Shown here: in pieces, positions 1 to 57,203 of the stretch
Layout of the letters: each line of letters opens with the position of its first letter
Numbering within the stretch: position 1 is the stretch's first letter
Notes under the pieces: generated by a model
The model's input: only the letters and a program-made list of their open reading frames with translations
What the model was told of the DNA's origin: nothing
Databases searched by the model: none
NCBI GenBank assembly: GCA_016840135.1
Contig: JAEOSX010000094.1
Location: forward strand, 1 to 57,203
Length of the DNA: 57,203 nt
DNA from: Candidatus Hermodarchaeota archaeon
GTDB lineage: Archaea > Asgardarchaeota > Hermodarchaeia > Hermodarchaeales > Hermodarchaeaceae
Reading direction: 5' to 3'
Made by a program: the position numbers and the translations under genes

Positions 1-125
1 GGAGCAGGCTGTGGAGGAGCAGGCTGTGGAGGAGCAGGCTGTGGAGGAGCAGGCTGTGGAGGAGCAGGCTGTGGAGGAGCAGGCTGTGGAGGAGCAGGCT
101 GTGGAGGAGCAGGCTGTGGAGGAGA
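1..125 (+). repeat. Perfect 15-bp tandem repeat (GGAGCAGGCTGTGGA), about 8 copies, truncated by left window edge
   Basis: Lines 1 and 61 are exact repeats of ggagcaggctgtgga; in the open frame it encodes (VEEQA)n. Confidence 0.97.
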
Positions 126-340
126 TTGACGGACAAGGTACCGTAACACGCGACTGGCGAGGCATTCTTAAAGAAACAGTGATGAGCATGATTCTATTTC
201 CCAACCAACTTGCTTACACGCGAAAACATATCCTTCCAAAGAGCCAATCCATCACTCCAGAGGAACTAGCAATCAAACTCGATGTTTCAATTGGTGTAGC
301 CATCGTAATACTGGATAGACTTCGCACTGAAAAGGGATAG
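11..340 (+). CDS. C-terminal part of a protein with (VEEQA)n repeats followed by a short helical/winged-helix-like tail; 5' end outside window
   Basis: ORF open through the left edge; tail ...SITPEELAIKLDVSIGVAIVILDRLRTEKG looks like a HTH. Confidence 0.6.
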   Translation: MEEQAVEEQAVEEQAVEEQAVEEQAVEEQAVEEQAVEEIDGQGTVTRDWRGILKETVMSMILFPNQLAYTRKHILPKSQSITPEELAIKLDVSIGVAIVILDRLRTEKG

Positions 341-363
341 CTGAATATTACTAGGATTTAATT

Positions 364-1122
364 TTATATTTCACTAGCTGTACTCCATAGGTATAGGAAA
401 TATGTGTTTGCGAGGTCGGCGAGCTCGGTGTGTTTTGACCAGATGGCAAGTGATTCAGCCCCTGTAGTAAGCACAATAATAGCTTCCTTACCATCTATCA
501 CCGCTCCTCCTCCATAAATCGTCTCGCGAAATCGCCCTTCTCCTACAGCCGAAATTAAGCGTTTCACTTTATCATTGAGAGTTCGTTCAGAAACTAATAT
601 CTGGATTTTAACACCACGATCACGAAGGTGCATTAACGTTGGGCTAACGAAATTAATATCATCTTGACTAACTTCGCCCCAAGAAAGAAAAACCACTCGT
701 TCAGCCTGACCCAAGACGATGTTCAACTTTGCGCGTACATTATTAGAGCCGTGTAGGATATGGACCTCAGGTGCAGAAATCTTGGTTTTTTCATCAAAGA
801 GTGGCTGGAGGTCTTCAATCACCCATTGCTCCCACTCTGCTAAACGTTCTTGTATTGTAAAAACTGCAGCTTTAGCCGTTTCTCTTGGACTTTTTGGCAC
901 ATAACGTTTAGGACGACCCTGTTCTACGGAAATCCATCCTCCTCTCTCAAGCGCCGCCAAAACATCATAGACTCTGCTGAATGGTATCTGTGAAACTGAA
1001 CTTACTTTACTAGCTGTCAATGCGCCATGACGAACTAGAGTGATGTAAACCCTAGCCTCATAGCTGTTAAGGCCTAGATTTCTCAAAGCGCGTAGTGCGC
1101 GTTCTTCAGTACGTCGGCTCAT
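364..1122 (-). CDS. TrmB-family HTH transcriptional regulator
   Basis: N-terminal LGLNSYEARVYITLVRHGALTASKVSSVSQIPFSRVYDVLAALERGGWISVEQGRPKRYVP is a typical TrmB wHTH; start taken at MSRRTEERAL. Confidence 0.85.
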   Translation of the reverse strand: MSRRTEERALRALRNLGLNSYEARVYITLVRHGALTASKVSSVSQIPFSRVYDVLAALERGGWISVEQGRPKRYVPKSPRETAKAAVFTIQERLAEWEQWVIEDLQPLFDEKTKISAPEVHILHGSNNVRAKLNIVLGQAERVVFLSWGEVSQDDINFVSPTLMHLRDRGVKIQILVSERTLNDKVKRLISAVGEGRFRETIYGGGAVIDGKEAIIVLTTGAESLAIWSKHTELADLANTYFLYLWSTASEI

Positions 1123-1142
1123 TGCATAAATCGTAATAGCAG

Positions 1143-1165
1143 TTGTCAAAAACCTTTTGGGTCAA
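1143..1165. promoter_or_regulatory. Imperfect inverted repeat TTGTCAAAAACCTTTTGGGTCAA between divergent TrmB and MEMO genes; candidate operator
   Basis: TTGnCnnAAA half-sites partly mirrored; lies in the short divergent intergenic region. Confidence 0.3.
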
Positions 1166-1195
1166 CATAATGACTATAACTATGTCGTGAATCCA

Positions 1196-2113
1196 ATGGG
1201 GCGAGTAAGACATCCATCGGCGATTGGCTTCTATCCAAAAAGAAAGGAAGCGCTAATAGATTCTATACAAAGTTGTTTCTTGGATAAATATGGCTCAGGA
1301 AAAATTCCCACGATAAATCAGGAATACAAAGGAAACATCGTTGCTGGTGTGACACCTCATGCAGGGTACATATACTCTGGTCCTGTAGCATCACATATTT
1401 TTGACGCAATTGCAGCGGATGGATTTCCTGAAACTTTCGTGTTAATTGGACCAAAGCATATGGGAATACGATTCCAAGGAGCCGCTATAATGACAGAGGG
1501 CGTTTGGTCTACTCCTCTCGGTGAGTGTCCTATTGACACAGCTTTAGCTAAGGCTATCCTATCATATGGCGTTCAACCGACTCGTTGTGTTGATGAAAGC
1601 TGGGAGGTTCACAACAACGAACATTCGCTAGAGGTTCAGTTACCATTTCTCCAATTTTTAAGTATGGAGCGGCCGGTTCAGATTGTCCCAATCGTTATCT
1701 CAAGTTTAGATTACAAGATTTGTGAATGTGTTGGAAAAGCAATTGCCGACGGTGTCAATGAGGCTGGTCGTCAAGTTACTATCTTGGCAAGCACCGACTT
1801 TACACATTACGGAACTAGGTTTCATTATACCCCCGTAGGTAGCGAGTCCGTAGAGAAGGTCATTAAGTGGATATATGAAACGGACAATGATCTCATCCAG
1901 AAAATCAAGCAGTTAGACGGTGAAGCTCTCCTGAAATTTGTCGTAAAAGAGGGGAGAACAATGTGTGGACACAGCGCGGTAGCAACGATGCTTGTTGCGG
2001 CCAGTCAATTAGGTGGAGTGAAGGGAGAACTACTCAAATATGCAACAAGTTATGATGTTCGTGGTGGAGCCGACCCAGTTGTTGGGTATGCCTCTTTGAA
2101 GATAACTCGTTAA
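1196..2113 (+). CDS. MEMO1 family protein (AmmeMemoRadiSam system protein B)
   Basis: MGRVRHPSAIGFYP...GVTPHAGYIYSGPVASHIF...STDFTHYG motifs; canonical MEMO N-terminus at ATG 1196 (ORF also open to TTG 1157). Confidence 0.9.
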   Translation: MGRVRHPSAIGFYPKRKEALIDSIQSCFLDKYGSGKIPTINQEYKGNIVAGVTPHAGYIYSGPVASHIFDAIAADGFPETFVLIGPKHMGIRFQGAAIMTEGVWSTPLGECPIDTALAKAILSYGVQPTRCVDESWEVHNNEHSLEVQLPFLQFLSMERPVQIVPIVISSLDYKICECVGKAIADGVNEAGRQVTILASTDFTHYGTRFHYTPVGSESVEKVIKWIYETDNDLIQKIKQLDGEALLKFVVKEGRTMCGHSAVATMLVAASQLGGVKGELLKYATSYDVRGGADPVVGYASLKITR

Positions 2114-2118
2114 TACCT

Positions 2119-2712
2119 CTAGGTTCCAGTAACAGCTTTCATACCTAGCTCAAACGCTTTGATATTTACTTCATGATAGCGCGACGGAAGGACCTCTCTA
2201 AGAGCTGATATTATTGAGTCTTGAGGGATAGGTATTCGCCCAAGACCTGTAGCGGCACCTATCAGCGCAGTGTTCATAGTGAGAATGTTTCCCGCTTTTT
2301 CCGCGATATCTGCAACGTCAACAGTAACTACCTTGCCGAATTTTCTCAGGTTCTTGAGTATTTCCTCATCGCTTGGGTATTGAGCACGACCAAGAAGCAC
2401 TGCAGTAGGTATTATGTGATACATACCCACTACAATTGTTCCCTGAGGACTAATTCTGTCTACGTGCCTAAGAGCCTCTACTGGTTCAATACTTAGAAGT
2501 AAATCAGCTGTACCAGTTGCAATAATTGGTCCTCTCACTTTTTCCCCAATCCGTACTGTGCAGACAACAGCTCCACCTCGCTGTGCCATCCCGTGGATTT
2601 CTCCCATTCGAACATTATGCCTTTCTAAAATTGCGGCTGTGGCTAGGATACGGGCAGCCGTTAAAACACCTGTGCCACCGACTCCAACCATGATAATGTT
2701 ACTAGTTTTCAT
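2119..2712 (-). CDS. iorB: Indolepyruvate ferredoxin oxidoreductase beta subunit
   Basis: MKTSNIIMVGVGGTGVLTAARILATAA...GEIHGMAQRGGAVVCTVRIG; directly downstream of iorA. Confidence 0.88.
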   Translation of the reverse strand: MKTSNIIMVGVGGTGVLTAARILATAAILERHNVRMGEIHGMAQRGGAVVCTVRIGEKVRGPIIATGTADLLLSIEPVEALRHVDRISPQGTIVVGMYHIIPTAVLLGRAQYPSDEEILKNLRKFGKVVTVDVADIAEKAGNILTMNTALIGAATGLGRIPIPQDSIISALREVLPSRYHEVNIKAFELGMKAVTGT

Positions 2713-2714
2713 TG

Positions 2715-4598
2715 TTATTCCTCCCTTTGAATCGCTTTGTAGGGACAGATTTGAGCGCACACACCACAGCCTGTGCATAACACGGGGTCTATAGCTGCAT
2801 GTTCTCCTTTCCAAATCGCCGCAGCGCAGCCAAGCTTACCGGTACACACTTGGCACCCTCTGCATATTTCCGGGTCGACTTTGTAAGGAATAATCTCTTC
2901 TCCTGCCCGACGCTTCTGCGCTAATTCTAATAATGCACAAATGCTTCGGGACACAATCACAGCTGGTCCATCAAAAGCAACAGCGTCGCGAATCGTGCGA
3001 ATGGATTCTTTGACTTGTAATGGATCTATAACTTTCACATAAGGAACACCAATTCCGAGTGCAACTTCTTCGATTTTAATTGGCGGGTTGACTTTACCCA
3101 TACCTGTTACCCCGGTCCCTGGATGGGGTTGGTGTCCAGTCATTGCGGTCGTCATGTTGTCCACAACAATGATTTTGACGGGATGTTGATTATAGACTGC
3201 GTTGACAAGACCTGACAGGCCTGAATGGAAAAATGTAGAATCCCCGATTGTTCCAACAATCGGTTTATCAAGAATTGCTGTCAACCCACATGCAGTACCG
3301 ATGCTTGATCCCATACACAGCAGCAAGTCAGCCATATCGAGGGGTGGCTGAATGGCTAGAGTGTAACAACCAATATCTATCGGATAAACACCTTTCCGTC
3401 CTGTTGCTACGGCTAACTCGTAAAATGTAGCTCTGTGCGGGCACCCAGCACATAGAATTGGTGGACGCGGCGGAGCTTGGGTGGTAACCTTGGATAGCTG
3501 TCTTTCAATCTTGGCATAGCCTTTCGGTATCTTGAGTTTTAGTGCTTTAGCAATACCTTCAACTATTTGCCGTGGGTTCAGTTCCCCAATTTCAGAGAAG
3601 AGCTTTTGACTTTTCCCGAGTATTGTTGTCTTGATTCCTTTCTCCTGAGCAAAGGCTCGGACATGAAGTTCCAAGTAGGGCTTTAACTCCTCGACAACTA
3701 ATACCTTCTCCTTTGAGGCTATGAATCTCTGAATTTTCCTCTTGGGTAAGGGATTGGTCATTCCAAGTTTTAGGACTGTTGCTTTTTGTCCAAGAAGCTC
3801 TAATGCTTCAATTACGTAATTGTAACTAACACCTGAAGTGATAACACCAACTGGACCTTTTCCGATAATCCTGTTCCATTTGCTCTTTTCAGATATCTCC
3901 TTGGCTCTCTGGAATTTTTCGACAAGGATTGGATGGCGTAACCGCGCTACTGTTGGTACAGTTACAAACCGAAAAGGATTCCTCTCAAAATTCGGCTTCG
4001 CACGTTGGGGGCGAATGGACCCTAATTCCACTTCAGATCGAGTATGGCACACTCTAGTAGTGACTCGCACCAATACAGGCTGCTCTAATTGCTCTGAGAG
4101 ATCAAAGGCTGCAACCGTCATATCCTTGGCCTCCTGCGAGTCCGCTGGCTCCAGCATACAGGTGTCACCAAGCATAGCATACAAACGGTTGTCCTGCTCA
4201 TTCTGAGAGCTCCAACAACCAGGGTCATCAGCACAAACGATAACCAATCCTGCACGCACGCCGATATAATTCAATGTCATGAATGCATCCGACGCTACAT
4301 TAAGCCCAACATGTTTCATTATAGCCATAGCTCGTGTGTTAGCTATCGAAGCTGCACCAGCAGCTTCCAATGCAACTTTTTCGTTGGTTGAATACTGAAA
4401 ATACAGTTGCTTGTATTTTGAAGCTACTCGATACAAGCTGTCTCCGATTTCTGAAGATGGGGTGCCAGGATAGGTTGCTGCAAATTCAAGACCCGCTTCG
4501 ATTGCACCTCGGGCAATCGCTTCATTTCCAAGAAGAAGGAATTTATCGCCTGGTGAATCGTTTGTAAGGATTTCAGCAATGTCCATCATCTTCACCAT
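2715..4598 (-). CDS. iorA: Indolepyruvate ferredoxin oxidoreductase alpha subunit (TPP enzyme with C-terminal 4Fe-4S ferredoxin domain)
   Basis: GNEAIARGAIEAGLEFAATYPGTPSSEIGD; GDSTFFHSG..N; C-terminal CxxCxxxxGC and CTGCGVCAQICP. Confidence 0.93.
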   Translation of the reverse strand: MVKMMDIAEILTNDSPGDKFLLLGNEAIARGAIEAGLEFAATYPGTPSSEIGDSLYRVASKYKQLYFQYSTNEKVALEAAGAASIANTRAMAIMKHVGLNVASDAFMTLNYIGVRAGLVIVCADDPGCWSSQNEQDNRLYAMLGDTCMLEPADSQEAKDMTVAAFDLSEQLEQPVLVRVTTRVCHTRSEVELGSIRPQRAKPNFERNPFRFVTVPTVARLRHPILVEKFQRAKEISEKSKWNRIIGKGPVGVITSGVSYNYVIEALELLGQKATVLKLGMTNPLPKRKIQRFIASKEKVLVVEELKPYLELHVRAFAQEKGIKTTILGKSQKLFSEIGELNPRQIVEGIAKALKLKIPKGYAKIERQLSKVTTQAPPRPPILCAGCPHRATFYELAVATGRKGVYPIDIGCYTLAIQPPLDMADLLLCMGSSIGTACGLTAILDKPIVGTIGDSTFFHSGLSGLVNAVYNQHPVKIIVVDNMTTAMTGHQPHPGTGVTGMGKVNPPIKIEEVALGIGVPYVKVIDPLQVKESIRTIRDAVAFDGPAVIVSRSICALLELAQKRRAGEEIIPYKVDPEICRGCQVCTGKLGCAAAIWKGEHAAIDPVLCTGCGVCAQICPYKAIQREE

Positions 4599-4716
4599 AT
4601 CAAGTGGGTGCCATAAGAGAAGTCCGATTGAATTTCTGACTGTTGGGGCGTTAAATATTCTCCTGAGAAACCAGTATCCTTCTTGTGTGCTAGGAATTTC
4701 AGTTTATTTACTTTCT

Positions 4717-5193
4717 ATGAGGCTAGGAAGTTCTGACAAAACAGCTAAAACAATTGATGCTAGTTATGTACTATATTTCCAAGTGTGGGTCGGTGAAGCC
4801 TTGGGTAACTGGATTGTTTCAACTGGTTCTTCCAAGTGGGTATTGACTGATATCCTTGCGAAGACTGGGTCGATTCTTCTTCGACGAAACTTCGTTGACA
4901 GATTGAAGGCTCAGGCAGTAATCCGTCAACTCGATTTCAGTATTCTTTCTCCTAATGGTATCAACAAAATCCCTGTATACTATGTTGTCGTTCGTGTAGA
5001 AAATCTGGAGGCTTCAGGAATAGTGCAAGGGCTTATGGAGTATGCCTACGGTGCACTAAGGTTGGTTGCTGTTGATGATGATGAATTAGCTGAAAGAGAT
5101 GGTGCTACAATTGTAGCTTTCTTTGAGGGGCTCCTTAGTAGAGAAAAACTGGTTTCTAGGATTGAAGTAATAGAACCGGTTCCGGTAAAATAG
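4717..5193 (+). CDS. Hypothetical protein, family not recognised
   Basis: Long ORF in otherwise empty space; ORF open from 4579, internal ATG 4717 avoids overlap with iorA. Confidence 0.5.
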   Translation: MRLGSSDKTAKTIDASYVLYFQVWVGEALGNWIVSTGSSKWVLTDILAKTGSILLRRNFVDRLKAQAVIRQLDFSILSPNGINKIPVYYVVVRVENLEASGIVQGLMEYAYGALRLVAVDDDELAERDGATIVAFFEGLLSREKLVSRIEVIEPVPVK

Positions 5194-5230
5194 TCTTCAT
5201 CTGAGGAGGTCGAGTATGATTGTGAAACAA

Positions 5231-6652
5231 TCAATCAAGGAAAGGCAGGACTGCATTTTTCAGAATCCATAAGGCTTGTTTACCGATTTTTTGTGTACCT
5301 GTTTGCGAGAAGCTTGTTAGATGGAGTTTGTGTGAAATTGTGTGCTCATCCAGATAATGTTTTACTGCTTCCTCTGCTTTTGTAAACGCTCTCTGTATAT
5401 CAACGAAGTATCGACCGTCTTCTATAATGGCATTTGGGTGTTTTATTCGGAACTGGCGTACAGCTTCGTTAAGCTCAGAGGGAGGTCCTACTCGAAGAAA
5501 AGTTGGCTCTAGGAGGGGGCGTTCTATGTGGAGTGCAATTGCGAATGAGTTGTCGAAAAACACTTCTTCGAAGAGGCACAGTCCAAACCGTTTCTCTCCA
5601 GTTGTCTCATGACTAAGAAAGCTACAAAGATTATTGAAATACTTGTATAATTTATCTCGAGTCTTTGTATAATGCCATCCTGTATTATCCTCATATGTTA
5701 TGATTAGGTAGTTGTCTGCTAGGGTCTTTTCTTCTTTTAGGGAAAGGACTGGGATATTTCTAGGTATGAAATATTGTGGGGTTGGATTTGATAGAAGCTG
5801 GTTTGCAAGATGGCGTGCATAATTATGTGCTCGTTTGGAGATACTGGCTGCAAGGTTACGATTTGGGTCTGTCGGATCAATAATAATTAGATAATCACCG
5901 TGGAATTTAGTTCTCAACTCAGACGCTGAACGCCCGAAATAATCGAGGGTTTCCAAAGGAAGTTTATTTAATTTCTCTAGAGCATTCACTAGGTTTTGTA
6001 CGTGATACATCAGAATTTCGGCGCTGAAGCCTGTGAAACCACTGCGTCCAACAGGGCTTGTATCACCGTATACGAACCCTGACTGAAAGAATGCCTTTAG
6101 AAGACGAATATCGTCACGCTGGCTAGAAGACAGGTGTTCAGAAACAAAACGTGAATGGTGAACCGTTCGATCAACTGCGGTAATTGGGCCATGTTTGGAT
6201 ATGTACTCAAGTGAGAGATTGAAACAAAATACTAAATCAACTTGATGATTATCCAAAACAGCTCTAACGTATGGGTGCTCAGCGTGAGTTATACTGATGT
6301 TTTGGCAGCCAGCTAATTCAGCAGCTTTGAAGGCAACATTCCTAACTAAATTATGAAGGAATTCTCTGATGGCGTTCTTTGTGGGGTGAGGAGAATCAAA
6401 TTCATCAATAAGCAGTTGTTGCGGCAAACCAATGAAAATGTCTAACTCTCGCGAGTTCCGAAGCTGCGTTTGTTTTAGTCCCGCTGATCCCTCTAATCTG
6501 ATAAAGGATATCTTCAGTTGGTTACCATTTACGCAGTGCTGAATGGCTTCACGTATTCGTGTGAAACATTGGTCTGCCCGCTCAACCTCCTCCGAAGTAG
6601 GTCGCAGATGTTTCAAGAGAACTTGTTCCTTAATTACAGACAGATTCTGCAT
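5231..6652 (-). CDS. cca: CCA tRNA nucleotidyltransferase (archaeal class I)
   Basis: RLEGSAGLKQTQLRNSRELDIFIGLP nucleotidyltransferase motif; HAEHPYVRAVLDNHQVDLVFCF; archaeal size and layout. Confidence 0.9.
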   Translation of the reverse strand: MQNLSVIKEQVLLKHLRPTSEEVERADQCFTRIREAIQHCVNGNQLKISFIRLEGSAGLKQTQLRNSRELDIFIGLPQQLLIDEFDSPHPTKNAIREFLHNLVRNVAFKAAELAGCQNISITHAEHPYVRAVLDNHQVDLVFCFNLSLEYISKHGPITAVDRTVHHSRFVSEHLSSSQRDDIRLLKAFFQSGFVYGDTSPVGRSGFTGFSAEILMYHVQNLVNALEKLNKLPLETLDYFGRSASELRTKFHGDYLIIIDPTDPNRNLAASISKRAHNYARHLANQLLSNPTPQYFIPRNIPVLSLKEEKTLADNYLIITYEDNTGWHYTKTRDKLYKYFNNLCSFLSHETTGEKRFGLCLFEEVFFDNSFAIALHIERPLLEPTFLRVGPPSELNEAVRQFRIKHPNAIIEDGRYFVDIQRAFTKAEEAVKHYLDEHTISHKLHLTSFSQTGTQKIGKQALWILKNAVLPFLD

Positions 6653-6725
6653 ATATCGTTCTCCACCTAAAATCAAGCATTTAAGTTATAAGAACCGCTT
6701 GATTATATTGCAGCCGAGAGGATTC

Positions 6726-7373
6726 CTAGAAGCTACGTTCAACAACTTCTGCTCCCGGGGAGATTTCAGCGAAGATTTGGGCTTGAAACTTTGAAACTTT
6801 CACCAGTGGGTCTAGGTATTTTCTTGGAGGAAGACCTGTTTTTCTGCAGCATCCTCTTAAGAACTGCTCTGCGTTCCATCCTTGTTCAGGTGCTACTTGG
6901 GGGAGCAGGAGTCCTTTATGGTGGCCCGACTCAACAATAAGACCATCAACACCAATAGTGATGTGTTCAGCAAGTTTTTCCCGGGATGATACAACAATTT
7001 CTTCTGGGACAGTGAGAACGCTAACTTCGATGATTATTCTTTCAAGCTCACTTTTCTGCACAGGCGGGAAGCGGGGGTCTCTGACTGCTGAGCTTATAGA
7101 GGCTCTCTGAGTCGCTTCCAATAAAGTCAAGGGAGGCGTATTAGGGTTTGGCGGGTGTTGGAGCCATCCGATGCAACCGCGTAAAGAGAGGTCCCCTGTA
7201 CCTCGTTGGCTAGCCTTCTTTAAGGTGACAAATACGCTTCTGGGTTCTTGAAAGACTCGAAGATCTGCATTGGGTAAATCTGGAAGAGGTTGGTTCTTTA
7301 GATACTCAGTGATAGTTTGACGTGATAGCCGCACAAGGACCTTTCCTTCTTCAAGGGTGAGAAGGTTACTCAC
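6726..7373 (-). CDS. AMMECR1 domain protein
   Basis: Conserved LRGCIGWLQ motif, SSAVRDPRFPPVQKSEL, GLLLPQVAPEQGWNAEQFL. Confidence 0.92.
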   Translation of the reverse strand: MSNLLTLEEGKVLVRLSRQTITEYLKNQPLPDLPNADLRVFQEPRSVFVTLKKASQRGTGDLSLRGCIGWLQHPPNPNTPPLTLLEATQRASISSAVRDPRFPPVQKSELERIIIEVSVLTVPEEIVVSSREKLAEHITIGVDGLIVESGHHKGLLLPQVAPEQGWNAEQFLRGCCRKTGLPPRKYLDPLVKVSKFQAQIFAEISPGAEVVERSF

Positions 7374-7376
7374 CAG

Positions 7377-8201
7377 TTATTCCTCTTCCTCTTTTTGTGT
7401 TAATGACTGGAATTTATTACCAACCAGTTCTACTAAATTTCTGCGTATTAAGAGTGCTTCTAAGTAACCTTCCTTTGTTACGGGGAGTACATGTTGTTGA
7501 TCATGTAACAGAAGTTCGGCAGCTTCGCCTACAGTCATGTCAAGATAAGTTGTCAAATCAGTTCTGGTTAGAATATTAGCTACTAAGAATTCCCGTAGTC
7601 GTTTGCTTTGGTGCTTAGCAGGTACTTCTCTGCGAAATGCCGCGAAGCCAAGAGCTAAATGCCTCTTTGTAACAAGACCGATTACTTCGTGTTTATCAAT
7701 TACGGGAAGACCAGGTAAACCTGTCATGAGGATTAATTGGCGTGCGTGAACAACGCGATCTTGGGGGTGAACACTTTGAGCCTCCTCTATAGAAAGGTCG
7801 CGAACAAATAGGTTATCAATTTTCAGACATCTCTTCACAAAATGTGTGTTTGTTAAAATTCCAACTATCTTCTCGTCCTCTTTAACAATTATAGCTCGTT
7901 CCCGCCGCTCCACAAGAAGGTTCGCTGCATCTACAACATCAGTTGAGGGGCTAACTGTTTTCGGCTTCCACTCCATAACTGCACTAACATGAATGCTTGT
8001 TGGCGTAAGCTTTCCAGCTTTAATAGACCCTAGCCGGTCTACTAAATCAATCAGGCAACATAGACCTACTAGCTGGTCTTCTTCAGTCACAGGGAGCGCA
8101 GATATACGTCCTTTCTCCATAAGTTCAAGTGCTGTTGAGACTGGTTGGTCTTTATCAATCGTTATTAATTCATCCTTTGTCATAATCTGATCTACTTTCA
8201 T
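7377..8201 (-). CDS. CBS-domain protein (apparently four CBS repeats)
   Basis: Repeated V..IMTKD..ALELM...I.ALPV...LVGL patterns. Confidence 0.88.
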   Translation of the reverse strand: MKVDQIMTKDELITIDKDQPVSTALELMEKGRISALPVTEEDQLVGLCCLIDLVDRLGSIKAGKLTPTSIHVSAVMEWKPKTVSPSTDVVDAANLLVERRERAIIVKEDEKIVGILTNTHFVKRCLKIDNLFVRDLSIEEAQSVHPQDRVVHARQLILMTGLPGLPVIDKHEVIGLVTKRHLALGFAAFRREVPAKHQSKRLREFLVANILTRTDLTTYLDMTVGEAAELLLHDQQHVLPVTKEGYLEALLIRRNLVELVGNKFQSLTQKEEEE

Positions 8202-8297
8202 ATCCTCACCTCTTGAGCATAATTCACTACTCTAACTTCCTCAATAAACGTTTGGAAAGATGCTGGTTCGACCATATTCGGCTAAGCCTTTTACAAG

Positions 8298-10310
8298 CTA
8301 TTGCTCACCTTCGATATTGATAGGTCCTGGGGGGAGGATTGCAATAATCTCGTCTATATTCATTGTTGCAATATACTGCCGCAGCTCATTTGGTGCATTC
8401 TTTGAGTAATGTGAGCGTAGAAGTTTGGCAACTTCTGATACCTTCAGTTTACCAGGAATTATGGTGGAATAGTGTGCTGTTTGCGTCTTCATCGCTGTTT
8501 CAGGTCCAGCAGCGAAATAGGGTATTCCATTTTCTTCTAGTAGACCCACTGCTAATCGTAGAGGTGTTTTTCTAAAATAACTACGATTTCCACGAACCAT
8601 TACCGCGCCCTTTGGTAAAAATTCGCCAGTTGGAGCACTTAGTGAAACCTGTTCACTTCGCACCCAATAGGCATCACAGCCGGTCCACCCTGCTCTCCAA
8701 GCACGTGAGTGGCTCACTGCAAAGATTGCGGTTTCCAACAAATCCTCTTCAGTGGGTTCTTTTTGTCCTGTTTTAAGAATGACGGCAGGTGCTCCAGTGA
8801 TGTCTGCATGGAAAAAGATGTCTTCTTTTTCGAGGTGCTTCCGGATTAGTTGTTGGTTGCTTACAGCATCTCTCCCGCCTAGGACTAAAAGTCCAGAAGA
8901 TGTGAAGAACCAGCGGAACTTCTCATACCACTGTTTTTTCCGTCGCTGAATCGTTTTTTGTGTTTGAGCTTGCGTTACTTCTTCATCCCTTTTCTGCTGT
9001 AGTTCAAGGAGTTTCCTTTTTGTGTCTTTGATTGCTAGGAGCGCACCCTCTACCTTTCTTTCAAGCTGCTTACTCCTTTGAAATAATGTATTGGCGTTCT
9101 CTGCAGCAGATAATCTAAAGTCTAAGGCTATCGAATGCCCGTCAAGTAAAACGTGTACTCTGCCGGAGTGGGGGTCAAGCCGTTCTGTAATCGAGGCTGC
9201 AGCAATTTGCCGCTCTTTCCCTAGGTCAAGGCGATTCTGGATTTCTTGCCATGGTACATCTTTCTGGCGTGCTTCACGGATAGTCGTTAACAGCTCTTCT
9301 ACGATTGGCATCTGCTGATAAATGGCATTCGCGGCTTCTCGACTTCTTAGGGCTCTGACTCCCATAGTTTCCATATGCTGCTGTTGTTTTTCCAAAAGCC
9401 GCTGAAGCTTTGATAACTCGCCTTGATATTTGTCCTCTAGGCTTTCAAGAGAGGTTTCTCTATGGTGGATTGAATAATATGCATCAAGTGCCTCATTAAA
9501 AGTCGGATATTCCTTAACCTTTACTCCTTTGTAACGTTCTGATGCCATTGGAAGAAAACGAGATGGATTACCCTCTTCGTCCAACACAACATGGGGTGTA
9601 AGCTGGTCTTCATCTAGTGCGATAAAATAGGTCAAGATAGTTGTGTGTAGTATCTTCCTTTGTTCTGGTGACAATGAGCGAGCGGGTGTCTCTCGCGCTA
9701 TTCCACTTCTAGCTAGGATTTCTTCCGCTGTATCGCCGCTCAAACTGAAGCCACGGACAAGAGTTCGTATGATATCTCCCTTGGAGGTTTCCAAGGTGCT
9801 GTTCAACTCGTCTTCAGTTATATTCCAAGGGTCTTTACCTCTTAGAGGCGGAAACTCGAAGGGTGCTCCTCGAACAAGATCACGGTCACGCATACGTCGA
9901 TATGTCATTGCTGTTACGATACGCCCTTTCGGGTCCAGAAGAACAGCATTACCGTCGCCAAATAGTTCGATTACAAGGGTATATTCCTTTTCCAAAGGAC
10001 CAGCACGTAAGTAAACTACCCGGTCAAAGCCCTGTTGTTCAAACGCTGTAATTTTGTGATCTCGAAGATGCCGACGGAGAGATTTACAGAAGGCACGTTG
10101 TTGAGCCTCTTTCTCGTAGGTTAGTGCAGTTAGATGCATGCGTCTTCCGGGCTCAATTATTAGCCAAATCTTGTTTGGCGAGTCGTGGCTTATTTTGAAT
10201 ATCAGCGAACCATTAAGTTGATATATGTTCAAAATCCATTTGCCGACTAGTGCATCCTTCAATTCGCGTAGCATCACATATATGTCGGATGCAGTCATAC
10301 TTACAGTCAC
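8298..10310 (-). CDS. NFACT family protein (Rqc2/RqcH homologue)
   Basis: MTASDIYVMLRELKDALVGKWILNIYQ N-terminus; central coiled coil; KFRWFFTSSGLLVLGGRDAVSNQQLIRKHL and DIFFHADITGAPAVILK NFACT-R motifs. Confidence 0.92.
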   Translation of the reverse strand: MTVSMTASDIYVMLRELKDALVGKWILNIYQLNGSLIFKISHDSPNKIWLIIEPGRRMHLTALTYEKEAQQRAFCKSLRRHLRDHKITAFEQQGFDRVVYLRAGPLEKEYTLVIELFGDGNAVLLDPKGRIVTAMTYRRMRDRDLVRGAPFEFPPLRGKDPWNITEDELNSTLETSKGDIIRTLVRGFSLSGDTAEEILARSGIARETPARSLSPEQRKILHTTILTYFIALDEDQLTPHVVLDEEGNPSRFLPMASERYKGVKVKEYPTFNEALDAYYSIHHRETSLESLEDKYQGELSKLQRLLEKQQQHMETMGVRALRSREAANAIYQQMPIVEELLTTIREARQKDVPWQEIQNRLDLGKERQIAAASITERLDPHSGRVHVLLDGHSIALDFRLSAAENANTLFQRSKQLERKVEGALLAIKDTKRKLLELQQKRDEEVTQAQTQKTIQRRKKQWYEKFRWFFTSSGLLVLGGRDAVSNQQLIRKHLEKEDIFFHADITGAPAVILKTGQKEPTEEDLLETAIFAVSHSRAWRAGWTGCDAYWVRSEQVSLSAPTGEFLPKGAVMVRGNRSYFRKTPLRLAVGLLEENGIPYFAAGPETAMKTQTAHYSTIIPGKLKVSEVAKLLRSHYSKNAPNELRQYIATMNIDEIIAILPPGPINIEGEQ

Positions 10311-10635
10311 TGAGGTTTCACCTTTGGCTGAGAAAACACAATCCCGGATGTCTGCCGAAAATCGGATTTATTATACACGACTTATCTTCGCTATTATGGC
10401 TGCCTTGATATGCCTAGGCTTAAACCTTTCGGGTTTATTAGGCGTCATCGGCTTGATTATTGGAATAGTCATAATAGTAGTCTCTTACTTTGTGCCAATC
10501 TATCTTCTTGGCGTTAACCCTGAAGATGTTGGAGGGCATGGTCGTGGTTTGATGAAAGGTCTTGGAACAGCGATACTTCTATTTCTGGTTACGTGGTTCC
10601 TTGTGTACAACTTCATTTTCCCGATTTTTGTATAA
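10282..10635 (+). CDS. Small membrane protein, EMC6-like
   Basis: N-terminal cytosolic segment plus three predicted TM helices with ...YNFIFP end; resembles the archaeal EMC6-like family. Confidence 0.55.
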   Translation: MSDAVILTVTEVSPLAEKTQSRMSAENRIYYTRLIFAIMAALICLGLNLSGLLGVIGLIIGIVIIVVSYFVPIYLLGVNPEDVGGHGRGLMKGLGTAILLFLVTWFLVYNFIFPIFV

Positions 10636-10741
10636 CTCATTGAAGTTTTCTCTTTCTTATGAACCAAAGTTTGAGAAAACCTTAATAGAGTGTTTACCGC
10701 TTTTATTCCCCGAGAGTCTACTTCCGATTAGAGGGTGTTAA

Positions 10742-11269
10742 TTGAAACTCGATGACAAGGATTTGCGAATCTTATCGCTATTGATACTAGATGGTCGGGC
10801 AAAATACACTCATATTGCGCGCACTCTCTCTGAAGAAATGAACCAAAGCATACCTGATACGACTGTTTTATTCCGCATTCGTAAGTTGCAGCAAGCTGGC
10901 GTTATCAAAAGATTCACAGCCAGCATCACTCCAGAGATACTAGGCTACTCACTATGTGGCATAATATGGGCGCGAATTGGAGGACATATCCTCCATGAGA
11001 TAAGCGTAGAACATGCACATAAACTCGAGGCCGAGTTAAGAAACCGATCCAACGTGGTTTTTCTTACACTAGACAATAACGATACAGGGATATTTGCATT
11101 CGTTCTAGGTCATGAGGTTCAAGACATCGAAGAAATCTACATCAAACTAAAAGACAACCCAGATGTTGTTGACGCCCAAATGTGGCTCTTAAATAAACCA
11201 ACAAAAGGCGACATTGGGGTTATGGATGTCTCATCACTCATTGAGAGGGGAAAAGTATCAGATGACTGA
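10742..11269 (+). CDS. Lrp/AsnC-family transcriptional regulator (TTG start)
   Basis: LDDKDLRILSLLILDGRAKYTHIARTL...TVLFRIRKLQQAGVIKRFTASI. Confidence 0.85.
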   Translation: MKLDDKDLRILSLLILDGRAKYTHIARTLSEEMNQSIPDTTVLFRIRKLQQAGVIKRFTASITPEILGYSLCGIIWARIGGHILHEISVEHAHKLEAELRNRSNVVFLTLDNNDTGIFAFVLGHEVQDIEEIYIKLKDNPDVVDAQMWLLNKPTKGDIGVMDVSSLIERGKVSDD

Positions 11270-11999
11270 AACTTCGGAACGCGTAAAAACAGGAATCCCT
11301 GGATTAGACGGTATCCTCCACGGTGGATTCATTCACGGAAGCAATGTTCTTGTCTCTGGTGGGGCAGGAACTGGTAAAACTATCTTCTGCATGCAATTTC
11401 TGCACGCTGGGGCTACGCAGTATGGCCATAATGGTGTGTTCGTTACCTTGGAAGAAAGACCAAAGGAATTACGACGGGAAGCTGCCAGATTTGGCTGGGA
11501 CTTCACCAAGTTTCAGGAAGAAGAAAAAATCATCATTGTTGATGCAGCCTCCAGCAAAGCGGGGCTCCCAACTACTGAGAAGCATGCTATTCGTACTGGT
11601 CTAGATATCAACGCATTAGCTCAAGAAATTTACCGTGTAACAAAGCGTATTAATGCACGAAGAATTGTTATAGACTCAGTATCGGGGCTTGGAATAAGGT
11701 TTGAAGGAGTTGCAGCAGTTCGAAACGCCATCTTCAAGCTATCAAGCTTGTTACGTGAACTTGGTGCAACGTCAATAATGACCTCTGAGGTAGCCCACGG
11801 ATCAACGGGATTCAGTCGATATGGAGTGGAAGAGTTCATTGCCCAAGGTCTGATAATACTCTCACTCACTGAACAGGACCGTGAGCTTCGGCGTAGTCTA
11901 GTTGTCCGAAAGATGAGACAAACTGGGCACAGCCTTAAGCGGTTCCCATTTGAGATTAGCGGTTCTGGTCTTGTAGTTATGCCTGGCGGCGAATTATAA
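11262..11999 (+). CDS. KaiC/RadA-like RecA-superfamily ATPase
   Basis: RVKTGIPGLDGILHGGF...VSGGAGTGKTIFCMQFLHAGA..GVFVTLEERP; overlaps the upstream lrp stop by 8 nt. Confidence 0.9.
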   Translation: MTETSERVKTGIPGLDGILHGGFIHGSNVLVSGGAGTGKTIFCMQFLHAGATQYGHNGVFVTLEERPKELRREAARFGWDFTKFQEEEKIIIVDAASSKAGLPTTEKHAIRTGLDINALAQEIYRVTKRINARRIVIDSVSGLGIRFEGVAAVRNAIFKLSSLLRELGATSIMTSEVAHGSTGFSRYGVEEFIAQGLIILSLTEQDRELRRSLVVRKMRQTGHSLKRFPFEISGSGLVVMPGGEL

Positions 12000-12021
12000 A
12001 AGGTGTAGAATTTACCCTATA

Positions 12022-12708
12022 CTAACACAAAATTTTGAGGAATAACATGGCAAGGTATGTCAACAGAAAATAAAGTACTAGTGGTACTGCAACCTTTCTC
12101 CAGAGCCTCTCACCAATCTCTGTCGAGTTATCAGAGATTCTTCGCGTAAACCAGTACCTCCTTAGACTAGATTTGAATAAACTCCTTTGTTGAGGGGAGT
12201 ATTGATAGTGCCTTATTATATTCTGGAAAAGAAGAATAACACACTGTATACCCACAATCAAAAAGGCGCCTGTGAAGATTAGAATAGTCGAGTATACGAG
12301 TGTTACTTGGTTAATTTCCAACCAAGGATAAACAGTTGACGATACTAGTAATGCCTTCCCATCGGCTCCACCTAATAAGCCGACACTAAAGCAGAATATA
12401 ACTAGTGTGAAGACTAGAAATAATTGTAGAGAATAAAGGAGAGCTAAACCACTCATAAGCAGACGAAAAAAACCGAAGGGGAGGGCGGCAAGCCCGATAA
12501 ACCACACCCGATTCGGAACTTCTCCTGTTCGTACATCCATTATAGCTGCAGAAAATAGCGAGATGAGAAATAAAACAATTGTCACAATACCAAACAAAGC
12601 ATCCAAGTGAAAAGCCTCAAAATAATAGTGCTGCAGATTTTTTAAACGCAGCAATCCTTGATGATGAAGGCACCTCTCAATCGCTTTTTGGAAGCCGTAA
12701 ATGACCAA
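12022..12708 (-). CDS. A24-type prepilin/archaellin peptidase-like membrane protease
   Basis: MDVRTGEVPNRVW and LLGGADGKALL catalytic Asp motifs in a multi-TM protein. Confidence 0.8.
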   Translation of the reverse strand: MVIYGFQKAIERCLHHQGLLRLKNLQHYYFEAFHLDALFGIVTIVLFLISLFSAAIMDVRTGEVPNRVWFIGLAALPFGFFRLLMSGLALLYSLQLFLVFTLVIFCFSVGLLGGADGKALLVSSTVYPWLEINQVTLVYSTILIFTGAFLIVGIQCVILLFQNIIRHYQYSPQQRSLFKSSLRRYWFTRRISDNSTEIGERLWRKVAVPLVLYFLLTYLAMLFLKILC

Positions 12709-12916
12709 AGACTGCTATTACAAGTACGCCAGCGATTTCAACACAAATAGCAACAACCAAAAAAAGAGGATTCGTAGGGATCTGACCTAACATCTTTCCG
12801 GAATAGACAACTGCTACACCACTAAGCAACAGGATGAAGAAAAGAATGGCCATTGAAGAATATTTGAACTTTGTAATTATCGAGTCTAGGAGTCGGCGTT
12901 TAGAAGACATAAGCAT
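12677..12916 (-). CDS. Small two-TM membrane protein, family not recognised
   Basis: ORF with two hydrophobic segments, translationally overlapping the prepilin peptidase gene. Confidence 0.5.
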   Translation of the reverse strand: MLMSSKRRLLDSIITKFKYSSMAILFFILLLSGVAVVYSGKMLGQIPTNPLFLVVAICVEIAGVLVIAVFGHLRLPKSD

Positions 12917-12993
12917 CGCCTGGATTATAACCCACAGGACCCACCTGTTTTAAAATTTTTGTGTCTTGAACTTGTTGTATGGAAGTGGGGATT

Positions 12994-13175
12994 TGGTGGG
13001 CCCGGCGGGATACTTGCCGCAGGGATAACAATCCCAAATCGGCTTCAAACCCGCGACCTCCGGCTGACCTTGGTTTCGCAAACGAATGTTTGGAGCGACA
13101 CCATATAAGGCTTACACGCTTTGCACAGTTTTGTGCGATAGCTCGGCGCTCCAGATCAGGCTAAGCCACGGGCCC
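12994..13175 (-). tRNA. tRNA-Ile(UAU) with three BHB introns and encoded CCA. Introns (minus strand): 13112-13143 (pos. 29/30), 13066-13103 (37/38), 13011-13043 (59/60)
   Basis: Spliced product: GGGCCCGTGGCTTAGCCTGATCTGGAGCGCCGGCCTTATAAGCCGGAGGTCGCGGGTTTGAATCCCGCCGGGCCCACCA (79 nt). 7-bp acceptor, 4-bp D, 5-bp anticodon and 5-bp T stems; A73+CCA encoded; directly downstream of ileS. Confidence 0.85.
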
Positions 13176-13210
13176 ATTATGTGTGGAGACGTTCCTTGTT
13201 GTTATTCTCT

Positions 13211-13221
13211 GGTTTTAAAGT
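13211..13221 (-). promoter_or_regulatory. Candidate TATA/BRE element (CACTTTAAAACC on minus strand) for the tRNA gene
   Basis: A/T-rich box about 40 nt upstream of tRNA position 1, in the ileS-tRNA gap. Confidence 0.35.
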
Positions 13222-13230
13222 GTGTTGGCG

Positions 13231-16212
13231 TTACTTCTCCGTTGTTGTGAAGGCGAATTCGATTTTTTGTTCTCTAAATTTTAGTTCGCCGCTGGCTCCT
13301 TCTTCGGTTTGTGGAAGCTGTTTGCTAATTTTTATGGATACTGCGCCCACCTTCGATGCAATGCTTTCCTTAGCTTTTCTAATTAATTTAGAGAGTTCGG
13401 CGTTCTTTGTTGCTATATAGAGAGTTATACTCTGAGTTACATGGAATCCTTGTTGTTTTCGTGTAGATTGGATACGGCGGATAAGCTCGCGTGCAATGCG
13501 CTCCGCCTGAATCTCAGGTGTTTCACTGATATCTAGGTAGACGGTGCAGAAGGGAAGTTCCTTTACTTTTAGTGATTTTTCTTTTACTTCCTTAACAACT
13601 TCAACTTCATGAACATTAGCTTGGCTCGCTACTACGTTGCTGAAATATTTTAGGGTGAACTCGTCTTTTGTTGGTACAATGAGAAGCCGGAGACAGGGCC
13701 ATCGAAGTTTTATTCCTGCCTCCTGGCGGAGAAACTGTGCAGCCTCAACGATATCTAGTACCCAATCCATTTCTCGGTCAAGTTCCTCGTCTATTAGACT
13801 CTGGTCAACTATGGGCCAGGAGAGCAGATGGACGCTGAGTGGAGTATCAGGTTCAACCGGACGAACTAGAGCTTGGTACATTTGTTCTGACAAGAAAGGT
13901 AGAACTGGGGCAATGATGGCTAGAAGTGTTTTTAGAACAGTGTAAAGAGTTGCTAGAGCAACATTCTTGCTTTCGTCCTCGGTGCGAACCCATGTACGTG
14001 ATCTAATTAGTTTGATGTACCATCGACTAAGATCTTTGACGACGAAATCCTCGATTAAACGCGGAACGAAGGGAAGCTCATATCTATCCAGCCGGTTTGT
14101 TAGATGTTCCTCGAGTTTGTTCAGTTTGGAAAGAATCCAACGGTCTTCATTCTGAAGCATTCCAATATCCAGAGGATGCCTAGTGGGCTCAAACTCCGCT
14201 GCTTTCATGAAAGTTGACGCAAATACGTAAACATTCCATAAGATATTCAGAGTTCTACGTGAGTCCTCAACATCCTTCCAAAGAAAACGCATGTCTTCGC
14301 CTGGGCCAGTTGACTTGATACAATAGAATCGATAGGTCTCAGCTCCGTATTTTTCCACAACTTTTTCCGGTTCGATGTAGTTCCCTGTCGATTTGTGCAT
14401 CGGACGTCCCTTGTCGTCACTGGTGAAACCATGCATGTAAACGGTCTTGTAAGGCTCTTTGTCGGCAACGAGCATTGTAGAATTGAAGAGGGTACAAAAC
14501 CAGCTGCTGATTTGATCTTTTCCTTCGATAACAAAGTCTGCGATTTCCCAATTGTCAAAATCCACTGTGCCGTAGGTCGCCCAGCGACTAGCCCAAGGAG
14601 CAACTCCACTATCAAGCCAAACATCTAGAACATCTGGTACACGGCTCAGAGTCCCTTTGCATTTAGGGCATTTCCATTTCAGCATATCAATCCATGGGCG
14701 ATGAAGGTCTTCAGGAATCGTCCCTGCTTTATCTTTTAGTTCCTCAGTACTACCTATGACCTCAAAGTAATCACACTTGTCACAAGACCAGATAGGCAAT
14801 GGAGCGCCCCAGTAACGCTGTCGTGAAATACACCAATCCTGAAGATTTTGCAACCAGTTCCTGAACCATGTGTGTCCTGCCCAGTCAGGGACCCAGCGAA
14901 TAGATTTGTTTTTCTCAATCATTTCTTCGCGTTGTGCGCTCACTCTCAGAAACCACTGGTCAGTAGCACGGAAAATCAGCGCACTTTTACAACGCCAGCA
15001 ATGGGCATACTCGTGTTCTACTGTTCCTTGGTAAGCCAATAGACCCTTCCGCTTCAAATCAACCAGAACGGCTTCGTTTGCCTCCTTCAAAGGCTTACCA
15101 GCATATTTGCCTCCCTCCTCTGTGAATCTACCCGCTGATGATATAGGGCAGAAGATAGGTAGTCCTTCTCGTTGACCTACCTCAAAGTCCTGCGGACCAT
15201 GCCCTGGTGCAGTGTGTACGCACCCAGTACCTTGTTCCAATGTTACGTACTCGTCACTAAGGACAACTGTATGGACCTTGTCACTGGACTTGCGAAGCTC
15301 GGTTTGGTGTGGTACCTCCTCTATTAGGGGGTGTGTGTATCTGAGCCCCACTAACTTCTCTCCTCTAAGCTCCTCGATAATCTCGTATTCTTTATCCATC
15401 AGCGCCGACAACACGATGTTCGCAAGCCCCTTCGCCAGAATCCAAACTTCACCATCAACACGCACACGCACATACTCAAACTCAGGATGCACCATAACAC
15501 CCATGTTCGCGGGCAGGGTCCATGGCGTGGTAGTCCAGATTACGATAAACTCTTTCTCGCGGTCGACTACCGGGAATTTAACCCAGATTGAATAGTCTCG
15601 GATTGTTTTGTACTCGTGTTCGCGCTTCGCTATTGCAGTCTGGCACCGAGGGCAGCAATCCATCACTCGAAGACCACGATACAGAAATTTCCTCTCAAAT
15701 GCCCGCTTCATCAAATACCAAGTACCTTCGATATACTGGTTATCGATTGTCTTGTAGGGACTCTCCCAGTCCATCCAGACTCCTAATCGAACGAACTGCT
15801 CGGTCATTTTGTCTAAATTCGATAGCGCAAAGTCCTCACAGCTCTTCACGAACTTGTCTACACCAATCTTATCCTCAATATCTTGCTTGGTCTTTAGCCG
15901 CAGCTGCTTCTCAACATGCACTTCAATAGGCAGGCCATGCATGTCAAAGCCTGGAGTATCAACAACACGGAATCCACTCATACGACGATACCGCAAAACC
16001 AAATCCTTCATAATCTTGTTCCATGCAGTCCCAAGATGAATGGCGCCAGTTGTGTATGGAGGACCATCAAGAAACTGGAAAACAGGTCGATCCTCTACTA
16101 GCTTGGTTACTTTTTCGTAAACTCGATGCTCCTTCCAAAAACGGAGAATTTCCTCTTCTAGAACTGGAAGATTGAAGGCTTTTGACAACTCGGCAACAGG
16201 CATAGTTTTCAC
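13231..16212 (-). CDS. ileS: Isoleucyl-tRNA synthetase
   Basis: PYTTGAIHLGTAWNKIMKD (HIGH), MHKSTGN (KMSKS variant), CISRQRYWGAPLPIW, anticodon-binding domain. Confidence 0.96.
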   Translation of the reverse strand: MKTMPVAELSKAFNLPVLEEEILRFWKEHRVYEKVTKLVEDRPVFQFLDGPPYTTGAIHLGTAWNKIMKDLVLRYRRMSGFRVVDTPGFDMHGLPIEVHVEKQLRLKTKQDIEDKIGVDKFVKSCEDFALSNLDKMTEQFVRLGVWMDWESPYKTIDNQYIEGTWYLMKRAFERKFLYRGLRVMDCCPRCQTAIAKREHEYKTIRDYSIWVKFPVVDREKEFIVIWTTTPWTLPANMGVMVHPEFEYVRVRVDGEVWILAKGLANIVLSALMDKEYEIIEELRGEKLVGLRYTHPLIEEVPHQTELRKSSDKVHTVVLSDEYVTLEQGTGCVHTAPGHGPQDFEVGQREGLPIFCPISSAGRFTEEGGKYAGKPLKEANEAVLVDLKRKGLLAYQGTVEHEYAHCWRCKSALIFRATDQWFLRVSAQREEMIEKNKSIRWVPDWAGHTWFRNWLQNLQDWCISRQRYWGAPLPIWSCDKCDYFEVIGSTEELKDKAGTIPEDLHRPWIDMLKWKCPKCKGTLSRVPDVLDVWLDSGVAPWASRWATYGTVDFDNWEIADFVIEGKDQISSWFCTLFNSTMLVADKEPYKTVYMHGFTSDDKGRPMHKSTGNYIEPEKVVEKYGAETYRFYCIKSTGPGEDMRFLWKDVEDSRRTLNILWNVYVFASTFMKAAEFEPTRHPLDIGMLQNEDRWILSKLNKLEEHLTNRLDRYELPFVPRLIEDFVVKDLSRWYIKLIRSRTWVRTEDESKNVALATLYTVLKTLLAIIAPVLPFLSEQMYQALVRPVEPDTPLSVHLLSWPIVDQSLIDEELDREMDWVLDIVEAAQFLRQEAGIKLRWPCLRLLIVPTKDEFTLKYFSNVVASQANVHEVEVVKEVKEKSLKVKELPFCTVYLDISETPEIQAERIARELIRRIQSTRKQQGFHVTQSITLYIATKNAELSKLIRKAKESIASKVGAVSIKISKQLPQTEEGASGELKFREQKIEFAFTTTEK

Positions 16213-16354
16213 GCTCTACATCACGTCTAGCCTCCACCCTAAAACCCGAACACAATAAAAATCATTGGGCGAGAAAACTTGGCTACAAAAACGTGTTAAT
16301 CCGCTTTCAGTATCTTCATCGCAATGCAAGCTCCTCATATGAAATGGCAACGAA

Positions 16355-16364
16355 CTTTTTATAT
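16355..16364 (+). promoter_or_regulatory. Candidate TATA box (CTTTTTATAT) upstream of the Rab-like GTPase gene
   Basis: A/T-rich box about 80 nt upstream of ATG 16443 in a divergent intergenic region. Confidence 0.4.
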
Positions 16365-16442
16365 GCGGAAAACGAAAACCACTATATACACTAAAGAAGC
16401 GCCAAAACAATTCTCTCTATCAACCCTAACAGGAGTAAAAAA

Positions 16443-16952
16443 ATGTCTTACGTTTTGAAAGTATGTGTGATCGGAGACGGGGCCGTCGGGAAAACAAGCT
16501 TGATAATTAGGTACACCGAAGGCCACTTCAGGGAGAGTTACCTAATGACTGTCGGTACATCATTTGCTGTTAAGGCATTAGATCTCGATGGTACTCAGGT
16601 GAAGTTACAGTTATGGGATCTTGCAGGTCAACCCCACTTCAGTAGTGTACGTCCAGTCTTTTACCGCGGGTCGGTAGGTGGGATTCTCGTTTTTGATGTA
16701 ACTCGCAGGGAGACGTACAATAACATTCATACTTGGTTCAACGAGTTCAGCCAAGTAACTGGTCAATTACCCTTTGTTTTATTAGCGAATAAAGTAGATT
16801 TAGTTGATCAGCGTCAAGTTTCAACTGAAGAAGGCTTGGGTTATGCTCAGAAAAATGGTTGGTTATATTTTGAGACTAGCGCCAAGGACGGAAAAAACGT
16901 CACCGAAGCTTTTCGTCAGATTGCTCAGCAAGTTGTACAAAAGAGCCGTTAA
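16443..16952 (+). CDS. Ras-superfamily (Rab-like) small GTPase
   Basis: GDGAVGKTSL (G1), DLAGQ (G3), NKVD (G4), TSAK (G5); no C-terminal Cys prenylation motif. Confidence 0.95.
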   Translation: MSYVLKVCVIGDGAVGKTSLIIRYTEGHFRESYLMTVGTSFAVKALDLDGTQVKLQLWDLAGQPHFSSVRPVFYRGSVGGILVFDVTRRETYNNIHTWFNEFSQVTGQLPFVLLANKVDLVDQRQVSTEEGLGYAQKNGWLYFETSAKDGKNVTEAFRQIAQQVVQKSR

Positions 16953-16962
16953 GGTAGATTCT

Positions 16963-17763
16963 TCATTCGTTTTGAGTGAATTCGGTTAGTCGTCGTGTCG
17001 CTGTATGGTGTACATACCTGTAGCATTGCTGTGGTTCAATTTTTCTATACTCAAGTCCAAGTTGTTCTAAAAGGCCTTGCGTTCCCTTTGTTAGGCTGGG
17101 TGCTACGAGGATACCGCGAATGATCATATCTGATTGTTTCTGCAGACTTTTGAGGTAACTTTGTAGTTGGAATACAGCTTCGCGACCGGCGCGGCGGCAT
17201 TTGATTTCTATGATAACCAATCTTCCTTTTACATCTCGAGCGAAGATATCGATAAACCCTGGTGCTACTTGTCGTTCCCGGCGGATAGTTCTGAGTCCTT
17301 TTTCGATGAGTTCCGGATGAGAGCTTAGAACGCGCTGCATTTCCTCTTCAGTTAGAAACATACTGAACTCGCCGGGGTCGTCGAGGTTGCTTGCAATGAT
17401 TAGTAGTATCGTTGTGAAAGTGATACGGACTGTTTCTCGTGGTTTGGCGCGACTTACAATAAGAACGGCTTTTCCCTCTTTAATTGTAATTTTGAATGTT
17501 GCACCTGAAGGTTGCCAGTTCACTGGTTCAACGCCATTGGGTTTGTGAACGAGAAGGGTGCCATCACGTTTCAGAATAATGAGTCGTTCACCTTTAGTTA
17601 GAACAGAACGCGCGCGTCCTTGATATTCGACATCATTTTCCCCTAATATTTGTATGAAACGTTTCTGGCTAATCGCCTGCTCTAGAATAACCTTCGCTTC
17701 TTGGGCTTTGACCGAGTGTATGATCCATATCTGCTGGTTCGCATCTAATCGGCTATCATTCAA
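16963..17763 (-). CDS. nucS: Endonuclease NucS/EndoMS (RecB-like mismatch-specific nuclease)
   Basis: APGFIDIFARDVKGRLVIIEIKCRRAGREAVFQLQSYL catalytic core; N-terminal DNA-binding domain typical of NucS. Confidence 0.9.
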   Translation of the reverse strand: MNDSRLDANQQIWIIHSVKAQEAKVILEQAISQKRFIQILGENDVEYQGRARSVLTKGERLIILKRDGTLLVHKPNGVEPVNWQPSGATFKITIKEGKAVLIVSRAKPRETVRITFTTILLIIASNLDDPGEFSMFLTEEEMQRVLSSHPELIEKGLRTIRRERQVAPGFIDIFARDVKGRLVIIEIKCRRAGREAVFQLQSYLKSLQKQSDMIIRGILVAPSLTKGTQGLLEQLGLEYRKIEPQQCYRYVHHTATRRLTEFTQNE

Positions 17764-17822
17764 ATTATATTCAATGGCAGTTGGTCAATAAGACTAAATA
17801 GCTTTGCTCCGCTTTTGAATCT

Positions 17823-18374
17823 GTGATATGTGTGTCACGAATACCTTTGTATGATGAAACAGCGCCAGTTTATCATCATCGTTATCTCTCTATCCAGCGG
17901 GAGAAATATCAGGTTCTTGTGCGTTATCTCGATGAAGGTCCTCTTGTGGACATCGGTGTGGGGACTGGAATAGGTCTTTCATTTCTTGAAGATTTCAGTC
18001 CCATTGTAGGAGTAGATGGATCAATTAGTATGTTGAAAATAGCTAGACAACAAATTAATGAAGGAAAAATAAGTCGGCAAAGCGCTTCCTTGGTTTGTGC
18101 GTCAGCAACGGCACTCCCTTTTCGAAGTGGTGTATTTCCTTCAGCTGTAAGCGTAACAGTTATTCAGAATTTACAGGTAGTAGATAAAGGAGTGGAAGAA
18201 ATTTTACGAATAATTCAGCCTCTCCACGGGAGGCTAGGATTGACTTGGTTGGCAAAAACTCTAACCATGAAACAAGTGGCTCAACTTGTGGCTAGCAAGA
18301 CAGTGATTTTATCTTCACTGTACAAACTCGCCAGAGAGGATGACGGTTTAATCCTCCAACTAAATTCTCACTGA
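17823..18374 (+). CDS. Class I SAM-dependent methyltransferase
   Basis: LVDIGVGTGIGLSFL, VGVDGSISML, ASATALPFRSGVF motifs. Confidence 0.8.
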   Translation: MICVSRIPLYDETAPVYHHRYLSIQREKYQVLVRYLDEGPLVDIGVGTGIGLSFLEDFSPIVGVDGSISMLKIARQQINEGKISRQSASLVCASATALPFRSGVFPSAVSVTVIQNLQVVDKGVEEILRIIQPLHGRLGLTWLAKTLTMKQVAQLVASKTVILSSLYKLAREDDGLILQLNSH

Positions 18375-18503
18375 TTACTAGGTTAGGTAGCAATAAGAAA
18401 GATGACCAATATGTGTTGCTGCAGGTTCAACCGACTACCTTCACAGCAATATCTTTAAGTGACGATTCCTGTTTAGCGGATAATATCTTCAGGGTGGAAT
18501 ACT

Positions 18504-18749
18504 GTGGAAAACCAACCCATTAGAATACTTCGGAAAGCTATTGACGGCATAGTACTAATCAAACTAAAGGACGGGAAAGAATATCGAGGTCGCCTTAAGG
18601 AGATTGATGTCTATATGAATCTCGTTCTAGAAGGAGCAGAGGAACTCGAAGATGGTAAGCCAACTTCGAAGTTTGGCGAAGTTCTCATAAGGGGAAACAA
18701 CATCCTGTATATTAAACCTGATTTAACTCAAATAATCTGGGAAAGTTAG
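18504..18749 (+). CDS. LSm (Sm-like) RNA-binding protein
   Basis: PIRILRKAIDGIVLIKLKDGKEYRGRLKEIDVYMNLVLEGAEE...VLIRGNNILYIKP Sm1/Sm2 motifs. Confidence 0.93.
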   Translation: MENQPIRILRKAIDGIVLIKLKDGKEYRGRLKEIDVYMNLVLEGAEELEDGKPTSKFGEVLIRGNNILYIKPDLTQIIWES

Positions 18750-18801
18750 AACATTTTCCAACCTTTCAGAGTGTCGTGAATTTTAAGGGAACCTTGTGAA
18801 T

Positions 18802-20862
18802 TTAACTTCCCTGTCGCCGTTCTTGGCGGTATTTCTCAATTAGCTTCTCAAGGGCATCTGCAGCTGCTTCTCGTTCCTTCTCAAGATGTATCTTTTGCCA
18901 TTCAGTAAGTTGTTGTTCGAGTTGCTGAACATCAACCATACCAAATTCGTCTATAATCGTTATTTTCATTTCACTTGCTTCGAGTACGGGGATTTGTGCA
19001 GCTTTGAACTGAAATAAAGCTAAATGAGACATTTTACCCTTCGAAATTACTATCTTAACACCAAGCTCGATTAGCCGGTCTGCAGTAGTAGCGCCACCAC
19101 CGCTTGGATTAATAATGTAAACACATTTGACGCGCTTGGTTCCATATCTTTCTCGAAGTATCCGAATCTCCTCTTGAGAAAACCTGTGAAGTATGTGAAA
19201 AGGTTGCACTTCGCCGCGGAGCTCTAATCGGCGCATTAGTGTCATGTTCATTAATGTTCTTTTCATTCCCTCTATTTGGACACGGAGTTCACCAACTACT
19301 TGACGTAGTCTTTTGATTTCCCGTTCCCTTTGTTGGAGCCTTTCGTCCATGCGCTGCTCTCGTTTCTCAAGACGTAGAACCCGATCAAGTTGCCGTCTTG
19401 TTGCCTGTAATTCATCTTTGTAGAGTTGTCGATCCTTTAGACTCTCTTGGTGTTGCGTTTTTTCATATTCCAATTGGCGTTGTAAAGACTCTATTTGGCG
19501 CTGTAGGCGTTTAACCATCTGCGATAGTTCGTCTGACGACGGGTGTTTTTCCCTATGTCTAGCTGTCTTTTGTGGTGCAACAGGCTCTTGAGAGGCTTTA
19601 GCTGCATCTAGTATCTGTTTAACCGCATCATGAACTGAAAAGTCACGTAGTATTAGCGTCGCTGCCTCCTCAGCGACTTGAAGTCGGCCTATTTCCAGAA
19701 GTCGTTTCTGAAGAAGATCTAGCTTGCGTTCATAGGCTTGGAATACTGCTGCTACAGCTGCCAAAGCGTCTCTCTGATGGGAGTTTGACGGTTTTAACCC
19801 AGAGGGTGCAGAAAAAGCACTGGCAAGTTCACGCTTTTCAACAACAGATAGAACTCGACGAGGCGTGAATAATTGCGTTTTCAGTGTTTTACTTAATTTT
19901 TCTACAAAAGATGGTGCAGGTGTTACATCAGTAGCAATGAGGACAGGCGAACCGATATCTATTAGGCTGCGTATAACCTCGCCGCGTGACATCCCTTTGC
20001 CGCTTAGAAGGGCTAGGAGTTTTCCAGTCACATCCGCTACGGCAATGCCGATAGTTGTTCCAGCATCAATTCCCACAACCAGTCGTTTTCTAACTCTGGA
20101 ATCGGCTTCCTTGCTAGCTGGTGATAAGTATACTATCGACCGGTGTTTTACAGGTGATACTCTTACTAAGACTCCAGCAGCTCTATTGTCATGGGGCTGC
20201 ACAATTGCTACGACGCGTTCAAAGGAATCGTAAATAAAAAAGACGCAGCGGGACAAGCCATGAGCTGTACTTGTTTCAAAATAATCGAAGTCTAGTTCGT
20301 TTTTAACGAGTTTTTCCTTTATATCTCGAGAAATTTGTTGAATCGCTCCATGCATGCGACGTTGAAACCTTCCCTGTGAAAAGCCTCCCGTTCTCACCGT
20401 TCTAGCTCTCGAAACTACAATTTTCGTTTCGCGGGCCAGCACTGCAATTTCAGTACCTACTCCCAGCGAGGCTAGCTTAGCCACTAAAACCGCGGTCTCT
20501 ACAGGGTTAGGATGTCCTAGCGGTTTTAAACCGTGTCGTTTAGCAAGGGTTGTAAGAGGAATCATCCCGTGAATTGGTGAACCTGTAACTTGGATGACTT
20601 TTGTTCTGACTGGTATCTTCGAAAGAAACTCGATTACGGTCTTCTCTGTCGGTGCTAGTTCCATAATATTATCAGTGGCGAGCACGTGTGGCACAATTTG
20701 TCTAATCATCTTGAGTAATTTGTGACGACGTACCATATTGAATGTCTCAACATGTTCATCTTTCATTATAGCTATAGCATACCTCGGTTGGGTTTTCGAT
20801 GAGGGTGAATGCCGAGGAAGTATGTCAAAACCAATAAGCACTTGGGATTCCGGTTCGCTCAT
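18802..20862 (-). CDS. DUF460 family protein (RNase H-fold-like N-terminal part plus coiled coil)
   Basis: VVGIDAGTTIGIAVADVTGKLLALLSGKGMSRGEVI plus long coiled coil and C-terminal VYIINPSGGGATTADRLIELGVKIVISKG. Confidence 0.85.
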   Translation of the reverse strand: MSEPESQVLIGFDILPRHSPSSKTQPRYAIAIMKDEHVETFNMVRRHKLLKMIRQIVPHVLATDNIMELAPTEKTVIEFLSKIPVRTKVIQVTGSPIHGMIPLTTLAKRHGLKPLGHPNPVETAVLVAKLASLGVGTEIAVLARETKIVVSRARTVRTGGFSQGRFQRRMHGAIQQISRDIKEKLVKNELDFDYFETSTAHGLSRCVFFIYDSFERVVAIVQPHDNRAAGVLVRVSPVKHRSIVYLSPASKEADSRVRKRLVVGIDAGTTIGIAVADVTGKLLALLSGKGMSRGEVIRSLIDIGSPVLIATDVTPAPSFVEKLSKTLKTQLFTPRRVLSVVEKRELASAFSAPSGLKPSNSHQRDALAAVAAVFQAYERKLDLLQKRLLEIGRLQVAEEAATLILRDFSVHDAVKQILDAAKASQEPVAPQKTARHREKHPSSDELSQMVKRLQRQIESLQRQLEYEKTQHQESLKDRQLYKDELQATRRQLDRVLRLEKREQRMDERLQQREREIKRLRQVVGELRVQIEGMKRTLMNMTLMRRLELRGEVQPFHILHRFSQEEIRILRERYGTKRVKCVYIINPSGGGATTADRLIELGVKIVISKGKMSHLALFQFKAAQIPVLEASEMKITIIDEFGMVDVQQLEQQLTEWQKIHLEKEREAAADALEKLIEKYRQERRQGS

Positions 20863-21764
20863 TCTCTGCGCACCAGTCCATTATTGTGTACTATATTTTG
20901 ATATGCTTCTTGAGAATCGACAGCAAGACGAAACCGCCGCCTGAAGAAGTTAACAATATAAGAAATGTCTCGCCGAAGTAATAAAAGTGCATTAGGATGT
21001 CTTAACGAAACCCATTGGGGCCAGTCAAAGATAGTTGTCTGGTCCTCCTCATCAATAATGACATTGTATTCACTTAAATCACCATGTACAATTTTGGCGT
21101 CCTGAAAGGCAATACGGATTTGGGCAAGGATTTGGTTCAGCACTTGTTGTGGACTTGTTAAGTCTCTTACCTCAATTAACAGGTTTCCCTCCATTTGCGT
21201 CATAACTAAAATATGGCGGTTAACAGCTATTGGTGTCGGTACTCGTACCTTGTGAAATGTGAGGGTGTGGAGTGCTGCATATTCCCTCTCTGCTGCTTGT
21301 TTACAATAATCAATCCAAGATTTACGAAGAGTAGCGGGAAGTGATCGTAGTCTTCGGGCTTGACGGAAACTTGTACGCCCCCAACGTAAAAATTTCAGTG
21401 CAACCTCTTTCCCCTCCCCGTTAAGGGCTTGGTAGACTGTTGCTTCTTTACCGGTGCCTAACGGTTGACCAATTGATACAATGATGTCTTTTGACGCTAA
21501 TGCATGAAGTGCTAAAGCATCATATCCTGCGAGTACAAGCCGGTACCCTATGTAGGGTATCGTCTGACGCTGAATCAGCTTCTCTTTACTTAAATAACCA
21601 AGTCGAAAGAGTATGTCATCAGGATTTAGACCAGTCTTCTTCACTACTTCTTCAAGGGGGATATACTCAAATCGTTTTGAGAGACTTTCTAGTGCACGAA
21701 GTATTGAGACTGTCTCTGTTCCAAGTTCTTTGATGAGTTCAGCGACTCGCTGCAAAACAATCAT
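20859..21764 (-). CDS. rio2: RIO2-type atypical serine/threonine kinase
   Basis: N-terminal wHTH, GTGKEATVY P-loop, VHGDLSEYNVII catalytic loop, IFDWPQWV metal loop; overlaps DUF460 start by 4 nt. Confidence 0.93.
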   Translation of the reverse strand: MIVLQRVAELIKELGTETVSILRALESLSKRFEYIPLEEVVKKTGLNPDDILFRLGYLSKEKLIQRQTIPYIGYRLVLAGYDALALHALASKDIIVSIGQPLGTGKEATVYQALNGEGKEVALKFLRWGRTSFRQARRLRSLPATLRKSWIDYCKQAAEREYAALHTLTFHKVRVPTPIAVNRHILVMTQMEGNLLIEVRDLTSPQQVLNQILAQIRIAFQDAKIVHGDLSEYNVIIDEEDQTTIFDWPQWVSLRHPNALLLLRRDISYIVNFFRRRFRLAVDSQEAYQNIVHNNGLVRRE

Positions 21765-22002
21765 CTGAAGAATCGGTTGAACGCTATAAAAAAAGTATTG
21801 GCGATGAGTGTAGTTAAAACGAGAAGCAAGATTGACGATAATCGAACCCTACAGTCATTTAGGTTGTGTACTTTATTATTAAACGTAATATCTGAATTAA
21901 TATAAGATAGCTATTAAGAATATTAATTAGACACCCAAAATTATATTAAGGAGAATATCCAAACTTTCTTATCAGCATAAAAGAATTCGATAGAGGCTAA
22001 GA

Positions 22003-22287
22003 ATGTTGAAAGAACGGTTTGAAGTACCAGATGAAGACGTTCCTAAAGTAGCTAAGGCGCTTTCCAGTCAGACACGTTGGCGTATTATTTCTCTTCTTCG
22101 AGATAAATCGATGGATGTTAGTCGTATCGCTGAAGCCCTCAAGCAAACAGAAGCAAACATAAGTGCACAGGTTAAGATTTTAGAGAGGGCTGGATTACTA
22201 AAAAGTCACTACGAGCCAGGAGAACACGGTGTGAGAAAGGTTTGCGAACCTGCCGTGAAGCAGGTTATAATTAATGCCGTGATCTGA
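22003..22287 (+). CDS. ArsR-like HTH transcriptional regulator
   Basis: VAKALSSQTRWRIISLLRDKSMDVSRIAEALKQTEANISAQVKILERAGLL. Confidence 0.85.
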   Translation: MLKERFEVPDEDVPKVAKALSSQTRWRIISLLRDKSMDVSRIAEALKQTEANISAQVKILERAGLLKSHYEPGEHGVRKVCEPAVKQVIINAVI

Positions 22288-22334
22288 TTCTCCCTTCTTG
22301 ATGATTATCAATTATTTTTCCAGAGCTTGACTAG

Positions 22335-24857
22335 TTACTCCATTTTTCTGTCAAATCTCTTTGCAACGGTTTCGAAATCGTCACCAAAACCTGTTTCTTT
22401 TGTAATCCGGGGTCTAACTTTGATAAAAACAGGGAATCTTGTTCCCTGACCAACCACAAGCGCTTCACCAACACTTAGACTGGAAATTGAAGCAAGTGTA
22501 GACTTCGTAATTTGTTCCGAACTGGATTTAAGATGATCCAAATCATAAGGGTTCGTAATTCTCAGGAAAATATTGGTTCCACACTGACTCAGCACGGTAG
22601 TCGAAAGACGAACAGGGCGTTGGCTAATAAGGGCAAGAGCAAGATTATACTTCCGACCCTCCCGAGCTACAGTTTCAAGGATGCCCTTTGAGTAGGCAAG
22701 ACCTCGTCGGGCCTCAGGACAATTTCCGGTGAAAAACACTTTCCCATTCCGTCTAGCTACAAACGCGCCATTTCTGATAGTTATATCCCATACTCTTCCT
22801 GAATAGTGCTCAGTTGTTGCTCGTCTGATATGGGCATATTTTCGTTTAAATGACACTAATACCTTTATCTGGTTGTTTTGGGGTACAACTTTTTGTATTG
22901 CTGATAATCCTATTCTCACACATAATTCTTGGAAATCATCAGCTAACCCCTGATTTTTTCCAGCATAGAATACCACATACTTGAAGCCATTGTTAAGGCG
23001 TTGGATATGTCCATCTCCTTGGACCATCGCAACAAAAAGAACTTTGAGCTGATGGAGAGACGCTTTTTCTAGAAATTGCCTTGGAATTCTATGCGCCTCA
23101 TATTGAAGCCAGGAGTTTATTTCTTTAGATGCTGCACTTTTTAAATAGAAAGTATGTTCCTCTCGCCGTTGAAAAACAGGGTCTGGTCTCAACCGAGTAT
23201 AAACACTGACCTCTGGAAATCTTCGTTTGATAACTGCATTCATTTGTGCCAGTATTTCGCCTTTTGCTGATGATTGTGAAATCTCATAGCTATAATATGC
23301 CTTATTATCAAAATAATGTATGTTACCGTCTGTGATAATCCAACCTAGGATTTTGATTAAATCTTCATCAATGTCGCAATTCGTTTCCGAACTTTGTTCC
23401 GCTGCCAAAGGTATTCTAAAACCACTTGGAAGATTTTTAGCAAAAACAAATTTGTTCTCAGACCAACACCATTGGCGATCTCTCCCTGTCGTCCGATAAT
23501 TGCATAATACACGGTGATCTTTTGTAACAAGAGCCTCAATGCTTTTCCCATTAGCTACTTTAATCATCTCACCGTCATGTTCTCGAAGAATAATATTCTC
23601 AATTCTATGTAATTCAAGCATTTCAGATTCACAGTTATAGGAAAAGGCTAATTCACCGATTTCTATTTCTGAATAATTTTTCCATCCCTTATTGGTCAGG
23701 ATTTCCGTATCTTCACTCAAACAGAATTGATGTGCCTCCTCGACAAGGACAATGGTTGGAGGTATCTGGTTCTCTCGTCTAAGGTAAAACAGCTGTCGTA
23801 GAACTTCTGCGGCGATTATCTGTTTCTTCTGGAGACTTATGGTGTCACTCATGTCAAGGATTATGGCTTTTCCTGGAACCATTATTTTTGGCCAATTTGG
23901 TGTTGAGGTCTTCCCAAACAGCTGCAAGCGACGTAAATTTTCAAGCCAACCTAGTAGTGCTTCTCGTGTACGAACATTTCCGGAGGGATCGTTTTCTACC
24001 GCGCTCATGATGTCGTCGAGGTTGTAAGTTTTTCCTTTACGCGCCTTGCGGAGCGTTCTTATTATACGCGTAAGCTCGCGGATTTGGATTCCACTCATTT
24101 CTGGTGAATATCGAGCAAAGTCGACAGAATTCAGTTTAGGTGTAGCTAACTCTACTAAGGGACTACGGATTACTGTAATCTTGTCTTGAAAACTAACTTT
24201 ACTAGATGAGTGTGATTCTTCTAATCCGCTGTATTCCCCGTGGACATCTAAAATTATGACGGCTGGGCGTCCGTCCCTTGACTTACGTAATAGTAGCTCT
24301 TCAATCATAACAGCTGCGGTGTAACTTTTTCCTGCGCCGCTCATCGCTAGTAGAGCTACATGTTTTTGAAACATTCGAGTTAGATTGAATGTAGCAGGGA
24401 TGTTATGAAATAGTAAAGAGCCCAGGTGGATACCTTGAGCCGCGAAACCGAGAAATTCAGCAAGTATTTTGGGATCTGGCGTACGAACTTGCGCTCCGGG
24501 TGATGGAGGATATGTCAGTCGTTGCACTTCTCCCTCTTTGAAGAGCCCCAATGGTTTGGCTTCTGCAAGCAGATATTCCCAGCGATCGACTGGGAATATG
24601 CCGCTAAAGGGTTTTCCGGTTCTGGTGAAATCAGTAACAGCATCTACTTGTGCAAAATATCGATTGGTTTTTTGTACTTGCTCCACATGGGCAATGATTA
24701 GCCCTTCATCAGTTTGAATGGATACATATTGTCCAACGTGAACAGGTGTTTGTTCTTTTTGAAGGTCGAGTCCACTCACAACAAAAAAAAATTTTTCTGT
24801 GTTTGGAGTGCCGTCTTGGTGACATACTATCGTTCCTAAGACATCGCTTATTATCAA
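22335..24857 (-). CDS. herA: HerA-family DNA-translocating ATPase, interrupted by an intein
   Basis: AMSGAGKSYTAAVMIEELL (Walker A), IVLVEEAHQF (Walker B), LALISQRPVRLSTTVLSQCGTNIFLRITNP; extein about 506 aa once the intein is removed. Confidence 0.92.
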   Translation of the reverse strand: MIISDVLGTIVCHQDGTPNTEKFFFVVSGLDLQKEQTPVHVGQYVSIQTDEGLIIAHVEQVQKTNRYFAQVDAVTDFTRTGKPFSGIFPVDRWEYLLAEAKPLGLFKEGEVQRLTYPPSPGAQVRTPDPKILAEFLGFAAQGIHLGSLLFHNIPATFNLTRMFQKHVALLAMSGAGKSYTAAVMIEELLLRKSRDGRPAVIILDVHGEYSGLEESHSSSKVSFQDKITVIRSPLVELATPKLNSVDFARYSPEMSGIQIRELTRIIRTLRKARKGKTYNLDDIMSAVENDPSGNVRTREALLGWLENLRRLQLFGKTSTPNWPKIMVPGKAIILDMSDTISLQKKQIIAAEVLRQLFYLRRENQIPPTIVLVEEAHQFCLSEDTEILTNKGWKNYSEIEIGELAFSYNCESEMLELHRIENIILREHDGEMIKVANGKSIEALVTKDHRVLCNYRTTGRDRQWCWSENKFVFAKNLPSGFRIPLAAEQSSETNCDIDEDLIKILGWIITDGNIHYFDNKAYYSYEISQSSAKGEILAQMNAVIKRRFPEVSVYTRLRPDPVFQRREEHTFYLKSAASKEINSWLQYEAHRIPRQFLEKASLHQLKVLFVAMVQGDGHIQRLNNGFKYVVFYAGKNQGLADDFQELCVRIGLSAIQKVVPQNNQIKVLVSFKRKYAHIRRATTEHYSGRVWDITIRNGAFVARRNGKVFFTGNCPEARRGLAYSKGILETVAREGRKYNLALALISQRPVRLSTTVLSQCGTNIFLRITNPYDLDHLKSSSEQITKSTLASISSLSVGEALVVGQGTRFPVFIKVRPRITKETGFGDDFETVAKRFDRKME
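22722..23723 (-). mobile_element. Intein (334 aa) with LAGLIDADG homing endonuclease domain inserted in HerA
   Basis: Begins CLSEDTEILTNKGW, ends GKVFFTGN|C; block B VTKDHRVL; LAGLIDADG-like ILGWIITDGNI and LFVAMVQGDGHI; insertion after ...VEEAHQF. Confidence 0.95.
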
Positions 24858-24873
24858 ATCGTCACCCCAGTAT

Positions 24874-26061
24874 CTAGTGGAATGGCATTCGCTCCCGTCT
24901 TTGTTTCAAAAAATTAGGTGGATGACCTATGCGTTGAGCAAGTTGAGTGAATATGAAATCCATATCTCGTTCAACTAGCCGTGCTTGTGAATCTGCTTCG
25001 ATTAAGACTGAAGGTAAAGCGAATGTTTCATTATCTGAGAAAATCATAGCACTTACTTTTGTAACCACCTCTTTTGGATTGTAGTGTTTGGGCACTAATA
25101 CCTCTACCCTGAGAGGGTAATCATATTTCGCTGTTCTAGTGAAAAACCCAACGACAGTTTTCTTTGACTTGGTCAGGCTTGTGTCCTGAACTTTCAACTT
25201 TGTTGGAATTACTTCTTCTAGACGGAAAATACAGGACCGTTCACCTGATTCCAGTATCCTGAAAAAGAACTCACTATCGTAAATACTCTTCAAGGCTGTG
25301 CGGTAATCACATTCTTTGAGTGCTGCTAATTGTGGATATTGGGGTATTAGGTGTGGTAATAATTCACCCAACAAGTTCATGAAACGGTTGCTCCGGCTAT
25401 CTTTCACAATTCCTGCTAGTAGGGTTCCAGTGTCTTCGGTCTTTGTGTATAACTCATCATAAAGCGAACGAATTTCTTTATGTTGATCCGCCAACAACGA
25501 GTGGGATGATGGCTGGTCAGTAATCTGAGGTAGTATTGATCCGTCAATTAATAGAAGTTCAGAAGGGTGACGGTCCTGTACTCGAATTGCCACTTTTAGC
25601 TCTTCCTTCACTCTTTCTAGAGAAGCGTTGATTTCCGCTTCTCGTCGTGATATCGGATAGAGATTCGCCTTCACCTTTGGTAGCGCTCCCTCCTGAGGCC
25701 AATATTTAGCAGAAACACGACCCGAAGGGTTGTATTCGAAGATGGTAGCAATTGCTCTTGTAATCACTAGCTCTATCCCGCGTAGGGATTTCTTCAGGAG
25801 TCCACCGTCTATCCCGCAAATTCGTATTCCCCCTAAATCAGTTGGTGGAAGCTTTGTAGCCAACTGACCTTCAACAAGACTGCGCTTCGCTAAAGGAAGT
25901 TCAGCACAGAGGTCAAGGTCAAATCTGGCTTCACGAAGAACAGAAGTGAACGCAAATCGCTTCTCTTCAAGCGCCTGAACCTGATCTGCTATCTTCTGTA
26001 GAACTTTATCAAGTTCCCAGGGGCTACGGATACTACTCACTTCTATCGCCAAGAAATACAT
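24874..26061 (-). CDS. nurA: NurA-domain nuclease
   Basis: RICGIDGGLLKKSLRGIELVITRAIA and SELLLIDGSI metal-binding motifs; adjacent to herA. Confidence 0.85.
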   Translation of the reverse strand: MYFLAIEVSSIRSPWELDKVLQKIADQVQALEEKRFAFTSVLREARFDLDLCAELPLAKRSLVEGQLATKLPPTDLGGIRICGIDGGLLKKSLRGIELVITRAIATIFEYNPSGRVSAKYWPQEGALPKVKANLYPISRREAEINASLERVKEELKVAIRVQDRHPSELLLIDGSILPQITDQPSSHSLLADQHKEIRSLYDELYTKTEDTGTLLAGIVKDSRSNRFMNLLGELLPHLIPQYPQLAALKECDYRTALKSIYDSEFFFRILESGERSCIFRLEEVIPTKLKVQDTSLTKSKKTVVGFFTRTAKYDYPLRVEVLVPKHYNPKEVVTKVSAMIFSDNETFALPSVLIEADSQARLVERDMDFIFTQLAQRIGHPPNFLKQRRERMPFH

Positions 26062-26172
26062 TTATGGTAATATCAACAGTGTACCACTACAACGTTACAT
26101 AAAAACATCTTCGACTGCTATAAAAACAGAATGCCGCACAATCTTCCAATCCCTGAATTTTATTAAAATCTC

Positions 26173-26703
26173 TTGAAACATTATATTACTGATAAAAATA
26201 TCCTAAAACACTGTAGAGCGACACAATGCAAAGCTGTGTACATTGCAAAATTGATATCGCCATTCATTCCTGTCGATATGGTTGTTGTGAGCGCTGGTGC
26301 GCTGCTCCATGATATAGAGCGTACTAAAACCCAAGATATCACACACGGTGTGGTTGGTGGTCTGATTCTCCTCGAAGAAGGGTGTACTTTGAAAGTGATA
26401 CGAGTGGTTGAACGTCATGTGCTTGGTGGATTCACGGCAAGAGAGGCATCCCTCATCGGTCTACCAAGTCGAAGCTTCCTACCAGAAACATGGGAAGAAA
26501 AAATTGTTTGCGTAGCTGACAAGCTTGGTTTGTATCACTGGGACGGCATTGATGCCCTGTCGCAATGGGTACCAAAGGTACAGAAACGTGTATCTAGATT
26601 ACAACAGAGATACGGAGAAGGCGAGCCCTACAAAGCGTCAATGCAGCGAGTGGTACAACATACAAAATCGCTGATATGGAAAATAGTAGAAAGCAGCGAT
26701 TGA
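26173..26703 (+). CDS. HD-domain phosphohydrolase
   Basis: HCRATQCKAVYIAKLI...AGALLHDIERTKTQDITHGVVGGLIL HD motif; TTG start. Confidence 0.8.
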   Translation: MKHYITDKNILKHCRATQCKAVYIAKLISPFIPVDMVVVSAGALLHDIERTKTQDITHGVVGGLILLEEGCTLKVIRVVERHVLGGFTAREASLIGLPSRSFLPETWEEKIVCVADKLGLYHWDGIDALSQWVPKVQKRVSRLQQRYGEGEPYKASMQRVVQHTKSLIWKIVESSD

Positions 26704-27489
26704 CTAGGGTATAATGCTAGCCAGCAAAGACGGGTGGATGATTATTGCAACACAAAAGATGACTAGTGTCGTTAGGATTGGAACGGTGATGTTGTCAGCG
26801 CCTGAAGGACTAACCCCTTCAATTAGTGTAGCCGCAGTGCCGCAAACAAGAGTAAAGATAACCATCTGACAGATGTCATATGTTGTTATACCACCACTAG
26901 CGAACCAATCAAAAAAGAAGAAGCAAAATAGAGCTCCTAGTATCGAAGCGAGAAAAACAACAAGAGACCCTTCAACACTTCTTGTCGAATTACCGATAGT
27001 ATACCGGTGTTTTCCATATTTAGCCCCAATAATTGGTGCTAAACCATCACCTAGATACATGGCTGTGAGCGCCATAGCAGGTAAAATAAAGAACTGTGTC
27101 AAGCTCGGAACCAGTGTAAAGATAGCCACAAGTGTTGATATGGAAATTGCGTAGAGAAAGGGTCCCCATATGTGGCCAGACAAATAATCTCCTTCTCGAG
27201 CCATCACTGAAAACATTGTTCTTAAGCTTTTCACGGGACTCTTCGGTGATGCAAGAAAAATAAGCATTACAAATGAGATAGCTACAATAATCGCTGTCCA
27301 TGCATGTGTGTAGAATGGAACGGTGAAAACTGAAAAACCAGCACCTAGATGGATTAGCTTCCGCGTAAGTGAGGGCGAATAATTGCGTATGCGACGAAGA
27401 AGCTCACCGATACCGATTACTGCGAATACATAGCAATATGCTATAGCCAGTACAATAAGATCAATTATAGTTGGAAATATTACTTGCAA
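26704..27489 (-). CDS. Polyprenol/diacylglycerol kinase-like (DGK1/SEC59/VTE5-type) membrane protein
   Basis: RKLIHLGAGFSVF, YLGDGLAPIIGAKYGKHRYTIGNSTRSVEGSLVVFLAS. Confidence 0.75.
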   Translation of the reverse strand: MQVIFPTIIDLIVLAIAYCYVFAVIGIGELLRRIRNYSPSLTRKLIHLGAGFSVFTVPFYTHAWTAIIVAISFVMLIFLASPKSPVKSLRTMFSVMAREGDYLSGHIWGPFLYAISISTLVAIFTLVPSLTQFFILPAMALTAMYLGDGLAPIIGAKYGKHRYTIGNSTRSVEGSLVVFLASILGALFCFFFFDWFASGGITTYDICQMVIFTLVCGTAATLIEGVSPSGADNITVPILTTLVIFCVAIIIHPSLLASIIP

Positions 27490-27589
27490 TGCATATCCTC
27501 CTGATGAAGAATCAAAGGTGAGGAATATCTCTTAACAACCGGTATCTTTTCCGGCATACTATTTAAGAGCGATTGAGTTTCCAGAGGAT

Positions 27590-28333
27590 GTGATGGAATC
27601 AAGTCTGAATGTTCAAGCGTTACTTAGGAATATTGCGGGAGATATTTCTCTAGCAGAGAATCCTGGTCGAGTAATGCGTAAGTGGCGAGAACAGTTCAAT
27701 GTTTCACAAATCGAGTTAGCAGGTTATCTTAGCATTTCCCCTTCTGTAGTTAGTGATTATGAGAGTGGTCGTCGCAAGTCGCCACGTGTTGATACTATTC
27801 GGAAGTTCGCTGAAAGTTTAATAGCTATTGATGAGAAGCGCGGTGGTCACATCGTTCGGGCTTTCATTCGTCTTATGGGTGAAGAGATGCCATCTGATGT
27901 TCTATTGGATATACGTGAATTCCCGGCTCCAGTTCTCTCTAAGCATTTTATCGATTATTTGGATTGTGAGACAGTTGTTGAGGACTCTCTCCCCTCCCGG
28001 GAAATTTTTGGATATACAACAATCGATAGTTTACGTGCAATACTCCAACTTGCACCAGAACAAATGCTGAAACTGTATGGGGCGACCCCTCATCGCGCTG
28101 CAATCTTCACTAACGTTAGCACAGGCCGCTCACCAATGGTTGCTATAAGAACCTCTCAAATAGGCTTAGGAACTACTGTGCGTCCCTCGATTGTAATCCT
28201 ACATGGGCTGAAGGAGGTAGATGAGGTAGCCAGAAAAATCGCTGAAATGGAAAAAATCCCTTTATTTCTTTTAAAGATTGAAGATATAGATGTCCTTATC
28301 AAAACTCTGCGAAAATTCAAAGTTGAGATGTGA
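27590..28333 (+). CDS. XRE-type HTH archaeal transcriptional regulator
   Basis: MRKWREQFNVSQIELAGYLSISPSVVSDYESGRRKSPRVDTIRKFAESL. Confidence 0.85.
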   Translation: MMESSLNVQALLRNIAGDISLAENPGRVMRKWREQFNVSQIELAGYLSISPSVVSDYESGRRKSPRVDTIRKFAESLIAIDEKRGGHIVRAFIRLMGEEMPSDVLLDIREFPAPVLSKHFIDYLDCETVVEDSLPSREIFGYTTIDSLRAILQLAPEQMLKLYGATPHRAAIFTNVSTGRSPMVAIRTSQIGLGTTVRPSIVILHGLKEVDEVARKIAEMEKIPLFLLKIEDIDVLIKTLRKFKVEM

Positions 28334-29109
28334 CACAAATGGTTCATTCACTCTATTTCGTCGGGACAGCAGGTGCAGGTAAGTCGACACTCACAAGTGT
28401 TTTCACTCAATGGTTACAAGATGCGAAAATCAGTGTGGCTACAGTCAATCTTGACCCAGGAGTTGTTTTGCTACCCTACTCACCAGATATTGACATTCGG
28501 GATTACATCTCTCTCCAAGAAGTGATGGGGAGATACAATCTTGGGCCAAACGGTGGTCTCATTGCTGCTATTGATCTTATGAGTACGCACCTAGACACCC
28601 TTGAGGAGGAAATAAACGACCTTGGTACTGATTTTGTTTTATTTGACACGCCAGGTCAAATAGAATTATTTGCTTTCCGTGAAACGGGTCCAATAATTGT
28701 ATCCTCTGTGGGCGGTGAAAGCAAGATGCTTATCTTCCTCGTCGACTCTGCGCTAGCGAGAACACCTGCGGGCTTCGTTTCTTCTTTACTCCTATCCGCC
28801 TCGGTACTGGTACGCTTTAACTTACCCCAGCTCAATGTATTATCTAGAGCAGATTTATTATCAGAAACTGAACTGGAACAATTGATGGCATGGCTTGATG
28901 ATGTTGATCAGCTTGTTTTCGATATTGAGAAGTCAAGAAACCAACTCCAAGGCGAACTGACTAGCGAATTATATCGCGCACTTCAACGGATATTTGCTGA
29001 GTCAAATGTCACCCCGATTTCTTCAAAGAGCCATGGAAACTTAGACATCCTGTTCACCCAGATATCTAATACTTTAACTGGCGGTGATGGATTTGAACGG
29101 TTCAGATAG
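28330..29109 (+). CDS. GPN-loop GTPase
   Basis: VGTAGAGKSTLTSVF, NLDPGVVLLPYSPDIDIRDYI, GPNGGLIAAIDLM (GPN loop), DTPGQIE. Confidence 0.92.
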   Translation: MTQMVHSLYFVGTAGAGKSTLTSVFTQWLQDAKISVATVNLDPGVVLLPYSPDIDIRDYISLQEVMGRYNLGPNGGLIAAIDLMSTHLDTLEEEINDLGTDFVLFDTPGQIELFAFRETGPIIVSSVGGESKMLIFLVDSALARTPAGFVSSLLLSASVLVRFNLPQLNVLSRADLLSETELEQLMAWLDDVDQLVFDIEKSRNQLQGELTSELYRALQRIFAESNVTPISSKSHGNLDILFTQISNTLTGGDGFERFR

Positions 29110-29195
29110 TCACTTCTTGTACCCTTGATGTAAATCTAGTAGAGTAACTATCTTTAATTAGGCTTACGTGTAGGAGCAAGAGATTTATTTCACAG

Positions 29196-29906
29196 GTGAA
29201 TGCCTTGCCTAAAACCAAGGAGATAATCGCAGCCGCAAGAGCTGAAAACCGAACATTCTTGCTAGAACATGAAGCAAAAACCATAATGCAAGAATATGGG
29301 GTGCCAGTTACAAAGTTCGGTGTCGCTACCACTGAGGAAGAAGCAGTACAAATAGCATCAGAAATAGGTGCTGTAGTGCTAAAGGTGCTTAGCCCAGATA
29401 TCCTTCATAAAAGCGACGCGGGAGGCGTATTCCTGAACCTGAAAACCGTTGACGAAGTAAGGAATGCCTACCAACAAATACTAGCTAACGCTGAAAAATA
29501 CAAGCAAGGTGCTCGCATCACAGGAGTCATCATCCAAGAATTTGCCAAACAAGGTGTAGAAATTATAATTGGTTCGTTGAAGGATAATCAATTTGGACAA
29601 ACCATTATGTTCGGCTTAGGGGGTATCTTCGTTGAGGTTTTAAAGGATGTCAGCTTTCGCGTTGCGCCAATCACATCCTATGATGCGAATGAGATGATTA
29701 CAGAAATTCAGGGTTATCCGATTTTGACAGGTATTCGTGGAAAAGAACCCTGTGATATTGACGCCATTGTCAATATTCTTCTACAAGTTTCAAAGCTGGT
29801 TACAGATTTTCCTGAAATCAATCAGCTGGACCTTAACCCAATCTTCTCCTACCCTAAAGGAGCGAAATGCGTCGATGCTCGGATAATCCTCGAAGAAAAG
29901 ATATGA
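29196..29906 (+). CDS. acdB: ADP-forming acyl-CoA synthetase beta subunit (ATP-grasp)
   Basis: LLEHEAKTIMQEYGVPVTKFGVATTEEEAV...DILHKSDAGGVFLNLK...DLNPIF. Confidence 0.88.
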   Translation: MNALPKTKEIIAAARAENRTFLLEHEAKTIMQEYGVPVTKFGVATTEEEAVQIASEIGAVVLKVLSPDILHKSDAGGVFLNLKTVDEVRNAYQQILANAEKYKQGARITGVIIQEFAKQGVEIIIGSLKDNQFGQTIMFGLGGIFVEVLKDVSFRVAPITSYDANEMITEIQGYPILTGIRGKEPCDIDAIVNILLQVSKLVTDFPEINQLDLNPIFSYPKGAKCVDARIILEEKI

Positions 29907-30020
29907 GCCGCCGTTAGGAGTTCGCTCCAAGGGAAAAGAAGGGTGTACCGCCGTTAATCTTAAAAGCACTTGCCACAAAAGACCTTTCCACCCGTTGAAC
30001 ACCCATCAGGTGGTTAATTA

Positions 30021-30914
30021 GTGGCTAGTAAGGCTGAAACTAGTAAGACTGAGGATGTTGTACTCAGACTTGCTGAAATTGGTCGGCTTGCGGATCAACT
30101 ACGAGAAAAACGTGACCGGCTTAACAAAGAGGCACAAGAGTTAGTTAAAGAACGTGACCGGCTAAATTCTCTTGTAGCAGAGTGGCTAGCAAAGGCAAGG
30201 GAACATCGCGAAAAACGGGATGAGTATAATCAGAAAGTAGCTGATTTCAAGATTAAACGCGACGAGGTTCACCAGAAACTTAAAGCAAAGATTGGTGAAC
30301 GCCAGGACACTGAAGAAGTGGCTGAAAAAATTAAGGATGTTGTTACAACTCCTGTGCATGTTCTACGAAAAAGGGTCCGAGAGCTTGAATGGACTCTGCA
30401 AACTTCTGTTTTGGATTTGAAGCAAGAGCGAGAAATCATTGAGCAAATCGCTCTACTAGAGGGGGATTTGGAGGTAGCAGAGCAAATGCTGTCGAAGAGA
30501 CAGGAGAGCGTACGAACACGTGGAGAGATAGAGGATCTCCGTCTTCTTATGAATGCTCATCATAATTCTGTTTTAGAGTTTGCTCGACAGTCACAAGAGG
30601 AAAATCAGCATATGATTGAGGCTTATGCTGAGGTTGATGTGCTGAGGAAACGTGCTGATGAGGCTCACCGACGATACTTGGAAATTCGTCGTGAAGCCGA
30701 CGAGTCGCATCGACGCTTCATTGAAGCAAGACAGGAGTCTGCTCGGCTCCGCAAAGAAATTGGCGAAGTTCGTCTTAGACAACGTCTTGAAAGGCTTCAA
30801 GTCATGGAGGAGCGTCTTGAGCAAAAGGCATCTACTGCCCTTGAGAAGTTCAAACGGGGCGAAAAGTTGACAATGGAGGAGTTCTCGCTTCTAATGAAGC
30901 GTGGACTTTTGTAA
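30021..30914 (+). CDS. Archaeal coiled-coil protein (COG1340-like)
   Basis: Nearly entire length is heptad-like coiled coil. Confidence 0.75.
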   Translation: MASKAETSKTEDVVLRLAEIGRLADQLREKRDRLNKEAQELVKERDRLNSLVAEWLAKAREHREKRDEYNQKVADFKIKRDEVHQKLKAKIGERQDTEEVAEKIKDVVTTPVHVLRKRVRELEWTLQTSVLDLKQEREIIEQIALLEGDLEVAEQMLSKRQESVRTRGEIEDLRLLMNAHHNSVLEFARQSQEENQHMIEAYAEVDVLRKRADEAHRRYLEIRREADESHRRFIEARQESARLRKEIGEVRLRQRLERLQVMEERLEQKASTALEKFKRGEKLTMEEFSLLMKRGLL

Positions 30915-30917
30915 AGT

Positions 30918-31343
30918 TTAACTAACCTCCATAGGAAATACATGGTCAACTGCATTTTGTAATCCGCTATTTGTAGTATTGCCTATTTGGACAAGGTTAA
31001 TTTCCTTGCCTAGTTCTTGCGCTCTTACTAGAAGTGGGAGTAAATTCTCATTTTCTGTCGCGATGACAAGGATATGTATTTTTTCATTATAGACAAGTTC
31101 CATTACCTCAAGTGCAAAATGTACATCTAAATCGTCGTGCACAATCACAGGAAGAAATCCGTTTTCAGCAATTTCTTTTGCGTAATTTTGAGCCTGCTCC
31201 TGCAACAGTACTACTTTTGCAACTTTTACGAGTCCTATCTTTTCCTCAACTAGAATCCGAAGTCGAGGTAATAGTATAGGACTTGATATTGACATCGAAC
31301 TATCAACGAGAATTGCAGTCGATTTCCTTTTACCACGCGGCAT
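30918..31343 (-). CDS. NYN/PIN-like domain protein
   Basis: TAILVDSSMSI...VHDDLDVHFALEVMELVYNEKIHILVIATENENLLPLLVRAQELGKEI. Confidence 0.7.
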   Translation of the reverse strand: MPRGKRKSTAILVDSSMSISSPILLPRLRILVEEKIGLVKVAKVVLLQEQAQNYAKEIAENGFLPVIVHDDLDVHFALEVMELVYNEKIHILVIATENENLLPLLVRAQELGKEINLVQIGNTTNSGLQNAVDHVFPMEVS

Positions 31344-31355
31344 TTACATCAGCTC

Positions 31356-32123
31356 TTATCTACCAAAACGTCGATCACGTTGTTGTAAAGTCCTTAGCGC
31401 TCGCCAAAAATCAATCTTTCTTATCCTTGGCCAAAATATATCAGCAAAATAAAGTTCCGAGTAGGCAGATTGCCATAACAAGAACCCAGACAAACGTTCT
31501 TCTCCAGATGTGCGAATTATCAGTTCAGGATCAGCAATACCTGCAGTGTAAAGATGTTCTTCTATTGTCCCAGTTGTTATCGCACTAGGGTTAATCTCTC
31601 CATTCTTTACCCTCTCGGCGATTCGACGGACTGCGTCAACAATTTCAGTTCTACCACCATAACCAATTGCAACATTTAGTTGGAAATTCTCGTATTCTTC
31701 TGTAGATTTCTCTGCTTCTCGTATTGCAGATAATACCTTTGAAGGTAAAAGAGAAAGACGCCCAATTGCACGTACACGCACTCGGTGACGATGAATACTC
31801 TCTGAGCTTGAAGCCCTTAAGAATTGCTGGCATGCTAGTTCCATTATCTTTTCTATTTCCGTTTCGTTACGATCAAAATTCTCTGTTGAAAACACGTATA
31901 TTGTAACGATTTTTATTCCCGCATCGAAACACCAATCAAGAACTTCGTCAATCCGTTTGGCGCCTTGTTCGTGACCAAAGCTTGCATCTCTATTATGTTC
32001 GCGGGCAAAGCGGCGGTTTCCATCTAGAATTATGCCTACATGTTTTGGCATAGGTGTATCTTTGATTTGTCGCCAAAGAAGCCAAGAATAAATGTGATAG
32101 AATGGTCCCAAGATGTTTGGCAT
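31356..32123 (-). CDS. uppS: cis-prenyltransferase (undecaprenyl/polyprenyl diphosphate synthase)
   Basis: HVGIILDGNRRFAREHN...GHEQGAKRIDEVLDWC...TIYVFSTENFDR; SELYFADIFWPRI. Confidence 0.94.
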   Translation of the reverse strand: MPNILGPFYHIYSWLLWRQIKDTPMPKHVGIILDGNRRFAREHNRDASFGHEQGAKRIDEVLDWCFDAGIKIVTIYVFSTENFDRNETEIEKIMELACQQFLRASSSESIHRHRVRVRAIGRLSLLPSKVLSAIREAEKSTEEYENFQLNVAIGYGGRTEIVDAVRRIAERVKNGEINPSAITTGTIEEHLYTAGIADPELIIRTSGEERLSGFLLWQSAYSELYFADIFWPRIRKIDFWRALRTLQQRDRRFGR

Positions 32124-32211
32124 AGTCGGCTCCTGTTGTAGTGCGAACGGAGCACGATATTTAACCTTTCCTTTATTAAACGAGTCAAAGGAAATACTGA
32201 GACTAGGTTAA

Positions 32212-32586
32212 TCACAGATGCTTGGCAATTTTAGCTGCTGCCTGTTCTAATTTAATAAAGACCAACCCTAGACCAGCGACTGCGTTAATATTCGTGCTTG
32301 CCATAAGAACTGCATCTTGTCCAGCAGCGACCATAATTATTGCACCAGTAGCTCCCTGGGCAAAGACTTGATGAAGATCGCCTTTCCCTAAATCAGAAGC
32401 AGCGCGTTCCCCGACCGTGAGGAGTGCGGCGCTCATAGCAGCCACTAAAGTTTCATCAAATTCTTCGGGTAAATTCGCTGCTATAGGTAATCCATCTATA
32501 CCAACTACTACAGCAGCCTCAACATCCTCTAGTGACTTGGTGAGTTCCTCAAGGATAGCTTCAATTTCTGGTGAACTCGATAACAT
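32212..32586 (-). CDS. Roadblock/LC7 domain protein
   Basis: ILEELTKSLEDVEAAVVVGIDGLPIAANLPEEFDETLVAAMSAALLTVGERAA; ORF also open to 32634. Confidence 0.88.
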   Translation of the reverse strand: MLSSSPEIEAILEELTKSLEDVEAAVVVGIDGLPIAANLPEEFDETLVAAMSAALLTVGERAASDLGKGDLHQVFAQGATGAIIMVAAGQDAVLMASTNINAVAGLGLVFIKLEQAAAKIAKHL

Positions 32587-32596
32587 CAATTTTAAC

Positions 32597-33181
32597 TTAG
32601 CTCGCTGATGCTTTTGCTGGGGCTTGGTATACATGCTGCATTAAAATATCTCGAGTAATCTGTCGGAAGGATCGTTTCACGTTTTCTCCAGATATCGCGC
32701 ATGTGGTGAAACATTGTACATTACCAAGACCTAGTTTTGCTAGCATTACATCCTTTTGCATAGCGTTTGGTAAATCTTGTTTGTTAAGCATAACAATAAG
32801 TATAATCTCGTGGCCTAGCCGCTGTCCAAGTAATTCGCGAAGCTCGCTTAGACTTTCTATGTTTGCATCCATTTGATCTGGTGCTGAATCTGCAACGAAA
32901 ATTACGCCGTCAACGCCTTCTAGAATGACCTTACGCTGACCAGCATGCCGTTTCTGACCGGCGACGGTATATATTTCAAAGACTACCTGTTCTGTTGCTT
33001 GAACTGGAGTATAGTCAAAAAACAATGTTCGACCTGTGTGGTCAGCCACTGATGTGAAGCTACCTTTTTCCAGCCCTTCAACGTTATCGTATATCCAACG
33101 GAGGGCTGTTGTCTTACCCGAAAGTGAGGGTCCCCAAAACACGATTTTAAAATGCATTCTACCTTGTGTGTCTTTCCTCAC
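32597..33181 (-). CDS. MglA/Arf-like small GTPase
   Basis: GPSLSGKTT (G1), TVAGQ (MglA-type variant of TVPGQ), GVDGVIFVADSAP, NKQD, CAISG. Confidence 0.9.
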   Translation of the reverse strand: MRKDTQGRMHFKIVFWGPSLSGKTTALRWIYDNVEGLEKGSFTSVADHTGRTLFFDYTPVQATEQVVFEIYTVAGQKRHAGQRKVILEGVDGVIFVADSAPDQMDANIESLSELRELLGQRLGHEIILIVMLNKQDLPNAMQKDVMLAKLGLGNVQCFTTCAISGENVKRSFRQITRDILMQHVYQAPAKASAS

Positions 33182-33223
33182 AGTAGGCTGCTCCTCCTTT
33201 TTCGGAGTTTTCCTTTACTCTTT

Positions 33224-33691
33224 TTATCCCCTTTCCAGCTCTCCTAGCGCCGCTCGGAGTTCCTCTCTATCGGAGTCAGTTTTCCCAGTTTCGACTGATG
33301 GTTTCTCGGACAAGAATTCTTCCAGAACTTTGGCTAGCTCTGTTGCTGCTTTTTTCATGACCATTCTAATCATGCCAAGATTGACTTCCTTATCAGTAAT
33401 GACACACAGAACGCCCTTGCCGGCACCAGCAGCGAAGATTTTCCCGTCATCGAATTCTGAAGTAACAATAATTAGATTCCCTACATCCAAGTTTTTACCC
33501 TGCTCTTCACTTGCACAGAATACAGCACTAGCAATAGCGCCAATTCCATCAACATCAAGAGGATAATAGCTAAACTTGGAGACGTGGGCAATCGTGAGTC
33601 CAGTCCTGTCTACAAGGATGCACTTCTTGATTCCTCCCTCGCTTTTGATAACATCAGCGAGGATTTCGTCAAAGGTTTTTACAGGGTGCAT
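33224..33691 (-). CDS. Roadblock/LC7 domain protein
   Basis: IKKCILVDRTGLTIAHVSKFSYYPLDVDGIGAIASAVFCASEEQGKNLD..DDGKIFAAGAGKGVLCVITD. Confidence 0.78.
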   Translation of the reverse strand: MHPVKTFDEILADVIKSEGGIKKCILVDRTGLTIAHVSKFSYYPLDVDGIGAIASAVFCASEEQGKNLDVGNLIIVTSEFDDGKIFAAGAGKGVLCVITDKEVNLGMIRMVMKKAATELAKVLEEFLSEKPSVETGKTDSDREELRAALGELERG

Positions 33692-33783
33692 TTAGATAGC
33701 TCCTTTCACCAGGGCTTGTAGTTTTAATCATTTGATTGGCGACTTAAATTCTTTTGGGGAGCAGGTTTTGGAAATCCAAAATT

Positions 33784-34098
33784 CTAAGTACTCTTTAACA
33801 GTATCAGAATATAATCTTCTTCGGGGGCGACCAGTATCTCACTTTCAGGTGTTGAAATAGTGAGGAAATTCATGAAGTTAGCGCCGAGCTCTTCACCTAA
33901 TTCGTCAACAACCCGCTTTGCTTTTCCTATAAGAGATGTGATTAGGGCGGCTATTATCTCAGTTTTTTCAGCGCCAAGGGTCGACTTTATGGGTAAACCT
34001 TCCATATTTGTGATTATGACGCCACGTACTCCTTCATGAGCTTCCAAACGCTTAAGAGTATCTTTTAATGCCTTTCCACCTATCATAGGACCCCACAC
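33784..34098 (-). CDS. Roadblock/LC7 (dynein light-chain-like) protein
   Basis: [54 protein letters not shown]. Confidence 0.88.
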
Positions 34099-34367
34099 AC
34101 ATTACTTCTAATTAATCAGTCACCTGATTTAGTTATAAAGGTATCCTTGTATTCAGAACGTAATTTGAAACATGCTCACAGGAATCAAGTGCTTTGATTG
34201 AATATAATTCCTGATTCATGGCAGCGCGCCTAAGAGAGTGTCTTATCTAATCTATAAACAATGAAATATGCTAATCACAGAATCGTTACCTTCAAACTAA
34301 AGAGAACAGTTTTTATCTTCTAAACACTTATCTCGGAATAGGGCATCATCTTAGGTAAATTGAAATC

Positions 34368-34748
34368 GTGAGCGTGTCTTTAATGCTGAACAAGGAAGCG
34401 ATTGAGCAGATTCTCAGCCAAATTATGGATATTATTCCCGAACTCGAAGGCTTGATTGTCGCCTCATCTTCTGGGAAAGTAGCTGCAGGTCAAACACTGA
34501 CAGAAAAAGACCATTCCAAGATTGCTGCTAGTATTTTGGCATTTCATAACGAGTCAAAAAATGTCAACACCGTTGTTAACCAGGGTATATCACAGGTTCT
34601 TTATATCGAGTCAGAGAATGGGTATACAATAGCGGTTCACGGCTTGAAGGCCTTTGCAGTGGCGATCGCTGGAAAAGATGCTGCCCCTAGCTTAGGTCTT
34701 ATTATCAGGAGTCTCCGAAGAGCCGTAGAAAAAATAGAACAAGGTTAA
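34368..34748 (+). CDS. Roadblock/LC7-like protein
   Basis: ILSQIMDIIPELEGLIVASSSGKVAAGQTLTEKDHSKIAASILAF...VLYIESENGYTIAVHGLKAFAVAIAG. Confidence 0.78.
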   Translation: MSVSLMLNKEAIEQILSQIMDIIPELEGLIVASSSGKVAAGQTLTEKDHSKIAASILAFHNESKNVNTVVNQGISQVLYIESENGYTIAVHGLKAFAVAIAGKDAAPSLGLIIRSLRRAVEKIEQG

Positions 34749-34853
34749 AAAAACATTAGGGATATTACCCGTTCTTATATGTCTGGCTTCCAGACGGGTA
34801 GAATATAATCATATAGAATTTCAAAACTCGGCGAAGTTGACGGGGATATTCTC

Positions 34854-37800
34854 GTGGCTCATATCCGACAATTACAGCTTTCGGGGTTCAAATCGTTTGG
34901 TACACGTAAGGTAACCCTGAATTTAAGCAAGGGCTTGACTGTTTTTGTTGGAAAGAACGGCTGTGGTAAAAGCAATATTCTCGACGCTGTGTGCTTTGTT
35001 CTTGGTCGGCTGAGTAGTAAAGCCCTCCGTGCAGAGAACTTCGCTTCTCTATTATATCACGGTGGTGAAGCAAATCCTCCTGCCAAATTTTGCCGAGTGA
35101 CAATGGTTTTCGATAATAAAGACAGACAGCTTCCAGTAGACGCTGATGAGGTTTCGGTCAGCAGGGAAATCGACACAAGCGGAGTTAGCGTATACCGTCT
35201 CAATGGGAAACGCTGCACAAGAACAGAGCTTCTAGACACAATCGGTGCCGCTGGATTGCATCCTGAAGGGTATAATATTGTCCTTCAAACTGAGCTAGCA
35301 AATATCGTTGGCATGTCATCTACTCAAATCCGTCAAATTGTTGAAAATATAGCTGGCATTTCTGTATATGATGAGAAAAAACGACAAATCGAGGAAGAAC
35401 TCAAGAAAGTTGATGCTAATCTCGGTCTAGTCCAAGTGCGTACAGAAGAAATCCGTCAAGAATACGAACGATTAGAAAGAGATCGGAGTGATGCTCTTCG
35501 CTGGCAAGAAATAACCGAGAAAATGGTGCTGCTCCAACGTGAGTTGGCTTTCGCCGAATTGGCTCGTGTTGAAGAGCGTCTAAATGATTTAAAAAGTGAG
35601 TATGCTTCTCTAACCAAGACTATCAATCAATTTGAGACACAAAAAAGGGAAGCAAAAGAGCAAATCATAGCTCTGGAGGTTGCTGCCAAGACCATTGAGG
35701 TGCGGATGAAAGACCTTGAAAGTGCGAGCCATGCTAAAGAAGTAGAAAAATCACGGATTACAGAGAAAATAAATGGGCTTCAAATCACTTTGGGCAAGCT
35801 TAGACGCCAAACTGAATCTATTTCCGCCAGTATCACTCATCTCCATTCCTTGGAGAGAATCGAGTCAGACAAATATTCCAGTTTGGAGAAGCTAGTTGGG
35901 AAATTAAAGAGCGAAGCAGCTGCACTGAAGACGAAAATCACTTCTCTTCGTACGGAACTAATGCAACTTTCAGTACAACTATCTAAACCCGATGCTGATT
36001 ATCTGGAATCGAGAACGAGTGTCCTTTCCCTATCAGAAACTATTGAGCAAAAAAGGGGAAAGCTGGGCGAAATTAAGGCTATGTATCGTGTGGCTGAACA
36101 GAAAATAGTCAATCTTCAGCAACAAATCACGACGAGTTCATCATTAGTATCAAATCAAGAACAAGAAATTGAAGAAGCACAAAGCTCCCTTAAGGAAACT
36201 GAAGTTGAAGTTCAACAAAAAAGAGCCGCACTGATAGAAATCCAAGAGCAGCTGCGAACAACAAGCTCTTCTATACTTGATCACAGAAGGGACCAATCTG
36301 AACTTGATCAGTTAATTCAGAAGACAAAAGATGAACTATTGGAAGCACGAACCCGACTTAAAACCATCCGTGAACTCGGCAAGCTTAGGGTGTCCCGACA
36401 AGCCGCAATCAACGCAATTCTTCGGTTTGCAGAAGAACAACAAATATCTGGAATATACGGTACTCTTGCTAGTCTAGGTAAAACCTCGACCGAATATGCT
36501 GTCGCTTTGGAAGTTGCGAGTCGAGGTAGACTAGAATTCATAGTAGTTGACAATGAGGATACAGCCGCTCGATGTATAAAATATCTGAAACAAAGTAAAA
36601 TAGGTCGGGCATCGTTTATTCCCCTTGCATCAATTAATCCTCATTCTTCCACCTATAAGGAGAGTTTTCCAGGCTTAATAGGGAATGCTATTGACCTTCT
36701 ATCCTTTGACGAAAAGTTCCGCTCTGCATTTGAATTTGCTTTTGGTCATACAATTATCGTCAAGGACTTGTCTACTGCACGATCAATTAAAGCTCCAGGA
36801 TTTAGAAGAATCTCAATCGATGGCGATGTTGTTGAGCCAAATCACACTTTAACTGGCGGCTACTACAAACGCTTTCCGTCTCTGTCTTTAGAAGAGGAAA
36901 GTTTGATTCCTGAACTGCAAAGGAAACTTAAAGAGTTGCGTGAATTACGCGAATCGTTGGACCATGATTTTCAGAAATTAGAGAGTTCCAATAATCAACT
37001 CGATGAACAGCTGACGCTTGCTCAACGAGAGTTGACTAGAATAGAACAGCGCTTCACTGAAGCACAGGATGATATAACGTATAAAGAAGAAGCACTAACA
37101 GCATTAAAGGATAGTATAATAACTCTACAAGAGAGCTTGCGGGAAGAAGTGTCAGCAAGAGATGATTTGGCTCAGAAACAGCAGCTAGAAGAAGAAGGAA
37201 TAGCTCGACTTGTAACCGAGCGTCAAGGATATCAAGAGAAACTAGCAGAGCTAGAAAGGGGCAGTGCTGATAATAAGATTAATCGCCTTCGTGGAGAGCT
37301 CGATGAACTTGAGGAGCAACTCCGAAAAGTCGAAATCCAGTTGACAGAGAAGAGTGGCGAAATGCGTTTTGCTCAAACTGAGCAGAAGCGCCTACAGAAA
37401 GAACTGCTACTTTTGAATAATGAACTTGAGCGCGTTAGGGGCGAACTTGGAGATTCTGAACAGGTGAATAAAGACGCGCAGGCTCAAGCAGATAATCTTG
37501 CCCAAGAAGTAATCGATTTAAAAAACGAACTTGTTACTCTTGAACAGACGCTAGAGGAGAACGAGTCTGAGCGACGCCGATTAGCAGAATTGGCAGAGGA
37601 ATTAACCATTAGAATAAGCGAGGAGCGGAATAGCCGATCTAAACTTGAGGTTCGTATTGAAAATTGGGAAGAACGCCTCATAACACAAAAAGAAAAGGTA
37701 AACGGAATGGAACCGCCGCCTGCACCAATACTGCCTTCTAGTGTCTATAGCCTACGGAAGCAGCTCACTGAACTGGAGCAAGAGCGGGAAGAGCTTGGGT

Positions 37801-38420
37801 TAATTAACCAAAAGGCTATTGAGCGATTTGATGTTGTTAGACAAGCCTACGAAGAAATATCCGAGAAGGAAAAAAGCATTCGTGATGAACGCGAAGCAAT
37901 ACTTGAAGCAATGCGAAAAGCTGAAGCAGAGAAGTTCAAGGTATTCATGATGTCTTTTACTAGTATTTCAAGACACTTCGCTGAGGTTTATAAGCAGCTA
38001 GCAGATGGTGAAGGGGAGCTTGAATTAGAGAATCCAGAGAACCCTTTCCTTGGCGGGATTCGTATGAAAGCGCGACCTGAAGGAAAACGCGTACAATACC
38101 TTGACGCTCTTTCAGGAGGAGAAAAAGCACTTACGGCTCTTGCTTTTATTTTTGCTCTTCAACTTCACCAACCAGCTCCTTTCTTCTTTCTAGATGAAAT
38201 TGATGAATCACTTGACCCCACAAATACCGAGCGCGTCGCGAGACTACTCGATAAACTGTCACAAAAGTCTCAATTCATATTAATTTCTCATAACGAGATT
38301 ACAATTCGATGGGCACACACTTTATATGGCGTTGCGATGGTCGAAGGTCTATCTCGTGTCTTCTCGATAAAGTTCGAAGAGGGAGTTTTGATGGTAGAGA
38401 AACCGAGTACCCGTAGCTAA
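34854..38420 (+). CDS. smc: Chromosome segregation protein SMC
   Basis: [45 protein letters not shown]; hinge region; [36 protein letters not shown]. Confidence 0.97.
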   Translation: [1188 protein letters not shown]

Positions 38421-38603
38421 GACCGGTTTTGTGAATATTACAGTAACTCTCGATATGAAACTTTGGGAGTGATTCACTTCGGAGCATTTATGTATCATTT
38501 GACAGGTGAAGGAAGTATCTACAGTGTGTATTGTAGTCTTTCACTAACAATGATTGATTGCTCAGACAACAATATCACTGCAATTTCAAAAAAAGTGAGG
38601 TAA

Positions 38604-39293
38604 TTGACGACAAGAAGTCAGGACCCTTTCTGGCTCCATCAACCTTGGCGTATCTTAACTGATATCCTTGAGCTCCAGAAAATCAGTCCTTGGGAGCTTG
38701 ACTTAGCAGAGCTAGTTAACGGGTTCATTGGTCGGCTTCTGACAGGAGATTTTGATTTCCGCATATGTGGAAGAGCTCTTCTTTCTGCGGCGATATTACT
38801 CAGATACAAAACCGAGTATCTTCTAGAATTTGGTCGAGAGGAGGAAGCTATAACAGAAATTGAAGAGGATATTTTCCTCCCCCCAATTCGTCCTCCTTTT
38901 AGGCAACAGGTTCGTCCAGTTTCCGAAACAGAACTCGTAGAAGCATTACGTGAATTGGTATTCCCTTCTACAAAACGAAAACGACAACGTCACATCACTG
39001 CACTGCCGACACCGGAGGAGTTTGGTCGAAAGCAGGAATCCGATTTCCAATTTAGAAAGTGGATGCAAAGTATATACGAGAAATTACGCGAAGCTAGTCT
39101 CGAAAGCAACCCCGTTTCTTTCTTTGAATTTGTTCGAGGCTTAGCCCGCGTAGAAATCATTCGTATCTTTCTTACTCTTATGTTTCTACTGGCAGAGGAA
39201 AAAGTGCTCATTTCCCAAGATATGGATTTTGGAGATATCTTGATTAATTTTTTAGAGGCAAATAAGGACGAGGTTGAAGTAGATGCAGGATGA
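38604..39293 (+). CDS. scpA: Segregation and condensation protein A (kleisin)
   Basis: ISPWELDLAELVNGFIGRLLTGDFDFRICGRALLSAAILLRYKTEYLL; adjacent to smc. Confidence 0.88.
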   Translation: MTTRSQDPFWLHQPWRILTDILELQKISPWELDLAELVNGFIGRLLTGDFDFRICGRALLSAAILLRYKTEYLLEFGREEEAITEIEEDIFLPPIRPPFRQQVRPVSETELVEALRELVFPSTKRKRQRHITALPTPEEFGRKQESDFQFRKWMQSIYEKLREASLESNPVSFFEFVRGLARVEIIRIFLTLMFLLAEEKVLISQDMDFGDILINFLEANKDEVEVDAG

Positions 39294-39828
39294 TAAGAGA
39301 CTTGTTGAAGCAGCCCTTTACATTTCGGGACGTCCTCTCTCTATTCATGAAATCCAAGATGCTACTCAATTACCCACACTTAAACGAATTCGAGAGATAC
39401 TCAATGAACTAATTACTGAATATAAAACCCGGGGTGGGGCTCTTGTCCTAGTTCAACTTCCCCGTCAACGTTTTGTCCTTCAACTCGATCCCAATCTTAG
39501 CGAACGTGTTGCTGCACTAGCTCCTCATGGCCTTCTCTCATTGGGTGAATTGAAGACTCTACTCTACATAGCCTTAAAACAACCAATACTCCAGTCCCAA
39601 GTCGTTGAATATCGTGGGTCGCACAGCTACAAACACATCAGACAACTTGAAGGGTTAGGATTCATAGAGTCACAACCCCGAGGACGATCCAAGGAATTGA
39701 TTACAAGTCAGATGTTCGCAGACTACTTCGGGTTTGATTATGATCTTGAAAAACTTAAGATCCAACTTCGCCGAATGATTCGTAGGATACAACAACAAGA
39801 AAAAGAACAGGAACTAGTAAACCGGTAA
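39283..39828 (+). CDS. scpB: Segregation and condensation protein B
   Basis: RLVEAALYISGRPLSIHEIQDATQL...YRGSHSYKHIRQLEGLGFIESQPRGRSKELITSQMFADYFGF. Confidence 0.88.
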   Translation: MQDDKRLVEAALYISGRPLSIHEIQDATQLPTLKRIREILNELITEYKTRGGALVLVQLPRQRFVLQLDPNLSERVAALAPHGLLSLGELKTLLYIALKQPILQSQVVEYRGSHSYKHIRQLEGLGFIESQPRGRSKELITSQMFADYFGFDYDLEKLKIQLRRMIRRIQQQEKEQELVNR

Positions 39829-39913
39829 GTAACTCATAAACTCCTTTTGCACTCTAATTTGTGAGTTTAAATTAATATTTGCGATTAGAGCCATAACTGA
39901 TGAGGCTTCTGAT

Positions 39914-40381
39914 TTGGCTCGCTTCTACACTACTTCAATAAATCCGGGAATAAATCAGGAAAAAGAGGATTTGAGTATATCCACTGGCATTTATGCGATT
40001 TTTATTATGCGCGAATCAGGATGCCCATTATTCTATCGTATCATCAAGTCACACAGTATGAAGACTGACCCATCAATACTTTGTGGACTCTTTACAGCCT
40101 TGAATATGTTTGTGAGACAAGTAACTTCGGGAGATTGTATTGAACGACTTGACGCAGGGCGTTGGCGGTTCACATTCCAGCCATTGCCATATGCTCTCAT
40201 TGTTCTTTGCAGTGCAAAAGACTGTAATCCATTACTCTTAAAGTACCTTACAAAACAAGTCAAAAAGCTTCTTTTAACTGATTACAAAGCCAAGCTTCAG
40301 GGTACGCAGCCTATCACGGTCTGTGATAATTCAGATCTTGGAGAACGTATTGAAAAAATCCTAACTGGTTTTACCAACTAA
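39914..40381 (+). CDS. Longin/roadblock-fold-like small protein (putative)
   Basis: TGIYAIFIMRESGCPLFYRIIKS...ILCGLFTALNMFVRQVTSG..IERLDAGRWRFTFQPLPYALIVLCSAK...LLKYLTKQVKKLLLTDYKAKL resembles longin-like proteins. Confidence 0.55.
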   Translation: MARFYTTSINPGINQEKEDLSISTGIYAIFIMRESGCPLFYRIIKSHSMKTDPSILCGLFTALNMFVRQVTSGDCIERLDAGRWRFTFQPLPYALIVLCSAKDCNPLLLKYLTKQVKKLLLTDYKAKLQGTQPITVCDNSDLGERIEKILTGFTN

Positions 40382-41412
40382 CAAACGCGTGGAATCGCTT
40401 CTGCCCAAGGTTGTTGAATAAGACGAGTGCCTCCAACCTTTGTTTTCATAAGAACGAGTCCTTGCCTCTCTTCTTTCGCCTCGCCTAAAATTACTGCATC
40501 AGCGCCATAACGAGTCTTCTGAAGGGCTTCATGCACTTCCTCAGCCTTTTCCGCTTCTACAGCAATAATCGCCTTCCCCTCGCATGTTACTTGAAGTGGA
40601 TCTAGTCCCAACATTTGACTAGCTGCTTGAACTTCGCGTCGAATTGGCAACTTCTCTTCATCAATCCATATACTCACACTGGATTTTTGAGCTAGTTCGT
40701 TCAACGCTGCAGCAACACCGCCTCGTGTCGGGTCCTTCATTGCATGAATACCACCAATTTCAAGAGCTGATTTAACAGTGGACCACAAAGGTGCAACATC
40801 TGATTTAAGTTCGGTTCCGAACGTGAGACCATCTCTTTCAGCAAGAATAGCGATACCATGATCTCCAATAGACCCTGTGATTATGATATTATCGCCAGGT
40901 TGAATACCGCTGTCAACCACGGTTTTTCCTCGATCTACGATACCAACACCTGTTGTACAGATAACTAGCTTATCTAGGGTGTCTCTTGGCATAACCTTTG
41001 TATCGCCTGCAATCATTGCTACTTGCTCCTCAAATGCTGTAGCTGACAAAGAACTAAGAATTTGGCGCAAGTCATCAATCGGAAACCCCTCTTCAATAAG
41101 CAGAGCACAAGTCATAACAAGCGGACAAGCCCCCATCATAGCTATATCATTTATAGTCCCGGCGGCAGCCAACCTGCCAATATCTCCTCCTGCAAAAAAT
41201 AAAGGGGTCACAGTGTGACTATCTGTCGAGATGACTACTTCTTTATCTCCTAGAGGAATTGTAGCACCATCATCTGCTGATGGCAAACCAATTCCGCCGT
41301 TAATCTTGTTAAATTGAAAACATGGAAAGACAATTTCCTTCAAGAACTGAGTCATCGCCCGTCCACCTGCCCCATGAGCAAGCTCTACTCGACTGAAATC
41401 ATCATCTAACAA
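40378..41412 (-). CDS. hypE: Hydrogenase expression/formation protein HypE
   Basis: VELAHGAGGRAMTQFLKEIVFP, DDGATIPLGDKEVVISTDSHTVTPLFFAGGDIGRLAAAGTINDIAMMGA, C-terminal PRVC. Confidence 0.95.
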   Translation of the reverse strand: MLDDDFSRVELAHGAGGRAMTQFLKEIVFPCFQFNKINGGIGLPSADDGATIPLGDKEVVISTDSHTVTPLFFAGGDIGRLAAAGTINDIAMMGACPLVMTCALLIEEGFPIDDLRQILSSLSATAFEEQVAMIAGDTKVMPRDTLDKLVICTTGVGIVDRGKTVVDSGIQPGDNIIITGSIGDHGIAILAERDGLTFGTELKSDVAPLWSTVKSALEIGGIHAMKDPTRGGVAAALNELAQKSSVSIWIDEEKLPIRREVQAASQMLGLDPLQVTCEGKAIIAVEAEKAEEVHEALQKTRYGADAVILGEAKEERQGLVLMKTKVGGTRLIQQPWAEAIPRVC

Positions 41413-41531
41413 GAAGTATTCACCTCATATTATAGCTAACAACAGCTCTGAAAGTTGCCTTTAGCTCTTTGCAATTCCCGAAACGTTTAAAGCTACATAG
41501 CTTGGTTCTCATTCAAAAAGAGGTAACAGAA

Positions 41532-41915
41532 ATGCCATTGTGGCAAGGTAAGTCTAAACGTTATTCTACTGGTGCCCGTCGAAGGGTTTCCCGGAAACAC
41601 CGCAAATATGAGCGAGGTAGTCAAGCTACCGAAACAATAGTCGGGGAGCAGAAACTTCGTACAAAACGGGCTCTTGGAGGAAGGAGTCGACCGAGCCTTC
41701 TTGCTGCTTCCCATGCAAACGTAACTGACAGGCAAACAGGCAAATCAGAGAAACTAAGGATAATCCAAGTCCTAAAGAACCCCGCTGATGTGGATTTAGA
41801 TCGGCGTGGAATCATCACTAAAGGCGCGATAATTGAAACAGAAAAAGGTAAGGCTGTTGTGACAAGTCGGCCAGGACAAACAGGTGGCGTCGACGCACTA
41901 TTACTAAGCGAATAG
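41532..41915 (+). CDS. rps8e: 30S ribosomal protein S8e
   Basis: MPLWQGKSKRYSTGARRRVSRKHRKYERG; internal ATG 41532 is the canonical start. Confidence 0.96.
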   Translation: MPLWQGKSKRYSTGARRRVSRKHRKYERGSQATETIVGEQKLRTKRALGGRSRPSLLAASHANVTDRQTGKSEKLRIIQVLKNPADVDLDRRGIITKGAIIETEKGKAVVTSRPGQTGGVDALLLSE

Positions 41916-41918
41916 TAA

Positions 41919-42296
41919 TCAGTCAGAGCCGACAACGGCCTTGATATCTTTTATTACGCATTCTCGACCCTGAATTATTTCTACGTCTTTGCTGTCGCAT
42001 TTGGGACATACCAAAGTAGCTAGAATATCATATATCGACTTGTGTTCTTCTATTACAATTGCTGTTCCACATTTTTTGCATACAGCCTTTATCGCTAGAG
42101 TATCAATCGAAATTTCCGCACCTTCTAGAATGGTTCCCTTCGAAGCTATTTCAATACCAAATATCAACTGATCATGATTCAGCATTGATAGGTGTCCTAT
42201 TTGAAGGCGAATAGCAGTCACCCTAGTTGCATTGTGCGTACTCGCTGCTCTCTTAACCGCATTCACAATACCTACTGCCGTTGAAAACTCGTGCAT
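41919..42296 (-). CDS. hypA: Hydrogenase maturation nickel metallochaperone HypA
   Basis: MHEFSTAVGIVNAV; zinc-binding CKKCG...CPKCDSKDVEIIQGREC. Confidence 0.93.
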   Translation of the reverse strand: MHEFSTAVGIVNAVKRAASTHNATRVTAIRLQIGHLSMLNHDQLIFGIEIASKGTILEGAEISIDTLAIKAVCKKCGTAIVIEEHKSIYDILATLVCPKCDSKDVEIIQGRECVIKDIKAVVGSD

Positions 42297-42394
42297 AACA
42301 TACTCCGAAAACAGGCTACAGCTTTTTAGACTTACTACATTACTATAACACGAAAAACTTATTGCGAATTGATTGGGGATAAAGATGGTTTAAT

Positions 42395-42709
42395 ATGAGG
42401 CAATCAGGATTTCACTATGTTTATCCCGCTTATTTTGAAGCGGGGCGTTCTCGCAAGTCGGGACGCCGTATTCCTAAAAAATTAGCACTTCCTAGTGTGG
42501 ATGTTGAGCTAATTGTGCTTGCAGCACGTCGGCTTGGACTAGAATTCGAGGTTAAAACAGAAGCACGTTATCCAGCAAGTTGGTGGGGTACACCTGGCTT
42601 AGTCCTCATCAAGAAAACATCAGAACGTCCGAAAACACTCCTACTAAAAGAGCTAGCAACAAAAATGAAGACACTAAAAACCAAGACCGGCTCCAAGAGG
42701 GGAAATTAA
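42395..42709 (+). CDS. srp19: Signal recognition particle 19 kDa protein
   Basis: VYPAYFEAGRSRKSGRRIPKKLALPSVDVELIVLAARRLGLEFEVKTEARYPASWW. Confidence 0.93.
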   Translation: MRQSGFHYVYPAYFEAGRSRKSGRRIPKKLALPSVDVELIVLAARRLGLEFEVKTEARYPASWWGTPGLVLIKKTSERPKTLLLKELATKMKTLKTKTGSKRGN

Positions 42710-42891
42710 AACCTCAATCTAATGGCATTTGAATCGGCTTTCCGTCTAATCACCTACATATCTAGCGGATCCGAGAGGTTAATGTAAAGTAAGACAAGAT
42801 TTCGCACCAGAAAAGCAAGAAAACCTTTTTAAGAGACAGTGCGCTTCCAATCCTCTATCCCAACCAGATCTTCGCCTTCCCAGGAGTCGAT

Positions 42892-43164
42892 TTGCTGCTC
42901 AGAATAGGCGCGGTGTTACATTTCTCTGCGCAAGGTCACATCATTGCGCGGGTAAAACAGGCTATCCGCCTAGGCACACGACTATTCACCACTAAATCGA
43001 AACTAGTTGGAACTATAATAGACATTTTCGGACCTATTAATCGACCATTTGCATCTATAAAACCAGAGTCTCAAATCACTGTAGATTCATTGCCTCCAGG
43101 GTCGGCTCTTTTCCAGGCGAAGGCCAAGTCCAGAGGAGGCAGACATAAACGACGAAAGAAGTAA
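42892..43164 (+). CDS. gar1: H/ACA RNP component Gar1
   Basis: [19 protein letters not shown]...[25 protein letters not shown], basic tail; TTG start. Confidence 0.88.
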
Positions 43165-43211
43165 GTGCTCCCACAATATCGCTTTGCCCAGACTGCGGCG
43201 ATGACAAGTTA

Positions 43212-44078
43212 GTGAAGGATTATCAGAGAGCTGAAATCGTCTGTAGAAGCTGCGGGTTAGTGCTAACAGACCGCATCATCGATGAGGGCCCAGAATGGAG
43301 GGCCTTTGACCAAGAGCAACGAGAGAAACGCGCAAGAGTTGGTGCCCCCTTGACATACACAATACATGACAAGGGATTATCGACGATGATTGACTGGCGA
43401 AATAGAGATAGTTACGGAAAGGATCTTGCTCCGAAACGCCGCGCACAAATTTACAGGCTTCGTAAATGGCAGCGTAGAATCCGCGTCTCTGACGCAACAG
43501 AAAGGAATCTTGCATATGCTTTATCCGAACTCGATCGTATGGCATCAAGTCTAGGACTCCCGCGAACGGTTCGTGAAATCGCAGCGATGCTTTATCGGCG
43601 TGCAGTAGAACAGCGACTCATTCGCGGTCGATCAATCGAAGGTGTTGCAGCAGCAGCCCTTTACGCTTCTTGCCGACAGTCTAGGATTCCTCGAACACTA
43701 GATGAAGTTGCAGAGGTATCACGAGTCGGCAAGAAAGAGATTGGTCGGAGCTATCGGTTTATTGCTCGCGAACTTCAGCTATCAATCCCTCCTACCTCTC
43801 CTATCGACTATGTTCCACGTTTCGTTAGCGAATTAAAACTCGTCGGTAGGGTTCAAGCACATGCTGTCAAAATCCTAAAGATGGCAGCAACCAAAGGTCT
43901 CACTAGCGGACGAGGCCCAACAGGGGTCGCAGCTGCCGCCATATACGTAGCTAGCGTGTTAGAAAATTCGCGTCGTACTCAACGCGAAGTTGCAGCAGTA
44001 GCGAGGGTAACAGAGGTCACTGTTCGAAATCGATACAAAGAATTAGTAGAGAAACTAGAACTCGAAGTCCCGCTCTAA
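43212..44078 (+). CDS. tfb: Transcription initiation factor B (TFB); zinc ribbon extends upstream to about 43185 in the same frame
   Basis: C-terminal cyclin repeats, [22 protein letters not shown]; in-frame upstream codons encode CPDCGDDKL. Confidence 0.95.
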
Positions 44079-44178
44079 CTTGATACTTGGGGCGATTCAT
44101 CGCCCCTGCTCCTCTTTTTTCTTAATTCGTGGTTCTGAAAGGTTTTTTATTAAGCGATGATACCTTTCAAGTAGTTAA

Positions 44179-44520
44179 ATGGAATCTCGTGCAATCGCTC
44201 TTCTAAAAGAGGCAGGGAGCAAGGGCCTCCTCCTCTCGGAGCTAATTCAAGAGTTAGAGAAAAGCGCCTCCAATGTTCAAAATGTAATTGAATCTTTGAA
44301 GAGGCAGGGGTACGTCAAGGAAGTTGAAGACCAACATAATGGCGCGTCAACGACTAGACTTATCTGGCAGGGCAGGGAAAGCTCCAAATGGAATACGTTC
44401 AACGGGTGTCCATGTTTTTCTTGCAAAGAGATTGAACAATGCGGTGAGGGACAGCCAATTACTCCTTGGTATTGCGGAAAATTAAACGTGTGGTTAGCAG
44501 AGCGCCTTAATCCTACTTAG
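44179..44520 (+). CDS. Winged-helix + Fe-S protein resembling TFE-beta / RPC39 (RPC6)
   Basis: wHTH then GCPCFSCKEIEQCGEGQPITPWYCGKLNVWLAE, similar in layout to the RPC39 C-terminal cysteine cluster. Confidence 0.72.
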   Translation: MESRAIALLKEAGSKGLLLSELIQELEKSASNVQNVIESLKRQGYVKEVEDQHNGASTTRLIWQGRESSKWNTFNGCPCFSCKEIEQCGEGQPITPWYCGKLNVWLAERLNPT

Positions 44521-45115
44521 CTGGTGCTCGGAAATATTTAGCAATCAGATAAATCTCTGGGCTTCTCGGAAGTGAAGCACTTGGTTTGAAGAGTCTGATA
44601 AAATCAAAACGATTCTTCGTCCATGTTACCAATTCTTGAGTGTACTCTGATTGGAATAGCTTTGTCACAAAGTGTCCGCGTTTAGATAATACTTCAAGAG
44701 CTATAGCTAGGCTTTTCTTTCCTAGATACGCTTGACGTTCACGGTCAAGTGTCTTGTTCCCAGTCAACTTGGGCGAACAATCGCTTAAGACTAGATTTGC
44801 CAGCCCACCTAGTTGCTCACGGATTCGAAAAGCGAGATCGGGTGCGTCGATTGAACTCTGAATAATCTTTACATCATCTACTGGTTTCAAAGGGGCGATG
44901 TCCACCCCAATTATATCCAAATCAGTTTCCTTGCAGTGTTGAGTAACAACTTGTAGCCAGCTACCTGGAGCACAACAAAGATCGACAATTCGTTTCGCAC
45001 CATGCAGTATTTTAAATCGTTTCTCTATCTCAAGGAGCTTGTAAGCTGCCCGTGCACGATAACCCATAGCTCTGGCTTTTCTGCGATACGGCTCTCGCTT
45101 GTCCCATCTAGACAT
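44513..45115 (-). CDS. FtsJ/RlmE-family rRNA (or Trm7-like) 2'-O-methyltransferase
   Basis: RRKARAMGYRARAAYKLLEIEKRF, VDLCCAPGSWLQV, LVLSDCSPKLTGN. Confidence 0.93.
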   Translation of the reverse strand: MSRWDKREPYRRKARAMGYRARAAYKLLEIEKRFKILHGAKRIVDLCCAPGSWLQVVTQHCKETDLDIIGVDIAPLKPVDDVKIIQSSIDAPDLAFRIREQLGGLANLVLSDCSPKLTGNKTLDRERQAYLGKKSLAIALEVLSKRGHFVTKLFQSEYTQELVTWTKNRFDFIRLFKPSASLPRSPEIYLIAKYFRAPAK

Positions 45116-46292
45116 GATTTTGCTCTCCTTTTATGATTTGCAGAAGTGTCTGATGGAGAACTTGTACAGAAGCGCTGGTACGTATTGCATATGGTGAGAA
45201 ATGAGTACGAGAACAGAATTGCCCTTTAGCACGAAGAATTCTTACGACATCATTAAACGAAGGTATCGGTATTTCTAACTTATCACAAAGCTTGTGAAGA
45301 TCAAAATACGTGGGAGGACCGTCCAGTTCTTCAAGTAAGCATTTGATTAGGCGAGTCAACCGTCTTTTTGTCCCTAGAGGTTTATGTGTTATCTCTCTTA
45401 GAGTTTTATCAATGAAATCGCGGCTGCCAAGATGATTTGCCCAAAGAGGACCAGCCCGTTGAATTCTTGTTGAATTACAGTTAGGACATGAAGGAGAAAA
45501 GGACTGCAAAGTGTTGACCAACCTCCGGGAACCACATTCATCGCAATGAAAGAGGTGGCCTAGTTGAGAGATAGCAGTCCACGCTGCTTCGTCACCCTTA
45601 GAGGCAACGCAAAAAATGCGTACATAATGATCTACATAGATTGTGAGTAAAGGCTCAAGTCCAATGTTCTGAGATGCAGCCTCTCGGATTGCGCATCCTA
45701 GAAGTAATCTGATAGCAAGCTCGTGACCATATTCTGTTCTAGCTGGAGTTGCGGCATACCGTTTCATGCAGGCCTTGGGTCGGATTCCTACTAGAACAGG
45801 TAGATCAGTCGCCGTCAAACACAGAAGGCTACGTGGCTTCATTGCACCAATTGCAGCAGCAAAGAAAATACGGGGTGATCCAAAAGGGTCGATGTCGATA
45901 ACATCGAATCTTTGCGTTCTACGATGGTGTTGAGTCAGGAGAAGATTTGCATCGCTGTGATGAACCTCAATAATTTCTGAAACTTCGTTTAATTCAGAAT
46001 TTCTTTTGATTAGTTCAACAGCAATTGGGTTACTATCACCTGCAACAATGCATTTTATCCCATCAACCTCCTTTGCGATACGAACAGCACGAACACCAGT
46101 TCCTGCGAGAGGTGTACATACTCTTGCATTTGTTATTCCATAGTGGGTTAGGAAGGCTTGGATTACGCTGATAGTGACGTCTCTGTTTAATTCAGATTTT
46201 GGGTTATAAAAAACCGACATGCCTGTTGTTGGAACCTTCTGAATCGGTGGGCTGAGAAAGGTCACTTGCCCCTCTTTGTATTTCTCGAACAC
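45108..46292 (-). CDS. trm1: tRNA (guanine26-N2)-dimethyltransferase Trm1
   Basis: VFYNPKSELNRDVTISVIQAFL, DVIDIDPFGSPRIFFAAAIGAMKPRSLLCLTATDLPVLVG, C-terminal zinc ribbon. Confidence 0.94.
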   Translation of the reverse strand: MFEKYKEGQVTFLSPPIQKVPTTGMSVFYNPKSELNRDVTISVIQAFLTHYGITNARVCTPLAGTGVRAVRIAKEVDGIKCIVAGDSNPIAVELIKRNSELNEVSEIIEVHHSDANLLLTQHHRRTQRFDVIDIDPFGSPRIFFAAAIGAMKPRSLLCLTATDLPVLVGIRPKACMKRYAATPARTEYGHELAIRLLLGCAIREAASQNIGLEPLLTIYVDHYVRIFCVASKGDEAAWTAISQLGHLFHCDECGSRRLVNTLQSFSPSCPNCNSTRIQRAGPLWANHLGSRDFIDKTLREITHKPLGTKRRLTRLIKCLLEELDGPPTYFDLHKLCDKLEIPIPSFNDVVRILRAKGQFCSRTHFSPYAIRTSASVQVLHQTLLQIIKGEQNHV

Positions 46293-46293
46293 A

Positions 46294-47256
46294 TTAGGTT
46301 CCTCGGCGCTCCTGAATCAATGAAATCAGTTCATTCGGGTTTTGGATGGACATCAGTTCCTTGATAGAAACGACTGGGATTCCATCTTTGGATTTAGTAC
46401 CAAGTTGTTCTGAAGTAATAATAGCTGGGTGCTCTTTTAGGACCTCCGATAATTTCGCGAGGAATATCAGTCGTGGCTCATCGATTAGTTTAACATTCTG
46501 CCTTAAACAACTAAGGACTACATTGTCATGAATGGAGGTGACCATATCAAAAGGAGCTACTGAAGTTATAGTGGAATCAAGCCCTAACCGCGAAAACATC
46601 AAGACTACTTCTTGAGAAAGCTGTGTTGGCTTCTCTTGCTCACTAATCGGTGAATCATCTTGAGCTGTTGAATCAAATTTTAGAGGATTAATCGGCTCGA
46701 TCAATTTGATTTCTAACAGCTCCTCTAGGCGTAGTGCAATTTCAACCGTGGGGTTCATCATTCCTCTTTCATATTCGTAGATTGCTCGCCTTGAAACTCC
46801 AACCTCTCCAGCCACATCTCCTCGAGAGAGATTTCTAGCTTCACGCTGTTTTCTCAACAATTGGCAATCAAGTTTCACATAAATCCCCCCCTTCCTTGTC
46901 CGAATATAGGGTAGAATCCTTTCTTCAAGCATTTGCCGTAATGTGTGCAAATTTATTGCAGCCACATCTCCTCGAGTGTAAACAACGCCATCTTGAATCT
47001 CATGCTTGCGTGTGCGTTCCCCCACAAGTAAGGGCGTGCAACGCAGGTTAAAACTTATCCTTCGAAGTTCCGTGATTGCCTCTGGCCATACGTCATCAAT
47101 CTTGTTGCTAAACTTGATGACAATACGGATTTTATCGTCCTCATCGCTTATTACCGAGTCGAAGCAATAACCCTGATTAAATGCTGTAGCGTGATTTCGA
47201 ACTGCAGTGTCGATTACTTCCCGGATTTCTTCTCGGTATTTTTCTCTAGTCGACAT
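46294..47256 (-). CDS. Archaeal HTH transcriptional regulator (COG1395-like)
   Basis: LRKQREARNLSRGDVAGEVGVSRRAIYEYERGMMNPTVEIALRLEELL. Confidence 0.85.
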   Translation of the reverse strand: MSTREKYREEIREVIDTAVRNHATAFNQGYCFDSVISDEDDKIRIVIKFSNKIDDVWPEAITELRRISFNLRCTPLLVGERTRKHEIQDGVVYTRGDVAAINLHTLRQMLEERILPYIRTRKGGIYVKLDCQLLRKQREARNLSRGDVAGEVGVSRRAIYEYERGMMNPTVEIALRLEELLEIKLIEPINPLKFDSTAQDDSPISEQEKPTQLSQEVVLMFSRLGLDSTITSVAPFDMVTSIHDNVVLSCLRQNVKLIDEPRLIFLAKLSEVLKEHPAIITSEQLGTKSKDGIPVVSIKELMSIQNPNELISLIQERRGT

Positions 47257-47257
47257 A

Positions 47258-47695
47258 TTACAAGCCGAATCCTATCGCTGTAGTTGTAGGTAGTTCTCTT
47301 CTTAGAAGTGATACTTCGAGTGAATAAATGCATTTGGGAAGTGAAATTTCGCGCCAAACTTCGTAGGTGGCTGTGATTTTATTTATTATTCGGAGTACTG
47401 TAAATTGTTCAAGTTTTGTACCACCGATTGAGTGAGCACCAGGGCCTAGTGATGTTCGTCGAAGAATAGTAAAGGGGAGCCCTACTGCTGAATGTAACTT
47501 TGGTGGTACCAGTTCCGCAATTTTCTCTAGCTCCTCCCTCCGAATTGTGCTTAGTTGTCCGTCTCGAGTAAGAAATGAAGGCTTCCGCTCAGTTAGTAAC
47601 TGATTTAAGGCTCTCTTTGTGCGAGGTAAATGATTGTTAAGTTGAGCTACCTCTCGCTCAAGTTGGGAGATAAACCCTGCGTATTTAGTCAACAA
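47258..47695 (-). CDS. UPF0216/DUF61 family protein
   Basis: LNNHLPRTKRALNQLLTERKPSFLTRDGQLSTIRREELEKIAELVPPKLH..LPFTILRRTSLGPGAHSIGGTKLEQFTVLRI. Confidence 0.8.
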   Translation of the reverse strand: MLTKYAGFISQLEREVAQLNNHLPRTKRALNQLLTERKPSFLTRDGQLSTIRREELEKIAELVPPKLHSAVGLPFTILRRTSLGPGAHSIGGTKLEQFTVLRIINKITATYEVWREISLPKCIYSLEVSLLRRELPTTTAIGFGL

Positions 47696-48390
47696 ACTTC
47701 ACCACTAAATATCGCGCTAATGAAAATATGGTCACTGGAGAAAGGCTCTAGGTCAATACGATCCACGATAGTGAAGCCTGCATGTTTTAGTTTCTTCTCC
47801 TCTTTCAAAAACACCTGTTTAGGTTTGGCTACAACGTCAATGCTCCTCGCTTTCACCGCTAAATATGCTGTACCTCCCGGCTTCAAGAATCGTACGGAAT
47901 TTCTTATGAGAATTTCAGCTTGATCAGGTTGAGCAACATCTTGGTAAATAATATCTACTAATTCTGGTACTTGTAGATAGTTTTCTGGGTGGTACGCATC
48001 AGCAAGGATGGGAACCATATTGGCTCTAGTTGTGCAAACTTGTAGAAGGTTTCGCATTACACGCGGTGCAAATTCAACACAATAGACAACGCCGTCAACA
48101 CCGATGAGGTCAGACACATGGCTAGCTGTAGTTCCTGATGAAGCGCCGAGATAAAGAACACTTACTCCCTTTGTGAACGCGAAAACAGATAACCCATGGA
48201 CAATTGATGCTGCTAACTTGCTTCTATAGGGGTCCCACACTCTGAACTCTCTCCCCTCCTCAGTAATAACTTGTTCACCATACACCTGGGTCCCACTAGA
48301 AAGACTCAGGGTAACAGGCCGTTCTGCTCCATCATCGAAACGAACCCAATAAAGTTGATGTCGTTTCTGGTCAGTGCGTATACGAGTCAA
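47689..48390 (-). CDS. flpA: Fibrillarin-like rRNA/tRNA 2'-O-methyltransferase
   Basis: FRVWDPYRSKLAASIVHGLSVFAFTKGVSVLYLGASSGTTASHVSDLIG; DIIYQDVAQPDQAEI. Confidence 0.96.
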   Translation of the reverse strand: MTRIRTDQKRHQLYWVRFDDGAERPVTLSLSSGTQVYGEQVITEEGREFRVWDPYRSKLAASIVHGLSVFAFTKGVSVLYLGASSGTTASHVSDLIGVDGVVYCVEFAPRVMRNLLQVCTTRANMVPILADAYHPENYLQVPELVDIIYQDVAQPDQAEILIRNSVRFLKPGGTAYLAVKARSIDVVAKPKQVFLKEEKKLKHAGFTIVDRIDLEPFSSDHIFISAIFSGEVC

Positions 48391-49643
48391 TGTTCTGCCC
48401 TCCTCCTGTCTCGCGTCCTACGCTTCCTTTTTGTGGTAGTCTTTTGAGAATATCTCTTCCTTCTAGAAGGTGCCTGTTGTTGTCGGTGGGGCGCTCCCTC
48501 TGCCTTCCGTTCCTGTGGGCCTTTAGGATATTTTCTCTTAATTTCCTCTATCCGTTGAGCTACGCTTTGCTTCAGCTCCTCTGCAAGATATTGTCCACCA
48601 TAAAAATCAACGCGTGCAGCAATAGCAATTTTACCTGCTAATACTCTAGCAATCTTGCCTCGTTGCCACCATGGAGCCGAATGAATCAATGTGTGTTGAA
48701 AGATGACACCATGTTTAGGGGGGCGTGCTCCGGTCTTCAGTGCACGAAAAAGTGCCTTTTCCGCGCCTAGAACTTGAATTGTGCTCGCGGGAAGTCGTGC
48801 AAGTTTCTCAATGCTTCCCGCTGAACTGATTAGTCTGGCTCCTAGAATTGGTCCAATTAAACCTCTGAGGTTCAGGGCTACCTCTTGCATCACTTTATCC
48901 AAATAGTTTTCTAGTTGTTCTCTATATTTATGGAGATTGATGTACTGCTGTGCTAATTTCTGAATCATTGTCATATCTGAGGTACCAATCTCTGCTCCCA
49001 TTGATTGCCGTGCTGTAATGACTTTCCTTGTTGCTTTTGATAGCGTTGCCATCAATTCAGTATTTCCACGGATTGAATCTCGTTGTCCTCCTTCAGCGAT
49101 GAGCCTTGCAAAGCTGTACGCGTTGTCTTGACGCTTTGCGGCTTCCGGAAAATGCAATCCATAATATTCACGTAGTCTTGACATAAAGAGGTTTAGCGTT
49201 CTCTCAATTTCATCTAGAGTGCCCATTGCTTGTATGATTAACTGATCCCTTCTCTCTGAAGCTTCTCGGATTGCTTGTTTTGAAACTTCCAAGGCGATTT
49301 CTCGGAGTAACTGGCGGTGTTTAGCTGTTGTCAGCGGTGTTAAAAGTGTGCTCCGAACATTGCGCCATAAAACAATATCCTCTGAGTGAACAGTTTTAAT
49401 CCCATAAATTCGTGCTAGTTCCTCTGCCAATTGCTTCGACTCGACAAATAACCGTGTTATGTTTTTCTCTGCTAATCGGGCGAAGATCTCCTCTAGCACA
49501 GGTTCCTTCTCACCATTTAGAATTCTTTCAATACTCGCAGAAGCTTCGTCAACCTCCTCACTAAACCTAATCTTAGTAACGAGGTTAAGGTGCTCGTCTA
49601 CGCAACAAACTCCATAGAAGCTCAAAACTAGGACTCCGTCCAT
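48387..49643 (-). CDS. Nop5/Nop56-58 C/D box RNP core protein
   Basis: Nop domain: IGPILGARLISSAGSIEKLARLPASTIQVLGAEKALFRALKTGARPPKHGVIFQH; basic tail. Confidence 0.96.
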   Translation of the reverse strand: MDGVLVLSFYGVCCVDEHLNLVTKIRFSEEVDEASASIERILNGEKEPVLEEIFARLAEKNITRLFVESKQLAEELARIYGIKTVHSEDIVLWRNVRSTLLTPLTTAKHRQLLREIALEVSKQAIREASERRDQLIIQAMGTLDEIERTLNLFMSRLREYYGLHFPEAAKRQDNAYSFARLIAEGGQRDSIRGNTELMATLSKATRKVITARQSMGAEIGTSDMTMIQKLAQQYINLHKYREQLENYLDKVMQEVALNLRGLIGPILGARLISSAGSIEKLARLPASTIQVLGAEKALFRALKTGARPPKHGVIFQHTLIHSAPWWQRGKIARVLAGKIAIAARVDFYGGQYLAEELKQSVAQRIEEIKRKYPKGPQERKAEGAPHRQQQAPSRRKRYSQKTTTKRKRRTRDRRRAEH

Positions 49644-49755
49644 CAGTAATTCACCAAATGCACCCTACCTTCCGAATATATGGTAAAAAACTTCCTACTG
49701 GAGATAAAGGAAATCCTTAAAGGGTGATACGTAAACACCGAAGCAGTGAAAAAAG

Positions 49756-49938
49756 ATGCCAGGCTCTCACGGATCTTTAACTAAAGCTGGTAAGGTAAGA
49801 AGTCAAACTCCTCGAGTTGAGGGAAGGACTCGACGTACTCCTATTCCTCGGATCCGAAACCGGCGTAACTACATCAAGCGAGTACTTGAAGATGTAGCTG
49901 TAGGTCAACCCAAACCTGAACGGATGAGAAGAAGATAG
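49756..49938 (+). CDS. rps30e: 30S ribosomal protein S30e
   Basis: GSHGSLTKAGKVRSQTPRVEGRTRRTPIPRIRNRRNYIKRV. Confidence 0.9.
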   Translation: MPGSHGSLTKAGKVRSQTPRVEGRTRRTPIPRIRNRRNYIKRVLEDVAVGQPKPERMRRR

Positions 49939-50019
49939 GGCTAAGATCAGATTCGAGTTCTTAGAGCACTTCACATTTTTCTGTTTCTATATCACTAAGG
50001 GTTTCTGACCTTTCTCAAG

Positions 50020-51642
50020 GTGGATGCTGAATTGCAGCATGTGGCAAAGGAAATCATCCGAGAAGTACTGGAAGGTCGTATTAGCAGCAAAGAGGATCTC
50101 CAGAAACTTAAACGACGCCTTTGTCGGCGTTACCATCTACCTCGTTTCCCCTCTGATGTTGAGATTCTTTCCTTTGCCACTGAAGAGGAAAAACGGGTCA
50201 TCGCCAAAGTCCTCCGAAAGAAACCAACTCGAACACTCTCTGGAGTCGCCATCGTCGCTGTCATGGCAAAACCGATGAAGTGCCCGGGGCGATGTATCTA
50301 TTGTCCATCAAATCTGCCCACTTCACCCAAGGCGTACACGGGGGAAGAGCCAGCGACGTTAAGGGCAAGGCAAAGCGAATATGATGCTTATCTCCAAGTT
50401 ACGAGTCGCCTACAGCAACTACAAGCCATGGGGCATAGCACAGATAAAGTCGAATTAATTGTTATGGGGGGAACCTTTCTTTCCGCACCTGATGACTATC
50501 AATTCAACTTTATGAAACGATGCTTTGACGCGTTAAATGGAAGAGAAGCCTCTAATTTAGGAGAGGCGATAAAGTGGGCGGAAACAAGCCCCGCTAGACC
50601 AGTGGGGATAACGATAGAAACCAGGCCTGATTACTGCAGCCCTAAACACGTTGATATAATGCTGTCTTTTGGAACAACACGTGTTGAACTCGGAGTCCAG
50701 ACAATCTATGACGATATCTATGAACATATCCAGCGGGGACACACAATATCAGATGTCATTACTGCTACTCAAGTGGCTCGTGATGCGGGTCTTAAGATAT
50801 GTTATCACATAATGCCTGGACTTGGTAATTTTTCTGAAATATCTGGTTCGCTAACCACTTCTCTAGAACGAGATCTCCAAATATTCAAAGATCTATTTCA
50901 GCGTCCGGAGTTCAGGCCCGATTTACTCAAGATATATCCATGCCTTGTATTGCGTGGAAGTGAACTATTCGAGATTTGGCGTAACAGCGGATACACTCCT
51001 TATTCGACTGAGCAAGTTGTGGATCTCTTGGCAGAAGCAATGCCTTACATTCCTCGTTATGTCCGTATTCAAAGGATGCAGCGAGACATACCTAGAGGTC
51101 TTATTGTTGCAGGACCAAATGCTGGTAACTTAACTCAGCTTGTCTTTCGTCGCGCCGAGGAGAGGGGTTACCCAATTCATACAATACGTTATCGGGAGGC
51201 TGGTTATAAACAGCGTTCAGAATTACCGAGTAGCGCAATCCTTGGCATTAAAGCATTGAATCTCAGTGTCGATGAATACTCGGCTTCAAACGGTACAGAG
51301 ATATTCCTTGCCTTCGAGGAAACAGAGTTAGATATGCTAGTGGGCTATCTTCGCCTCCGAATCCCCAGTGAGAATACTCATCGACCTGAAATCCACGGGC
51401 ATGATGCAGCTTTACTCAGGGAGCTCCATGTCTTTGGACTTGTAGCTGAGTTGGGTGGAAGACCTGGAGGTGCTTGGCAGCATCGTGGACTTGGAGCGCA
51501 TCTTCTTACTGCTGCAGAAGAACGTGCTCGGAGTGGGGGGTGCAGTTTCATTGTTTGTACAAGTGGAATTGGCGTGAGACAGTATTATCGTCGCCACGGT
51601 TATACGTCTAAAGGACCCTATATGGTTAAGCGATTAAAGTAA
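50020..51642 (+). CDS. elp3: Elp3 tRNA uridine(34) carboxymethyl-modification enzyme (radical SAM + GNAT)
   Basis: MAKPMKCPGRCIYCPSNLPTSPKAYTGEEPATLRA; C-terminal GNAT RGLGAHLLTAAEERARSGGC. Confidence 0.96.
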   Translation: MDAELQHVAKEIIREVLEGRISSKEDLQKLKRRLCRRYHLPRFPSDVEILSFATEEEKRVIAKVLRKKPTRTLSGVAIVAVMAKPMKCPGRCIYCPSNLPTSPKAYTGEEPATLRARQSEYDAYLQVTSRLQQLQAMGHSTDKVELIVMGGTFLSAPDDYQFNFMKRCFDALNGREASNLGEAIKWAETSPARPVGITIETRPDYCSPKHVDIMLSFGTTRVELGVQTIYDDIYEHIQRGHTISDVITATQVARDAGLKICYHIMPGLGNFSEISGSLTTSLERDLQIFKDLFQRPEFRPDLLKIYPCLVLRGSELFEIWRNSGYTPYSTEQVVDLLAEAMPYIPRYVRIQRMQRDIPRGLIVAGPNAGNLTQLVFRRAEERGYPIHTIRYREAGYKQRSELPSSAILGIKALNLSVDEYSASNGTEIFLAFEETELDMLVGYLRLRIPSENTHRPEIHGHDAALLRELHVFGLVAELGGRPGGAWQHRGLGAHLLTAAEERARSGGCSFIVCTSGIGVRQYYRRHGYTSKGPYMVKRLK

Positions 51643-51674
51643 CTTGGTGCAGAACGAGCTTCTTGATATTAACT

Positions 51675-51682
51675 CTTATATA
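51675..51682 (+). promoter_or_regulatory. Candidate TATA box (CTTATATA) upstream of glmS
   Basis: A/T-rich box about 66 nt upstream of the predicted GTG start. Confidence 0.4.
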
Positions 51683-51714
51683 CGTAAAAGCAGTTAGTTT
51701 TATTAAGGGGGAAA

Positions 51715-51727
51715 CCCTAGGCTAGGG
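51715..51727. promoter_or_regulatory. Perfect inverted repeat CCCTAG-G-CTAGGG upstream of glmS
   Basis: gaaaCCCTAGgCTAGGGgta; 6-bp arms around one base. Confidence 0.45.
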
Positions 51728-51747
51728 GTATCTATTAGGTGTTCAGT

Positions 51748-53580
51748 GTGTGCGGCATTATTGGGGCTGTACTTATCAGAGGTCAAGTCGCTCCGCTTAT
51801 CAGACAGTCACTGAAACGATTAGAGTATCGTGGATACGATTCGAGTGGAATAGCGACCGTAGAAGAGGGACGAATCTATATCAAGAAAGATAAGGGAAAA
51901 ATTGATGACATTCACAGACGATTGAATTTCGACCTTCTACCTGGAGTAATTGGTATTGGACACACACGCTGGGCAACCCACGGGCCTCCTTCACGTTCTA
52001 ATGCACATCCACACATAGACTGCAATAATCGCATTGCAGTTGTCCACAATGGAATAATAGAGAATTACCAAGAACTTCGTGAATCATTAGTGGACCGAGG
52101 ACACAGTTTCCTCTCCGAGACTGATACGGAAGTGATACCGCACCTAATCGAGGAAGCTCTACAAACTACAAAAGGACTCGATCAAGCTGTGGGAAAAATC
52201 CTGCCCAAAATAGAGGGGAGTTATGCAATTGCTGTTCTAGACACAAGTGGAACCTCACTCGTGTGTGCTCGAAAAGAGAGTCCTCTCCTACTTGGTCTGA
52301 GCAACGATGGGTTCTATTGTGCGTCAGACGTCCCTGCCTTTCTACCAATGACACGACAAATCATTGTGCTCGAAGACGAGGAAATTGCTTGTCTAACTAC
52401 TCAAGGTGCTACTCTTTACCAGCTATCACCAAAGGGGAAGCTTTTCAAACTTCCACCAAAATCTCCAACTACTGTTCAGTGGACTCTCGATATGGCAGAG
52501 AAGGGTGGCTATCCACATTTCATGCTAAAGGAAATCCATGAACAACCAAGGGTTCTACGTGATACATTACGAATAAAGAAGGCGGAGCTGCAGAAATTCG
52601 CTGAAGTAATGAATAACCACCAAACAATCTGTACTGTGGCTGCAGGAACATCCTACCATGCAACGCTAGCCTCAAGATATATGTTTTCTCAGATTGCGGG
52701 GCGATTTTTGCATAGTGTTGTTGCCTCAGAGAGTCCAGAAATTATTGATACTAGTCTAGGTGACGAAGCAGTAATTATAGCAGTTTCACAGTCAGGAGAA
52801 ACAATAGATACAATCCACGCTATCAAAGATTTGAAGCGGCAGGGTTGCACTATTCTCGTAATTACTAATACGATTGACAGCTCAATCACTCGATTAGCTG
52901 ATAGTGTTCTCTATACGCAAGCAGGTCCTGAAATCGGTGTTGCTGCCACAAAAACCTTCGTTACACAGCTAGCATGTTTGGCTAGTCTTTCAATTTGCGT
53001 AGGTGAAATAACTGGAAAACAAACACACGAAGAAGCTCGTCATCTTCTCGAGGAATTAAATCAATTTCCCGAGCTACTCCAGTCTATTATTAGAAACCAA
53101 GAGAGTATCGTCAAGGAAACTGCACAGCATTACGTCGCAAAACCTAGCTTCTTCTTTCTAGGTCGAGGTATAAGTAGAGCTACAGCAATGGAAGGAGCAC
53201 TGAAAATAAAAGAACTTGCTTATGTTCATGCTGAAGGTTACCCTGCGGGTGAATCAAAACACGGACCTATTGCCCTTGTTGAGGAAGGATTTCCAGTTGT
53301 TTTTGTTGCTCCCAATGACAGAACTCGACGTTTTATTTTAGGTAATGTAATGGAGATGAAATCTCGTTTAGCTCAAATCATCACATTGTGTTCGGGCGAT
53401 GATGAACGTCTTGCTGAGCTGAGCGATAGTGTGATACAGATGCCTTCTAATCTATCAAATGCGTTTTCACCAATAGGATATGTTGTACCACTGCAATTCC
53501 TAGCCTACTACGCTGCAATCCAACGAGGGTACAATCCAGACCAACCAAGAAACTTGGCGAAGGCTGTAACCGTACTGTGA
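51748..53580 (+). CDS. glmS: Glutamine-fructose-6-phosphate aminotransferase
   Basis: Start GTG 51748 gives fM-CGIIGA with catalytic Cys2; RLEYRGYDSSGIA, HTRWATHG, two SIS domains, C-terminal NLAKAVTVL. Confidence 0.96.
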   Translation: MCGIIGAVLIRGQVAPLIRQSLKRLEYRGYDSSGIATVEEGRIYIKKDKGKIDDIHRRLNFDLLPGVIGIGHTRWATHGPPSRSNAHPHIDCNNRIAVVHNGIIENYQELRESLVDRGHSFLSETDTEVIPHLIEEALQTTKGLDQAVGKILPKIEGSYAIAVLDTSGTSLVCARKESPLLLGLSNDGFYCASDVPAFLPMTRQIIVLEDEEIACLTTQGATLYQLSPKGKLFKLPPKSPTTVQWTLDMAEKGGYPHFMLKEIHEQPRVLRDTLRIKKAELQKFAEVMNNHQTICTVAAGTSYHATLASRYMFSQIAGRFLHSVVASESPEIIDTSLGDEAVIIAVSQSGETIDTIHAIKDLKRQGCTILVITNTIDSSITRLADSVLYTQAGPEIGVAATKTFVTQLACLASLSICVGEITGKQTHEEARHLLEELNQFPELLQSIIRNQESIVKETAQHYVAKPSFFFLGRGISRATAMEGALKIKELAYVHAEGYPAGESKHGPIALVEEGFPVVFVAPNDRTRRFILGNVMEMKSRLAQIITLCSGDDERLAELSDSVIQMPSNLSNAFSPIGYVVPLQFLAYYAAIQRGYNPDQPRNLAKAVTVL

Positions 53581-53628
53581 AATATCATTCATGTCTGAGC
53601 AATGTATTAGGGTCCTCTTAGCGTATAT

Positions 53629-53639
53629 GCTTTATAAAA
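53629..53639 (+). promoter_or_regulatory. Candidate TATA box (CTTTATAAAAA) upstream of the zinc-ribbon gene
   Basis: gcgtatatgcTTTATAAAAAcag about 55 nt upstream of ATG 53692. Confidence 0.4.
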
Positions 53640-53691
53640 ACAGTTAAAGCAATCGGTTCATTAGCTCTCCTAGGAAAAAAGGTGATAACAA

Positions 53692-53934
53692 ATGGTGCGA
53701 TGTCCCGAATGCGCGTCTCCGAAAATGAAATATGATTTCCGATCAAGTAGATATGTTTGTAAACGATGTGGACTCGCCCTTTCCCGTGGAGAGCTAGACC
53801 GATCTTGGGACGAACAAAGGTCAGCCTACCGACGTGAAAACCAAGAAGATACAAGAGCCCAACACCGTCGCGATTATCTAGATTGGTGGCTAAGTTCGAA
53901 GGAGAAAGAGAAACCAAAGCGAAAGCGATCATAG
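53692..53934 (+). CDS. Small TFIIB-type zinc-ribbon protein with charged tail
   Basis: MVRCPECASPKMKYDFRSSRYVCKRCGLALSRGELDRSWDEQRSAYR. Confidence 0.75.
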   Translation: MVRCPECASPKMKYDFRSSRYVCKRCGLALSRGELDRSWDEQRSAYRRENQEDTRAQHRRDYLDWWLSSKEKEKPKRKRS

Positions 53935-54073
53935 CTGAAATTATATAGCTTCTTCTCGGGAAGTGGGAAGATGCGAGCAGGTGTTTAGTTGTAACTCGGT
54001 GTGGATAAATCTTTTATTAGCTGTCTTTCACTTTGACATAATTAGCTAACACCACAAACAGTCGGGAATTATC

Positions 54074-55297
54074 TTGTGTTCTGATGATGATTTGATTGAA
54101 AGGGCTTTGCTGAGTGCTACAGTGTTTAAGAGCGAAGAAACTCTCCATCCAGCATTTATACCATCCAAACTCCCGAATAGAGAGTCGCAATTAATTCGTC
54201 TTAGTCACACATTCAAGCCGCTATTGAATGATGAAGGTGCCTACGCAGTGAATGTTGCAGTCGTAGGACGACCAGGCACAGGAAAAACTGCTTCAATTAA
54301 ATTCTTTGGACGTGCGCTAGAGAAGGTAGCTGCAAAACGCGGTACATCAGGTGGCGTGCGATTCGAATATTATGATTGTTTTATGTTTCGTACAAAAAGT
54401 GCGATTCTTCGAGATCTCCTTACAGAACGATTCAAAGTTACAAGTCGCGGATTCTCAGATGAAGAAATCACAAGTATGCTTAATAAACGGCTTCTACGTG
54501 AAAATATACGGCTAGTGCTCTGTCTTGACGAAGCTTACCTCTTGGGACAGGACCTGTTGAGTCTAATTCACTCAAGTGAAGTTGCACATCATGGACAAGC
54601 ATACATCTCTACCTTGATTGCATGTCGAACTACAGACTGGCAAAATAGTCTCAGTTTTCCGCTTTCGGGGAGATTAAACGACCGAATTGAAATGCCTCCC
54701 TATAAGGAAGAGGAGCTATATCAGATTCTAAAGTACAGAACTGAGCTAGCCTTCCATGATAATGTAGTTCCCGATGACATTTTGCTCATGGTAGCAAATA
54801 TTGCTGCGGCAACAAAAAACGCTCGTCATGGCATTGAAATGTTGTTATGGGCTGGTAAAGCGGCTGATAGGTTTGGCGTTAGGCCAATTACTCCCGAAAT
54901 GATACGAAGAGCAAAGCAAGAAGTCTTTTCCGAACTCCGCTCAGATGTACTTTACAGTTTGCGTTACCAAGAACTCCTAGTGCTTGCCGCAGTTTCTAGA
55001 CGACTTAAACTAGAAATGAGTCAAGCCACAACTTTTGCTAAGGTATTTGACAGTTATCAGATTATCTGCGAGGAATATGGTGCCACAAAACAAGCAATGC
55101 CGACATTCCGGAAAACTGTCGATGCACTCGCAAGGTTGGGTATTATAGGAAAAGTTGTGGAAAGTATCGGCGGTGGTCAACGAGGGAGACGGGCTCGGTT
55201 GACACTTATGGATATCCCTGTTGAGATTTTTGATGAACGTGTTGGTGAAATTCTCCAGCGTCGATTGGCAGAAGACGGTGAACCAGAAGATAAGTGA
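54074..55297 (+). CDS. cdc6: Orc1/Cdc6-family replication initiator ATPase (TTG start)
   Basis: LPNRESQLIRLSHTFKPLL, VVGRPGTGKTASIKFF, LVLCLDEAYLL, C-terminal winged helix. Confidence 0.9.
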   Translation: MCSDDDLIERALLSATVFKSEETLHPAFIPSKLPNRESQLIRLSHTFKPLLNDEGAYAVNVAVVGRPGTGKTASIKFFGRALEKVAAKRGTSGGVRFEYYDCFMFRTKSAILRDLLTERFKVTSRGFSDEEITSMLNKRLLRENIRLVLCLDEAYLLGQDLLSLIHSSEVAHHGQAYISTLIACRTTDWQNSLSFPLSGRLNDRIEMPPYKEEELYQILKYRTELAFHDNVVPDDILLMVANIAAATKNARHGIEMLLWAGKAADRFGVRPITPEMIRRAKQEVFSELRSDVLYSLRYQELLVLAAVSRRLKLEMSQATTFAKVFDSYQIICEEYGATKQAMPTFRKTVDALARLGIIGKVVESIGGGQRGRRARLTLMDIPVEIFDERVGEILQRRLAEDGEPEDK

Positions 55298-55881
55298 AAG
55301 TGTTCAAAGGGATTGTAAAGAATATGGCAGTCAAAACAATGCACGATGATGTCCTGTTTGAATATCGAAATTCTCTAGTAACAATAGTTATTCTCGAAGA
55401 GATTGATGAATTCACTGTTCAAAATGTAACATATGGTCCTTTCGAAAAGGATCGTGAAACTGATTTACCGCGATGGATTGCTGGAGTGCTGCTAACACAA
55501 AAAAAGGTTCGAATTAAAGAAACTGATATAGGCCCCTCTGAACTCCAGAAAGCATTGTGGCGTGAAACGAGTGAACCAGACCTTCAGCAATTAGCACCTA
55601 ATTATTATTTCATTATGAAACAACGTATTGCTCAACTCATACAAGAGAACCAGCAATCACCCAACCAAGTTCGGATTGCAACACAAAGTAAAATGGAACG
55701 CCTGCTGAGGGATCTTGTAACAAGCCGCCTCCTAAAATTAATGAAAATATCATTACGTGAGGATCGTCTTGACGAGATAAAGAATAACATGACGGAAGAA
55801 GAGTGTTGGCTAGTAGACCGCCTTACGAATCTCCTACGCAATTGGGAAAATGTAGTATTAGAGGTGGAAATTGGTGGCTGA
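55294..55881 (+). CDS. GINS complex subunit (domain order suggests Gins23-type)
   Basis: EIDEFTVQNVTYGPFEKDRETDLPRWIAGVLLTQKKVRI near the N-terminus followed by a helical domain; between cdc6 and mcm with overlapping ends. Confidence 0.75.
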   Translation: MKVFKGIVKNMAVKTMHDDVLFEYRNSLVTIVILEEIDEFTVQNVTYGPFEKDRETDLPRWIAGVLLTQKKVRIKETDIGPSELQKALWRETSEPDLQQLAPNYYFIMKQRIAQLIQENQQSPNQVRIATQSKMERLLRDLVTSRLLKLMKISLREDRLDEIKNNMTEEECWLVDRLTNLLRNWENVVLEVEIGG

Positions 55882-57203
55882 GGAAATCGACTTCGCAGCT
55901 CGAATCGAAGACTTCCTTAATTCCTTCAAGACCGTGGAAGGAGACACCCCGTATCGGGACGCTATTGAACGGCTTGAGACTAGTGACAAACGTTCTGTCG
56001 TGGTTCAATTTGACCATATCGCGAGTCATGATCCCGAACTAGCAAAAGCGCTCCGTGAACATCCAGAGCAAGCAATCGAAGCCGCTTCAACTGCAATCCA
56101 CCGCATAGCTCGAGTTGTCATTCCAGATTACGCACGCACCGTCGAAACATTCCACATACGCTTCAGAGAAGTGCCTGACAAGGTCTCTGTACGTGAAATA
56201 CGGGCTGAACACATTGGTAACCTCATCAAAGTAGATGCCATGGTGACTCGTGTTAGCGACGTGAAACCACTCCTCGTTGAGGGGGTATTCAAATGTCGCC
56301 AATGTGGAAATGTAATGATAATCCCACAACTTGGCCAGTATACGCCACCACCCTTCTGTTCAGAGAAAGCCTGTGGTACCCGACGAGGACCCTTTGATCT
56401 CCTCGCTGAAAAATCCAAGTTCACAGACTGGCAAAAAATCCGCCTCCAAGAAAAACCCGAAGAACTCCCCGCCGGCACCCTTCCCCGAGCCCTAGACTGC
56501 TTCCTCCAAGACGACCTAGTCGACCTCGCACGACCCGGCGATCCAGTCCGCATCGTAGGTGTCCTTAAATCCTCACAGGACATATCCGCAGTCCGCCGCA
56601 AAGCATCACCCACATTCAGCGTATTCCTCATGACAAACAGCGTCGATGTTCTAGAACGTGAAGCAGACCGCCTAGAAATCACGCCCAAAGAAAAAGAAGA
56701 AATCCTCAAACTCGCCCAAGACCCCCTCATCCACAGAAAAATCATCAACTCCGTTGCCCCAAGTATCTACGGGCTAACCGACATCAAAGAAGCGGTAATA
56801 CTCCTACTCTTCGGAGGCGTCGCAAAAGAACTCTCAGATGGCATCAAAATAAGAGGCGACTCCAACATCCTCCTCGTAGGGGATCCTGGAACGGCTAAAT
56901 CGCAGCTCTTGAAGTATGTCACTAGCCTTGCTCCAAGGGGACTCTACACAAGTGGCAAGGGTTCGACGGCAGCAGGGTTAACTGCTGCTGTGCTCCGGGA
57001 CCCAGATACAGAAGGGCTCACATTGGAAGCCGGTGCCCTCGTCCTAGCCGATCGCGGGCTGGCGTGTATTGACGAGTTCGATAAGATGCGCCCACAGGAT
57101 CGGACAGCAATACACGAAGTCATGGAACAACACTCTGTTAGTATAGCCAAGGCTGGTATTGTTGCAACGTTGAATGCGCGTACTGCGATTTTGGCTGCAG
57201 CAA
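55874..57203 (+). CDS. mcm: Replicative helicase MCM (3' end outside window)
   Basis: Frame from GTG 55874: zinc finger CRQCG...CSEKAC; ILLVGDPGTAKSQLLKYV; LADRGLACIDEFDKMRPQDRTAIHEVMEQ; open to the right edge, hence absent from the ORF track. Confidence 0.96.
   Translation, partial: MAEEIDFAARIEDFLNSFKTVEGDTPYRDAIERLETSDKRSVVVQFDHIASHDPELAKALREHPEQAIEAASTAIHRIARVVIPDYARTVETFHIRFREVPDKVSVREIRAEHIGNLIKVDAMVTRVSDVKPLLVEGVFKCRQCGNVMIIPQLGQYTPPPFCSEKACGTRRGPFDLLAEKSKFTDWQKIRLQEKPEELPAGTLPRALDCFLQDDLVDLARPGDPVRIVGVLKSSQDISAVRRKASPTFSVFLMTNSVDVLEREADRLEITPKEKEEILKLAQDPLIHRKIINSVAPSIYGLTDIKEAVILLLFGGVAKELSDGIKIRGDSNILLVGDPGTAKSQLLKYVTSLAPRGLYTSGKGSTAAGLTAAVLRDPDTEGLTLEAGALVLADRGLACIDEFDKMRPQDRTAIHEVMEQHSVSIAKAGIVATLNARTAILAAA

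Follow-up and report, generated by a model that had tools for sequence, protein, structure and literature searches.

The open reading frame at 44179-44520 is almost certainly tfeB, the gene for the beta subunit of archaeal transcription factor E (TFE-beta). The window, by which we mean the whole 57,203-nucleotide stretch analyzed here, is contig C40 of a 1.8-Mb Hermodarchaeia (Asgard) MAG that is ~81% complete. The biology is that expected of an ordinary, well-conserved core gene, and neither tfeB nor its neighbourhood is new. The features on which our analysis draws are as follows.

42892-43164, forward strand: gar1, Gar1/Naf1-type H/ACA RNP protein (PF04410, 2.6e-9)
43149-44078, forward strand: tfb, a TFB with zinc ribbon and two TFIIB repeats; candidate ACG start at 43149
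44089-44125, forward strand: terminator-like hairpin (GGGGCGA..TCGCCCC) and following T-rich stretch in the tfb-tfeB gap
44137-44150, forward strand: BRE/TATA-like element GAAAGGTTTTTTAT, ending 27-28 nt before the tfeB ATG
44179-44520, forward strand: tfeB, TFE-beta/RPC39-like protein (ATG start, 113 aa plus stop); winged helix at about residues 2-63, C-terminal 4Fe-4S-type domain at about 73-110
44407-44475, forward strand: cysteine cluster codons, C77 and C79-x2-C82-x5-C88-x10-C99, spaced as in Saccharolobus solfataricus (Sso) TFE-beta
44513-45115, reverse strand: FtsJ/RlmE-like RNA 2'-O-methyltransferase (PF01728, 6e-46)
45108-46292, reverse strand: trm1, tRNA N2,N2-dimethylguanosine methyltransferase (PF02005, 3.5e-102)

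Homology of the encoded protein

Compared with an 82%-identical orthologue, tfeB differs at 16, 6, and 33 codon positions of the first, second, and third kind, and this third-position bias, together with orthologues found phylum-wide, marks it as a real gene. We find the family in 188 of 228 Asgard genomes, including 42 of the 45 good ones and 59 of 62 genera, with one copy per Hermodarchaeota genome. The closest public relatives come from Hermodarchaeota MAGs (82, 79, and ~50% identity), followed by those of Jord-, Baldr-, Frey-, Borr-, and Thorarchaeota; these relatives place the genome in the Hermodarchaeota lineage of the Asgards. The sequence-only reading of this DNA took TFE-beta to be known from Sulfolobales, which is too narrow: its known range covers all Cren- and Thaumarchaeota, several Euryarchaeota, and Asgards, and a 2018 review states its presence in the ASGARD superphylum (PMC7289017).

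A family profile built from 24 Asgard relatives was searched against all PDB sequences, and its top match is human RPC6 (RPC39; E 1.9e-9). The match falls into two colinear parts, with the winged helix (profile positions 2-59) aligned to RPC6 residues 92-149 and the cysteine domain to residues 280-315; the RPC39 winged-helix entry 2dk5 is also matched (E 2.8e-4). These are the same two regions that the TFE-beta paper names as homologous in RPC39, the second of three winged-helix domains and the four-cysteine C-terminus (PMC4495717). The TFE-beta/RPC39-like identity proposed from the letters of the DNA is thus borne out, as is the placement of one winged helix ahead of the cluster. The likeness of the C-terminus (...GCPCFSCKEIEQCGEGQPITPWYCGKLNVWLAERLNPT, as quoted at that stage) to the RPC39/RPC6 cysteine cluster holds as well: a C-terminal profile of 41 positions, run against 177,635 distinct PDB sequences with E up to 10, returns human RPC6 as its single match (E 4.8e-4), which argues that the resemblance is not due to chance. 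The same reading would have been overturned by a better HMM match to an unrelated winged-helix Fe-S regulator family; in our comparison none surpasses RPC6, the Fe-S regulator RsrR (Rrf2 family) reaches only E ~0.3, and MarR structures matched by the family profile are essentially confined to the winged helix.

Searched alone against Pfam, the window protein gives MarR_2 as its best match (2e-6), just over the cut-off, with RNA_pol_Rpc34 at 13.9 bits, under the 28.4-bit cut-off, and B-block TFIIIC also below cut-off; an NCBIfam scan gave nothing above threshold, only sub-threshold wHTH matches. Across the family, RNA_pol_Rpc34 matches 21 of 24 members (E up to 1, best 2.1e-6), and among 14 control genomes it matches only that of Sulfolobus acidocaldarius. 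Archaeal RPC34 proteins were described in 2009 as bearing the same MarR resemblance, and hence as misannotated (PMC2770514). The AlphaFold2 model of the window protein has a mean pLDDT of 71.7, with ~83-92 in the winged helix and ~42-64 in the C-terminal region, where the Fe-S part is unreliable. Foldseek retrieves many kinds of winged helix with this model, with TFIIIC at the top and that of RPC39 in seventh place, and the TFIIIC, MarR, and RPC39 winged helices all fall at E 1e-3 to 1e-2. Since only the winged helix is modelled with confidence, this comparison is consistent with our assignment without discriminating between families.

Two observations made during these searches concern other proteins. 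In genomes grouped as family f3, short proteins (L077-L080, L082; frames of 81-89 aa) encoded elsewhere than at tfeB score above the Pfam Rpc34 cut-off through their winged-helix part only. A Magnetococcales match (L072) was rejected by eye because the sequence after its CPCFDC shows neither TFE-beta-like cluster spacing nor a winged helix.

The window protein has five cysteines, C77, C79, C82, C88, and C99. The last four are invariant across the 24 aligned relatives, C77 is nearly so, and C79-x2-C82-x5-C88-x10-C99 conforms to the TFE-beta pattern CxxC-x(3-5)-C-x(4-10)-C. In Saccharolobus TFE-beta the 4Fe-4S ligands are C92, C95, C101, and C112 (PMC4495717), and the resulting x2-x5-x10 spacing is identical to that of the window protein.

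Genomic context

The tfb gene ends at 44078, 100 bp upstream of tfeB and on the same strand; the convergent FtsJ/RlmE-like gene shares 8 bp with the 3' end of tfeB. Among 43 named Asgard loci, ~30 have gar1 upstream of tfeB in the same direction and ~30 have the FtsJ/RlmE-like gene downstream facing it, in most cases with trm1 next. Six Hermodarchaeota loci and three labelled Baldr or Odin have a TFB between gar1 and tfeB, most non-Hermodarchaeota Asgard loci run from gar1 to tfeB without an intervening tfb, and in a Helarchaeote a TFB adjoins tfeB in a different arrangement. The crenarchaeal RPC34 gene was described in 2009 as a neighbour of a TFB and of RNA-modification genes, and in S. solfataricus gar1 lies upstream of it (PMC2770514). 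The gar1/tfb/RNA-modification neighbourhood, a supporting rather than a defining mark of TFE-beta, is thus seen in the window and in ~30 Asgard loci.

The GC-rich hairpin and its T-rich stretch are kept at all seven Hermodarchaeota loci examined, each followed by GAAAG[GA][CT]TTTTTAT ending 27-28 nt before the tfeB ATG. These signals suggest that tfb transcription would stop at the hairpin and that tfeB would be read from its own promoter as a leaderless or short-leader transcript. The sequence-only reading had proposed a basal-transcription module with tfb. The adjacency on which that proposal was built stands; a co-transcribed module is unsupported, given the hairpin, the separate TATA-like promoter, and the lack of an intervening tfb at most non-Hermodarchaeota loci.

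Function and alternatives

Family searches of the genome for TFE-alpha and TFB recover a TFE-alpha gene (L124 on contig G000:C35; PF02002, E 2.7e-24; 169 aa, with zinc ribbon) and six TFB genes in the 1.8-Mb MAG (contigs C161, C13, C40, C146, C188, and C100). The TFE-alpha gene adjoins an MBF1-like gene and a tRNA methyltransferase-like gene (names assigned by eye). In Saccharolobus, the Fe-S domain of TFE-beta binds TFE-alpha, and the heterodimer engages the clamp, makes the pre-initiation complex more stable, and increases DNA melting (PMC4495717). By analogy, Hermodarchaeota TFE-beta most likely pairs with TFE-alpha: its C-terminal 4Fe-4S domain would dock on TFE-alpha at the winged helix and C-terminal tail of the latter, and together the two would stabilize the pre-initiation complex and favour melting of the DNA. 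Cluster type, heterodimerization, and the effect on open complexes are each predicted here from the biochemistry of the Saccharolobus proteins (PMC4495717).

Among the closest known systems is S. solfataricus TFE-beta (Sso0944, PMC4495717). Both proteins consist of one winged helix and a C-terminal Cx2Cx5Cx10C motif, and both genomes encode TFE-alpha and share the gar1/tfb neighbourhood. Unlike the Sso protein, which has at least 125 aa and is basic (pI 9.2), the Hermodarchaeota protein has 113 aa and is acidic (pI 5.9), carries the extra cysteine C77, and is encoded by a gene split from tfb by a promoter-like element and a terminator-like hairpin. The acidity may weaken electrostatic contact with DNA. 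Haloferax volcanii TFE-beta (PMC5861453) is likewise acidic and combines a winged helix with a C-terminal TFE-alpha-binding domain, but in haloarchaea the Fe-S cysteines retained in Hermodarchaeota have been lost. Human RPC39 resembles the window protein in sequence over its second winged helix and its C-terminal cysteine cluster, in the same order. RPC39 proper is a stable Pol III subunit with three winged helices and an insert before the cluster; the 113-aa window protein has a single winged helix.

Alternatively, TFE-beta may serve chiefly non-coding RNA genes in partnership with the adjacent one of the six TFB paralogues, as in the Pol III-like specialization proposed in 2009 (PMC2770514). 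This alternative draws on the RPC39 homology, on the position of tfeB beside one TFB and tRNA/rRNA modification genes, and on the multiplicity of TFB genes. We nevertheless consider it quite unlikely, as Saccharolobus TFE-beta is a general factor that stimulated all promoters tested (PMC4495717), the Hermodarchaeota genomes carry a single tfeB, and that gene has its own promoter-like element and lacks an adjacent tfb in most other Asgard loci. It is also very improbable that the four cysteines hold zinc in place of a 4Fe-4S cluster, a reading that would leave the partner role unchanged. Sequence by itself does not decide the metal, and the original 2009 account called the cysteine domain of archaeal RPC34 a Zn finger (PMC2770514); native MS and EPR have since provided evidence for 4Fe-4S in both Sso TFE-beta and human RPC39 (PMC4495717), and the Hermodarchaeota pattern is the same as that of Sso. 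We therefore predict a 4Fe-4S cluster on C79, C82, C88, and C99 from the match to the Sso pattern. The MarR_2 score and the shared winged-helix fold might recall a regulator of the MarR/TrmB type with few target genes and a tail that senses through Fe-S or zinc, but this reading is largely refuted and scarcely tenable: sequence similarity to MarR regulators is weak and nearly always ends with the winged helix where family membership would have it span the whole protein, the cysteine domain is matched by RPC6 and not by MarR or RsrR, and near-universal presence in the phylum, in synteny with core RNA-processing genes, differs from the distribution of MarR proteins and ill suits a niche regulator.

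The distribution of the family has a bearing on the history of the factor. Eukaryotes have their closest known relatives in the Asgards, and TFE-alpha/beta is regarded as the ancestral form of the eukaryotic factors TFIIE and RPC62/39. The presence of the family in nearly all good Asgard genomes and a gene order like that of Crenarchaeota support TFE-beta as ancestral in Asgards.

N-terminal additions in other families and the start of tfb

Some Asgard homologues of TFE-beta carry additional N-terminal sequence. Members of family f2 (L115, L116, and L117) have a zinc-finger-like motif, CxYCxxxFxYLSRHKC (CQYCGKSFVYLSRHKC in one member), ahead of the winged helix and Fe-S domain, with weak Pfam support (zf-CHCC, E 0.0035 in L117); a literature search for a Lokiarchaeal zinc-finger TFE-beta found nothing on point. 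Those of family f18 (L112, L113, and L114) have a long Lys/Ser-rich N-terminal tail, which recalls the low-complexity sequence reported to extend the N-terminus of thaumarchaeal proteins (PMC2770514). One may imagine that Asgard TFE-beta diversified by clade into minimal single-winged-helix (Hermodarchaeota), Lys-rich tailed, and N-terminal zinc-finger-like forms, and that the Hermodarchaeota form, possibly preferring the adjacent TFB at non-coding RNA genes, was a forerunner of the part that RPC39 plays in Pol III; we regard this scenario as a whole as quite unlikely.

The start of the neighbouring tfb is unusual in a separate respect. Its start region (43146-43214) contains no in-frame ATG, GTG, or TTG before the zinc ribbon in the window and in two congeners, where the frame opens at an ACG directly after a stop. 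Four loci from a second genus likewise have none of these codons near the tfb start, and one of them (L033) has a single distant GTG, so that a nearby canonical start is missing in seven genomes in all (the window and L031-L036). A search of the literature turned up no relevant report of a non-canonical start for tfb. The zinc ribbon nonetheless looks translated, with 12 synonymous against 2 non-synonymous codon changes between the window and L031. Translation may begin at the ACG at 43149, which a GGAGG precedes by 9 nt, or reach tfb through a -1 frameshift out of gar1.
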